A DNA stretch of 39,757 nucleotides from a virus. The notes beneath the pieces are model-generated. The model ran no database searches. It was not told the DNA's origin and saw only the letters and a list, made by a program, of their open reading frames with translations. The DNA lies in the IMG/VR virus record IMGVR_UViG_3300032326_000659, positions 1-39,757 of that record; one strand, 5' to 3'. Position 1 is the first letter of the stretch. The number at the start of each line of letters is the position of its first letter. Made by a program: the position numbers and the translations under genes. Positions 1-39,757 of this stretch are shown one piece after another.

Positions 1-169
1 CCTTATACGGGTTATCCCACGCCATAGTGCCATCGTCATACATGATCCCATTGCCACCCACTACGGTGCTAGTCAAGTATTCGGGTATCGCCCATACAGT
101 ATTGGGGCGGGTGGATTCCCATTCAAGGATCCAATTCCCTACCCTTTTCAATGTCACTGTCGTATCCAT
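1..169 (-). CDS. Small phage protein, cut by the left edge
   Basis: The protein starts at the ATG at 169, behind a GGGAGAAC ribosome-binding site, and reads 56 residues (MDTTVTLKRVGNWILEW...) before the window edge. It is rich in Trp and Tyr, with no signal peptide or membrane segment, and I cannot assign a function. Its start overlaps the stop of the upstream gene as TAATG, so it belongs to the leftward operon. If position 1 were joined to 39757 the frame would stop after six more codons, so the gene is either about 62 residues long or truncated by the window. Confidence 0.7.
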   Translation of the reverse strand, partial: MDTTVTLKRVGNWILEWESTRPNTVWAIPEYLTSTVVGGNGIMYDDGTMAWDNPYK

Positions 170-324
170 TATTGTTCTCCCATTTCTGTCATAGTTTCCG
201 TTCCGTCACCATTGAGAACGATACGCATATCTGTATAGATAACTATCTGCCCGTCGTTATCTTCTCCTAGTGTGGCGTTAGGGCATAGCCCAATAATTTT
301 ATTTAGTAGCTCATGTGTAGTCAT
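169..324 (-). CDS. Hypothetical 51-residue acidic protein
   Basis: A short reading frame (MTTHELLNKIIGLCPN...) begins at 324 behind a good CTAGGAGAT ribosome-binding site. Its stop overlaps the next start as TAATG, which supports translation. The pattern of an N-terminal helix followed by a probable beta-strand (GQIVIYTDMRIVL) suggests a small folded domain. No catalytic or metal-binding pattern is visible. Function unknown. Confidence 0.65.
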   Translation of the reverse strand: MTTHELLNKIIGLCPNATLGEDNDGQIVIYTDMRIVLNGDGTETMTEMGEQ

Positions 325-333
325 TGTTATCTC

Positions 334-522
334 CTAGTCTCTTACGATCTGATCGCCGTATTGGTCAATGAATAGCTCGATGCTCTCATTCACCGTGTAA
401 AAGTGATAGGTCACACTCTTGAAGTACGCCCCATACCCGTCATGTGGGTTGAGTAATGCCGTAACAATTACCGCCCCGCTATGTGGAACTACTTCCACTG
501 TTACTAATTCCTTAGTATCCAT
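334..522 (-). CDS. Hypothetical 62-residue protein
   Basis: I chose the ATG at 522 (MDTKELVTVEVV...) over an in-frame ATG at 546, because 522 has a GAGGGAAAT site just upstream and 546 lies inside a hairpin. Alternating hydrophobic residues suggest a mostly beta protein with a C-terminal helix. The leader before it contains ACAACAGAAGAGGGAAA, which resembles the leaders of the exonuclease gene at 31346 and the SSB gene at 35874. Function unknown. Confidence 0.65.
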   Translation of the reverse strand: MDTKELVTVEVVPHSGAVIVTALLNPHDGYGAYFKSVTYHFYTVNESIELFIDQYGDQIVRD

Positions 523-541
523 ATTTCCCTCTTCTGTTGTA

Positions 542-563
542 ATCACCCCACCATTAGGGTGAT
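542..563 (-). other. Stem-loop after tRNA-like element A
   Basis: On the minus strand this is a 7-bp stem (ATCACCC / GGGTGAT) with an 8-nt loop, starting three bases (ACT) after the 3' strand of tRNA-like element A. It lacks a U-run, so a classic terminator is unlikely. It lies just ahead of the ribosome-binding site of the 334-522 gene, where it could protect a processed 5' end. A matching stem-loop follows element B at 1509-1528. Confidence 0.6.
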
Positions 564-566
564 AGT

Positions 567-615
567 GGACTAGCCAGGAATCGAACCTAGCGATGGTAGC
601 CGCCCTACCTAGCCC
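567..615 (-). ncRNA. tRNA-like element A (acceptor, 13-nt hairpin, T-arm)
   Basis: Read on the minus strand, GGGCTAG pairs with CTAGTCC as a 7-bp acceptor-like stem (one G-U). Inside is a 13-nt hairpin with a 4-bp stem (GTAG/CTAC) and GGCGG loop, a 5-nt linker, and a T-arm with stem CTAGG/CCTGG and T-loop TTCGATT. The T-stem is directly contiguous with the acceptor strand, as in tRNA. There is no anticodon arm and no encoded CCA; the next bases are ACT. It lies 7 nt after the stop of the 623-793 gene. Elements B and C share the design with different but compensating stem sequences. Confidence 0.7.
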
Positions 616-622
616 GTTCCCG

Positions 623-793
623 TTATCGACGGGAATATTCCGTAAGGAATCGCACTCCTACCCGTTCCGCTAATTCTGATAATTCGCTATCGGACATAGG
701 GTTGAGATCATCGCTAATGTCATTCTCATCGATGACATAACAATATTCCGCACTAATCATCGTGCCCGTTTGGGTGTCAATAATGTATTTCAT
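623..793 (-). CDS. Hypothetical 56-residue acidic protein
   Basis: The frame starts at the ATG at 793 behind AAAAGGAAAC and ends at 623. The sequence (MKYIIDTQTGTMISAEY...) is acidic in the middle (DENDISDDLNP) and ends in a basic tail (EYSRR). It probably forms a beta-hairpin followed by a helix. It follows the clamp gene by 14 nt and is followed by tRNA-like element A. I do not recognise the family. Confidence 0.65.
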   Translation of the reverse strand: MKYIIDTQTGTMISAEYCYVIDENDISDDLNPMSDSELSELAERVGVRFLTEYSRR

Positions 794-807
794 GTTTCCT
801 TTTCCTA

Positions 808-1422
808 TTAGCGGGCGTATGTTTCGTTACGGCACGGCATAATCACGCCCGTGAATTGAATACCTTTACTATCGGCAGTGATCCGCCCCGCCTTGCAAGT
901 GTTCAACGATTCAACGGTGACAAGGTTACTGTCTCCCGCACACAGTGTGGCGGCAGTGACAATATCGGTGAAATACTTACCGTTCAATAATACGCCCGAT
1001 TCGTTATCGTGCTTATCGGCAAGGATAGAACCCACCGGCGGAAAATAAATATCCGCACACATTACTTTCACGGTGCTATTCTGCCCCGACACTTTCACAC
1101 TGTGGCACGGATCGGGTTGCTCATAACCGTATGACAGTGACACGGTAGGTTCAAGCTTACTGGCGGCCTTAGCGATATCTGCTAATGCCTTGCAAAGTTC
1201 CTTGCCTTGTACGGTGAACGGATTAGTGGGGCGATCCCCGTAGGAATCCACTGCAATACTGAACGCTATGTATCCGTTAGTGGCAGTGAAAGTTAGCACC
1301 CCGTCAATGTCGGCAACCTGCACATAGGTCAAGTGTTGCCGCCCCGTATTAGTTTTCTCTAATGCTAACGGTAACGCCTTAGCGATAACCTTAGCGGTAG
1401 CTGTATCTATTTGTAGTTTCAT
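808..1422 (-). CDS. DNA sliding clamp-like protein (beta-clamp family)
   Basis: This 204-residue protein is likely a processivity clamp that encircles DNA and tethers polymerase. Clamp-like features are the segment FTATNGYIAFSIAVD near residue 50, matching the family pattern of an ATDG-type turn followed by a strand, and the C-terminal GVIMPCR, close to the VMPMRL end of bacterial beta clamps. Bacterial clamps have three domains and about 370 residues. This one would hold fewer than two full domains, so it may assemble as a higher-order ring or be a reduced form. The start at 1422 has an AAAGGGAAAC site. No polymerase gene is visible, so it may work with the host enzyme. Confidence 0.6.
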   Translation of the reverse strand: MKLQIDTATAKVIAKALPLALEKTNTGRQHLTYVQVADIDGVLTFTATNGYIAFSIAVDSYGDRPTNPFTVQGKELCKALADIAKAASKLEPTVSLSYGYEQPDPCHSVKVSGQNSTVKVMCADIYFPPVGSILADKHDNESGVLLNGKYFTDIVTAATLCAGDSNLVTVESLNTCKAGRITADSKGIQFTGVIMPCRNETYAR

Positions 1423-1438
1423 GTTTCCCTTTCATGTT

Positions 1439-1452
1439 GGGCGTTCTCGCCC
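1439..1452 (-). other. Small hairpin in the clamp leader
   Basis: A perfect 5-bp stem (GGGCG/CGCCC) with a 4-nt AGAA loop lies just before the ribosome-binding site of the clamp gene. It may stabilise the mRNA 5' end; no U-run follows. Confidence 0.4.
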
Positions 1453-1461
1453 TATTGCTAA

Positions 1462-1490
1462 CCGTAATACACATTCCTGGAGCTTGTCAA
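1462..1490 (-). promoter_or_regulatory. Possible leftward promoter before the clamp gene
   Basis: A consensus -35 box TTGACA (1485-1490, minus strand) sits about 60 nt upstream of the clamp start. The -10 is weak: TATTAC at 15-nt spacing or TACGGT at 18-nt spacing. It lies in a short gap just after the stem-loop of tRNA-like element B. Confidence 0.35.
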
Positions 1491-1508
1491 GTAATCTGTT
1501 CTACGTTC

Positions 1509-1528
1509 TCACCCCATCGCTAGGGTGA
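1509..1528 (-). other. Stem-loop after tRNA-like element B
   Basis: The minus strand forms a 6-bp stem (TCACCC/GGGTGA) with an 8-nt loop, separated from tRNA-like element B by ACTA. The stem is identical to that following element A, and the loops begin alike (TAATGGTG versus TAGCGATG). Confidence 0.55.
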
Positions 1529-1532
1529 TAGT

Positions 1533-1580
1533 GGGCTAGTCGGGAATTGCACCCGCTACGGCGACTATTTCGCCTAGCCC
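1533..1580 (-). ncRNA. tRNA-like element B (acceptor, 13-nt hairpin, T-arm)
   Basis: On the minus strand GGGCTAG pairs perfectly with CTAGCCC (7 bp). Inside lie a 13-nt hairpin (GCGA/TCGC, loop AATAG), a 4-nt linker and a T-arm (GCGGG/CCCGA, one G-A mismatch, T-loop TGCAATT). The 3' acceptor strand continues as ACTATCACCC into the stem-loop at 1509-1528. It begins 6 nt after the stop of the 1587-1832 gene. There is no anticodon arm. Confidence 0.65.
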
Positions 1581-1586
1581 CGTCAC

Positions 1587-1832
1587 TTATTGGGTGACAA
1601 GTACGGCGGCGGCGTATCGGTTGCCGCCTAATGGATCGCCACAAAAAGCACACGGCAACCAAGAAAAATAGGGTTCCGTATCGTCACTATGTGGCTCCCC
1701 GCCCCATTCATTCACGCCCCGTCGATAGCGTTCACCGTGTCCCGTGTCGGCGTAACCGTCATAACTTGGCGTACCGCTAGCGGCTAAGTAAATGCAATCT
1801 GGACACACGCCCCCTATATGTTCTACTTTCAT
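1587..1832 (-). CDS. Small Cys-containing protein, possible zinc ribbon
   Basis: I place the start at the ATG at 1832 (MKVEHIGGVCPDCIYL...), because the upstream in-frame ATG at 1847 overlaps the AAAGGGGA ribosome-binding site. The 81-residue protein has two CxxC knuckles, CPDC near residue 10 and CAFC near residue 62, a usual arrangement for a structural zinc site. Between them is a Gly/Tyr/Glu-rich stretch. It lies between tRNA-like elements C and B. Function unknown; nucleic-acid or protein binding would fit a zinc ribbon. Confidence 0.7.
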   Translation of the reverse strand: MKVEHIGGVCPDCIYLAASGTPSYDGYADTGHGERYRRGVNEWGGEPHSDDTEPYFSWLPCAFCGDPLGGNRYAAAVLVTQ

Positions 1833-1852
1833 ATGTTCCCCTTTCAAGGATA

Positions 1853-1873
1853 ACCCGCCCCCTATGGGTGGGT
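1853..1873 (-). other. Imperfect stem-loop after tRNA-like element C
   Basis: On the minus strand ACCCACC can pair with GGCGGGT except for one A-C mismatch. It begins right after the ACT that follows element C and precedes the ribosome-binding site of the 1587-1832 gene. The position matches the stem-loops after elements A and B, but the pairing is weaker. Confidence 0.35.
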
Positions 1874-1875
1874 AG

Positions 1876-1923
1876 TGGGTAGTCGGGACTCGAACCCGAC
1901 AAGGCCACCGCCTGGCCTACCCC
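1876..1923 (-). ncRNA. tRNA-like element C (acceptor, 13-nt hairpin, T-arm)
   Basis: On the minus strand GGGTAG pairs with CTACCC (6 bp, plus a terminal G opposite A). A 13-nt hairpin follows (GCCA/TGGC, loop GGCGG), then a 4-nt linker and a T-arm with stem TCGGG/CCCGA and canonical T-loop TTCGAGT. The fourth acceptor pair is flipped relative to elements A and B (G-C instead of C-G), and the hairpin stem is entirely different yet still paired. The element lies between the 1941-2318 and 1587-1832 genes and lacks an anticodon arm. Confidence 0.7.
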
Positions 1924-1940
1924 GCTAGTCGATTTATTCG

Positions 1941-2318
1941 CTAGCCCCGTTCTGCCTTAGCAAGCTCAAGGCCTGCCACTAGCCCACTTAGCGCACGATA
2001 CGCCTCTACCTTAGTAGTCCCCAAGAATCCACTACCCAAGCGGAACGGGTCATATTCTGCCGTGCCGTAATGGGTGCCACCCGTAGCGTTCAACCGCCAC
2101 GCCTGGCCGTAGGTAGGGCTGCCTTGTTGTAGTACGGCGTGCGGGAACCGATAGACAGAATCCGCCAAGTGTGCGGGGATAGGGCCACGCTCGATGAATG
2201 TCCCCTTGCCTGTCACGGGGCTATCTATAGTCCATTCATCCCCCTTGTATATGCCTAGCTCCCTGGCTAGTCCGTCGATTCTCTTCACGAGAACCTGTAT
2301 ATCTTTTAGTGTTGCCAT
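1941..2318 (-). CDS. Hypothetical 125-residue protein, first gene of the leftward operon
   Basis: The start at 2318 follows a GAAAGGGG site and a strong promoter at 2363-2391, making this the first gene of the leftward operon. The N-terminus (MATLKDIQVLVKRIDGLARELG) looks like an amphipathic helix. The middle is Gly/Tyr/Thr-rich and the end (KVEAYRALSGLVAGLELAKAERG) is helical. There are no cysteines and no catalytic pattern that I recognise. A host-takeover role would fit its place but is speculation. Confidence 0.65.
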   Translation of the reverse strand: MATLKDIQVLVKRIDGLARELGIYKGDEWTIDSPVTGKGTFIERGPIPAHLADSVYRFPHAVLQQGSPTYGQAWRLNATGGTHYGTAEYDPFRLGSGFLGTTKVEAYRALSGLVAGLELAKAERG

Positions 2319-2339
2319 TTCTTAGCCCCTTTCAAGCTG

Positions 2340-2355
2340 TCGGCACTATTGCCGA
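2340..2355 (-). other. Hairpin in the 5' leader of the leftward operon
   Basis: A perfect 6-bp stem (TCGGCA/TGCCGA) with a 4-nt ATAG loop lies between the promoter and the ribosome-binding site of the first gene. It probably sits close to the mRNA 5' end and could stabilise the transcript. Confidence 0.45.
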
Positions 2356-2362
2356 TAGAGAC

Positions 2363-2391
2363 AGTATAGCGAACTGTCGAACACTTCGCAA
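2363..2391 (-). promoter_or_regulatory. Leftward promoter (-35 TTGCGA, 17 bp, -10 TATACT)
   Basis: On the minus strand TTGCGA (2386-2391) and TATACT (2363-2368) are separated by exactly 17 bp, the optimum for a primary sigma factor. It points at the 1941-2318 gene and is the best candidate driver of the whole leftward block. Confidence 0.65.
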
Positions 2392-2439
2392 GTACTAAAA
2401 AAAGATCCGCAACCGCCACAGATCACGGATCACACACGG

Positions 2440-2475
2440 CCACTCGACAACAGCTCTCGAAGACACCACTCGACA
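2440..2475. repeat. Direct repeat CCACTCGACA, two copies
   Basis: Identical 10-mers lie at 2440-2449 and 2466-2475, 26 bp apart start to start, in the non-coding region upstream of the leftward promoter. They could be operator or iteron sites; two copies alone are weak evidence. Confidence 0.4.
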
Positions 2476-2529
2476 CGATTAGGCGGAACTACTGCCCCGT
2501 CACTTCGCACCCGCTTGGGGTGCCTTGCC

Positions 2530-2690
2530 TGTAGGTGGGGGGGTCATGTCGTGCCACCTATAGGGGGTGGGGTGGTGCCGGTATGTGCACATAATACTTG
2601 TTATGTAATTTTGTGGGCAGGGTGGGGGGTAGGGGTGCGGATTCCAGGCAACTGGGGGTCTGCCGAGGCGACGGGGGCGGGGAGGTATGT
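2530..2690 (+). other. G-run cluster with quadruplex potential
   Basis: The plus strand carries many runs of three or more G, including four runs within 2615-2635 with loops of one to two bases, which satisfies a standard G-quadruplex pattern. Other runs lie near 2536-2542, 2564-2574, 2652-2656 and 2673-2682. The opposite strand is correspondingly C-rich, unlike the coding DNA around it. Confidence 0.55.
2589..2606. repeat. Inverted repeat ACATAA-6-TTATGT
   Basis: A perfect 6-bp inverted repeat with a 6-nt spacer inside the non-coding region, followed by A. A related palindrome (CATAAC-7-GTTATG, also followed by TAA) occurs at 16423-16441 before the scaffold and capsid genes. It could be a regulator site. 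Confidence 0.4.
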
Positions 2691-2872
2691 ATTATCTGGA
2701 ACTGATGGTGTCACTCTTTTTGTGTGTGGGGGGTTTGGTGACTGTGTGTGGTCGAGGTGGTCACTGTCTGTGGTGGTGTTTTACGTTTCGGGGGTGGGTG
2801 ACTGGGCTGCCAACCTTCTAACTTCCTGAGCAAAGAAAAAAAGGAAAAAAAGAAATCAGCATCTTAATTAAT

Positions 2873-2909
2873 TGTGGATCACCGGCTTGGGTTGTCCACA
2901 TTGTCCACA
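2873..2909. other. Cluster of DnaA-box-like 9-mers
   Basis: Two perfect head-to-tail copies of TTGTCCACA occupy 2892-2900 and 2901-2909, and a diverged inverted copy (TGATCCACA on the minus strand) lies at 2873-2881. TTGTCCACA is the known preferred DnaA box of actinobacteria. An A-rich, easily melted stretch is immediately to the left (about 2831-2872). Together these suggest host DnaA-dependent initiation. Confidence 0.55.
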
Positions 2910-3343
2910 GGCTTCTGTGAGCAACCGAACGCAGTGAGGGCGGTAGCCGACGTATGTCGGAACCTAATCCAAGATTGTTGGTGTTCTGGTTTGGCATCCC
3001 CCCACGCTTCAACAGTTGTTTGGACTGTTCGGTGGCCGTAGCCAAAAGTTTTTTAGCCGACACCGTTTCGAGGTTGTTCTCTTGATTAGTTGACGTTAAT
3101 CACGCTGCTTGTTTCTCTTACGCAACAGGGGAAGGTTCGGTCTTGGGTACTTCTTGGTTGCAGGAAACATCTACCCCAGTTCCCTGGTGTGAAATGCCCC
3201 GCACCTTGCAACAGGTGTACAGCCGTGCTTGCCTTGACGATTCCCATCGTGGAGGTCTTGCTGGATTGTTTGTTACCGTAGCAGATGCTGTATGCTGTTT
3301 TCTACTCAGTAAATGTAAAACTTGTTTGGAAGCGGGAAGTTTT

Positions 3344-4141
3344 GTGGATCAATTTAAATTTTATGTGGGGACAAACAACCCGTCGTGGTTGTGGAATGAA
3401 AACAACACGAACCCGCTGTTTGTTTCTGTTCGTCGTCTTCGTAAATACAAAAAGTTTCGACCTTCAGGTGTTTCTTGGTCTTGTGACAGTGGTGGCTTTA
3501 CGGAGCTTTCTATTTTTGATAAGTGGGTTACACCGCCAGGTCAGTATGTTGAAGAACTTTACCGTATTACAGATGAGATTGGTTTGATGGATTGGGCTTC
3601 ACCACAGGATTGGATGTGTGAACCGCACATGATCCAAAAAACAGGGAAGTCGATTGATGAGCACCAGCGTTTAACTTGCGAAAATTTTCTTGAGTTGCAA
3701 GGGTTGGCACCGGATCTTCCTATTATTCCTGTGTTGCAGGGGTGGGCTCCTGATGATTACAGGGTTCATTTAGATATGTATTTGGATTATGGTGTTGATC
3801 TTCGTGATTACCCCACTGTTGGTATGGGGTCGTTTTGTCGCCGTGCAAACGTGCAGGGCGTTAAACAGTTGGTGGAGGATTTGTCTGCTTACGGTTTAAA
3901 AATGCACGGGTTCGGGTTAAAGAAGGATGGGTTGAAACTTTTTCGTAATCATCTTGTGTCTTCTGATTCTATGGCTTGGTCTTTTACTGCCCGTACTGCA
4001 ATGTGGCAGGCTATGAAGTTGGGTTGTGAAACAAAGTATTTGTGTGATCGCACGGATCATAAAGCTAGGAACTGTGGTGATTGCCATCGTTGGGCGATGA
4101 TGTGGGCTGATGATGTAGCATCAACACAGCAAAGGATGTAA
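3344..4141 (+). CDS. DpdA/TGT-like DNA base-exchange enzyme
   Basis: The protein resembles the tRNA-guanine transglycosylase fold used by phage DpdA enzymes, which swap guanine in DNA for a 7-deazaguanine. From the GTG at 3344 it has 265 residues. In TGT order they show the general-base motif CDSGGF (residues 47-52), a VLQGW strand (130-134) equivalent to the VQGG motif, GMGSFCRR (160-167), HGFGLKK (188-194), the candidate nucleophile Asp208 in SSDSMAW, and a C-terminal zinc set (Cys234, Cys244, Cys247, His248). I prefer the GTG start because conserved-looking sequence begins there, with GGGAAG just upstream; the frame stays open to 3143. The stop overlaps the terminase start as TAATG. No queC, queD, queE or queF gene is in the window, so substrate would come from the host. 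Confidence 0.75.
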   Translation: MDQFKFYVGTNNPSWLWNENNTNPLFVSVRRLRKYKKFRPSGVSWSCDSGGFTELSIFDKWVTPPGQYVEELYRITDEIGLMDWASPQDWMCEPHMIQKTGKSIDEHQRLTCENFLELQGLAPDLPIIPVLQGWAPDDYRVHLDMYLDYGVDLRDYPTVGMGSFCRRANVQGVKQLVEDLSAYGLKMHGFGLKKDGLKLFRNHLVSSDSMAWSFTARTAMWQAMKLGCETKYLCDRTDHKARNCGDCHRWAMMWADDVASTQQRM

Positions 4142-6120
4142 TGGGAACTAAACGATCTGTCCCACCACAGGACAAAGCCAAATTTTTTGCTTTAATGCAA
4201 AACGGATACAACATCAAAGACGCATGTGCCGCTACTGGTGTTCATTACAACACTGGTTCTCGTTGGGTGAAACGAGCGAAAGAATTATCGACTGCTACAG
4301 CAGAGGCACGTCATAAAGGTTCTTCCGGTGCAGGGTTCGGTGGTCGTCAGTCTATTGACTATCAGAAAGCGTTAGACAATGTTGATCTTCCATCGGCTAT
4401 CCCGTATGACATGCTTTGTGAGGAAGCGAAAAGAGGGTTGGAAGATTTTGATTTTTTCAGGTCGTACTATTTAGGGCGTGTCCCTTCACCGTGGCAGGTT
4501 GAAGCAGCGTTAACTCTTGTAAAACTATTGGAGTCTGACGAAAAAGAATTCGTTGTATTGAATGTGCCTCCTGGTGCGGGCAAGTCCACCTTGTTTCACG
4601 ATGTTGCTGTGTGGGCTATTTGTCGTAACCGGCGTATCCGAGTAATGATCGGATCTGTATCACAGAACATGGCGAAACTGTATTCCCGTCGTATCCGTGA
4701 AACCCTTGAGCGACCTATGCCTATTGAACCTGATCCGATGATGATTGAGAAAGGGTTAGCAGTAAACGCCGAAGGATGCTTGTCTATCGACTATGGAAGG
4801 TTTAAACCTGTCGATAAAGGAGCCCTGTGGAGGGCTGAAGAATTTGTAGTGGAACAGTTAGATGGGAATGGTCTTGACAACAAAGAACCAACAGTACGTG
4901 CATACGGTATCGAATCAGAATTCATCGGACACCGAGCCGACCTTTGTTTGTTTGACGACGTTGCTTCCCCAGACAACGCACGAGAATCAGTCGCCCGAGA
5001 TAAACTTCTTGAACGGTGGGACAATGTGGCTGAAGCCCGATGTGACCCAGGTGGACTTCTTGCGGTGGTGGGCCAGCGACTCGGTTCAGGTGATCTCTAT
5101 GCACATTGCCTCTCTAAAGAAACCTACGACCTAGATGACGAGATGAGCTATGACGGCTCTGATGTTTTAAATGTTGAGGATCAGTTAAGTGCTGAACCTA
5201 AGAAACATAAAAAGTATCGGCACATCATCTACAAAGCGTATTACGACGAGTTGGATACAGGCCCCGAGTCTCGATCTTTCAGAGCGAAACCATACCCCGA
5301 TGGTCCACTACTAGAACCTAAACGGTTGTCTTGGAAAGATTTATCGTTTATTCGCCACGCTAAACCTGACGTGTTCAAAGTTGTCTATCAACAAGAAGAC
5401 CTTGATTTGGATTCTCGACTGGTTGACCGTACATGGCTTACTGGTGGTATCGGCAGAGACGGCGTGATGTATAACGGTTGTATTGATCAGGACCGCAGAC
5501 CTGGACATATACCCGAAAACCTAGCGTCACCATGGATATCCATCTGCGCTATTGACCCGTCACCCACAATGTTTTGGGCTTTCGTATGGATCATCTACCA
5601 ACCCAACACAGGGCTTTACTATGTGGTTGATATCTACCGGTTGAAACTTACCGCTGAAGAAGTTCTCGGATACAACACAACAACAGGGGAATACTTCGGG
5701 TTGATGGATGAAATCCAAGAAAAATCGTATGACATCGGCTACCCGATTACACACTGGGTGGTTGAAATTAACGCCGCCCAACGATTCCTTTTAGCACATG
5801 ACTTTGTGCGTCAATGGCAAACGATGAACAGGGTGAACGTCATCCCTCACACCACAAGCCGTAACAAGGTTGACGAGAATCTTGGTGTCGAAGCCTTGCT
5901 TCCCCCGTTGATTCGTGCCGGTGCGATCCGTTTCCCAAGTATGAGGGAAAACTGGAAGACTCTCGCAGCCGTTGATGAGTTAACAAAGTGGACTCGTGAC
6001 AAAAAGAACGGTACTGACATTGTGATGGCACTATGGATGGCGGTTTTGAACCTGCCGAACCTGACCACACCGAAAGCTCCTCCCCGCCAGTGGCGACCTT
6101 CATGGCTTAACAGTCGGTGA
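4141..6120 (+). CDS. terL: Large terminase subunit with N-terminal helix-turn-helix
   Basis: This 659-residue packaging motor pumps DNA into the prohead and cuts it. Residues 11-50 look like a helix-turn-helix (FALMQNGYNIKDACAATG followed by a recognition helix), a function usually held by the small terminase. The ATPase domain has Walker A PPGAGKST at 143-150 and Walker B LCLFDDV with the acidic pair at 272-273. The RNase H-like nuclease domain starts near residue 467 with AIDPSP. No separate small terminase is seen nearby, so the helix-turn-helix may do the DNA recognition. It is coupled to the upstream gene by TAATG and followed 43 nt later by the portal gene. Confidence 0.9.
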   Translation: MGTKRSVPPQDKAKFFALMQNGYNIKDACAATGVHYNTGSRWVKRAKELSTATAEARHKGSSGAGFGGRQSIDYQKALDNVDLPSAIPYDMLCEEAKRGLEDFDFFRSYYLGRVPSPWQVEAALTLVKLLESDEKEFVVLNVPPGAGKSTLFHDVAVWAICRNRRIRVMIGSVSQNMAKLYSRRIRETLERPMPIEPDPMMIEKGLAVNAEGCLSIDYGRFKPVDKGALWRAEEFVVEQLDGNGLDNKEPTVRAYGIESEFIGHRADLCLFDDVASPDNARESVARDKLLERWDNVAEARCDPGGLLAVVGQRLGSGDLYAHCLSKETYDLDDEMSYDGSDVLNVEDQLSAEPKKHKKYRHIIYKAYYDELDTGPESRSFRAKPYPDGPLLEPKRLSWKDLSFIRHAKPDVFKVVYQQEDLDLDSRLVDRTWLTGGIGRDGVMYNGCIDQDRRPGHIPENLASPWISICAIDPSPTMFWAFVWIIYQPNTGLYYVVDIYRLKLTAEEVLGYNTTTGEYFGLMDEIQEKSYDIGYPITHWVVEINAAQRFLLAHDFVRQWQTMNRVNVIPHTTSRNKVDENLGVEALLPPLIRAGAIRFPSMRENWKTLAAVDELTKWTRDKKNGTDIVMALWMAVLNLPNLTTPKAPPRQWRPSWLNSR

Positions 6121-6163
6121 TGTGTTATCTTTACTAGTGTTTGCATCTATCTAAAGGTCACGC

Positions 6164-7966
6164 ATGAAGTCAGTTGAAGAAATCGTTGATATCTATAAAC
6201 AGCGTGTGGATTCTTTGGGTCCTGTTCTTCGACAGATGCGTGAGGTTCGTCAACTTGCGAACGGTGATGTCATTGTTCCGTTGAACGAGTTGGATAGAAA
6301 CACGAAATCGTCGGTGGCTAACCTGCTGGTTCAAGGGTTAGATCAAATGTCTATGCGTGTGGCTTCAACTATGCCATCGCCATACTTTCCCGCTTTACGG
6401 GAAGGTCAAGATCGCAGCATGAAACTAGCTCGTGACCGCAAACGAGCCATGCTTGCTATCTGGGATCACAACCGTATGTCTATGAAGATGCGTCAACGAG
6501 CACGACACCTTCTCGCATACAGCAACTCACCTGTCTATATCAAACCAAACTTTGATAAGCGTGTACCAGAGTGGCAGTTACGCAACCCACTAGACACTTT
6601 TGCTTCCCCACGCATTGATTTAGATAACCCAGTCCCCGATGACGTTATCTTCACCTATCATCGCCCCTACAAATGGCTAGCCCAAAACTACGGGCCGATG
6701 ATCAACGGTATTCTTCGTGTAGCAAACCCGAAAGCAGACGACCTTTTCACCATCCTCGAATACGTCTGTGCAAACGAAATCGTACATATCGTTATGGGAT
6801 CCGAAAAAACATTTGATCCGATGACAGGACAAACCTATCCTGGTATGCAGGCTATTGAATTGTCCCGTATCGTAAACCGTTGCGGTATGCCACTAGTCGT
6901 AATGCCACAACGCATAACCCTTGATAAGCCTCGTGGACAGTTTGACGGCATTATGGGTATGTACTACACCCGTGCCCGCCTTCAAGCCCTTACCGAAATC
7001 GCTATCGAAAGAGGCATCTTCCCCGATGAATACCTCGTGTCACGACCTGGTGAAAACGCTGAAATCATCCAGTTAGCAGACGGCAAAACAGGACAGTTGG
7101 GTGTGGTTAAAGGTGGAGACATCACCCAGTTGCAAACCAACCCAGGCTACAAAACAGATGTCGCCCTAGATCGTCTTGAACGGCAGGAACGCCTTGAAGG
7201 TGCAATCCCAGCAGAGTTCGGTGGCGAATCCGGCACCAACATCCGTACAGGTCGCCGTGGAGAATCCATTCTTTCAGCAACTGTGGACTTCCGTGTACAA
7301 GAAGCACAAGAACTTTTCGCATCATCCATGATGGAAGAAGACAAGATTGCTATCGCAATCGAAAAAACTTATTGGGGTAACGCCGCCAAATCGTTCTACA
7401 TCCCTGGCAAGGGTGGCGGTATGAAGGATTACACCCCCAACAAAATGTGGGAAACCGACTTCCATTATGTCGCATACTCGGCTGCTGGTTCAGATGTGAA
7501 CAGTCTTGTCATCGGGTTAGGTCAGCGTCTCGGCACAGGATTGATGTCTAAAGAATCAGCTCGTGAAGCAGACCCGTTGATTACCGATCCCGAATTGGAA
7601 CGTGACCGTATCGTTGCGGAAGGAATCGAATCAGCATTATTGTCTTCTATTCAGGCTCAAGCCGCCGATCCGAACGGCCCATACCAACCTGATGACTTGG
7701 CTTACATCGCAGAACAGGTAGCAACAAACAAGATGAGTTTGCCTGAAGCGATTATGGCAGCACAAAAACGAGCACAAGAACGACAAGCGGCACAGGTTCC
7801 TATGCAGGAAAACGGTATGATGCCACCTGAGGCTATGCCTGGTTTGTCTCCTGCCGGTGTCGGTATGGAACAACCTGTCGCTGGTCCAGCACCTTCAGGT
7901 ATTGAAGGTTTGTTAGCACAACTTGGTGGTGGTGCAGGTCCAGCACCGATGGGAGGAATGGTTTAA
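6164..7966 (+). CDS. Portal protein
   Basis: This 600-residue protein directly after the terminase is the likely dodecameric portal at the capsid vertex. Support comes from position, length and sequence style: an N-terminal helical segment (SVEEIVDIYKQRVDSL), a region around residues 80-130 typical of portal clip and wing folds, conserved-looking NPLDTFASPR, and a Gly/Pro/Met-rich C-terminal tail (about 540-600) that is probably disordered. It lacks the protease fusion seen in some portals. It ends one base before the next gene. Confidence 0.8.
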   Translation: MKSVEEIVDIYKQRVDSLGPVLRQMREVRQLANGDVIVPLNELDRNTKSSVANLLVQGLDQMSMRVASTMPSPYFPALREGQDRSMKLARDRKRAMLAIWDHNRMSMKMRQRARHLLAYSNSPVYIKPNFDKRVPEWQLRNPLDTFASPRIDLDNPVPDDVIFTYHRPYKWLAQNYGPMINGILRVANPKADDLFTILEYVCANEIVHIVMGSEKTFDPMTGQTYPGMQAIELSRIVNRCGMPLVVMPQRITLDKPRGQFDGIMGMYYTRARLQALTEIAIERGIFPDEYLVSRPGENAEIIQLADGKTGQLGVVKGGDITQLQTNPGYKTDVALDRLERQERLEGAIPAEFGGESGTNIRTGRRGESILSATVDFRVQEAQELFASSMMEEDKIAIAIEKTYWGNAAKSFYIPGKGGGMKDYTPNKMWETDFHYVAYSAAGSDVNSLVIGLGQRLGTGLMSKESAREADPLITDPELERDRIVAEGIESALLSSIQAQAADPNGPYQPDDLAYIAEQVATNKMSLPEAIMAAQKRAQERQAAQVPMQENGMMPPEAMPGLSPAGVGMEQPVAGPAPSGIEGLLAQLGGGAGPAPMGGMV

Positions 7967-8338
7967 ATGGCGAAGCAATACCCAAACCGTAGCGATCTTA
8001 GAGGTGGGAAACCACCGAAGATGGTGGCAACAGGTCAAACCTATGGTAAAGCAACGGAACAGATGCAAGCACAAGAGGCTATTCCTATGGCTTCAGCCCC
8101 TACAGATACACCTCCTCGTGTAGCACCTGGATCTATGGGTGCTTTTAATCGCCCCACTGAACGACCTGATGAACCTGTAACAGCGGGCGCATCGTTCGGC
8201 CCTGGTCGTACTCCCACCACAGCGTTCGCTCCTCCTATTGAGGATGATGTTGTTGTGGAGTTACGGGCGTTGTATGCGGCATATCCCTCTGATGAGTTGG
8301 CTGATATGTTGGATTCATACGTTCGTGAGGGGTACTAA
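7967..8338 (+). CDS. Hypothetical 123-residue Pro-rich virion-region protein
   Basis: The first 85 residues are Pro/Ala/Thr-rich and probably unstructured, and the last 30 (VVELRALYAAYPSDELADMLDSYV) form amphipathic helices. It lies between portal and the very large protein and overlaps the latter as TAATG. The position suggests a minor structural or assembly role. I do not recognise the family. Confidence 0.65.
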   Translation: MAKQYPNRSDLRGGKPPKMVATGQTYGKATEQMQAQEAIPMASAPTDTPPRVAPGSMGAFNRPTERPDEPVTAGASFGPGRTPTTAFAPPIEDDVVVELRALYAAYPSDELADMLDSYVREGY

Positions 8339-11300
8339 TGCCTATCGGCCCATTTGATGTTGTTACCGAACAAAGCCGGTTTGAGCGTTTATTAAGGGAA
8401 CAAGAAACAGATACACAAAAGAAACAACAGGTTGATCCTGCTGTTGCTCAACGTGCTGCTCAAATCTATAAAGATGCGCCGTATATTCCTGCATCAGTTA
8501 TTTTGTCGATGGCTAAGAATGGTACAAGTCAGCAAACTGTTGACGGTATTAAGAAAACTGCCGTACAAAAAACAGCGAATGATCTTGATCCGCAGAAACC
8601 TAAAAAGAAGGGCTGGTTTCAAGAGGTTATCTATGACAATGTGAAGGCTGCTTCTCGTTGGTCTTTTGCAGCGTTGCAGTTGGTTCCTGATTTGGCTCAG
8701 AACGTAGCGTCACAAGCTTTTTCAGCGAACGACCCTGCTGGTTTTGATGGCTGGTTTAAATCAACCCAGTTGGGTACTTTGATGTCTAACACTCAGGAAG
8801 CCGGTGAAGGTTGGTTTTTGGGTGAGGAAGCGATGGAGAAACAGGGGGAACGTGCTCGTCGTGTCCGTGGAACTATTAATGGTTCGGCGTGGACTATTGG
8901 GCGTGGAGCTGCTGAAGTTGCTTTTGCTCCTGGTTCCAAACCGTATTCATTGTTGTCTGGTTTTATTGACGCTGCGGTAAACCTTGGGACTGATCCAACT
9001 TTGGCTGGCGGTAAAGTTTTGAAAGGTGTAAGAACAGCCAACGCTGCGATACCTGGTCTTTCTTCAGCGCAAGATATTGCTAACGCCAGCAAACTTGCTC
9101 GTGGTCAGGCGGGGTTGAACTCGGCTGAGGGTATAGCATTTCAGGCTACCGATTTTGGCAAGTTTGTTACTAACGATTCCCGTGCTAAAAGGTTTACTGC
9201 ACGCTTAGTGGAAAACGCTACAGACACCACTAAGTCTGTGGAAGAAAAAACTCTTTATATTCTTGAAAACTGGAAAGGTATTACACCTGCCAAGGCAAGA
9301 GAGTTTGCTGAAGCAGCAGACGAAACACAAGTTCTTGGTTTATTGGGTGAAGCATCAGCTCGTTTATCAAACAACACAGATGATCTATTGATGACTCGTG
9401 ATATTCGTGATATCAAAATGGCTCGCAAATCCACAGAGTTAGATGACTCATTTAAAGAACGTATGCCGTTATACAGAAATTTACGCAACAGTCGATGGAT
9501 TGAAACAATGCCTAAAGGATCTGTGGTTATCAACGGCACAGGCCAAGACAAAACCGAAGCAGTATTGTCATACGCACGTTATTTGCGTGGCAACAAAATA
9601 ATGGATGACAGCCAAGAGTTTAAAGATGTTATGGGGAAAGTTGTTGCAGCATATTCATCTACTGATCCTGCTCAGGCCCGTGCTGGGGCGAAACAAGCAT
9701 ACGACTATGCGTTTACTGTTATAGCTCAAAAGGCAGGTATTAAAAGCCCTACGCAAATGAAAGAAATTCAGGATGCTGTAGAAAAAGCCCGTACCGCTTT
9801 GTCTCGCCTGTACACAGTTGACGAGTTAGGGAATGTGGATGATGCTGGAGCGTTTCAAACATTACGTCAGTATTTACCTGAAGGTGCTTTAGACGAATTT
9901 GACCCTAGTGTTTGGGATCAACTTGTTATCTCGGGACCTGGGGCATTGGTTGAGTTAACAGATGAAGTACAAGTTCTTCCTGATTTCCGTAAACTCCGAG
10001 CATTAGCAGGGAACCCTTGGCTTACTAGAGCAAGTAAAACAGGTGAACAAAGAAAAGCGGCGGCTATAGCTGAGTATGTTCAACAAGATATTTGGAAGCC
10101 ATTAGCACTCGCTACTGGTGGATACATGATGCGTAACATGCTTGACGCTCAAACCCGTATGGCTATGGGTGGTTTCTCCAGCGTATGGCGACATCCTCAA
10201 GATTTTATTATGTGGGCTATGCGCCGTAAAGGTGGATTTGATATCACCGGTGATGACTTCGGGCCTATTCTTAAAAACGCCAATAAAGATCAAAAAGCTT
10301 TTTGGAACGCATTAACTTTTGACCTACACAAAAATCTTAAAGATCCTTCATATGCTGAAAGCAAATTGTTCAGAAACGATTCTTTTGGTTTAGCGGCAAG
10401 AACAGCAGATCCTGGTGCTCATACAACAGGGTATGTAGATAACCTTGGTCAAATCAATAGCGACCCTATCAACGGTTTCTTGTCTGGTTTAATTACACAA
10501 GGTTTAACAAAGGAACAGCGTCGCACCAAGATTATTGATTGGTTGAATCAACCTGATCAGAAAGAACTTCTTGGTCAACTTAGGGATTACTTTGAGTCCG
10601 GTGTAGAAGTAATGCAACCTGGTGTTAACAAGAAAGTTCTTATCCCTATCACGGGTCCTATAGATGAAGTTGTTTATGAATGGGTTGACAAACTATCCGA
10701 ATTAAAAGTCAACAGCATTACCCGTGGAAACGAAAATCTTAATATTGTTGCTGCACACAACCGTGTCCCATTAACAGAGGTTGCCCCTAACGGAAGACTT
10801 GTTGCTGTCGGTAAGGAACAAACCTTTGTTAACGATATTGACCCCGATAATTTCATTACAGGCGCAGGTGAACCTGGTTCTATTATCCGTCTATCTGACG
10901 GTAGAGAAGGTGTTATTATCCGTGTCGATGATGTAGCCCGCCCAGGTATTGATCCTTTTACTGGTAAACCTTTTCCTCCTGAAGCCCAAGCAATTATTCA
11001 ACCTGTCCACAACGGGTCTGCTTTTTCTGCTGATGGTTTAGGAACCGAAAATCTTCGCAACTTAATTGACGATATGGGAGATAACGGAGAGTTGGCAAAT
11101 ATTGTCAAACGAGGTGAGCGTGGTTTAGCAGATGACCCAACACGTTCAAGCAAGTTTGAGCAAGCACGTAGTTCTTTTGTGGATTTCTTTTTTGTTGGTC
11201 TATACGGCAAAGCAACGCAAGTCCTTGAAAAGTCCCCTGTGTTCCGTCAGGCTTACTACCGTGAGGTGTACGAAAACGCTGACCTTTTATCCCCCGCCGC

Positions 11301-12975
11301 AGCTTTTGACATTGTTACAACAGCACAGAAAAACGCCGACAATCTTGGGGTTAAGTTAGATAACTATCTTGGCGGTAAGCAGGTTCGTAAACGGCTTGAT
11401 GAGATTGCGAACTCAACTTCTGATGCCACGGGAACCGTGGAACAGTTGGATGCGTATGCTAAAGCCGTTGCCTTGAACGACACTAAACAACTTTTATATA
11501 ACGCTACTGAGCGTTCAAACCTTGAAGACGTTATGCGTATCGTTGTACCTTTCGGTGCAGCATGGAAAGAAGTTCTCGGGACCTACACCAAAGCAATCGT
11601 TGAAGACCCAACCCGCCTCCGTAAAGCACAGTTAATTGTTTCCGGTGGCGAACGATCCGACATGGGAATCTTTGGCGGTACCGAAGGTGAAGGTTTCTTC
11701 TACAAAGATGCCACCACAGGCGAATACTCCTTTAACTTTCCGTTGTCGGGTTCTATCGGCAAACTGTTAACAGGGCAAGATGTAGCACTTCAAGCACCAT
11801 TGAAACGTATCTCTATCGGTCTTGGAGTTGTCCCATCTATCGGGCCGATGGCTCAAATCGCAGCATCCCGTATCATCCCTGATACTCCATCTGCTGACTT
11901 TATTTCATCAATCCTTTTGCCATATGGCGAGAAAACAAGTTTGCAGTTAACCCCTATGTGGGTGACTCGTATGATTGAAGCAGTCGAAGGTAACACACTA
12001 AACCTGCAAACCGTGTATGGCAACACCTACATTGAAACCCTTCGTGCGTTGTCAGCATCCGGTGAATATGATCTTGCCGATTTTGATGAGCAAGAAAAAC
12101 TTTATGCTGATGCCCGCAACAAAGCTCGTATCATCACAGGTCTTCGAGCATTAGGTCAGTTCTTTGGTCCAACATCACCATCTCCTGAGTTTAAGATTGA
12201 TACCCTCCAAGGTGACATGTACGGAACACAATTGGTGAAAGAGTTCCAAAAGTTGCAGTCTGAAAACTACGACACCGCCGTAAAACGGTTCCTTGAGATT
12301 TATGGCAACAGCGCAATTCTGTATTTGTCTAACAAAACAGAATCTGTTGCTGGAGGTTTGGAAGCCACCGATGATTTCGGTGACTGGGAACGAGGCGAAG
12401 GTAAAGGACTTATCAACAAGTACCGTGACGTTGCCGGATTTATGGCTCCAGCAGGCGATGACTTTTCGTTTGAGGTGTGGTCACGCCAAATCGAAAAAGG
12501 TTTACGCCGCCGTTTAACAGATCGTGAAATAGTGGAGTTGGCTCAGTATCGTGTCGCAGCATCCCAGTATCGGGAACTTAGAGACAAACTTCCCGCTTCC
12601 CCTAGTGACGAGCAGAAAGCATGGTTGCGTCAGTGGCGTAAGAAACTGAATCAACAATACCCTGGTTTCCCTGTGGTGGCAGAGTTCAACCCTGGTGAGT
12701 TCCCAGGCAAAATTGAACAGTTGGGTCGTCTTGTGCAGGAAGAAGCACTGGCTGATAATGATGTTGCTAAAGCAACTCGTTTTTATTTGCAGGCCCGTCA
12801 GAAAGCAATCCAACAGTATGTGAACTCTGGTGGTTCAGAGGCTGGCTTTAAGACAGCGCAGGCTACGGCAAATCTTCGGGAATGGCTGGTTGGGATTTCT
12901 AAAGCTCTCCGTGAGGAAGTCCCCGAGTTTTCTCGTATTTATGACAGACTATTATCTGCTGAGGTTGAAGAATGA
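8338..12975 (+). CDS. Very large (1545-residue) internal virion protein candidate
   Basis: This is the longest gene in the window. It sits between portal and capsid genes where short-tailed phages place their internal or ejection proteins. It has no signal peptide. The N-terminal 100 residues are Lys/Gln-rich; around 60-230 are Trp and Ala-rich helices. The central part contains a compact, probably beta segment (VGKEQTFVNDIDPDN... about 810-890). The region about 1060-1110 (NLEDVMRIVVPFGAAWKEVLGTY) reads like a membrane-interacting helix. The last 200 residues are charged helices. I see no lysozyme or protease signature. A role in DNA ejection across the cell envelope is inferred from size and context. 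Confidence 0.6.
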   Translation: MPIGPFDVVTEQSRFERLLREQETDTQKKQQVDPAVAQRAAQIYKDAPYIPASVILSMAKNGTSQQTVDGIKKTAVQKTANDLDPQKPKKKGWFQEVIYDNVKAASRWSFAALQLVPDLAQNVASQAFSANDPAGFDGWFKSTQLGTLMSNTQEAGEGWFLGEEAMEKQGERARRVRGTINGSAWTIGRGAAEVAFAPGSKPYSLLSGFIDAAVNLGTDPTLAGGKVLKGVRTANAAIPGLSSAQDIANASKLARGQAGLNSAEGIAFQATDFGKFVTNDSRAKRFTARLVENATDTTKSVEEKTLYILENWKGITPAKAREFAEAADETQVLGLLGEASARLSNNTDDLLMTRDIRDIKMARKSTELDDSFKERMPLYRNLRNSRWIETMPKGSVVINGTGQDKTEAVLSYARYLRGNKIMDDSQEFKDVMGKVVAAYSSTDPAQARAGAKQAYDYAFTVIAQKAGIKSPTQMKEIQDAVEKARTALSRLYTVDELGNVDDAGAFQTLRQYLPEGALDEFDPSVWDQLVISGPGALVELTDEVQVLPDFRKLRALAGNPWLTRASKTGEQRKAAAIAEYVQQDIWKPLALATGGYMMRNMLDAQTRMAMGGFSSVWRHPQDFIMWAMRRKGGFDITGDDFGPILKNANKDQKAFWNALTFDLHKNLKDPSYAESKLFRNDSFGLAARTADPGAHTTGYVDNLGQINSDPINGFLSGLITQGLTKEQRRTKIIDWLNQPDQKELLGQLRDYFESGVEVMQPGVNKKVLIPITGPIDEVVYEWVDKLSELKVNSITRGNENLNIVAAHNRVPLTEVAPNGRLVAVGKEQTFVNDIDPDNFITGAGEPGSIIRLSDGREGVIIRVDDVARPGIDPFTGKPFPPEAQAIIQPVHNGSAFSADGLGTENLRNLIDDMGDNGELANIVKRGERGLADDPTRSSKFEQARSSFVDFFFVGLYGKATQVLEKSPVFRQAYYREVYENADLLSPAAAFDIVTTAQKNADNLGVKLDNYLGGKQVRKRLDEIANSTSDATGTVEQLDAYAKAVALNDTKQLLYNATERSNLEDVMRIVVPFGAAWKEVLGTYTKAIVEDPTRLRKAQLIVSGGERSDMGIFGGTEGEGFFYKDATTGEYSFNFPLSGSIGKLLTGQDVALQAPLKRISIGLGVVPSIGPMAQIAASRIIPDTPSADFISSILLPYGEKTSLQLTPMWVTRMIEAVEGNTLNLQTVYGNTYIETLRALSASGEYDLADFDEQEKLYADARNKARIITGLRALGQFFGPTSPSPEFKIDTLQGDMYGTQLVKEFQKLQSENYDTAVKRFLEIYGNSAILYLSNKTESVAGGLEATDDFGDWERGEGKGLINKYRDVAGFMAPAGDDFSFEVWSRQIEKGLRRRLTDREIVELAQYRVAASQYRELRDKLPASPSDEQKAWLRQWRKKLNQQYPGFPVVAEFNPGEFPGKIEQLGRLVQEEALADNDVAKATRFYLQARQKAIQQYVNSGGSEAGFKTAQATANLREWLVGISKALREEVPEFSRIYDRLLSAEVEE

Positions 12976-13718
12976 GTAACGCACAAAACAACGATTTTAA
13001 TATTGACATTAACCCTCCTGCTTCTATACCCAGTGGCGGCAGTGGTTATTCGTTGATTCCTGGTACAAGGTTGTCTCCACGGCAAGTCAGGGATGCTACC
13101 CCTACTGAGGGTTTGGTTTTCTCTGAAGAAGATTTTACCCCTGAAGGTTATGTGGGTACAAACCTTGTTAACCGTGATGGCGTTATTGCCCGTGGACAGT
13201 ATGGTGACAGTGAGGCTTATACAGAGATAGCAAAATTAAACCCTGTTGACCGCCGTGCTTTTCTTAACACTTTGCAACGCTATGGTGTTTATGGTTCTAG
13301 CAAACCATCATCTACTGGGTTCGGTTCACAGGATCTTTCTGCTGTGCGTGAAGCAATGCTGTATGCCAACGCTAAAGGTGTAACACTTGATGTGGCTTTG
13401 TCGCTTCTTGCTACTGAGGCTAAACCTATGGGTGGCGGGGCAAGAATCCGTACTACACCAAAAGAAGATTTGCGGGCTGTGTTTCGTCAAGTTTCTAGCC
13501 AAACACTTGGTCGCCGGTTATCCGATAATGAAGTAGAAAAATTCATTAAAGCGTATAACCGTATGGAAGTTTCTGAAGCCACAGGTGGTCAGGCTGCACC
13601 ATCAGCACAGGTCGCAGCAATGGAAGCAGTCGAAGCGGGTAATCCTGATGAAGCCGCAGCTATGGGTGCTTTACAGTTGACGAACATTATTGATCAAGCA
13701 ATCAAAGGATTAGGATGA
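12972..13718 (+). CDS. Hypothetical virion-region protein (248 residues)
   Basis: The gene overlaps its neighbours on both sides as ATGA, implying coupled translation with the large protein and the next one. The first 70 residues are rich in Gly/Pro/Ser. The middle (LNPVDRRAFLNTLQRYGVYGSS) and the segment LRAVFRQVSSQTLGRRLSDNEVEKFIKAYN are helical, and the C-terminus is Ala-rich. The latter pattern, a folded helical unit followed by a helix, recurs in phage internal proteins. Likely a minor internal virion component. Confidence 0.55.
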   Translation: MSNAQNNDFNIDINPPASIPSGGSGYSLIPGTRLSPRQVRDATPTEGLVFSEEDFTPEGYVGTNLVNRDGVIARGQYGDSEAYTEIAKLNPVDRRAFLNTLQRYGVYGSSKPSSTGFGSQDLSAVREAMLYANAKGVTLDVALSLLATEAKPMGGGARIRTTPKEDLRAVFRQVSSQTLGRRLSDNEVEKFIKAYNRMEVSEATGGQAAPSAQVAAMEAVEAGNPDEAAAMGALQLTNIIDQAIKGLG

Positions 13719-15544
13719 CGTACAGACCAGACCCGAACTTTTACGATGATCAAATTGATGACGTAAAAAAAGACCTAGAAAAATACAGGCTTGCGTCTTA
13801 CAATTCAACGCAACGGGCATACATTGTTGACGGCAAAAAGTTTTCTCAAACAAAACTGGATTCTGAGATTAGGAAACGACAGAACGATATCGCCAAACTT
13901 GAGGCAGATAAAAAGAAGTTCGGTAAGTTCGGACCTAATTATGGGCCGACTGTTAAAAACAATGCTGCTGGCGATCAGTTCCTTAAACTGTATAAAACGG
14001 CGGCAGATATCAAAGTTACCGATTTTGAAAGTTCGGTTGCCAATGTTGAGGCTTGGAAAAAGGTTACGGATTTCGTAGCAAGAAACAGAAACATCAAGGT
14101 CGCTGTTGACCGTGAGGCTTTGCTCCCTAGTGGTGGTGGTTACGATACTCGTGGGAGAATCAAGGTTGTTGTTGACCCTACGCAGGACCCTACTTTTGCT
14201 GCGTTGATACAAAATAGTCCTGTTGCTGCCCGTGAGTCTGCTATTAATTTTTCCGAGCAAGGTGTTGTTGAAACCCGTCAAGTTGTTCGTGGTGATAATC
14301 CGAATACTGCTACTACTTCTACTCGTAGGGTTGTTACTAATCCAACTGAGCTGAGTCGTCGTCAAGGGGTTCTTGATCGTATTGGTGTGACTTCGGCTCC
14401 TCCTGCTGATGTTGAAACTGCTCGCCCTGTTTCGACTGCTGCCCCTACTGCTACTCAGCCTGCTACTGAGTCTCAGGCACAAACTACGGCTACGGCTACG
14501 CCTGCTGGTCGTTCTCCTGTGTCTGCTGATGCTGCTGAACGCCGTGCTATGGCGGCTACCCCTGTAGATTCTACTGGCGGTGGTGGTGGCACAAATCTTG
14601 GTGGTGGCACAAATCTTGGCGGCGGTGGAGGAACTGGTGGAGGAACCGGTGGAGGAACTGGCGGGCGCATAGGTAGAGGCGGGCGCACAGGCAGACCTAA
14701 ACTTCCTTCTAACTGGGAAGCCCGATTCCGTGAAATGTTCCCAGCCCAATCATGGCTTTTAGACATTGACCGTGCAAAATACCCTGCTTTGTTTACACTT
14801 ATCCAACGTGGTGTTACAGACAAAATGTGGGAAACCCCTGAATCCCAAGCCCGTTTCGCAGCCGAACTAAACAACACAGATTTCTTTAAAGAACTTCAAA
14901 CTAATAATGTTGTCCGAGACGTAAAAGCAGTTGTCGGTGATCTCGGATTTGATTCTGTGCCGTTCAACAAGTTCCTAACCACAGCAATGAACTTCGGGTG
15001 GAAAGATGATGTTCTTAAATCTGAGGTGTACAAGGAAGCCTTCCGTCGTGACGATAACGGGAACTTCGTCAACCAAACAGCCGTCACACGGGCTAAAGCC
15101 TCCACCGACTACAAGAAAGCGCAAGGTTTCGGTAGGGCTTTTTTTAGCACAGTCAGCGATAGCACTATTGAACAACGGTTGACTGGGGTTATCACCGATG
15201 AGGATTTGATTCGTCAACAGCGGGAACTAGCCAAAACTCGTTATGGGCATCTTGGCAACCTGATTGATCAGGGCTTGACTTTGGAAGATATCGCTGGTGG
15301 TTTCAAAGAACAGGCTGCCCGTATCCTTGAAAAAGATGTGAACGCTATTGATATGGGTTCAGCTGATTTTGAGGCTGCGTTTAACTTTGGGGAGCCAGGT
15401 CAGAAACGGATGATGTCCACCGGTGAGTGGGAAATCATGTTGCGGTCTGACGCTAAATACGGTTGGGATAAAACTGAGAACGCTAAACAGGAAGCCCGTG
15501 GTTTGGCGGCAAGTATCGCTCAAGCCTTTGGAAAGGTTATGTAA
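13715..15544 (+). CDS. Internal virion protein candidate with Gly/Thr-rich linker (609 residues)
   Basis: Three parts are visible: a charged N-terminal region (1-225), a Thr/Ala/Pro then Gly-rich linker (about 225-325, with runs such as GGGTNLGGG and TGGGTGGG), and a C-terminal helical domain (about 330-609). The latter begins PSNWEARFREMFPAQSW and ends with a motif MSTGEWEIMLRSDAKYGWD followed by a helix. The linker DNA is repetitive. It overlaps both neighbours. The combination of flexible linker and helical domain suggests a component that must unfold or be ejected; the function is not established. Confidence 0.6.
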   Translation: MTYRPDPNFYDDQIDDVKKDLEKYRLASYNSTQRAYIVDGKKFSQTKLDSEIRKRQNDIAKLEADKKKFGKFGPNYGPTVKNNAAGDQFLKLYKTAADIKVTDFESSVANVEAWKKVTDFVARNRNIKVAVDREALLPSGGGYDTRGRIKVVVDPTQDPTFAALIQNSPVAARESAINFSEQGVVETRQVVRGDNPNTATTSTRRVVTNPTELSRRQGVLDRIGVTSAPPADVETARPVSTAAPTATQPATESQAQTTATATPAGRSPVSADAAERRAMAATPVDSTGGGGGTNLGGGTNLGGGGGTGGGTGGGTGGRIGRGGRTGRPKLPSNWEARFREMFPAQSWLLDIDRAKYPALFTLIQRGVTDKMWETPESQARFAAELNNTDFFKELQTNNVVRDVKAVVGDLGFDSVPFNKFLTTAMNFGWKDDVLKSEVYKEAFRRDDNGNFVNQTAVTRAKASTDYKKAQGFGRAFFSTVSDSTIEQRLTGVITDEDLIRQQRELAKTRYGHLGNLIDQGLTLEDIAGGFKEQAARILEKDVNAIDMGSADFEAAFNFGEPGQKRMMSTGEWEIMLRSDAKYGWDKTENAKQEARGLAASIAQAFGKVM

Positions 15545-16413
15545 TGGAAGAAACAACAGCACTTAAAATCCTTGAAGACACCCTAAAGTTTTACGGTTTA
15601 GTTACACCTACAGATACTCGACTTTTGGATTCAGTCAAAGCTTTGTGGACAGGTAAAAGAATTACAGATCAATCCAGTATTGACGACATCGGTATAGCAT
15701 TGCGTGACGACCCTGTATTCAAGGAACGCTTCCCCGCCAACGAAGCCCTCAAAGCCGCAGGTAAACCACAGTTCTCTGTCAGCCAATACCTTCGTGAAGA
15801 ATCCGCATACAAAACAGCCCTACAAGGTGCAGGTATGCCCCCAGGTTTTTATGATGACCCATCAGACTTTCAGAACTTCATCATCGGAGATGTATCCCCT
15901 GACGAGGTGGAAGCCCGTGCCCGACTCGGATATCAAGCGGTACGGCAAGCAGACCCTCAGGTAGTTAACGAGTTCAAACGACTGTACGGCGTTTCTGAAG
16001 GTGAACTGGCAGCGTATTTCATTGATCCTCAACGGATGCGCCCAACCTTTGACCGTTACGAAGCAGAACGACAGGCACGTGCCGCCCAGATTGCTGCGGC
16101 AGGAACCACACAAGGTGGGATGACAATCAGCCAGCAACAAGCTGAAGGTTTAGCCCGTGCAGGAATCACCGAACAAGAAGCACAAGCAACCTTCACAGCG
16201 TTAGGCGACACACAAGAACTGTTCCAACCTCTACAAGCAGGCGAACAAGCCATCACCCAAGAGCAACAAATCGCTGGGGCTTTCGGAACAAACGCTGAAG
16301 CACGTCGAGCAATCGCACAACGCCGTCGTTCCCGCCAAGCAAGTTTTGAATCCGGTGGTGGATTCGCAGCAGGCCAAGGCACACAAACAGGGTTAACAAC
16401 AGTCGGAGAGTGA
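15544..16413 (+). CDS. Internal virion protein candidate (289 residues)
   Basis: The fourth consecutive candidate internal protein starts as TAATG with the previous gene. It is mostly helical. Residues 140-180 (VVNEFKRLYGVSEGELAAYFIDPQR) and 200-260 (AGITEQEAQATFTALGDTQELF) look like a folded helical unit, and the C-terminal 40 residues are Arg/Ser/Gly-rich (RRAIAQRRRSRQASF), suitable for contact with DNA or the portal. It is the last gene before the structured leader of the capsid operon. The name is by context. Confidence 0.55.
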   Translation: MEETTALKILEDTLKFYGLVTPTDTRLLDSVKALWTGKRITDQSSIDDIGIALRDDPVFKERFPANEALKAAGKPQFSVSQYLREESAYKTALQGAGMPPGFYDDPSDFQNFIIGDVSPDEVEARARLGYQAVRQADPQVVNEFKRLYGVSEGELAAYFIDPQRMRPTFDRYEAERQARAAQIAAAGTTQGGMTISQQQAEGLARAGITEQEAQATFTALGDTQELFQPLQAGEQAITQEQQIAGAFGTNAEARRAIAQRRRSRQASFESGGGFAAGQGTQTGLTTVGE

Positions 16414-16579
16414 CGGTGGTTGCATAACAGTAAAAGTTATGTAACGATTAACACGATCCCGAGTGGAGGACTCACTGGCCGCCCCCCGAGCCTTTGACGA
16501 ACATATGGGGTGTAACAACAACAGGAGCCATTCATTTCCCTCCGAGATGGATGCGGCCTTCAAATAAGGAGAGTGCCAT
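16414..16579 (+). promoter_or_regulatory. Structured leader upstream of scaffold and capsid genes
   Basis: This 166-nt gap holds a CATAAC-7-GTTATG palindrome (16423-16441), a short hairpin GAGT/ACTC near 16461, and a candidate multi-branch fold. In the fold GGCCGC (16477-16482) pairs with GCGGCC (16553-16558), enclosing CCCC/GGGG and CCAT/ATGG hairpins. It ends 21 nt before the scaffold start and includes the AAGGAGAG ribosome-binding site. It could control high-level capsid expression or hold a promoter. No clear -35/-10 pair is visible. Confidence 0.45.
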
Positions 16580-17038
16580 ATGTCAGAGATCGAATACGAT
16601 GATTTCTCAGACGACGACCAGATGGAATCCCAGTCGAACCCAGTTCGGCAAAGGATGAAGCAACTGGAAAAAGAAAACCGTGAGACAAAGAAACTTCTCG
16701 CTGAACTACAAAATCAAGCCAAAGAACTTGCTTTTGTAAAAGCAGGATTGGATATGAACTCACCGATGGCGAAGTATTTCGTCAAAGGCTACGACGGTGA
16801 ACTTTCCCCAGAAGCAATCCGTGAGGCCGCTATGGAAGCCCAGTTGATTACACCCACACCCGCAGTCAACGAGGATGACCGAAACGCTTGGCGTGAAACT
16901 AACCGTATCGCCAGCGGATCAGAAGTCAGCCCCGAACCTAAAGGTTGGGCAGAACGTATAAACCAGGCTGAGTCTGAGGCAGAACTCATGTCTATCTTTG
17001 CAGAGGCACAAGCTCAGGGCATAAACCTGAACAATTAA
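16580..17038 (+). CDS. Capsid scaffolding protein
   Basis: This is a 152-residue acidic, strongly helical protein immediately before the major capsid gene, the standard scaffold position. Residues 24-55 (VRQRMKQLEKENRETKKLL) form a coiled coil, followed by AFVKAGLDMNSPMAKYFVKGYDGELSPEAI and a variable C-terminal helix. It is expected to direct prohead assembly and then leave the shell. The start at 16580 follows AAGGAGAG. No protease gene is adjacent, so it probably exits intact. Confidence 0.8.
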   Translation: MSEIEYDDFSDDDQMESQSNPVRQRMKQLEKENRETKKLLAELQNQAKELAFVKAGLDMNSPMAKYFVKGYDGELSPEAIREAAMEAQLITPTPAVNEDDRNAWRETNRIASGSEVSPEPKGWAERINQAESEAELMSIFAEAQAQGINLNN

Positions 17039-17071
17039 TAACCCCTCAACTTCTGTAAAGGAAAAAACAAA

Positions 17072-18049
17072 ATGGCTGATTATTACGCAGCAGAAACCGG
17101 AACGGGCAACCTTTCCGTTGACCAAACCGCATTTGAAAAACTGGCTTACTTCGCCCTTCGTGACGAAATGTACTTTGACCAGTTCACCGAAGTGCAGGCA
17201 ACAAACGCAACCAACCCTGGTGCAACAGTGACATTCACTATCTTCCAAGATATGGCTGCCGCTACCACACCTTTGGGCGAGGCTGAAGATGTAACCCCTG
17301 TTGCTTTGAGCGATAGCCAAGTGTCGGTCACATTGAACGAATACGGTAACGCAACTGTTACTACAGCAAAGCTTCGTGCAACATCGTTCCTCCCAGTTGA
17401 TCCTGTGGCTGCTAACGCTGTTGGTTACAACGCTGGTTTGTCTATCGACACCATCGCTCGTAACGCTGCACAAGCAGGAACCAACGTAATCTACGGTTCG
17501 GGTGGAGCATCGCTTCCAACTAGCCGTTTGACTGTTGGTGCTGATGACACACTTGAAGCAAACGACATCCGCAAGGTTGTGGCTCAGTTGCGTAAAGCAA
17601 ACGTGCCAACCATCGGCGGTTCGTATGTTGCAATCATCCACCCTGACGTGTCTTACGACTTCCGTAGTGCAACTGACGCAGCAGCATGGCGTACCCCTGC
17701 TAACTACGTCAACCCACAAGGCATCTACACCGGTGAAATCGGAATGTTTGAAGGTGTTCGCTTCATTGAGTCCCCACGTGGCCCATTGTTCGCAAACGCA
17801 TCAGACGGTTCAGGATCATCCGGCAACGTTGATGTGTACGGAACTTTGGTTATGGGTCGCCAAGCTCTTGCTAAGGGTATTTCCCTTGGTGGCGAGTACG
17901 GCGCACAGCCAACGGTTGTGTACGGCACAGTGACTGACCTTCTCAAGCGTTTCCGCCCTGTGGGTTGGAAGCACTTCGTTGGTTACGGCGTTTTCCGTCA
18001 GGAAGCTTTGCGTCGTATCGAAACTTCTTCGAGCATTGGTGCAAACTAA
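17072..18049 (+). CDS. Major capsid protein (N4-gp56-like)
   Basis: A 325-residue protein with the features of the N4-gp56 capsid family, an HK97-fold variant. These are an N-terminal FEKLAYFALRDEMYFDQF helix, a beta-rich GATVTFTIFQDM segment, a long Ala-rich spine-type helix region, LRKANVPTIGGSYVAIIHPDVSYD near residue 185, and GEIGMFEGVRFIESPR near 225. It follows the scaffold gene by 33 nt with an AAAGGA site. A very strong terminator lies 22 nt after its stop, consistent with high, separate expression. Confidence 0.85.
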   Translation: MADYYAAETGTGNLSVDQTAFEKLAYFALRDEMYFDQFTEVQATNATNPGATVTFTIFQDMAAATTPLGEAEDVTPVALSDSQVSVTLNEYGNATVTTAKLRATSFLPVDPVAANAVGYNAGLSIDTIARNAAQAGTNVIYGSGGASLPTSRLTVGADDTLEANDIRKVVAQLRKANVPTIGGSYVAIIHPDVSYDFRSATDAAAWRTPANYVNPQGIYTGEIGMFEGVRFIESPRGPLFANASDGSGSSGNVDVYGTLVMGRQALAKGISLGGEYGAQPTVVYGTVTDLLKRFRPVGWKHFVGYGVFRQEALRRIETSSSIGAN

Positions 18050-18070
18050 ATAACTACCCCCTAGTTAGTG

Positions 18071-18101
18071 AAAGCCCCTCGCCTTCGGGTGGGGGGCTTT
18101 T
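18071..18101 (+). terminator. Strong intrinsic terminator after the capsid gene
   Basis: A 13-bp stem (AAAGCCCCTCGCC with GGTGGGGGGCTTT, two G-U pairs) is closed by a TTCG tetraloop in the stable C(UUCG)G context and followed by T-rich sequence. It separates the packaging and capsid genes from the downstream glycosyltransferase and tail genes. Confidence 0.9.
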
Positions 18102-18115
18102 GCTATTGTAAGCAC

Positions 18116-18376
18116 ATGCCTTTCTTTCGCCCACCCACAGATGACTTTGTTACATGGTCAGACGAAACAACAGAAGGCATCTTTAAATATTTGAAACCAT
18201 GGCCTCGTGGTAGGAATGTTTTCAAAATGCTTGACGGATCATTCACCGAGTGGCAACCATCAGACATGACTATGGTGGCGAAGATATACCACGGTGGACA
18301 CATCCACGATATTGACGCTAACGAGGAAGCAGATTTGATTGCTGCTGGATATGGGGATTACATTGAAGCATCGTGA
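18116..18376 (+). CDS. Hypothetical 86-residue protein after the capsid terminator
   Basis: I place the start at the ATG at 18116 (MPFFRPPTDDFVTW...), because the upstream open frame runs through the terminator. There is no good ribosome-binding site and only about 15 nt separate the terminator from the start, so leaderless translation is possible. The sequence has an early beta-rich part and an acidic helical end (DIDANEEADLIAAGYGDY). This looks like a small head-completion or fibritin-like helper, but I do not recognise it. Confidence 0.55.
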   Translation: MPFFRPPTDDFVTWSDETTEGIFKYLKPWPRGRNVFKMLDGSFTEWQPSDMTMVAKIYHGGHIHDIDANEEADLIAAGYGDYIEAS

Positions 18377-18647
18377 AGTTCATCCTGATTTGGATGTTGA
18401 AGGCTGTTTTGGTTGTCGTGTAGCGGGCGTGTCGTTCGGGGCTAACTCGACCACTACCCGTGGAGCTGATGTTGATCGCATCAATAAAACAGATAAACAA
18501 TGGAACGCTGATATGCCTGCCTATAAGCGTTTACGTCAACAAGGGTTGCATCCGAAATCTATTGATGGTGCTTCTATTCTTGAGAAACATGCTACGGAGC
18601 GTTGGCAGATTGAAGGTGCTGCGAAAGTGCTGTCGGAGTCTGAGTGA
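18351..18647 (+). CDS. Small CxxC protein of actinophage type
   Basis: I prefer the ATG at 18351; TTG codons at 18339 and 18363 are alternatives. Either way the gene overlaps the previous one. The protein (about 98 residues) carries HPDLDVEGCFGCRVAGVSF, with a single CxxC near residue 19, then a charged helical C-terminus (WQIEGAAKVLSESE). A single knuckle cannot form a zinc site alone, so dimerisation or a redox role is possible. It overlaps the glycosyltransferase start as GTGA. Confidence 0.6.
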   Translation: MGITLKHREVHPDLDVEGCFGCRVAGVSFGANSTTTRGADVDRINKTDKQWNADMPAYKRLRQQGLHPKSIDGASILEKHATERWQIEGAAKVLSESE

Positions 18648-19723
18648 ACTATCAGTCGTGGCGGGGGTTTCCAAATCCGAACTTCGGGTATGGATCTATG
18701 TTGAAAGGTTTTGTTGATAATGTCCCTGCTGGATGTTCTTTTGATTCTCGGGCTTCTGTCGATGTTTATATGGGAGTTCCTTTTGGGGTTAGGGATTGGT
18801 TGAAAGGTCAGCATCGTGTGTGTTTCACGATGTGGGAAACCGATACGTTGCCTGGTTCTTTTATTCGTTGGTTAACCCAATATGATCAGGTGCTTGTCCC
18901 GTGTGAACATAATGTGGAGTTGTTCAGTAAGCATCATAAGGATGTGAGGATGGTGCCGTTGGGGGTTGACAGCAAGTTTTGGAAACCTTTGCCGGACCCG
19001 TCTGGTGTGTTTAGGTTTCATGCTGGCGGGTCGTTGTGGCATCGTAAAGGGCTGGACATCGTAGTTGATGTGTTTAACAGTTTGGGTTTGGCTGATGCCG
19101 AGTTACATATCAAAGCCGCCCCACACGCTTCTGATGTTCCAAAGATCCGAGGAAAGAATATTTTCCTACATCGGGAATGGATGACGTTGGAAGCACAGCG
19201 GGATTGGTTCGCACAGGGTCATGTGTTTATTGCTGCGTCACGAGGTGAGGGTTTCGGGTTGATGCCGTTGCAAGCAATCAGTATGGGTATTCCTACTATC
19301 GTGTCTAAATCTACGGGGCAGGTACAGTTCGCTGGGTTGGCTACTGGCACGGTGGATTGTGGCAAGTCACGAGCGCAAACTGTCGGGCTGTGGGATGAAC
19401 CTGACCGTAAAGAACTTGCCGAGCAGATGTTGTTTCACTATAGGAACTGGGATGCGTTGCGTAAGCAGGCGTTAGTGACGAGGAAGACTATGGGGTTTTC
19501 TTGGGGGGAAGCATCACAGGCTTTGCTGGATGCTGTCCCTGTCGGGTCGCTACTAAAAACTAAAACCCGTGTTGAACCTGATGTGGCTATTGATGTTCGG
19601 TTGAATCGTAACCTGTCTTGCGATATCGGGGTTAACCATTATAAGTTTGTGAAAGGTGAAACCTATTCAGTGTCGGAGGGTGTTCATCAGGTATTGTTTG
19701 ACGCAGGAGTGTTAGAGCCATGA
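18644..19723 (+). CDS. GT4-like glycosyltransferase (GT-B fold)
   Basis: A 359-residue enzyme that should transfer a sugar from a nucleotide donor. The C-terminal half has the hallmark donor-site segment SRGEGFGLMPLQAISMGIPT (about residues 199-218), containing the E-x7-E-type spacing region of GT4 enzymes. It is preceded by RFHAGGSLWHRKGLDIVV, the start of the second Rossmann domain. The N-terminal acceptor domain contains CFTMWETDTLP. The start is a GTG overlapping the previous stop. Placed between capsid and tail genes, its target may be a virion protein; host cell-wall sugars or DNA bases are alternatives. Confidence 0.8.
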   Translation: MNYQSWRGFPNPNFGYGSMLKGFVDNVPAGCSFDSRASVDVYMGVPFGVRDWLKGQHRVCFTMWETDTLPGSFIRWLTQYDQVLVPCEHNVELFSKHHKDVRMVPLGVDSKFWKPLPDPSGVFRFHAGGSLWHRKGLDIVVDVFNSLGLADAELHIKAAPHASDVPKIRGKNIFLHREWMTLEAQRDWFAQGHVFIAASRGEGFGLMPLQAISMGIPTIVSKSTGQVQFAGLATGTVDCGKSRAQTVGLWDEPDRKELAEQMLFHYRNWDALRKQALVTRKTMGFSWGEASQALLDAVPVGSLLKTKTRVEPDVAIDVRLNRNLSCDIGVNHYKFVKGETYSVSEGVHQVLFDAGVLEP

Positions 19724-19875
19724 AAAAGAAAAAAGAGTTTTGGGACACTAAAAACCCGAACAAAAAGTCCAGCCCGCTGTCCCCAGCACAGAAGTCTGCT
19801 GCGAAAGCCCGAGCAAAAAAGGCTGGTCGTCAATACCCGAACCTGGTTGATAATGCTTGGGCTAAGAAACAATGA
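19720..19875 (+). CDS. Lys-rich 51-residue protein
   Basis: The reading frame overlaps the glycosyltransferase stop and the next gene start (both ATGA). The protein is very basic (MKKKKEFWDTKNPNKKS...) with a Ser/Pro/Ala/Lys centre and ends PNLVDNAWAKKQ. The composition suggests nucleic-acid or capsid-interior binding, and overlap on both sides supports real translation. I recall similar small basic proteins in other phages but know no function. Confidence 0.65.
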   Translation: MKKKKEFWDTKNPNKKSSPLSPAQKSAAKARAKKAGRQYPNLVDNAWAKKQ

Positions 19876-20123
19876 GTATTGAATATCGTGGCGAGAAGTT
19901 CGCTGGCTACAACAAACCTAAGCGCACCCCTAACGCTTCTAAATCTCACGCTGTGCTCGCCAAGGATGGCGACAAGGTGAAACTGATCAGGTTCGGTCAG
20001 CAAGGTGTTCAGGGTTCCCCTGATGGGTCTGCCCGCAACAAAGCTTTTAAGGCTCGACATGCGAAGAATATTGCTAAAGGAAAAATGTCGGCGGCTTATT
20101 GGGCTAACCGTGTGAAATGGTAA
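19872..20123 (+). CDS. Conserved-type basic phage protein (83 residues)
   Basis: The sequence begins MSIEYRGEKFAGYNKPKRTP and contains KSHAVLAKDGDKVKLIRFGQQGVQGSP, then a basic region ARNKAFKARHAKNIAKG and a C-terminal AAYWANRVKW. The pattern resembles small basic structural proteins seen in many environmental phages. It is the last gene before a terminator, so it probably belongs with head or head-completion functions. Precise role unknown. Confidence 0.65.
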   Translation: MSIEYRGEKFAGYNKPKRTPNASKSHAVLAKDGDKVKLIRFGQQGVQGSPDGSARNKAFKARHAKNIAKGKMSAAYWANRVKW

Positions 20124-20145
20124 ACCCGTTGGTATAGTTCTAGTT

Positions 20146-20196
20146 GCCCCTAGTAAGGTCTTACCCTTTCTCCCTTGCTAGGGGCTTCTATCTTTT
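20146..20196 (+). terminator. Intrinsic terminator ahead of the tail genes
   Basis: GCCCCTAGTAAGG pairs with CCTTGCTAGGGGC (13 bp, one G-U) around a 14-nt loop, followed by a T-rich tract. The next gene starts about 20 nt later, so a promoter should overlap or follow. GTAAAGT at 20210 could be part of a -10, but no convincing -35 is seen. Confidence 0.75.
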
Positions 20197-20215
20197 GTGG
20201 TAAAGTAACGGCGTT

Positions 20216-20554
20216 ATGGCTGTTCCCGCTGATCAAGATCTCACTATTACCCGTGGCGACACTGAAACCCTTGTGGTCAATATCACCACTGATGGTTCCA
20301 CCCCTGTCCCTGTGACTGGTCGTACATACCGTGCCCAGATTCGTTCGGCTCAGGATTCGACAACTATCAAAGCATCGTTTACTTGTACGGTCACTGATGG
20401 GGCTAACGGTCAGGTGACGTGTGTTTTGTCTGCTACAGCGTCAGCCACATTGTCTGCTGGTATTTATTTTTGGGATCTTGAAGAAAACGCTTCAGGGGTT
20501 ATTTCTACGATTTTGGCGGGGAACGTCACAGTTAACGCTGATGTGACGAGGTAG
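20216..20554 (+). CDS. Ig-like tail or baseplate protein (112 residues)
   Basis: The all-beta pattern (DLTITRGDTETLVVNITTDG, GRTYRAQIRS, TCVLSATASATLSAGIYFWDLEE, then AGNVTVNADV) matches the N-terminal attachment domain common in phage baseplate and fibre proteins. It directly precedes the collagen-like fibre with a 3-nt gap, so it probably helps anchor that fibre. There is no transmembrane segment or signal peptide. Confidence 0.7.
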   Translation: MAVPADQDLTITRGDTETLVVNITTDGSTPVPVTGRTYRAQIRSAQDSTTIKASFTCTVTDGANGQVTCVLSATASATLSAGIYFWDLEENASGVISTILAGNVTVNADVTR

Positions 20555-20557
20555 CTT

Positions 20558-22597
20558 ATGGCTACGTTAAATATTACGGTTTCTCGGGGGAGTGTTTCAC
20601 CGGCGAGTTACGAGTTTAATGTTTCTCGTGTTGATGAAACTATTGGTTCGGTTGTTGTTCCGTCTTTTGTTGCTACTTCTGTTAATGCTCTTTTTACTGT
20701 TGTTACTACTACTGCTTCGGGTCCTCAGGGTGCTACTGGTCCTGTAGGTCCTACGGGTCCTCAAGGGGTTACTGGTCCTACAGGCTCTACAGGTCCGACA
20801 GGATCGCAAGGTATTCAAGGCCCTACGGGTCCTACAGGTATCCAAGGTCCTACAGGTCCTACAGGCGCACAAGGTATTCAAGGTGTCACAGGACCACAAG
20901 GTGCTACAGGTCCAACAGGTGCGCAAGGTCCAACGGGTCCGACAGGCCCACAAGGTATCCAAGGCGTGACAGGTCCTACTGGTCCCCAAGGAGAAACTGG
21001 ACCTACAGGACCTATTGGTTTAACTGGACCGACAGGCGCACAGGGTCCTACTGGTACACAAGGTCCTCAGGGAATCATTGGTAACACAGGTCCGACTGGA
21101 CCTATCGGACCTACAGGACCAACTGGTGTTACAGGCGACACAGGACCTACAGGTGCAGCATCTACAGTTACAGGACCTACAGGACCTATCGGTGCTACAG
21201 GCCCGACAGGGGCTGCCTCAACAGTTACTGGACCAACTGGACCAACCGGACCACAAGGGCAGTCATCCAGTTTCTACGAGTACCTGATTGATACGAACAC
21301 CACGAGCGGTAATCCTGGTACTGGTTTGTTGGCGTACAACAACGCAACACAAACGTCTGCAACACAGCTACAAATCAACCATATAGATCAAGACGGTTTT
21401 GACATTGACTTGTTCTTGGCTATCTTAAAACCGAACGACACTATCTACATTCAGGACTCTGCTAACTCTGCGAACTTCCAAAAGTTTGTTGTGTCGGCAA
21501 CCATCACTGACCATGTGAACTCTTGGGTTGATGTTCCTGTTTCTTTTGTTTCTTCAAGCGGTACAGGAACGACAGGTTTCGCTGACGGTCTTGACGTATT
21601 GCTAGTGATCGCAAACATTGGGCCTACAGGACCTACTGGCGCAACTGGACCTACTGGTGCGGCTTCTACCGTGACAGGACCAACGGGTGCTACTGGAGAC
21701 ACGGGTCCTACTGGTCCAACTGGTTCTATCGGAGCAACTGGTCCTGTTGGTCCTACTGGTTTGACTGGAGACACTGGACCGACAGGACCGACTGGTGCTC
21801 AAGGTCCACAGGGTGCCCAAGGCCCTACAGGTGCGCAAGGTATTCAAGGTATTCAAGGTGATCCAGGACCGACTGGCCCGCAAGGTGCAACTGGTCCAAC
21901 TGGTTCGACTGGTGCTACAGGAGCTACTGGTCCTACTGGAACGGTGCTTCCTTCAGGAACTGTACAAATGTATGCAGGCTCATCTACCCCAACTGGTTGG
22001 TTGGCTTGTGACGGTACAGCAGTTAGCCGAACAACATACGCTGATTTGTTTACCGCTATCGGTGTTACTTTCGGTGCAGGTAATGGTTCTACTACTTTCA
22101 ACTTGCCTGACATGCGTAGCCGTATGCCTATTGGTGTTGGCACTGGCACTGGTTTAACTAATCGTGCTTTGGGTACTGCTGGCGGTGGTGAGTCTAAGAC
22201 TATTAACTCTGCGAACTTGCCGACACACACTCACGCTATTGACCATGACCACCCAGACTTTAACACTTATAATAACAATGCATTCCATAATCACAATGGC
22301 ACTACTAACAACACAAACATAAGTCACTCTCACGGCATTGGATTTAGTGGTATTGGTTATACCGCAGGTGGTTCAATTATGGCTACGCCTAACAGTGCGA
22401 ACCCTCTAACATATCCATCAGTAGTAGCCGACCCTTTTCACGCACACTCGTTTGTTACAGGTGACAACAATCAGGCGCACTATCATCAGGTTGATATTCC
22501 AAACTTTGTTGGTAATAGTGGTAACGGTGGATTTGCAAATAACCCACTAGATGTTGTTAACCCTTTCTTGGGTCTTAACTTTATAATTAAGTTTTAA
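20558..22597 (+). CDS. Collagen-like tail fibre with tail-collar domain
   Basis: This 679-residue trimeric fibre candidate has a short beta N-terminal domain (1-55), a first collagen-like G-x-y block dominated by GPT and GPQ triplets (about 55-235), and a globular insert (about 236-352). A second collagen-like block follows (about 353-461), then a tail-collar domain beginning [20 protein letters not shown] and containing [15 protein letters not shown]. The C-terminal region is His/Asn-rich ([13 protein letters not shown]) and may bind metal along a trimer axis. It is a likely receptor-binding or fibre-shaft protein. The repetitive DNA may recombine with the second collagen gene at 27625-27790. 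Confidence 0.9.
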
Positions 22598-22605
22598 GGT
22601 ATGTA

Positions 22606-22956
22606 ATGAAAATTGCTCTGAAAAATACACCAATAAATAATTTCTCTACGGGTTTTGCTCAAACCCCTGAAGAATTAATGCAAGCATTGAAAAGTATCCG
22701 TGGGTGGATGCTTGCAGAATGTGATTGGACACAAACAAACGATTCCCCTTTATCTGATGATGTTAAACAGGCTTGGCGTGTTTGGCGACAAGAACTTCGT
22801 GACATCACCCAGTTAGTCAATGTTAATAATGTTCAAGATTGGTTTGAAGTTTCCGACCCTCCTATTGTGGGTCTCCCTAAAACATGGGCTACTTGGGAAT
22901 ACGAGCAGTACAATGCTTGGTATTCTTCTTTATTGGATTCTCACCACGACCATTAA
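22606..22956 (+). CDS. Tail-fibre assembly chaperone-like protein
   Basis: Residues 28-70 match the pattern of the phage tail assembly chaperone family (RGWMLAECDWTQTNDSPLSD followed by KQAWRVWRQELRD). The family usually sits right behind a fibre gene, as here with an 8-nt gap. The C-terminus is Trp/Tyr-rich with a His/Asp tail. It probably helps fold or trimerise the collagen-like fibre. Confidence 0.75.
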   Translation: MKIALKNTPINNFSTGFAQTPEELMQALKSIRGWMLAECDWTQTNDSPLSDDVKQAWRVWRQELRDITQLVNVNNVQDWFEVSDPPIVGLPKTWATWEYEQYNAWYSSLLDSHHDH

Positions 22957-22972
22957 CCTGTAAGGAGGGGAC

Positions 22973-24007
22973 ATGAAAATTGCTGTAGCAACCATCGCTA
23001 AAAACGAAGAACAGTTCGTGCAACGCTGGGCCATATCCTCTTTTGAGGCTGATTATCGGTTTATTTTAGACACGGGATCAACCGACAACACTATTAACGA
23101 AGCAATGCGATACGGTGTTGATTGGGCAAAAAAAGAGTTTACACCATGGCGGTTTGACCACGCCCGCAACCACGCCATGAGTCAAATCCCTAACGATATT
23201 GACTACGTGATATGGCTAGACATGGATGAAGTCCTACAACCAGGCTGGCGGCAAGCCCTAGAAGCCATACCTGAAGGTGTGACCCGCCCCCGCTATAAAT
23301 ATGTATGGTCATGGAACGATGATGGTACGGAAGGTCTTGTGTATGGTGGCGACAAAATCCACGCCCGTCACGGCTACAACTGGAAACACCCAGTCCATGA
23401 AGTCCTGAAACATCAAGGGATAGAAACCCAACATTGGATAGACGGATTAGAAATCCATCACCATCCGGACTCCGCCAAATCTCGAAGCCAATACCTACCC
23501 CTCCTGAAACTGGCTGTAGAAGAAGACCCAGCCGATGACCGCAACCAGTTCTATCTAGCCCGTGAACTGTACTTTCACGCAGACTATGGACTAGCCCAAT
23601 ACCATTTCAGCCAACACCTCAAACTGTCCCGCTGGAACCCTGAACGAGCAGCATCACACCGGTACATGGCGAAGATGCGACCCGACTCTGCCGAGCATCA
23701 CCTGTATCTAGCGGTTGCTGAAACCCCTAACCGTCGTGAACCATGGGTTGAACTGGCTCAGTTGTATCACGACAAGAAAGATTGGGTACGTTGCAAATCA
23801 GCTTGCGATATGGCTCTCATCATCACAGAAAAACCATTGGACTATTTATGTGAAGCGTTTGCTTGGGGATGGCTACCACACGATCTGATGGCTATCTCCT
23901 GCCACCATCTCGGACTCAAACAACAAGCCTCACATCACGGCAACACAGCCCACCAGTTAAACCCTGATGACCCTAGACTCCTAGCCAACCTTGCCTTCTA
24001 CGAATAG
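22973..24007 (+). CDS. GT2-type glycosyltransferase with TPR-like C-terminus
   Basis: The N-terminal domain starts KIAVATIAKNEEQFVQRW and contains LDTGSTDNT (33-41) and the acidic metal site WLDMDEVL near residue 82, hallmarks of GT-A family 2. Residues 175-344 form helix pairs resembling tetratricopeptide repeats (FYLARELYFHADYGLAQYHF, VELAQLYHDKKDWVRCKSAC). A strong AAGGAGGGG site precedes the start. It lies just after the fibre and its chaperone, so a fibre protein is the natural suspected acceptor. Glycosylation of Thr in GPT repeats is my inference. Confidence 0.8.
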   Translation: MKIAVATIAKNEEQFVQRWAISSFEADYRFILDTGSTDNTINEAMRYGVDWAKKEFTPWRFDHARNHAMSQIPNDIDYVIWLDMDEVLQPGWRQALEAIPEGVTRPRYKYVWSWNDDGTEGLVYGGDKIHARHGYNWKHPVHEVLKHQGIETQHWIDGLEIHHHPDSAKSRSQYLPLLKLAVEEDPADDRNQFYLARELYFHADYGLAQYHFSQHLKLSRWNPERAASHRYMAKMRPDSAEHHLYLAVAETPNRREPWVELAQLYHDKKDWVRCKSACDMALIITEKPLDYLCEAFAWGWLPHDLMAISCHHLGLKQQASHHGNTAHQLNPDDPRLLANLAFYE

Positions 24008-24045
24008 GGTATGCTGTTTCTGTCCCCTGTCTCATAGGAGTAGAA

Positions 24046-24171
24046 ATGCCAAAGGTCGGAAAAAAAGAATACCCATACACACCTAAAGGTATGGCGATGG
24101 CTAAAGCCGATGCCAAGAAAAAAGGCATGAAGATGATGACTGGAAAGAAAAAAGCCGGTAAGAAGAAGTAA
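24046..24171 (+). CDS. Lys/Met-rich 41-residue protein
   Basis: A short frame with AGGAG five bases before the ATG (MPKVGKKEYPYTPKGM...) ends as TAATG with the next gene. It is extremely basic and contains alternating Lys and Met/Ala. Small Lys-rich proteins with a KKEYPYTPKGM start occur widely in short-tailed phages, to my recollection; no function is known. Confidence 0.65.
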   Translation: MPKVGKKEYPYTPKGMAMAKADAKKKGMKMMTGKKKAGKKK

Positions 24172-25058
24172 TGTCCACTGGCACTGTTGTCATTAACCGA
24201 ACCCTTCGACAGTTGCTGTCAGGGGTTGTGGAACAAAAAAACAAGGTAGCGGCCCCTGTCACAGTGTCTGCTACTTCTGTTGTTTTGTCGTATGACCTTG
24301 ACGGGTTCCGTGCTGGGTCTGTTTTTGAAATAGACTCTGAACTGTTCTATGTTTGGGAAGCAAACAGCGGATCTAAAACCCTGACTGTTGAACGAGGCTG
24401 GAACGGCACTGTCCCCGCCGCCCACGCCACCAGTGCTATCGCCACATTGAACCCACGGTTCCCACGGTCACAAGTCCTTGAAGCGTTAAACGACGAGATA
24501 CAAGACCTGTCATCCCCAATGCATGGCTTGTTTCAAATCAAATACTTTGACTTGGATTACAACGGTTCCGACATGTACATCAACCTGCCATCGGTATCCA
24601 ACATTATTGATCTTGTATCAGTTCATGTTCGTTATCTTGCTGATGAATACATCCAAATCCGTAAAGTCAAACTAGTTCGAGACATGCCAACCGATGACTT
24701 CTCTAGTGGGTATGCCATAAAGTTTGAACAACCCGCCCGTCAAGGCAGACTTCGTATCGTCTATAAAGCCCCGTTCGTAGCGTTGACAAGTGAAACACAG
24801 AACCTGACTAACTGGGCTGGGCTACCTGCATCTTGTGAAGACATCATCAACCTTGGCACACAAATCCGTATGATGGCTCCCCGTGAAATGAAACGAAACT
24901 TCACCGAATCACAAGGTGACACACGCCGTGCTGATGAAGTACCACCAGGTGCTATCGCAGGATCTATACAGAACCTGATCCGTATGCGCCGTGACCGTAT
25001 CACCGCCGAAGCATCCCGTCTCATTAGGCAGTACCCAACATTTTTGACTAAGGAATAG
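24171..25058 (+). CDS. Neck or tail-adaptor protein candidate (295 residues)
   Basis: A beta-rich N-terminus (TGTVVINRTLRQLLSG, ATSVVLSYDLDGF, EIDSELFYVWEANSGSKTLTVERGWNGT) is followed by a helical adaptor-like part (PRSQVLEALNDEIQDL) and a basic C-terminus (RMRRDRITAEASRLIRQ). The place between fibre genes and the large beta protein, and this domain mixture, fit a protein joining portal and tail. It is translationally coupled to the preceding tiny gene. The call is by context. Confidence 0.55.
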   Translation: MSTGTVVINRTLRQLLSGVVEQKNKVAAPVTVSATSVVLSYDLDGFRAGSVFEIDSELFYVWEANSGSKTLTVERGWNGTVPAAHATSAIATLNPRFPRSQVLEALNDEIQDLSSPMHGLFQIKYFDLDYNGSDMYINLPSVSNIIDLVSVHVRYLADEYIQIRKVKLVRDMPTDDFSSGYAIKFEQPARQGRLRIVYKAPFVALTSETQNLTNWAGLPASCEDIINLGTQIRMMAPREMKRNFTESQGDTRRADEVPPGAIAGSIQNLIRMRRDRITAEASRLIRQYPTFLTKE

Positions 25059-25061
25059 TTA

Positions 25062-26927
25062 ATGTCTTTGACGTTTACTTTTCCGTTTGTTGGAACCCCA
25101 GCGTTTTACACCGGCACATCAACTAGTTCTTTAGTTCCTGATGTGTTCCCTGTCGGTATTGACGGCAGACCATACATGATTGATCAGCGGTCTAACCAGT
25201 TCAGTCGAGCGTTTGAACAACGTGTCCGTGATTCGGTTGACCAATCAACAGCTCCTGGTGAGGCTGCGATTAACCCTGGTGGGTTGTGGCGACGAGGTGA
25301 GGTGTCTTGGCATTTGGGTGCTGGACAGAAATATGCTGACACTGCTGAGGGTCAGGACTACCGGTTTTTTAAATCTAAAGGTGTGAACCCTTGGGTTAAA
25401 GGCCAGTTGACTTTGTTGAACAGTACAGCGTTGCGTGGTGCATCAACCTTTACGGGATCCAATCTTCCAATGGTTGAAGTCAATGGTTATGTGTATGTCG
25501 CTGACGGTCAGACTTTGAAGTACACACAAGATCCGTTTGCTGCTACTCCTGTGTGGACTTCGGTAACTACTGGCGCACCAACGGCAACCATTAACGACAT
25601 CGCTACTGATGGCAAACAAATCTATGTTGCTTACGCTAATGAAGGTGTGATGATGACCACTATCGGTGGTTCTTCTGTTGCAGACCATTACGCAACTTCA
25701 GGTGGTACATACAACTACACAAAGTTAGGGTTCGCTAAAGGCTTCGTTGTTGGGTTTCACAATGACACAGCAAGTAGTCATATACATATTATTCCGTACG
25801 CCGCATCCACTTCTCATGGAACCGCAACAGCAACATTGCGTGACCCGAACTTTGTTTGTGCAGGTTTCGCAGGTGGACAAAACCATATTTATGTTGCAGG
25901 CAGAAGCAGCGACACAGGGCTTATCTATCGTTTAGGTATCAAAGCAGACGGCACGGTAGATGTCGCCATCGTTGCTTTAGAACTACCCATCGGGGAATAC
26001 CCCACAAGTATCTACGGCTATCTCGGTGGCATCCTTATCGGCACCAACAAAGGTGTCCGGTATGCCACTGCCGACAACAACGGCAACTTGATTGCTGGTG
26101 CTCTTATCCCAACAACAGGCGACGTTACTGATTTCACCGCTGAAGATCGGTTCGTTTGGTTTACATGGACTAACTACGACAACACTTCCGGTGGGTTGGG
26201 TCGCCTTGATTTGGCTAGTTTCATAGCCCCTAACACTCCTGCTCACGCCACGGATTTAATGTACAACTCGACTGCTGCTGTTAAGTCGGTGTCTTCCATG
26301 CAAGGCAAACGTATCTTCAGTATCTCAGGTGTTGGTGTTGTGGTTGAAGACACAGCAAACCTTGTTACCACAGGAAGTATTGAGACAGGTATTTACCGTT
26401 GGGGTATCCCAGATCGTAAGTTCATTGCCCGTGTAGATACCCGTTCGTTACCGTTGAAAGGTTCTATTGCTTCGTATCTGTCCCTTGACGGTGCGGATTT
26501 TGATTTTTTAGGTGTATGGAACAACGCTGACGACACCGAAAACTCTTTCAATGGATCAGACGATAAAGCCATTGAAGCTCATTTCAAGTTTGAACTGAAC
26601 CGTCTGTCGGCTTTAGTAGGTCCAACCTTGACTCGTTGGACATCCCGTGCATATGCCGCACCGTTCCGTTCCGAACTGTTCCGTCTGCCACTGCTTGTCC
26701 ACCAACAGTTACGTCTTCGAGATAAAGATTATTTTGTGGATGTCAACGAGGAGTTAGCCCAGTTACGGGATTTAATCCAAGAGCCACGCATCATCACTTT
26801 ACAGTTGGGGTATGAAAACATTTCAGTAATCATGGAAGATATGGAATGGTTGCCAGTTGATGCCACCGATAAAGACTGGGTTTGGGAAGGGACAGCAGTT
26901 GTTACTATGAGAAGTGTTCAGGAATAG
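25062..26927 (+). CDS. Tail-stem or nozzle protein candidate (621 residues)
   Basis: Nearly all predicted strands are short and Gly-rich (for example [58 protein letters not shown]), a repeated pattern typical of beta-propeller nozzle proteins of short-tailed phages. The C-terminal 100 residues contain [18 protein letters not shown] and a final beta domain. It follows the neck candidate by 3 nt. Function as tail tube or nozzle is inferred. Confidence 0.55.
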
Positions 26928-26935
26928 GAGTTTCC

Positions 26936-28264
26936 ATGTCAGCAAAAATACGTAGAACATTTAAGGGTGCTGCTATCTCAGCGGTGCTTGATTCGGGTGG
27001 TGTCACCTCATCTAGTCAAACATCTATAACCCTTTCTACCTCACCATCTACTTGGCCGACAGGTAAGTTTTTTATTGTTGTAGCCCCAGGTACGGCACAG
27101 GAAGAAAAGATGTGTGTCACCTTGTCGGGTGCTACTTTGACTGTTGTTGACCCTAACGTGGATTCTACTTCGGCTTCTACTAATGGTCGTGGTGCTGATG
27201 ATACGACAGCTCGTTCTGCTATTGCTGGTGGTTCTGTTGTTTACCCTGTCTTTACAGCGACAGATGCTGATGAGGCTAACGAGTTGACTTCTACCTACAC
27301 GACACAAGGTGATCTTGTGTATCAGGGTGCTTCGACTTTTACTCGTCTTGGTTTGGCTGGCACTGCTGGTCATGTGTTGAAAGCGAACAGTGGGTTGACT
27401 GCTCCTGAGTGGGGTCAGGTTGGTACGGCTGGTATTGCTGACACCGCTGTGACTGCTGCCAAGATTGCTTCGGCTGTTGCAGGCAATGGTTTGACAGGTG
27501 GTGCTGGTACTGCATTGGCTGTGAATGTTGATGATTCAACTATTGAAATCAATAGTGATTCTTTACGGCTTAAAGACGGTGGTATTACCGTGGCTAAGTT
27601 GGCTCCTGGTGTTGTGTTGTCTGGACCTACAGGGCCTACTGGACCAACGGGACCTACTGGACCTACTGGTGCAACTGGTCCAACTGGTGCAACAGGAGCG
27701 CAAGGTGCGCAAGGTCCTGCTGGTGCAACAGGTGCCACAGGAGCCACAGGTGCTACGGGAGCCACAGGTGCGCAAGGTCCTACAGGTCCAGGACTTCAAT
27801 CAGGTCGCATATTAAACTTGACTGCGAGTGGCGAATTTGTTTTGGATTCAAACACAGGTGTTGACATGATGCGTGTTGACGATGCTCTTGGTGTTTATAG
27901 CCAAACACTTACTGGTGGTCGTGCAGTGTATGTAATTTCATCACAGAAAATTGGTTATCAAACTTCAACTATCCGCACTAAGCAAGACATCACACCATAC
28001 GAATTCAACCAACAAGCAGTGTTGTCTATTGAACCTAAGCGTTTCCGATACAACGACACTGTAGAAGGTGGCGGTGACGACTCGCCATGGCAGTACGGTT
28101 TCATCGCTGAAGAAGCAGTAGAAGCAGGGCTACCCGAACTATGTGGATTTGACGAGACAGGGCAACCTGACTACTTCGCCTATGAGCGTATGTGTATTGC
28201 CCAGCAGCAAATCATCCGCACCCTTTGGGCAAAGGTTGAAGCGTTAGAAGCCCGTCTAACCTGA
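26936..28264 (+). CDS. Collagen-like tailspike with S74-type chaperone domain
   Basis: I use the ATG at 26936 with an AGGAG site; the frame is open further upstream but overlaps the previous gene. The 442-residue protein has an N-terminal beta attachment region, a collagen-like block (about 230-285), and a C-terminal intramolecular chaperone domain from about 338. The latter reads [20 protein letters not shown], then FRYNDT and [16 protein letters not shown], ending in the coiled coil [17 protein letters not shown]74-type chaperones drive trimer folding and then self-cleave; whether cleavage occurs here is unknown. Confidence 0.85.
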
Positions 28265-28286
28265 TACACTGTCGCTGTCCATCGGA

Positions 28287-28310
28287 GGGGTTAACCAACA
28301 GGAGAACCCC
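28287..28310 (+). promoter_or_regulatory. Hairpin holding the ribosome-binding site of the holin-like gene
   Basis: GGGGTT (28287-28292) pairs with AACCCC (28305-28310). The 12-nt loop contains AGGAG, and the ATG follows the stem directly at 28311. The ribosome-binding site is therefore presented in, or restricted by, a hairpin loop. This could tune lysis timing. Confidence 0.5.
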
Positions 28311-28601
28311 ATGCTTTCACTGAAAGTAGCCAAAGACGTAACAAGCCGCATCGTGGCATTGTTCATCATTTCCAGTTTGACCATCATCACCGGTTCAAGC
28401 ATCATCAACTCGATGCCAGTCTCTGAAGTACAGATCCCGCTGTGGTACTCGGCAGCACTTGGTGGTTTCCACGCTGTCGCAGACGTACTCGTAAAACTAG
28501 CGAAAGCATCTCTTGACGGGAAACTAGAAGCACACGAAGTGGATGCTGCTTTCGGTGTGAAGCGTGACTCTGCTGCAGAAACCGAAGTTGAGGAAGGCTA
28601 A
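28311..28601 (+). CDS. Holin-like small membrane protein (96 residues)
   Basis: The N-terminus carries one hydrophobic segment (RIVALFIISSLTIITGSSII, residues 13-32). A second, less hydrophobic one (WYSAALGGFHAVADVLVKLA, about 45-64) precedes a charged cytoplasmic-type C-terminus (EVDAAFGVKRDSAAETEVEEG). Size, topology and position ahead of the endolysin fit a holin. The next gene overlaps its 3' end by 38 nt. Confidence 0.55.
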   Translation: MLSLKVAKDVTSRIVALFIISSLTIITGSSIINSMPVSEVQIPLWYSAALGGFHAVADVLVKLAKASLDGKLEAHEVDAAFGVKRDSAAETEVEEG

Positions 28602-29547
28602 AGCCTTACTGATATTTGTAGGGGTGTCAGTTTTCTTTTTCGCTGTCACAGCAAAAGCTGAGAATCCAACGGTTATCGAACCCACAGATTTTTGGTTTCA
28701 TTATGAGCAACCAACACAGTTTTATGCTCGAACATTTCCTGTTGATGGGTTTTGGTCTGACCCTATGCTGTGGTTGTACAACAGTAACGATGAACTAATC
28801 AGGGCTGTTGATGATGTTTATGGTTTGCAATCAGAAATATCAATTCAAGTAGAACCTGGTTGGTACAGGTTGCGGGCTGGTGTGTGTTGTGGGGATCCGA
28901 ACCGGTGGTATCCGCAGGTGCAGTATCAGTTGACAACAAACGGTGTACCAACGACTACTATCGGACTATGGGATACGACGACGACGATAGAGCCAACGCC
29001 TACGAGCGAGCTGTCAACAACCACGACAATGGAACCGACGACAACGACAGTGTTGACCGTGCCACCTTCATCGAGTTTGCCAACATTGTCCAGCACTACG
29101 ACGACACTGCCCGACCCGCCCACGACGACATTGACTTTGAGCCCGCCGACTACGACGGTTCAGAGTACGACTTCGGTGGTGAGCCAGTCACCCTCTACGG
29201 TCTTATCGTCATCAACCTCGGCCCCGCCTTTGGTGATGTCTTCGACGACTATGTTGACGACCCCTTTGATTACCTCTACGACAAGCTCAGAGGGCTTCGT
29301 AAGCCCCGTAGAGACGACATCGACGACGAACCCTACCCTGACCACCCCCTCTTTGGAGACGACGAATCAGAATGGTAAAACATTTACTCGTCGGGTGAGT
29401 CTCGGACCCATCAACTTCACCATCACAGCCACCGAATCCCAACGCCGAACCGTAGTCGCTGCTGCCATAGTCCAAATCACCGCTGTTGCTACAATCTCCA
29501 CCACAGGGGTATCAGCCAACAGCTCTACCACTAGGAGACAAAGATGA
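28564..29547 (+). CDS. Secreted Thr/Ser-rich (mucin-like) protein
   Basis: The start is uncertain: GTG at 28564 or TTG at 28588, both inside the holin-like gene. After a basic segment, a signal peptide is visible (ALLIFVGVSVFFFAVTAKA, cleavage likely before ENP). A compact Trp/Tyr-rich domain follows (about 35-125) with CC near residue 108, then a 150-residue Thr/Ser/Pro-rich region resembling a mucin stalk, and a C-terminal hydrophobic stretch (RTVVAAAIVQITAVATIS) ending in basic residues. It could span the envelope in the lysis pathway or decorate the cell surface. The Thr-rich part uses ACG codons unusually often compared with neighbours. Confidence 0.65.
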   Translation: MTLLQKPKLRKAKALLIFVGVSVFFFAVTAKAENPTVIEPTDFWFHYEQPTQFYARTFPVDGFWSDPMLWLYNSNDELIRAVDDVYGLQSEISIQVEPGWYRLRAGVCCGDPNRWYPQVQYQLTTNGVPTTTIGLWDTTTTIEPTPTSELSTTTTMEPTTTTVLTVPPSSSLPTLSSTTTTLPDPPTTTLTLSPPTTTVQSTTSVVSQSPSTVLSSSTSAPPLVMSSTTMLTTPLITSTTSSEGFVSPVETTSTTNPTLTTPSLETTNQNGKTFTRRVSLGPINFTITATESQRRTVVAAAIVQITAVATISTTGVSANSSTTRRQR

Positions 29548-29957
29548 TTGAACGCATCCTGCGATCATTGTTCAAAGCCCCCACCTCAACAGGGCTATTT
29601 GAAGAAGACCCCAACCTCCCCAAATTTTCTGTAGCCATCCCTGAACAAACCCGTGTCATCATCGGAGTGGAACCAGGCGAAGAAGCAATGCTCGGCTCTG
29701 AAATAGTTCTCGTGCTAGACGGTGAAACCCACGCCACATCCAGCCACCTCATTGGGTTACTCGGATACGGCCCGCATCATCTACGCCGTCGAGTGCTATC
29801 CCGCCTGTTACGTCACCTTATCGGTGCAGGATGGACACTCGCAGGCATGATCATCGTTGTTCTCACCTTGTCTGGTGCGTTACAGATAATCGCACTCATC
29901 ATATGTTTGCTATTCTTTGTTGTTGATCTCATGTCAATATCTTTAAGGAGACCGTAA
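29544..29957 (+). CDS. Membrane protein of the lysis region (137 residues)
   Basis: The N-terminal 90 residues are soluble and include KFSVAIPEQTRVIIGVEPGEE; two adjacent C-terminal membrane segments follow (LIGAGWTLAGMIIVVLTLSG and IIALIICLLFFVVDLMSI). It overlaps the Thr-rich gene as ATGA and the endolysin gene at its stop. A helper of holin or envelope disruption is possible; no spanin lipobox is seen. Confidence 0.6.
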   Translation: MIERILRSLFKAPTSTGLFEEDPNLPKFSVAIPEQTRVIIGVEPGEEAMLGSEIVLVLDGETHATSSHLIGLLGYGPHHLRRRVLSRLLRHLIGAGWTLAGMIIVVLTLSGALQIIALIICLLFFVVDLMSISLRRP

Positions 29958-30484
29958 TGCCAAACAGAAAATACACAGGCAACAGCGATGGTGTGTCACG
30001 AGTAGGGGCACGACCTGGCATCACACGGTTCGTAGGGTTAGCACAAAAGCGTGGCTTTACCAACATGGGAACATTCTCTAACCGTCAAATGAACAACCCT
30101 GCCGCCAAAAAGAATGACCCTAAGTTCTTATCGGTTCACGCAACGGGCCGTGCCTGCGACATTGGATATAAAGACCGCAACCAAGCCCTCGTTATGTGGG
30201 ATTTCCTTATGGCAAACAGCCGTGAATTAGGCATTGAAGAAGTACATGACTACGCTTTTGATGCAAACCTCAACGACAAAGAACTTGGCTGGGGTCGTGG
30301 ATATCGTTGCTCTCGTGGCGAAGGAAACAATCCTGCATCAATCCGCATTTATGATTCAAAAGAAAACGCTGGATCACAAGGCGGGCGTTGGTTGCATGTA
30401 GAACTTTCACCTGAGATGGCTGACGATGCCAACAAGTTTGTTGCCCGTTGGAAAGCCTGCAACCCTCCTCCCGCAATCGACTAA
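29957..30484 (+). CDS. Endolysin, M15-type peptidase
   Basis: The 175-residue protein carries the M15 (VanY-like) zinc-site pattern: SVHATGRACDIG with His61 and Asp68, and WLHVEL with His147. These enzymes cut peptide bonds in peptidoglycan, here most likely in the stem or cross-bridge. There is no signal peptide, so release depends on a holin. The gene lies in the lysis region between small membrane proteins. No separate cell-wall binding domain is apparent. Confidence 0.8.
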   Translation: MPNRKYTGNSDGVSRVGARPGITRFVGLAQKRGFTNMGTFSNRQMNNPAAKKNDPKFLSVHATGRACDIGYKDRNQALVMWDFLMANSRELGIEEVHDYAFDANLNDKELGWGRGYRCSRGEGNNPASIRIYDSKENAGSQGGRWLHVELSPEMADDANKFVARWKACNPPPAID

Positions 30485-30490
30485 ATCATT

Positions 30491-30610
30491 ATGTTCCGGT
30501 GGTTTATGGCAGGCTGGTTTGTTGCTGGTATAACCATCGGATCTATTGTCATCTCTGTATATAAAACCATTGTTGAAACCGAAGACGGAAGCGACTGGTT
30601 CTACGAATGA
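30491..30610 (+). CDS. Tiny membrane protein (39 residues)
   Basis: A frame of 39 residues starts six nt after the endolysin stop and contains one membrane helix (WFVAGITIGSIVISVYKTIV) with an acidic C-terminal tail. Its stop overlaps the next start as ATGA. It has no good ribosome-binding site. Such mini-proteins in a lysis cluster often modulate holin action; that is inference. Confidence 0.55.
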   Translation: MFRWFMAGWFVAGITIGSIVISVYKTIVETEDGSDWFYE

Positions 30611-30837
30611 CTGTTATACAGTGGATTCTTACTACGGGCGCAGTCGTAGGTTCTCTTGGGGTTATCTATCAAACGATTATCCGACCTGTCTATAAGTGGA
30701 TGCACCGCATAGAAAAAGCTGTTACTCATGTAGAGATGAACATGAATAACAATGGTGGTACATCTATGCGTGATGCTGTTGACAGAATCGAGAACCGTTT
30801 AACAATAGTTGAGGATTATCTAACAAGAAAACGATGA
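30607..30837 (+). CDS. Membrane-anchored coiled-coil protein (holin/DUF2746-like)
   Basis: One N-terminal membrane helix (IQWILTTGAVVGSLGVIYQTII) is followed by a basic turn and a C-terminal coiled coil (MRDAVDRIENRLTIVEDYL). This build is common in actinophage lysis clusters and resembles DUF2746-type proteins. It is coupled to the 39-residue gene. It could be a second holin or an antiholin. Confidence 0.6.
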   Translation: MTVIQWILTTGAVVGSLGVIYQTIIRPVYKWMHRIEKAVTHVEMNMNNNGGTSMRDAVDRIENRLTIVEDYLTRKR

Positions 30838-30853
30838 TAATGTCTTCTGTCTT

Positions 30854-30988
30854 ATGACGAACGAAGACATCACAATCCTGTTGAAATACCTCATCAAATC
30901 CGTAGTTCCACCAATGGACCATGACGCTTTCCTACGGGCAGTAGCACGGCTAGAAGCCTTGCAAATGAAGGCTCAAAAAGTAGCCTGA
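30854..30988 (+). CDS. Hypothetical 44-residue helical protein
   Basis: A short frame starting at 30854 (MTNEDITILLKYLIKSVVPPM...) forms two amphipathic helices and ends LEALQMKAQKVA. It lies between the lysis region and the next small gene. Composition is compatible with a small regulator or dimerising peptide; the ribosome-binding site is poor, so this is a modest call. Confidence 0.45.
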   Translation: MTNEDITILLKYLIKSVVPPMDHDAFLRAVARLEALQMKAQKVA

Positions 30989-31009
30989 CCCCTACGGTAT
31001 TATCGCATT

Positions 31010-31273
31010 ATGGATACCTACCCAATCGTTCTCATCAAATGGGCTGACGCACAAGGCGAACAACCAGGCTGGTTATCGCTTGAAGATTTAGAAGACGACG
31101 GGGAAGTAATCGTATCCACTGTTGGGTTTCTAATCCCCGCTGATGAAGCAGGCGGTAAACACGATCATGTTTCAGTGATGCAGTCCTACCACGGAGGCGA
31201 AGCTATACATGTGTTTCGTATCCCTGTAGGTATGGTCAGATCCATGTCTGTTATGGGTTGTACAGAAACCTGA
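31010..31273 (+). CDS. Hypothetical 87-residue beta-rich protein
   Basis: The protein (MDTYPIVLIKWADAQGEQPGW...) has strands IVLIKWADA, VIVSTVGFLIPAD, HDHVSVMQSY and AIHVFRIPVG separated by acidic turns, typical of a small beta-barrel. No catalytic motif is evident. It is the last gene before the promoter at 31284-31312. Similar short proteins are common in phages; function unknown. Confidence 0.6.
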   Translation: MDTYPIVLIKWADAQGEQPGWLSLEDLEDDGEVIVSTVGFLIPADEAGGKHDHVSVMQSYHGGEAIHVFRIPVGMVRSMSVMGCTET

Positions 31274-31283
31274 AAGAAAATGT

Positions 31284-31312
31284 TTGACATTGGTACACCC
31301 TCCGTGTATCTT
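31284..31312 (+). promoter_or_regulatory. Rightward promoter of the recombination operon
   Basis: TTGACA (31284-31289) and TATCTT (31307-31312) are separated by exactly 17 bp, the best rightward sigma-70-type promoter I see. It drives the exonuclease, annealing protein and downstream genes. Confidence 0.75.
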
Positions 31313-31313
31313 G

Positions 31314-31324
31314 CTGTTTAACAG
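31314..31324 (+). promoter_or_regulatory. Palindromic operator candidate CTGTTTAACAG
   Basis: An 11-bp perfect palindrome centred on one T lies two bases after the -10 box, around the expected transcription start. A dimeric repressor there would block initiation. The ribbon-helix-helix protein at 32940 is a candidate autoregulator, unproven. Confidence 0.45.
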
Positions 31325-31345
31325 TTACAACAGAAGGGAAACTTC

Positions 31346-32302
31346 ATGGCATTACATCGGTATCGAATTGCTAAACCAACACACGGCGGTCAAGACTGGC
31401 TGAACATCCGGTTCCGTGATGAGCAAGGCAACAAGAGAGTGTCAGCTTCGGCAGTGGCAGCAATCTACGGGTTGCATCCATTTGTCAAACGAGATCAATA
31501 CGCAGCAGAACTACTTGGTGATGTTGCACCTACACCTATCCCACCTAACGCCGCTATGGAACGAGGCAACCGTTTAGAAGACCCGATTATGAATTGGGCT
31601 GCTGATCGTTTAGGTGTTCCGTATGTGACACCAGACGAAATGTTTGTGTGTGACTCAACCAATGGGGCACGTATGGTTGCCACCCTTGACGGGTTCTACG
31701 AAGACGGTGATGTTCGTCAGGTGTTGGAAATCAAAACCACTACCCGCCAATGGGAAGGAAACCTGCCGGACTATTGGCGTATCCAAGGTATTCAGCAAGC
31801 TATCTGTGCTGATGTTGAGGAAGTTATGTGGGCCGTGTTTGATCCATCTATGAACATGCACATGTATCTACAGAAGGTGACACCCGCTGAACAGGCAGAA
31901 CATATCTCTGCTGTTGAGGTGTGGTTAAACAACATCGAGTTGGGGATGGTTCCTCCTGGTGTGAAGTGGTCGTATGAAACGATTCAGGCTCGTTATCAGC
32001 GACCTGTTAACCGTATCCAGGAGTTGTCGTCTGATACTCGTGAATTGTTTGACCGTTTGCGTCATGTCCGTAACGAACTTGCATCCTATAAAGAGATGGA
32101 AGATCAGTTGAAAGCAGAGATTTGTGAGTTAATTGGAGACGCTGATAGTGCCGTTATTGACGGTACGACAGTGGCTACATGGAAACCACAATCACGTTCA
32201 TCTTTTGATGCGAAAGCATTTAAAGAGGCGTACCCCGAACTGGCTGCCCAGTTCACCAAAACCACCAATACAAGAATGTTTCTTTTGAAAGGGGAACGAT
32301 AA
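31346..32302 (+). CDS. YqaJ-type 5'-3' exonuclease of the recombination module
   Basis: The 318-residue protein has the PD-(D/E)xK layout of phage recombination exonucleases: MERGNRLEDP with Glu78, ATLDG with Asp115, and LEIKTT with Glu128 and Lys130. Downstream Gln147 and Gln150 (QGIQQA) match the family. It generates 3' single strands from DNA ends for the annealing partner encoded directly next (TAATG). The C-terminal 100 residues are helical. Confidence 0.85.
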   Translation: MALHRYRIAKPTHGGQDWLNIRFRDEQGNKRVSASAVAAIYGLHPFVKRDQYAAELLGDVAPTPIPPNAAMERGNRLEDPIMNWAADRLGVPYVTPDEMFVCDSTNGARMVATLDGFYEDGDVRQVLEIKTTTRQWEGNLPDYWRIQGIQQAICADVEEVMWAVFDPSMNMHMYLQKVTPAEQAEHISAVEVWLNNIELGMVPPGVKWSYETIQARYQRPVNRIQELSSDTRELFDRLRHVRNELASYKEMEDQLKAEICELIGDADSAVIDGTTVATWKPQSRSSFDAKAFKEAYPELAAQFTKTTNTRMFLLKGER

Positions 32303-32937
32303 TGGAAAATAAATCAATCAAACTAGAAGACGTACTGAACAAGTACGGTATCCCTGACCCGAAAATTGTTGGCAAACTACCCAAGGGTGGTATCCAACTG
32401 GACTTCGTAGGTCATGCTGATGTCACAAAGATGCTCATCGAAATTGATCCGCAATGGTCGTGGGAACCTACAGCATTTGACGCTGACGGTCTGCCTGCTT
32501 ATCGTGTTGAGAACGGTATGGCACACATGGCTGGCTGGCTCACGATTCATGGTGTACGCCGTCTTGGTATTGGATCTGTTGCCCACAACAAGGGTGACTT
32601 GTTGAAAGAGTTAGCGTCTGACTTTATTCGTAACGCTGCTATGCGTTTCGGTATCTGTCTCAGTCTGTGGACTAAGCAAGAGTGGGATGATGTTGATCGC
32701 CCAGTCTCTGCACCTGCACCTAAGGCGAAGCCTGCCCCTAAAGCAGAAGCCGGTAAAGACGATGACCCGTTGAGCGATAAACAAATCGAAGCTTTCAACA
32801 AGGCTTGTGTTGATGCTGACCTGAACCCAATGTCGGTCTATAAAACTGCTGATGTCCGATTCGGGTTCGCTAAACAGAAAGACCTCCACGCTTTACGTGT
32901 TGCTTTTAAAGATGCCAAGCAAGTTAAGGAGGGCTAA
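32302..32937 (+). CDS. Single-strand annealing protein, Rad52-like (Sak type)
   Basis: The 211-residue protein follows the exonuclease as a translationally coupled gene. Residues 30-125 resemble the Rad52/Sak fold: FVGHADVTKMLIEIDPQWSW, then AHMAGWLTIHGVRRLGIGSVAHNKG and ASDFIRNAAMRFGICLSLW. An Ala/Pro/Lys linker (about 137-150) leads to a C-terminal helical domain. It should anneal complementary single strands made by the exonuclease. Similarity is weaker than for the exonuclease, so context counts here; a distinct annealing family is possible. Confidence 0.6.
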   Translation: MENKSIKLEDVLNKYGIPDPKIVGKLPKGGIQLDFVGHADVTKMLIEIDPQWSWEPTAFDADGLPAYRVENGMAHMAGWLTIHGVRRLGIGSVAHNKGDLLKELASDFIRNAAMRFGICLSLWTKQEWDDVDRPVSAPAPKAKPAPKAEAGKDDDPLSDKQIEAFNKACVDADLNPMSVYKTADVRFGFAKQKDLHALRVAFKDAKQVKEG

Positions 32938-32939
32938 CC

Positions 32940-33122
32940 ATGGCTAACAAAAGAACTGTTGACCCCACAGGGTCTGAAGTATCCAACCATCTGATTGCTT
33001 TGCGTGTGAGTGATTCACAGTTGCGGGACATCGAGTTGTTATGTAAGCAGAGGAATGTTCAGCGTTCCCAGTTGCTTCGTGATTTGATTCGTCAAGCTGT
33101 TGAGCAGGAGTTGGCTAAGTGA
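32940..33122 (+). CDS. Ribbon-helix-helix DNA-binding protein
   Basis: A 60-residue protein with a beta-strand (HLIALRVSD) followed by two helices (QLRDIELLCKQRNV and RSQLLRDLIRQAVEQEL), the Arc/CopG layout. Such dimers bind palindromic operators and repress transcription. The CTGTTTAACAG palindrome at the operon promoter is a plausible target. It follows the annealing gene by 2 nt and overlaps the next start. Confidence 0.75.
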   Translation: MANKRTVDPTGSEVSNHLIALRVSDSQLRDIELLCKQRNVQRSQLLRDLIRQAVEQELAK

Positions 33123-33256
33123 GTGATGAGGTTAAGAACCTTCGGGAAGATAACACTCGTGCCTGGGAACGGGTCGCAGAACTAGAAGCCCAACTGAAAG
33201 AATGTTCAGCAGAACGGAATCGTTTGTCGTCAGAGTTAGCCCGCACCTATGAGTAA
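33119..33256 (+). CDS. Small coiled-coil protein (45 residues)
   Basis: GTG start overlapping the previous stop as GTGA. The whole length is heptad-patterned and charged (DEVKNLREDNTRAWERVAEL... SAERNRLSSELARTYE), so a coiled-coil dimer is likely. It may act with the neighbouring ribbon-helix-helix protein; no other hints. Confidence 0.55.
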   Translation: MSDEVKNLREDNTRAWERVAELEAQLKECSAERNRLSSELARTYE

Positions 33257-33584
33257 AACAATTACCCATGGGCGTACAGCGTTTGTGAAACATAAATGCC
33301 GGTGTGATATCTGTGCCGAAGCATCACGAGCCTACAAGCGGGCATACAACGCACGTCAAGGCAAAACAATCAGACGCTTAGATTCAACCCCGTTCATTGA
33401 ACGACTGGTTAAAGATGGTCGGTTGGCAGCAGTGCAGTCCACTGACCTGTGGAAGTGGCGTACTGGTGGCATAGATCTGTGGGCTGCCGACAGGTGGGCT
33501 ATCCGTTTAGGGTATCACCCGCTGGAGATTTGGGGTCAAGAGTTTTACGTTGGGGTTTCAGAGATGGACAACAACTATGACTGA
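33249..33584 (+). CDS. Small zinc-knuckle plus helix-turn-helix-like protein
   Basis: Residues 7-26 (HGRTAFVKHKCRCDICAEAS) look like a zinc knuckle (His7, Cys17, Cys19, Cys22) followed by a basic helix (RAYKRAYNARQGK). The C-terminal half (FIERLVKDGRLAAVQSTDLWKW... LWAADRWAIRLGYHPLEIWG) resembles a helix-turn-helix. Actinophages frequently carry such H-G-T...C-x-C-x2-C proteins. A DNA-binding role is likely. It overlaps the preceding gene by 8 nt. Confidence 0.6.
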   Translation: MSKTITHGRTAFVKHKCRCDICAEASRAYKRAYNARQGKTIRRLDSTPFIERLVKDGRLAAVQSTDLWKWRTGGIDLWAADRWAIRLGYHPLEIWGQEFYVGVSEMDNNYD

Positions 33585-33864
33585 TGACATTGTGACTCGA
33601 TTACGGTTGTGGGCATCTACAACCCAAGGCGACCATGTAATTGAAGAATTGCATAGAGCAGCCGACGAGATTGAACGCTGGAGAAATATTGCTAATCGTT
33701 TAGGTACACACATGGGCGAAGGTTTATACACAGATGACTGGGAATGTCGTGAATATGCGATTGCTGCCTATGCAGACTGGGAACGCCAGCCTGATGCTCA
33801 GCTATATAAATACGATGTTGATCCGCAACCAGTTTGGTATTTCAAAAACGGAGAACAGGTATGA
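33577..33864 (+). CDS. Hypothetical 95-residue acidic protein
   Basis: I place the start at the ATG at 33577 (MTDDIVTRLRLWAS...), which overlaps the previous gene end. It has an N-terminal helix (HVIEELHRAADEIERWRNIANRLG) and an acidic, Tyr/Trp-rich C-terminal part. The EELHRAADEIERW helix is frequently found in small phage proteins of recombination and replication operons. Function unknown. Confidence 0.6.
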   Translation: MTDDIVTRLRLWASTTQGDHVIEELHRAADEIERWRNIANRLGTHMGEGLYTDDWECREYAIAAYADWERQPDAQLYKYDVDPQPVWYFKNGEQV

Positions 33865-34196
33865 GTAAGTCAAAGCAGAAAGGCACCGCTGCCGAAACAG
33901 CAGTTGTGAAATACCTGAAAGACAACGGGTTTGTTCATGCTGAACGCCGTGCCCTCACAGGAACCAACGACAAGGGAGACATCACCGGATGTGGGCCTGT
34001 CGTATTCGAAGTGAAGAACCACAAAGCTATGGATCTTGCTGGCTGGTTGAAAGAACTACAAACAGAAACCGTTAACGCCGAAGCCAACACTGGGTGTGTG
34101 GTCGCCAAGAAACGTGGCACCACTAACCCAGGAGACTGGTATGCGGTACTACCTTTTGAGTGGTTTGTGCATCTGTTGAAAGAAGCTGGCTACTGA
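33861..34196 (+). CDS. Holliday-junction resolvase-like nuclease
   Basis: From the ATG at 33861 (overlap ATGA), 111 residues match the PD-(D/E)xK resolvase pattern: GTAAETAVVKYLKDNGF, RRALTGTNDKGDITG with the Asp, and VVFEVKNHK with E-x-K. These enzymes cut branched DNA. Its place in the exonuclease and annealing operon supports a late recombination or pre-packaging debranching function. Confidence 0.75.
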   Translation: MSKSKQKGTAAETAVVKYLKDNGFVHAERRALTGTNDKGDITGCGPVVFEVKNHKAMDLAGWLKELQTETVNAEANTGCVVAKKRGTTNPGDWYAVLPFEWFVHLLKEAGY

Positions 34197-34375
34197 TGAG
34201 ACAGAACACTTGTACCTGTCATGTTGGTTGGAACTGGGAGAACGGACCGTGTGACTATTGCACTTCCGAGTTCTGCTTTGAATGTGACCATGACATTGAG
34301 GAATGTCCGGAGGATTGTTTCTGTGAATGTAACGACAATGTAGAAGACACTGAGGATGATGAAGAAACCGTTTGA
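34196..34375 (+). CDS. Cys-rich acidic mini-protein (59 residues)
   Basis: The ATG at 34196 overlaps the nuclease stop. Ten cysteines lie within the first 45 residues (CTC, CDYC, CFEC, C, CFCEC), followed by an acidic tail (DNVEDTEDDEETV). Such density suggests one or two structural zinc or iron sites. It has no recognisable fold assignment. It overlaps the next gene by about 20 nt. Confidence 0.65.
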   Translation: MRQNTCTCHVGWNWENGPCDYCTSEFCFECDHDIEECPEDCFCECNDNVEDTEDDEETV

Positions 34376-34772
34376 TGTTGAACTGTATGACGCAGATGAC
34401 AATGCGAAATACATAATCATCGAATGGTTATACAACAATGGGTTTGTTGCCTGGGTTAATCCCGACAAGTACGGGATAGATGTGCTGGCTACAAGAGATG
34501 GGGATCAATATGGTTTTGAAGTTGAAGTAAAACATAACTGGCAAGGGGAAAAGTTTCCGTTTAGAACCGTGCATTTTTCTGCCAGGAAACAGAAGTTCAT
34601 AGGTTGGAATCATTTCTTTACAATGCTCAACGATGACCGAACCTGTGTTCTGGTGGTTGATGAGCAGGCTTTACGATCCGCTGAGATTGTAAACAAACAA
34701 ACGAAATACACTTCGGATGAGTTGTTTATTGCTGTGCCGAAACAGCTTTGTGTCGTATTCCGACTAGACTAA
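34356..34772 (+). CDS. PD-(D/E)xK nuclease-like protein (138 residues)
   Basis: Residues 36-62 contain DKYGIDVLATRDGDQYGFEVEVKH, with Asp and the E-x-K triad of restriction-type and repair nucleases. The remainder forms alternating strands (VHFSARKQKF, CVLVVDEQALR). The start is the ATG at 34356 or the adjacent 34359. It may be a restriction-like or junction nuclease that processes branched DNA with the 33861-34196 product. Confidence 0.65.
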   Translation: MMKKPFDVELYDADDNAKYIIIEWLYNNGFVAWVNPDKYGIDVLATRDGDQYGFEVEVKHNWQGEKFPFRTVHFSARKQKFIGWNHFFTMLNDDRTCVLVVDEQALRSAEIVNKQTKYTSDELFIAVPKQLCVVFRLD

Positions 34773-34847
34773 ACCTTATCCGTTTTACATTTCCCTTTGG
34801 AGGTCTATGCCCACACACCCGTCTTGTCCCATGTCGAAAGGAAACTA

Positions 34848-35300
34848 ATGCGTAAACGCATCATCACACTCACAGTCATATCCCTACTACTACCAACAGT
34901 GCTCGCAGAACCAGTCGCAGCACACCACACCAAACTAGAAACCTCCCGCAAAAAATACAAAGCAATCCTGCCCGATGCCTACTACGACGGGCTAGCCAAA
35001 TGCGAAACAGGAGGAGACTGGAACCACGGAACCCTCAACTACACCGGCGGTTTAGGAATCGCACGAGGGACAGCTTGGAGATGGTCAGGCCATCGCAACA
35101 TCGCCAAGTTTGACGCACGTAAACAAGTCGAGATCGCAGACCGAATCGCTTTCCGAGGTTGGGACAACCCCAAAACAGGCACACACAAATGGCGTGTCGG
35201 ACCTTGGGGTTGGGGATGTCTCAAAATGAAACCCCACCTACAGCGGTACATTTGTGCATCAAACCATCCGAAAGTACAACAATGGAAACGGGGATGCTAA
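34848..35300 (+). CDS. Secreted Rpf-like (resuscitation-promoting factor) muralytic enzyme
   Basis: From the ATG at 34848 (GAAAGGAAAC site) the 150-residue protein has a signal peptide (KRIITLTVISLLLPTVLAEP). An Rpf-type lysozyme-like domain follows: LAKCETGGDWN with candidate catalytic Glu53, GGLGIARGTAWRWSG, and GPWGWGCLK with a second Cys that may pair with Cys52. Rpf domains cleave glycan strands and wake dormant actinobacteria. It lies within the recombination operon, far from the lysis genes. It is a second cell-wall enzyme and is exported by its own signal. Confidence 0.75.
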   Translation: MRKRIITLTVISLLLPTVLAEPVAAHHTKLETSRKKYKAILPDAYYDGLAKCETGGDWNHGTLNYTGGLGIARGTAWRWSGHRNIAKFDARKQVEIADRIAFRGWDNPKTGTHKWRVGPWGWGCLKMKPHLQRYICASNHPKVQQWKRGC

Positions 35301-35339
35301 CCTAACCACAGGCGGGGCTAACCCTAAGGGGGGGGGCTT

Positions 35340-35762
35340 ATGGTTGTACTACCAGAATACAAAATCACCCAACGATTCTGGGCACGAATCAAAATACGCA
35401 AACCCCACCAATGCTGGGAATGGCAAGGCTCCATCAGAGGAGACGGCTACGGACAGTTCTACGCCCACGGCAAACACCGAGCAGTCCACCGCTACGCCCA
35501 CTTCATCAACACCCTAGAATGGCCGCCTGTTGTACGACACAAGTGCGACAACCGAAAATGCTGCAACCCTCATCATCTTGAAGGTGGCACACAATCAGAC
35601 AACATGCAAGACGTGATAGCCCGAGGAAGGCATCACCATAAAAACAAAACACACTGCTTATATGGACATGAATACACCGAGAAAAACACATACATCAGAC
35701 CAAACGGATCACGAGAATGTCGAGTCTGTCGGCGGGCACGTAAAAACAAAATGGTCTTGTAA
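35340..35762 (+). CDS. HNH endonuclease
   Basis: The 140-residue protein has CWEWQGSIRGDGYGQF (25-40), HRAVHRYAHF, VVRHKCDNRKCCNPHHLEGG (65-84) with the metal-binding His and Cys set, and a C-terminal zinc knuckle CLYGHE ... CRVCRRARK. This is the HNH type found as homing or packaging-linked nucleases. A very long G-run (nine G) gives the ribosome-binding site 4 nt before the ATG. Confidence 0.8.
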   Translation: MVVLPEYKITQRFWARIKIRKPHQCWEWQGSIRGDGYGQFYAHGKHRAVHRYAHFINTLEWPPVVRHKCDNRKCCNPHHLEGGTQSDNMQDVIARGRHHHKNKTHCLYGHEYTEKNTYIRPNGSRECRVCRRARKNKMVL

Positions 35763-35877
35763 AAGCTGTGGCTGTACAGTAACCTTAGGGGTGGCGGTAA
35801 CTCACGCCCCTACACACATCTGCCGTAAAAAAGCGGAAAGAATAATACCATTACAACAAGAAGGGAAACTTCAATGA
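35662..35877 (+). CDS. Small zinc-ribbon-like protein overlapping the HNH gene
   Basis: The part after the HNH stop encodes WSCKSCGCTVTLGVAVTHAP and HICRKKAERIIPL, a CxxCxC knuckle plus a later Cys and His. I take the start as 35662 or 35668, inside the HNH gene, since no later in-frame start exists. It ends as ATGA with the SSB gene. Its last codons also form the leader repeat shared with the exonuclease gene. Confidence 0.5.
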   Translation: MDMNTPRKTHTSDQTDHENVESVGGHVKTKWSCKSCGCTVTLGVAVTHAPTHICRKKAERIIPLQQEGKLQ

Positions 35878-36275
35878 GTAACAACATCACTATCACAGGC
35901 AAAGTGGGTCAAGACCCCGAGCTTCGTTTCACACCAGGCGGTATGGCTGTCCTCACATTTAGTGTGGCTGACACCTACGGCAAGGATGACAAGAAGAAAA
36001 CAACATGGCATAACATCACCGTGTTCAGCAAACTTGCTGAGAATGTGGCGAACACTATCGCTAAAGGTTCAACAGTTATTATTGTTGGTCGCTACGAACA
36101 AGATGAGTTCACCAAGAAAGACGGCACCAAAGGTAAGTCTGTAAAGGTAATTGCTGACGAGGTTGGTGTGTCATGCCGTTGGAACGCCTGGGTGCAGGAT
36201 CAAACTAATGCTGTAATGGCACAAGTTGGCAAGGTTTTTCCTGACGCTCGACTCGTTGACGAAGAACCGTTCTGA
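35874..36275 (+). CDS. ssb: Single-stranded DNA-binding protein
   Basis: A typical SSB of 133 residues: OB-fold start NNITITGKVGQDPELRFTPG, TTWHNITVFSKLAENVANTI, and STVIIVGRYEQDEF. A short tail ends DEEPF, which matches the acidic tail used to recruit partner proteins. It fits the recombination module and host-based replication. Its stop overlaps the methyltransferase start. Confidence 0.9.
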   Translation: MSNNITITGKVGQDPELRFTPGGMAVLTFSVADTYGKDDKKKTTWHNITVFSKLAENVANTIAKGSTVIIVGRYEQDEFTKKDGTKGKSVKVIADEVGVSCRWNAWVQDQTNAVMAQVGKVFPDARLVDEEPF

Positions 36276-38023
36276 TGCGGGTACTCTCGCTGTTTTCGGG
36301 GGTCGGCGGGTTTGATATGGGGCTGGAAGCAGCAGGTATGACCACTGTTTTCCAATGCGAAATAGATAAACACGCACGATCCGTACTTGACTATCACTGG
36401 CCTGATGTTCCGAAATGGGATGATGTATCCACCCTCACAGGGGCACACATCCTAGAAACAACAGGCGGTGTTGACCTAGTGGCGTGGGGTTCCCCATGTC
36501 AAGACCTGTCGCTCGCAGGGAAACGAGCAGGACTATCCGGTGACCGATCCGGTTTATTCCATGAAGGTATCCGCATCATCAAAGAATTAAGAGAGTTAAG
36601 TAATGGAAAATATCCATCCTGGTCTATTTGGGAGAACGTCGTGGGAGCCTTATCTTCCAACCGAGGTGCCGACTTCGGGGAAGTCCTCTACGAAATGGAT
36701 GAAGCAGGGGCGTGTTTCTCGGAGTGGACAGTCTTGGATGCTCAATACTTCGGAGTGCCCCAGCGACGGAGGCGGGTCTTCGTCTCGTCTTGTTTTGATT
36801 CTTCAGTCAGCGAACGATGTGGATCCCCGCTTTTTCCTGTCTCCGAAAGCTTGCGAGGGGATTCTTCGCAGGGCATCGAGACGGGGAAAGCAGTTACCCG
36901 AAAGACTCAGGATCGCATTGGAACAGGTGGTGAACTCGCCTCAGGGAAAGATGTAGCAAACACGATTAGTGCTTCGTTGTATCATAAATCCACTGTTGTT
37001 AATCAGGATGTGAACAACGGTCATTTAGTTATTGAGCCGGTTTTGATGAGGCAACGAGAAGGTAAACCAGGTGGCGGTAAAGGCCCGTTGCTGTCGGATT
37101 CTTCTTTGACTTTGGCTAGAGCAAACGACCAAACCCTTTTCCAACCTGTGACTTTTTCTAAGTCTCGTAGAGCGCAATCTTCTACTGATGTGGAAACCTG
37201 GGTGGAGTCTGATGTGACCCCCACTTTGAATGTGTTTGATGTTGGTGACACACGTGCTACTACAGCAATCATTGAACCGGTTCTTGCTTTTGATACACAG
37301 TTCGGTTCTAACGCCAATGTGTTTGAGGATCAGTCTCCTACTTTGAAATCTTCACAGCAGTCACCATCAGTCACACAGTCGGTGGCGTATTCAATAAGGG
37401 AAGATGCGAAAGCAGGAAACTTTTCTGCTACTGAGATAGAAACAGCACGGGCGTTACAGGCTTTACAGCCATCGGTGCAGTCTCATCATGCTCAAACATT
37501 CATCACTCAAGAAACAGATGTTGTAGGTCCGTTAGCAGCACGAGATTATAAAGGTGTTGGTAATCAGTATGTTGCCGAAAACAAACTAGTCACCCAAGAA
37601 TCCCCAATGTTGATTGATGGTCGCCGTGTCGATGATGTGCGGGTATATACCGAACCTGTACAAACATTGCAGGAACGTATGGGTACAGGTGGTAACAATG
37701 TCCCTGTCGTAGCCCAAGAAACCCAAGCAATTTCCTACGATGGATACAACCAAACCATTGAAGAAGAAATACACAGACCGTGGCGGATTGGCAAAGACTC
37801 AGGTGACTTCATCGCAGACCTACGCCCCGCCACACTCGTGGTACGCCGGTTGACACCACTTGAATGTGAACGACTAATGGGATGGCCCGACAACCACACC
37901 GCCATCGGCACCAACGGACCTATCTCCGACACACAACGATTCAAAATGTGTGGCAACGGAGTAGCAAGCCCTGTAGCAACTTGGATAGCGGGACATCTTC
38001 CCGCCCCAACGCTAAATGGCTAA
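36275..38023 (+). CDS. C5 DNA cytosine methyltransferase with expanded target-recognition region
   Basis: A 582-residue enzyme with motif I LFSGVGGFDMGLEAAG (6-21), catalytic GSPCQDLS near residue 75, ENV near 118, QRRRRVF near 165, and the C-terminal GNGVASPVATW near 560. About 350 residues separate motif VIII from the C-terminal motifs, much longer than in monospecific enzymes. That stretch shows repeated elements such as TPTL, SPTL, SLTL and EPV. The insert suggests several target-recognition segments, as in multispecific phage methyltransferases. No partner restriction enzyme is visible, so protection from host restriction is the likely use. Confidence 0.9.
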   Translation: MRVLSLFSGVGGFDMGLEAAGMTTVFQCEIDKHARSVLDYHWPDVPKWDDVSTLTGAHILETTGGVDLVAWGSPCQDLSLAGKRAGLSGDRSGLFHEGIRIIKELRELSNGKYPSWSIWENVVGALSSNRGADFGEVLYEMDEAGACFSEWTVLDAQYFGVPQRRRRVFVSSCFDSSVSERCGSPLFPVSESLRGDSSQGIETGKAVTRKTQDRIGTGGELASGKDVANTISASLYHKSTVVNQDVNNGHLVIEPVLMRQREGKPGGGKGPLLSDSSLTLARANDQTLFQPVTFSKSRRAQSSTDVETWVESDVTPTLNVFDVGDTRATTAIIEPVLAFDTQFGSNANVFEDQSPTLKSSQQSPSVTQSVAYSIREDAKAGNFSATEIETARALQALQPSVQSHHAQTFITQETDVVGPLAARDYKGVGNQYVAENKLVTQESPMLIDGRRVDDVRVYTEPVQTLQERMGTGGNNVPVVAQETQAISYDGYNQTIEEEIHRPWRIGKDSGDFIADLRPATLVVRRLTPLECERLMGWPDNHTAIGTNGPISDTQRFKMCGNGVASPVATWIAGHLPAPTLNG

Positions 38024-38201
38024 ACGAAAACGAGTCACAGCAGCTGAATGGATAGACCTCAACCCCTATCCAAATCAGCGAAGTTGTGACCATTGTGGCA
38101 CCGTTGAACGGGCACTTACCATTTGGGATTCGACAATAGAAAACACCTGCCCGTGTGCGTGTCACTGGGCTAGAAGATACAACAAAGAAAACAAGAAATG
38201 A
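38016..38201 (+). CDS. Small Cys/His protein (61 residues)
   Basis: It overlaps the methyltransferase end and the WhiB start. Residues 23-52 (SCDHCGTVERALTIW... CPCACHWARRYN) hold CxxC and CxCxxH groups that can form a zinc finger, flanked by basic ends (MAKRKRVT, YNKENKK). A nucleic-acid binding or helper role to the neighbouring WhiB is possible; not recognised. Confidence 0.6.
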   Translation: MAKRKRVTAAEWIDLNPYPNQRSCDHCGTVERALTIWDSTIENTCPCACHWARRYNKENKK

Positions 38202-38461
38202 TTTGGCAAGAAAAAGCAGCGTGTATAGGTGCCCCAAGTGAAGTGTTCTTTCCAGAGATACCTAGCGGGGACATACGGCGTATCCATTGGGCGAAAGCAA
38301 AAGAATACTGTGATCGGTGTCCCGTCACAGTGCAATGCCTGGCGTTCGTGTTGCCGTTCGAGGCACAAGTGAACCGGCGTGACGGGTATTGGGGGAACCT
38401 CACCCCAAAAGAACGGGATCAGCACGTAAGAATAGAGCAACCAATCAGGTGGAAAAAATAG
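38198..38461 (+). CDS. whiB: WhiB-family transcription factor
   Basis: The 87-residue protein has the WhiB cluster-binding cysteines Cys9, Cys38, Cys41 and Cys47 (AAC ... YCDRCPVTVQC) and the family signature GYWGNLTPKER at 63-73. WhiB proteins carry a 4Fe-4S cluster and bind the primary sigma factor to alter promoter choice. They are confined to actinobacteria and their phages, which fixes the host phylum. It is the last rightward gene before the terminator hairpin, suggesting a role in switching host or phage transcription. Confidence 0.9.
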   Translation: MIWQEKAACIGAPSEVFFPEIPSGDIRRIHWAKAKEYCDRCPVTVQCLAFVLPFEAQVNRRDGYWGNLTPKERDQHVRIEQPIRWKK

Positions 38462-38464
38462 AGT

Positions 38465-38502
38465 GACCCCACCTAGCGGAAGGGGGAACACTAGGCGGGG
38501 TC
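38465..38502. terminator. Hairpin between convergent gene blocks
   Basis: GACCCCACCTAG pairs with CTAGGCGGGGTC (one A-C mismatch) around a 14-nt loop. Leftward transcripts run into a T-rich stretch (CTATTTTTT) after the stem, a good intrinsic terminator for the minus strand. Rightward there is no U-run, but the strong stem may still act for whiB. Confidence 0.7.
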
Positions 38503-38519
38503 GTTCTGATACTAACAGA

Positions 38520-38798
38520 TTATTTTATTTCTTGAACCTCACAGAATGATTCATACCATACTGAACAATTCAACACTGCACTATTGGCGGTGTCACGTGT
38601 AGGGAACAGCTCTGCCTTGTCCTTGTTGGTAGTCCAAATCCATACCTTTTCACGGTGATATCGGAACCAATGGGTTGGCGTTCCGGCGATAGACCTACGC
38701 ACAATAACGAACCCGTTACGCCCCAACGGGGTGCTGTTAGGGCGAACAAGACAAGTGGATCGGATACGTTCTAGTGCTAACTTTTTACGCCCCCACAT
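38520..38798 (-). CDS. Hypothetical 92-residue basic protein
   Basis: I choose the ATG at 38798 (MWGRKKLALERIRS...), whose start overlaps the previous stop as TGATG. It is basic with Arg/Trp and strands such as GFVIVRRSIAGTPTHWFRY and KVWIWTTNKDKAELF, a layout seen in small DNA- or RNA-binding folds. Last gene of the leftward block ahead of the hairpin. Function unknown. Confidence 0.55.
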   Translation of the reverse strand: MWGRKKLALERIRSTCLVRPNSTPLGRNGFVIVRRSIAGTPTHWFRYHREKVWIWTTNKDKAELFPTRDTANSAVLNCSVWYESFCEVQEIK

Positions 38799-38998
38799 CA
38801 GAAAGGTTCCCGATCCCAATAGTTCGGGTTGATACCGCTACACACGGGACACAGATCTATTGGGCCGTGTTCACTGTCAAAGTGGTATGACCACCGATCC
38901 CGTTCTAGTTCTAACCGTGCCTGTGCCAGATCGCCGTAGGTAACGATAGGTGCCTCGCCTTTGCAGCGGTCACAGTACATACGAATCATTGGTGCCAT
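38798..38998 (-). CDS. Small zinc-ribbon-like protein
   Basis: The ATG at 38998 (MAPMIRMYCDRCKGEAP...) lies just after the previous gene's stop. CDRC near residue 9 and CPVC near residue 53 form a four-Cys site around a helical middle (LAQARLELERDRWSYHF). The layout (CxxC, helix, CxxC) suits a small zinc-binding regulator. Function not known. Confidence 0.65.
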   Translation of the reverse strand: MAPMIRMYCDRCKGEAPIVTYGDLAQARLELERDRWSYHFDSEHGPIDLCPVCSGINPNYWDREPF

Positions 38999-38999
38999 A

Positions 39000-39284
39000 T
39001 CAGTACCCTTGTTCCTTGCGTACCCGTTCAATAACCGATAGCACTAGCCCCACTCCAACGGCAAGGGTAGTGACCCATAGTACGGGTTCGTGAGCTAGTA
39101 GGGCACTAGTGAATATCAGTGTGAACCCTGCCCCTAGTTTCAATGATCGACGGTCACGGGCGGGGGGCATACCCCGCCTGGCACGCACGGCAGCGGTACG
39201 TTCCCGTATGTTGTCGGTGTCCGGCATTGGGGTGTTAGCCATACGGTACCTAACGGCGGGGTGATTAGGTGAATAGTTTCTCAT
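39000..39284 (-). CDS. Two-helix membrane protein
   Basis: The 94-residue protein has a basic, Pro-rich N-terminal half (IRERTAAVRARRGMPPARDRR) and two adjacent membrane segments (LGAGFTLIFTSALLAHE and LWVTTLAVGVGLVLSVI), ending basic (ERVRKEQGY). The N-terminal half probably lies in the cytoplasm. It overlaps the upstream gene by ATGA. It could act in superinfection exclusion or the host envelope; unproven. Confidence 0.65.
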   Translation of the reverse strand: MRNYSPNHPAVRYRMANTPMPDTDNIRERTAAVRARRGMPPARDRRSLKLGAGFTLIFTSALLAHEPVLWVTTLAVGVGLVLSVIERVRKEQGY

Positions 39285-39454
39285 TGGAATGTTCCCTCTA
39301 ATTCTGTTTCAATACCAAAAGAATCCATATCCCAACCGTAATAAGTTTTCATATTTTCTTTTGCTGTTGTTTCTGCTGTTTCTTCACTGTCTGCCATCAC
39401 GCAAGTAGTAAGTGTTACATAGTCACCATAAAAAGTGACGTTATACATATTCAT
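39281..39454 (-). CDS. Hypothetical 57-residue acidic protein
   Basis: I take the ATG at 39454 (MNMYNVTFYGDYVTL...) with an AAGGAG site nine nt upstream rather than an earlier frame start in the CAA repeat. The pattern is a beta-hairpin, a helix (DSEETAETTAKENMKTYYGW) and a strand ending ELEGTFQ, similar to small ferredoxin-like single domains. Function unknown. Confidence 0.65.
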   Translation of the reverse strand: MNMYNVTFYGDYVTLTTCVMADSEETAETTAKENMKTYYGWDMDSFGIETELEGTFQ

Positions 39455-39596
39455 TGTTGTTCTCCTTGTTGTTGTTGTTGTTGTTGTTTCGATCCCGTTC
39501 ACATACGGCACATAAAGATAGATCCCAATGGTGGGTTAGGTCAGAGAAAAAGAATGGCTCTCCGCAACCGTCACAGATAATGAGCTCCTGTATCAT
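39441..39596 (-). CDS. Small zinc-finger-like protein with poly-Asn tail
   Basis: The 51-residue protein starts at 39596 overlapping the previous stop (ATGA). It has CDGC at residues 8-11 and CAVC at 29-32, then a run of seven Asn encoded by the trinucleotide repeat, and ends overlapping the next start. The four-Cys ribbon suggests a metal-bound mini-domain. The poly-Asn tail is probably disordered. The repeat can also place a ribosome-binding site for the next gene. Confidence 0.6.
   Translation of the reverse strand: MIQELIICDGCGEPFFFSDLTHHWDLSLCAVCERDRNNNNNNNKENNNEYV
39466..39486. repeat. Trinucleotide repeat (TTG)7
   Basis: Seven tandem TTG units (CAA on the minus strand) encode the poly-Asn tail of the 39441-39596 gene. 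Repeat slippage would change the Asn count without shifting the frame. Confidence 0.85.
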
Positions 39597-39757
39597 TGCG
39601 CCACCTCCACAATGTCATCCAAATTGAATTGCCAATGATTACCGTCAGTGTCGATAATCTCATACCACCCTTGTACTGATCCGTTAGTCAGAGAATCTAG
39701 TGATTCCTTATCCAAGAATGGTGAACTGAATGAGTATTCATGGCGGGATATTTCTGA
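39593..39757 (-). CDS. Hypothetical protein, 5' end missing at the right edge
   Basis: The last 54 residues are visible (SEISRHEYSFSSPFLDKESLD... NLDDIVEVAQ). The pattern SFSSPFLD, VQGWYEIIDTDGNHWQF and a final acidic stretch suggests a small beta-rich protein. Its stop overlaps the next start. The start lies outside the window, unless the contig is circular, in which case an ATG at about position 53 could begin it. Confidence 0.55.
   Translation of the reverse strand, partial: SEISRHEYSFSSPFLDKESLDSLTNGSVQGWYEIIDTDGNHWQFNLDDIVEVAQ

Follow-up and report, generated by a model that had tools for sequence, protein, structure and literature searches.

The window analyzed here is a virus record of 39,757 bp, taken at its full length, in which the structural genes are read rightward and a leftward operon occupies positions 1-2318. 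In its direction of transcription, this minus-strand operon comprises an ORF of 125 aa without a family match (1941..2318), element E3 (1876-1923), an ORF at 1587..1832, element E2 (1533-1580), an ORF of 204 aa (808..1422) with weak PHROG matches to a RusA-like resolvase and a polymerase processivity factor, a small ORF of 56 aa (623..793), element E1 (567-615) and a further ORF (334..522). Whole-region searches detected no match between the window DNA and named phages, and two operon proteins used as queries returned a near-identical contig as their sole match.

An earlier note on this DNA had described E1-E3 as tRNA-like structures lying from a few to 17 nt past stop codons, and both their coordinates and their fold were reproduced by RNAfold and by a helix scan. 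E1 starts 7 nt past the TAA (623-625) that ends the small ORF, E2 starts 6 nt past a TAA (1587-1589), and E3 starts about 17-18 nt past a TAG (1941-1943). The tRNA-like fold is the minimum free energy structure of all three (z of -2.7, -3.1 and -1.8 for E1, E2 and E3, respectively), and E1-E3 were the only matches when both strands of the 39.8 kb were scanned for an acceptor plus T-arm helix. They share a 6-7 bp acceptor, a hairpin with a 4-bp stem and five loop nucleotides, then 4-5 nt of linker, and a T-arm whose 7-nt loop closes a stem joined directly to the acceptor. E1 has a 12-bp acceptor/T stack, a D-arm GTAG-GGCGG-CTAC and the T-loop TTCGATT; E2 has the acceptor GGGCTAG/CTAGCCC, the D-arm GCGA-AATAG-TCGC and the T-loop TGCAATT; and E3 has an 11-bp stack (1877..1922), the D-arm GCCA-GGCGG-TGGC and the T-loop TTCGAGT. 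Stem sequences thus differ while pairing is kept, and acceptor pair 4 is flipped, being C4-G in E1 and E2 and G4-C in E3, as had been noted before. Since the loop of the 13-nt hairpin ends in GG (E1 and E3) or AG (E2), this hairpin is a D-arm; within the elements, AG is combined with TGC in the T-loop of E2 (the A18/G55 elbow form), and GG with TTC in those of E1 and E3.

Each element is followed by an ACTA tail corresponding to positions 73-76 of a tRNA-like end (minus strand, 563..566, 1529..1532 and 1873..1876 for E1, E2 and E3). The ACT continuation reported in the earlier note is therefore present in all three, but the motif of the tail is AC-N-A rather than ACT alone, as the wider set of elements described below indicates. 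A second hairpin begins 3-4 nt past each element (542..563, 1509..1528 and 1853..1873, minus strand), and a further one spans the stop codon upstream of each (617..635, 1582..1598 and 1924..1945, minus strand). The next ATG lies exactly 44 nt beyond the element after both E1 and E3. A TTGACA hexamer resembling a -35 box is found at 1485-1490 on the minus strand, past E2 and its hairpin.

Via the terminase, 80 related contigs were collected, over which a covariance model seeded with five elements was run, a check that the earlier note had suggested. The family was recovered in related phages, with about 30 further elements and E-values down to 4e-13; all confident matches belong to the leftward operon, on the strand opposite to the terminase. 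Within this clade, the elements occur in forms of about 48 nt with a D-arm (type A), 47 nt with a short D-arm (type B) and 45 nt (type C), the last having an 11-nt insert, no D-stem and a tail that is mostly ACCA. The A18-G19/G55 elbow is common to E2 and most of the 45-nt form. Pairs were counted on gapless or near-gapless subsets, because the MAFFT alignments A1 and A2 mis-register the acceptor. In types A-C, 98.7-100% of cells conform to the structures, and double changes are far above shuffled and slid controls: in type B, 100% of cells are paired, with 33 double-change cells against 8.7 in shuffled alignments and 36-54% paired cells in slid controls, and stem covariation in types A and C is comparable. 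A hairpin at the stop codon (z < -1) accompanies 33% of clade elements versus 11% of control windows.

Rare longer elements with an extra arm are also present in the clade, and such an arm occupies the place of an anticodon arm at L023:3112-3174, L066:2374-2437 and, in Mycobacterium phage Cuke (L564), at about 37973-38095. Together with the strongly tRNA-like T-arms, the extra arm in some relatives (L023, L066 and Cuke) could suggest that the elements are ordinary tRNA genes that decayed and lost their anticodon arm, a reading that the earlier note had said would undo its own. However, ARAGORN detected no tRNA gene in 30 related loci, and each genome carries numerous elements in which pairing, elbow, tail and position are all preserved. 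Moreover, the L054 and L066 loci share the same upstream gene and only L066 has the extra arm, so that this arm looks optional rather than ancestral debris; decay from tRNAs is thus very improbable.

When positions 18-19 of the D-loop were tabulated against position 55 of the T-loop, with the T-loop left free except for C56, 97 elements had GG/T, none GG/G, one AG/T and 13 AG/G (Fisher 5e-16, a value that overstates independence, as related sequences are counted separately; even so, the two combinations come from 44 and 10 contigs). Both combinations are found inside single contigs in three cases (L476, L513 and L551). The covariation is absent in type B, the 47-nt form, in which the T-loops TTCGCCA and AGCGACA have only C56 in common. 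Because D-loop and T-loop covary (G18G19/U55, A18G19/G55), the tRNA elbow is under selection, and the compensatory 18:55 change is the strongest evidence from these comparisons that the elements adopt a tRNA-like fold in three dimensions.

Although the elements had been presented as a three-member family confined to one phage, the family is present in many phages. At least 155 distinct 11-bp elements were identified in at least 83 contigs. Most elements beyond the clade of the window were found by sequence patterns carrying the consensus T-loop, and the diversity of the class is therefore underestimated. A pattern of T-arm plus ACTA yielded about 65 IMG/VR contigs with a contiguous stack among the 120 matches listed. 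In the pattern GGTT-N6-8-GGTTCGATTCC-N9-ACGA, which leaves acceptor pairing unconstrained, 55 of 60 viral matches had a full stack of at least 11 bp, and in 40 of these 55 the first base lies no more than about 20 nt from where an ORF ends. Across 84,980 cellular genomes, this pattern matched ten times, with the stack present in only three cases, all of them in Glycomyces; as far as this set reaches, the class is nearly restricted to mobile elements. A search of a plasmid collection gave no match. The Glycomyces loci (L576, L567 and L572) hold two or three elements each; those of L576 are near pSAM2-type RepSA and FtsK genes and hence are probably in an integrative element. Another pattern, AGGGNGACNAGCAGAC, was dropped as too loose, most of its matches arising by chance.

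The commonest forms are 39-40 nt long, with a 5-6 bp acceptor, a 10-11 nt insert (AAYGGTTnnn or ACYGGCAGACA), a 5-6 bp T-stem, the T-loop TTCGANT and the tail A-C-N-A. Of 125 elements that the search patterns did not fix, 95 have a stack of 11 bp, and 86 of 93 pattern-derived elements carry GG where it is expected in the insert, compared with 27% of shuffled inserts. A73 and C74 are strongly conserved, and G or T prevails at position 75, which was partly fixed by the search patterns. Tail statistics are to some extent biased by these patterns, and unseeded figures are given where possible: the tails of unseeded 11-bp elements read ACGA in 23 cases and ACCA, ACGC and ACTA in eight each. Among T-arm matches, a short-insert stack accompanied 57 of 134 with ACGA and 29 of 110 with ACTA, exceeding the three of 94 with the control AGTA, which indicates that the AC-N-A tail is part of the motif. 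That no 11-bp element has a T at position -1 was discarded as evidence, since such a T would pair with A73 and, by definition, extend the helix to 12 bp.

Being GC-rich and located where genes end, the stems might also be chance inverted repeats or ordinary terminators. Contigs fetched by pattern (2.16 Mb) contain 64 short-insert elements, some of which are the pattern's own matches while 37 listed ones are not, against 0-4 (mean 1.6) in shuffled sequence; these counts, the missing U run after the elements and the covariation refute that explanation. The sequence comparisons demonstrate a selected tRNA-like fold, with an acceptor/T stack of usually 11 bp, an elbow and an A-C-N-A end, and no anticodon arm.

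Among the 155 elements listed, 103 start 1-20 nt past the stop of an ORF of at least 40 codons, with a peak of 57 at 7-9 nt, whereas 8% of random positions are equally close to a stop. A hairpin of at least 5 bp directly follows 52% of elements (60% of the stop-adjacent ones) versus 8% of shuffled sequences. ORFs were called mechanically except in two annotated phages, Cuke (NC_048696) and Streptomyces phage Amela (NC_028904), and the independent annotation of these two gives the same layout: a stop codon, a spacer of about 8 nt, the element with its ACNA tail, a hairpin, the ribosome site and the start codon. Between 30.0 and 39.0 kb of Cuke, about a dozen gaps contain an element, and Amela has about seven in a leftward operon; in both, elements occupy many of the larger gaps of one operon, each next to a different gene. 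Elements were also found in Mycobacterium phages Fowlmouth and Predator and in L548 (78,296 bp), and a blastn search with L488 as the query aligned 111 actinophage records along short stretches that would fit the elements. The genomic layouts establish that elements lie just past stop codons, often followed by a hairpin and the ribosome site of the next gene, and that several occur per genome with unrelated gene neighbors.

In the window (1-2318, minus strand), L563 and L564, elements lie in operons of small non-structural genes, and the structural genes of the same phage yielded none. In L120, L185, L583 and L600, the hairpin after the element is a near-identical TTGACAC-N4-GTGTCAA present in several copies per genome, and a TTGACA hexamer resembling a -35 box is also found past element and hairpin in L057, L061, L016 and L071. 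An unannotated tRNA-like element of 61 nt, with a longer insert and an ACTA tail, was observed in the M. abscessus phage phiGD24-3 (L326:9787-9847) and also in the related prophages L136, L147 and L160.

A gap of 7-9 nt past the stop corresponds approximately to the leading edge of a terminating ribosome. This spacing, and the second hairpin that then follows, would suit a cis barrier that works without cleavage, in which the fold stops post-termination ribosomes or 3'-5' exonucleases and insulates neighboring genes. A plain hairpin would suffice for this purpose, however, and the selected G19-C56 and 18:55 contacts together with A73-C74 point instead to a reader of tRNA shape. The cis barrier is the main rival to excision of the elements, although we consider it rather unlikely.

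Next in line are excised RNAs of 40-50 nt acting in trans, as decoys for tRNA-handling enzymes, tRNA-targeting defenses, SmpB or T-boxes. A fold kept without an anticodon, the several copies per genome and the resemblance of all forms to the tRNA-like domain of tmRNA, likewise without an anticodon arm, speak for such a role, as does a non-coding array in a 67-kb viral contig. This array (L186:7380-9037, plus strand) is a gene-free tandem arrangement of about 12 mini-tRNA-like units approximately 118 nt apart, each preceded by a hairpin with the loop TGTGAA, which resembles a His (GUG) anticodon loop; possibly, it is an array of non-coding RNAs. On the other hand, a free RNA needs no tight coupling to stop codons and intercistronic gaps, and RNAs without an anticodon would be unable to mimic the targets of anticodon nucleases, which makes a trans-acting role in general doubtful and somewhat less plausible again than the cis barrier.

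We lean, with modest confidence, towards a reading of the elements as intercistronic mini-tRNA signals, a form of tRNA punctuation, that would be excised by host RNase P and RNase Z. The earlier suggestion of a processing signal is in part supported, being consistent with the intercistronic placement, with an elbow that is intact and with A73-C74 at the end. During transcription of the operon, host RNase P, guided by elbow, helix stack and A73-C74, would cut at the 5' side, and RNase Z would cut after A73, releasing the element as an RNA of roughly 40-50 nt. The upstream mRNA would then end a few nt past its stop codon, often in a hairpin, and the downstream mRNA would begin with CNA and a hairpin 3-4 nt in, which should make it resistant to 5'-end-dependent decay. 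In E. coli, a 5'-terminal hairpin stabilizes mRNA. The predicted outcome is that one operon transcript becomes separately stable single-gene mRNAs, as in mitochondria with real tRNAs.

RNase P measures the acceptor/T stack from the elbow to the 3' end and pairs with positions 73-75 (D73-C74-C75) (PMC4919913, PMC11143913), and RNase Z clamps the elbow, with CCA as its main anti-determinant (PMC4919913). Because CCA blocks RNase Z, a tail of A-C-[G/T/A]-A would keep two RNase P contacts without that block. Against excision stand the stack of usually 11 bp, one below that of tRNA (7+5), the ACCA end of the 11-nt-insert form in the clade of the window, which should resist RNase Z, and the L186 array, in which no genes lie between the elements. 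Moreover, some downstream genes seem to bear a promoter of their own directly past the element (TTGACA in L057, L061, L016 and after E2), so that the cistrons on either side of an element do not always belong to a single transcript.

The structural evidence extends to one tertiary base pair, which is unusually strong for a class that matched no Rfam family and for which no paper was found. The earlier note named no described phage family with this layout, and neither an Rfam family nor, among the open-licence papers searched, a description of the mini-tRNA class was found. In our judgment the chances are evenly poised that this is an undescribed, widespread class of anticodon-less mini-tRNAs through which host tRNA-maturation enzymes would cut phage operon mRNAs into stable single-gene mRNAs. 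If so, it would account for the contents of many gaps between cistrons in phages like Cuke, offer phages a general route to split operon mRNAs using host enzymes, and represent a bacterial-virus counterpart of mitochondrial tRNA punctuation; the tRNA-shaped RNAs of approximately 40 nt would be natural minimal substrates and possible parts for RNA engineering. As phages of M. smegmatis and Streptomyces carry elements, the idea is testable at once.

Several known systems can be compared with these elements. They share with tRNA the acceptor/T stack and the D-loop/T-loop elbow, as stem and 18:55 covariation indicates, and differ from the complete cloverleaf, since 46-49 nt leave no room for an anticodon arm. 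ARAGORN predicted neither tRNA nor tmRNA in the window, and Rfam tRNA was not among the matches of the elements up to E=10. The tRNA-like domain of tmRNA likewise consists of acceptor and T-arm without an anticodon arm but belongs to a long RNA that also contains a reading frame for the tag, and no such frame or pseudoknots were detected by ARAGORN or Rfam. Intrinsic terminators, defined by a GC-rich hairpin plus a U run, were not seen in the sequences after the hairpins. When the window and ten more loci were scanned with Rfam, no family matched; among the best scores below threshold, SpF41_sRNA (RF02435) reached 22.4 bits against a gathering threshold of 52, and mascRNA-menRNA (RF01684), the best tRNA-like Rfam score for E3, 15.4 bits against 42.5. 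mascRNA and menRNA, which are excised by RNase P and RNase Z, resemble the phage elements in having an acceptor, a short D-like arm and a T-arm but are products of eukaryotic nuclear lncRNAs and not intercistronic.

Repeats in the intergenic gaps of actinophages, SAS/ESAS among them, are already known (PMC3203893, PMC7302621), but the published accounts are of 17-bp inverted repeats and a start-site motif, not of tRNA-like structures, and a scan of TM4 (24.0-52.8 kb), an SAS/ESAS carrier, revealed no element of the mini-tRNA class. Phage transcripts cleaved by host RNase P include C4 antisense RNA, M3 RNA and T4 gene 32 mRNA (PMC11143913); these are individual cases, in contrast to the repeated punctuation module here, for which cleavage is putative. 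In plant mitochondria and in Haloferax 5S rRNA, t-elements are tRNA-like non-tRNAs that serve as processing signals (PMC8003010, PMC4326828), and the phage elements are similarly non-tRNA, tRNA-like structures between genes. Compared by description, t-elements are reported from particular sites in organelles or archaea, whereas the phage class is multi-copy, typically located 7-9 nt past stops, and combines a stack of 11 bp with an A-C-N-A end and, in many cases, a hairpin on the 3' side. In mitochondrial tRNA punctuation, according to the account of Ojala et al. 1981 given in PMC8003010, tRNAs lie between reading frames and RNase P and RNase Z free mRNAs with very short UTRs. The punctuating units there are functional tRNAs, while the phage elements have no anticodon arm, mostly no CCA and a putative cleavage, but in both systems tRNA-shaped units are placed between reading frames.
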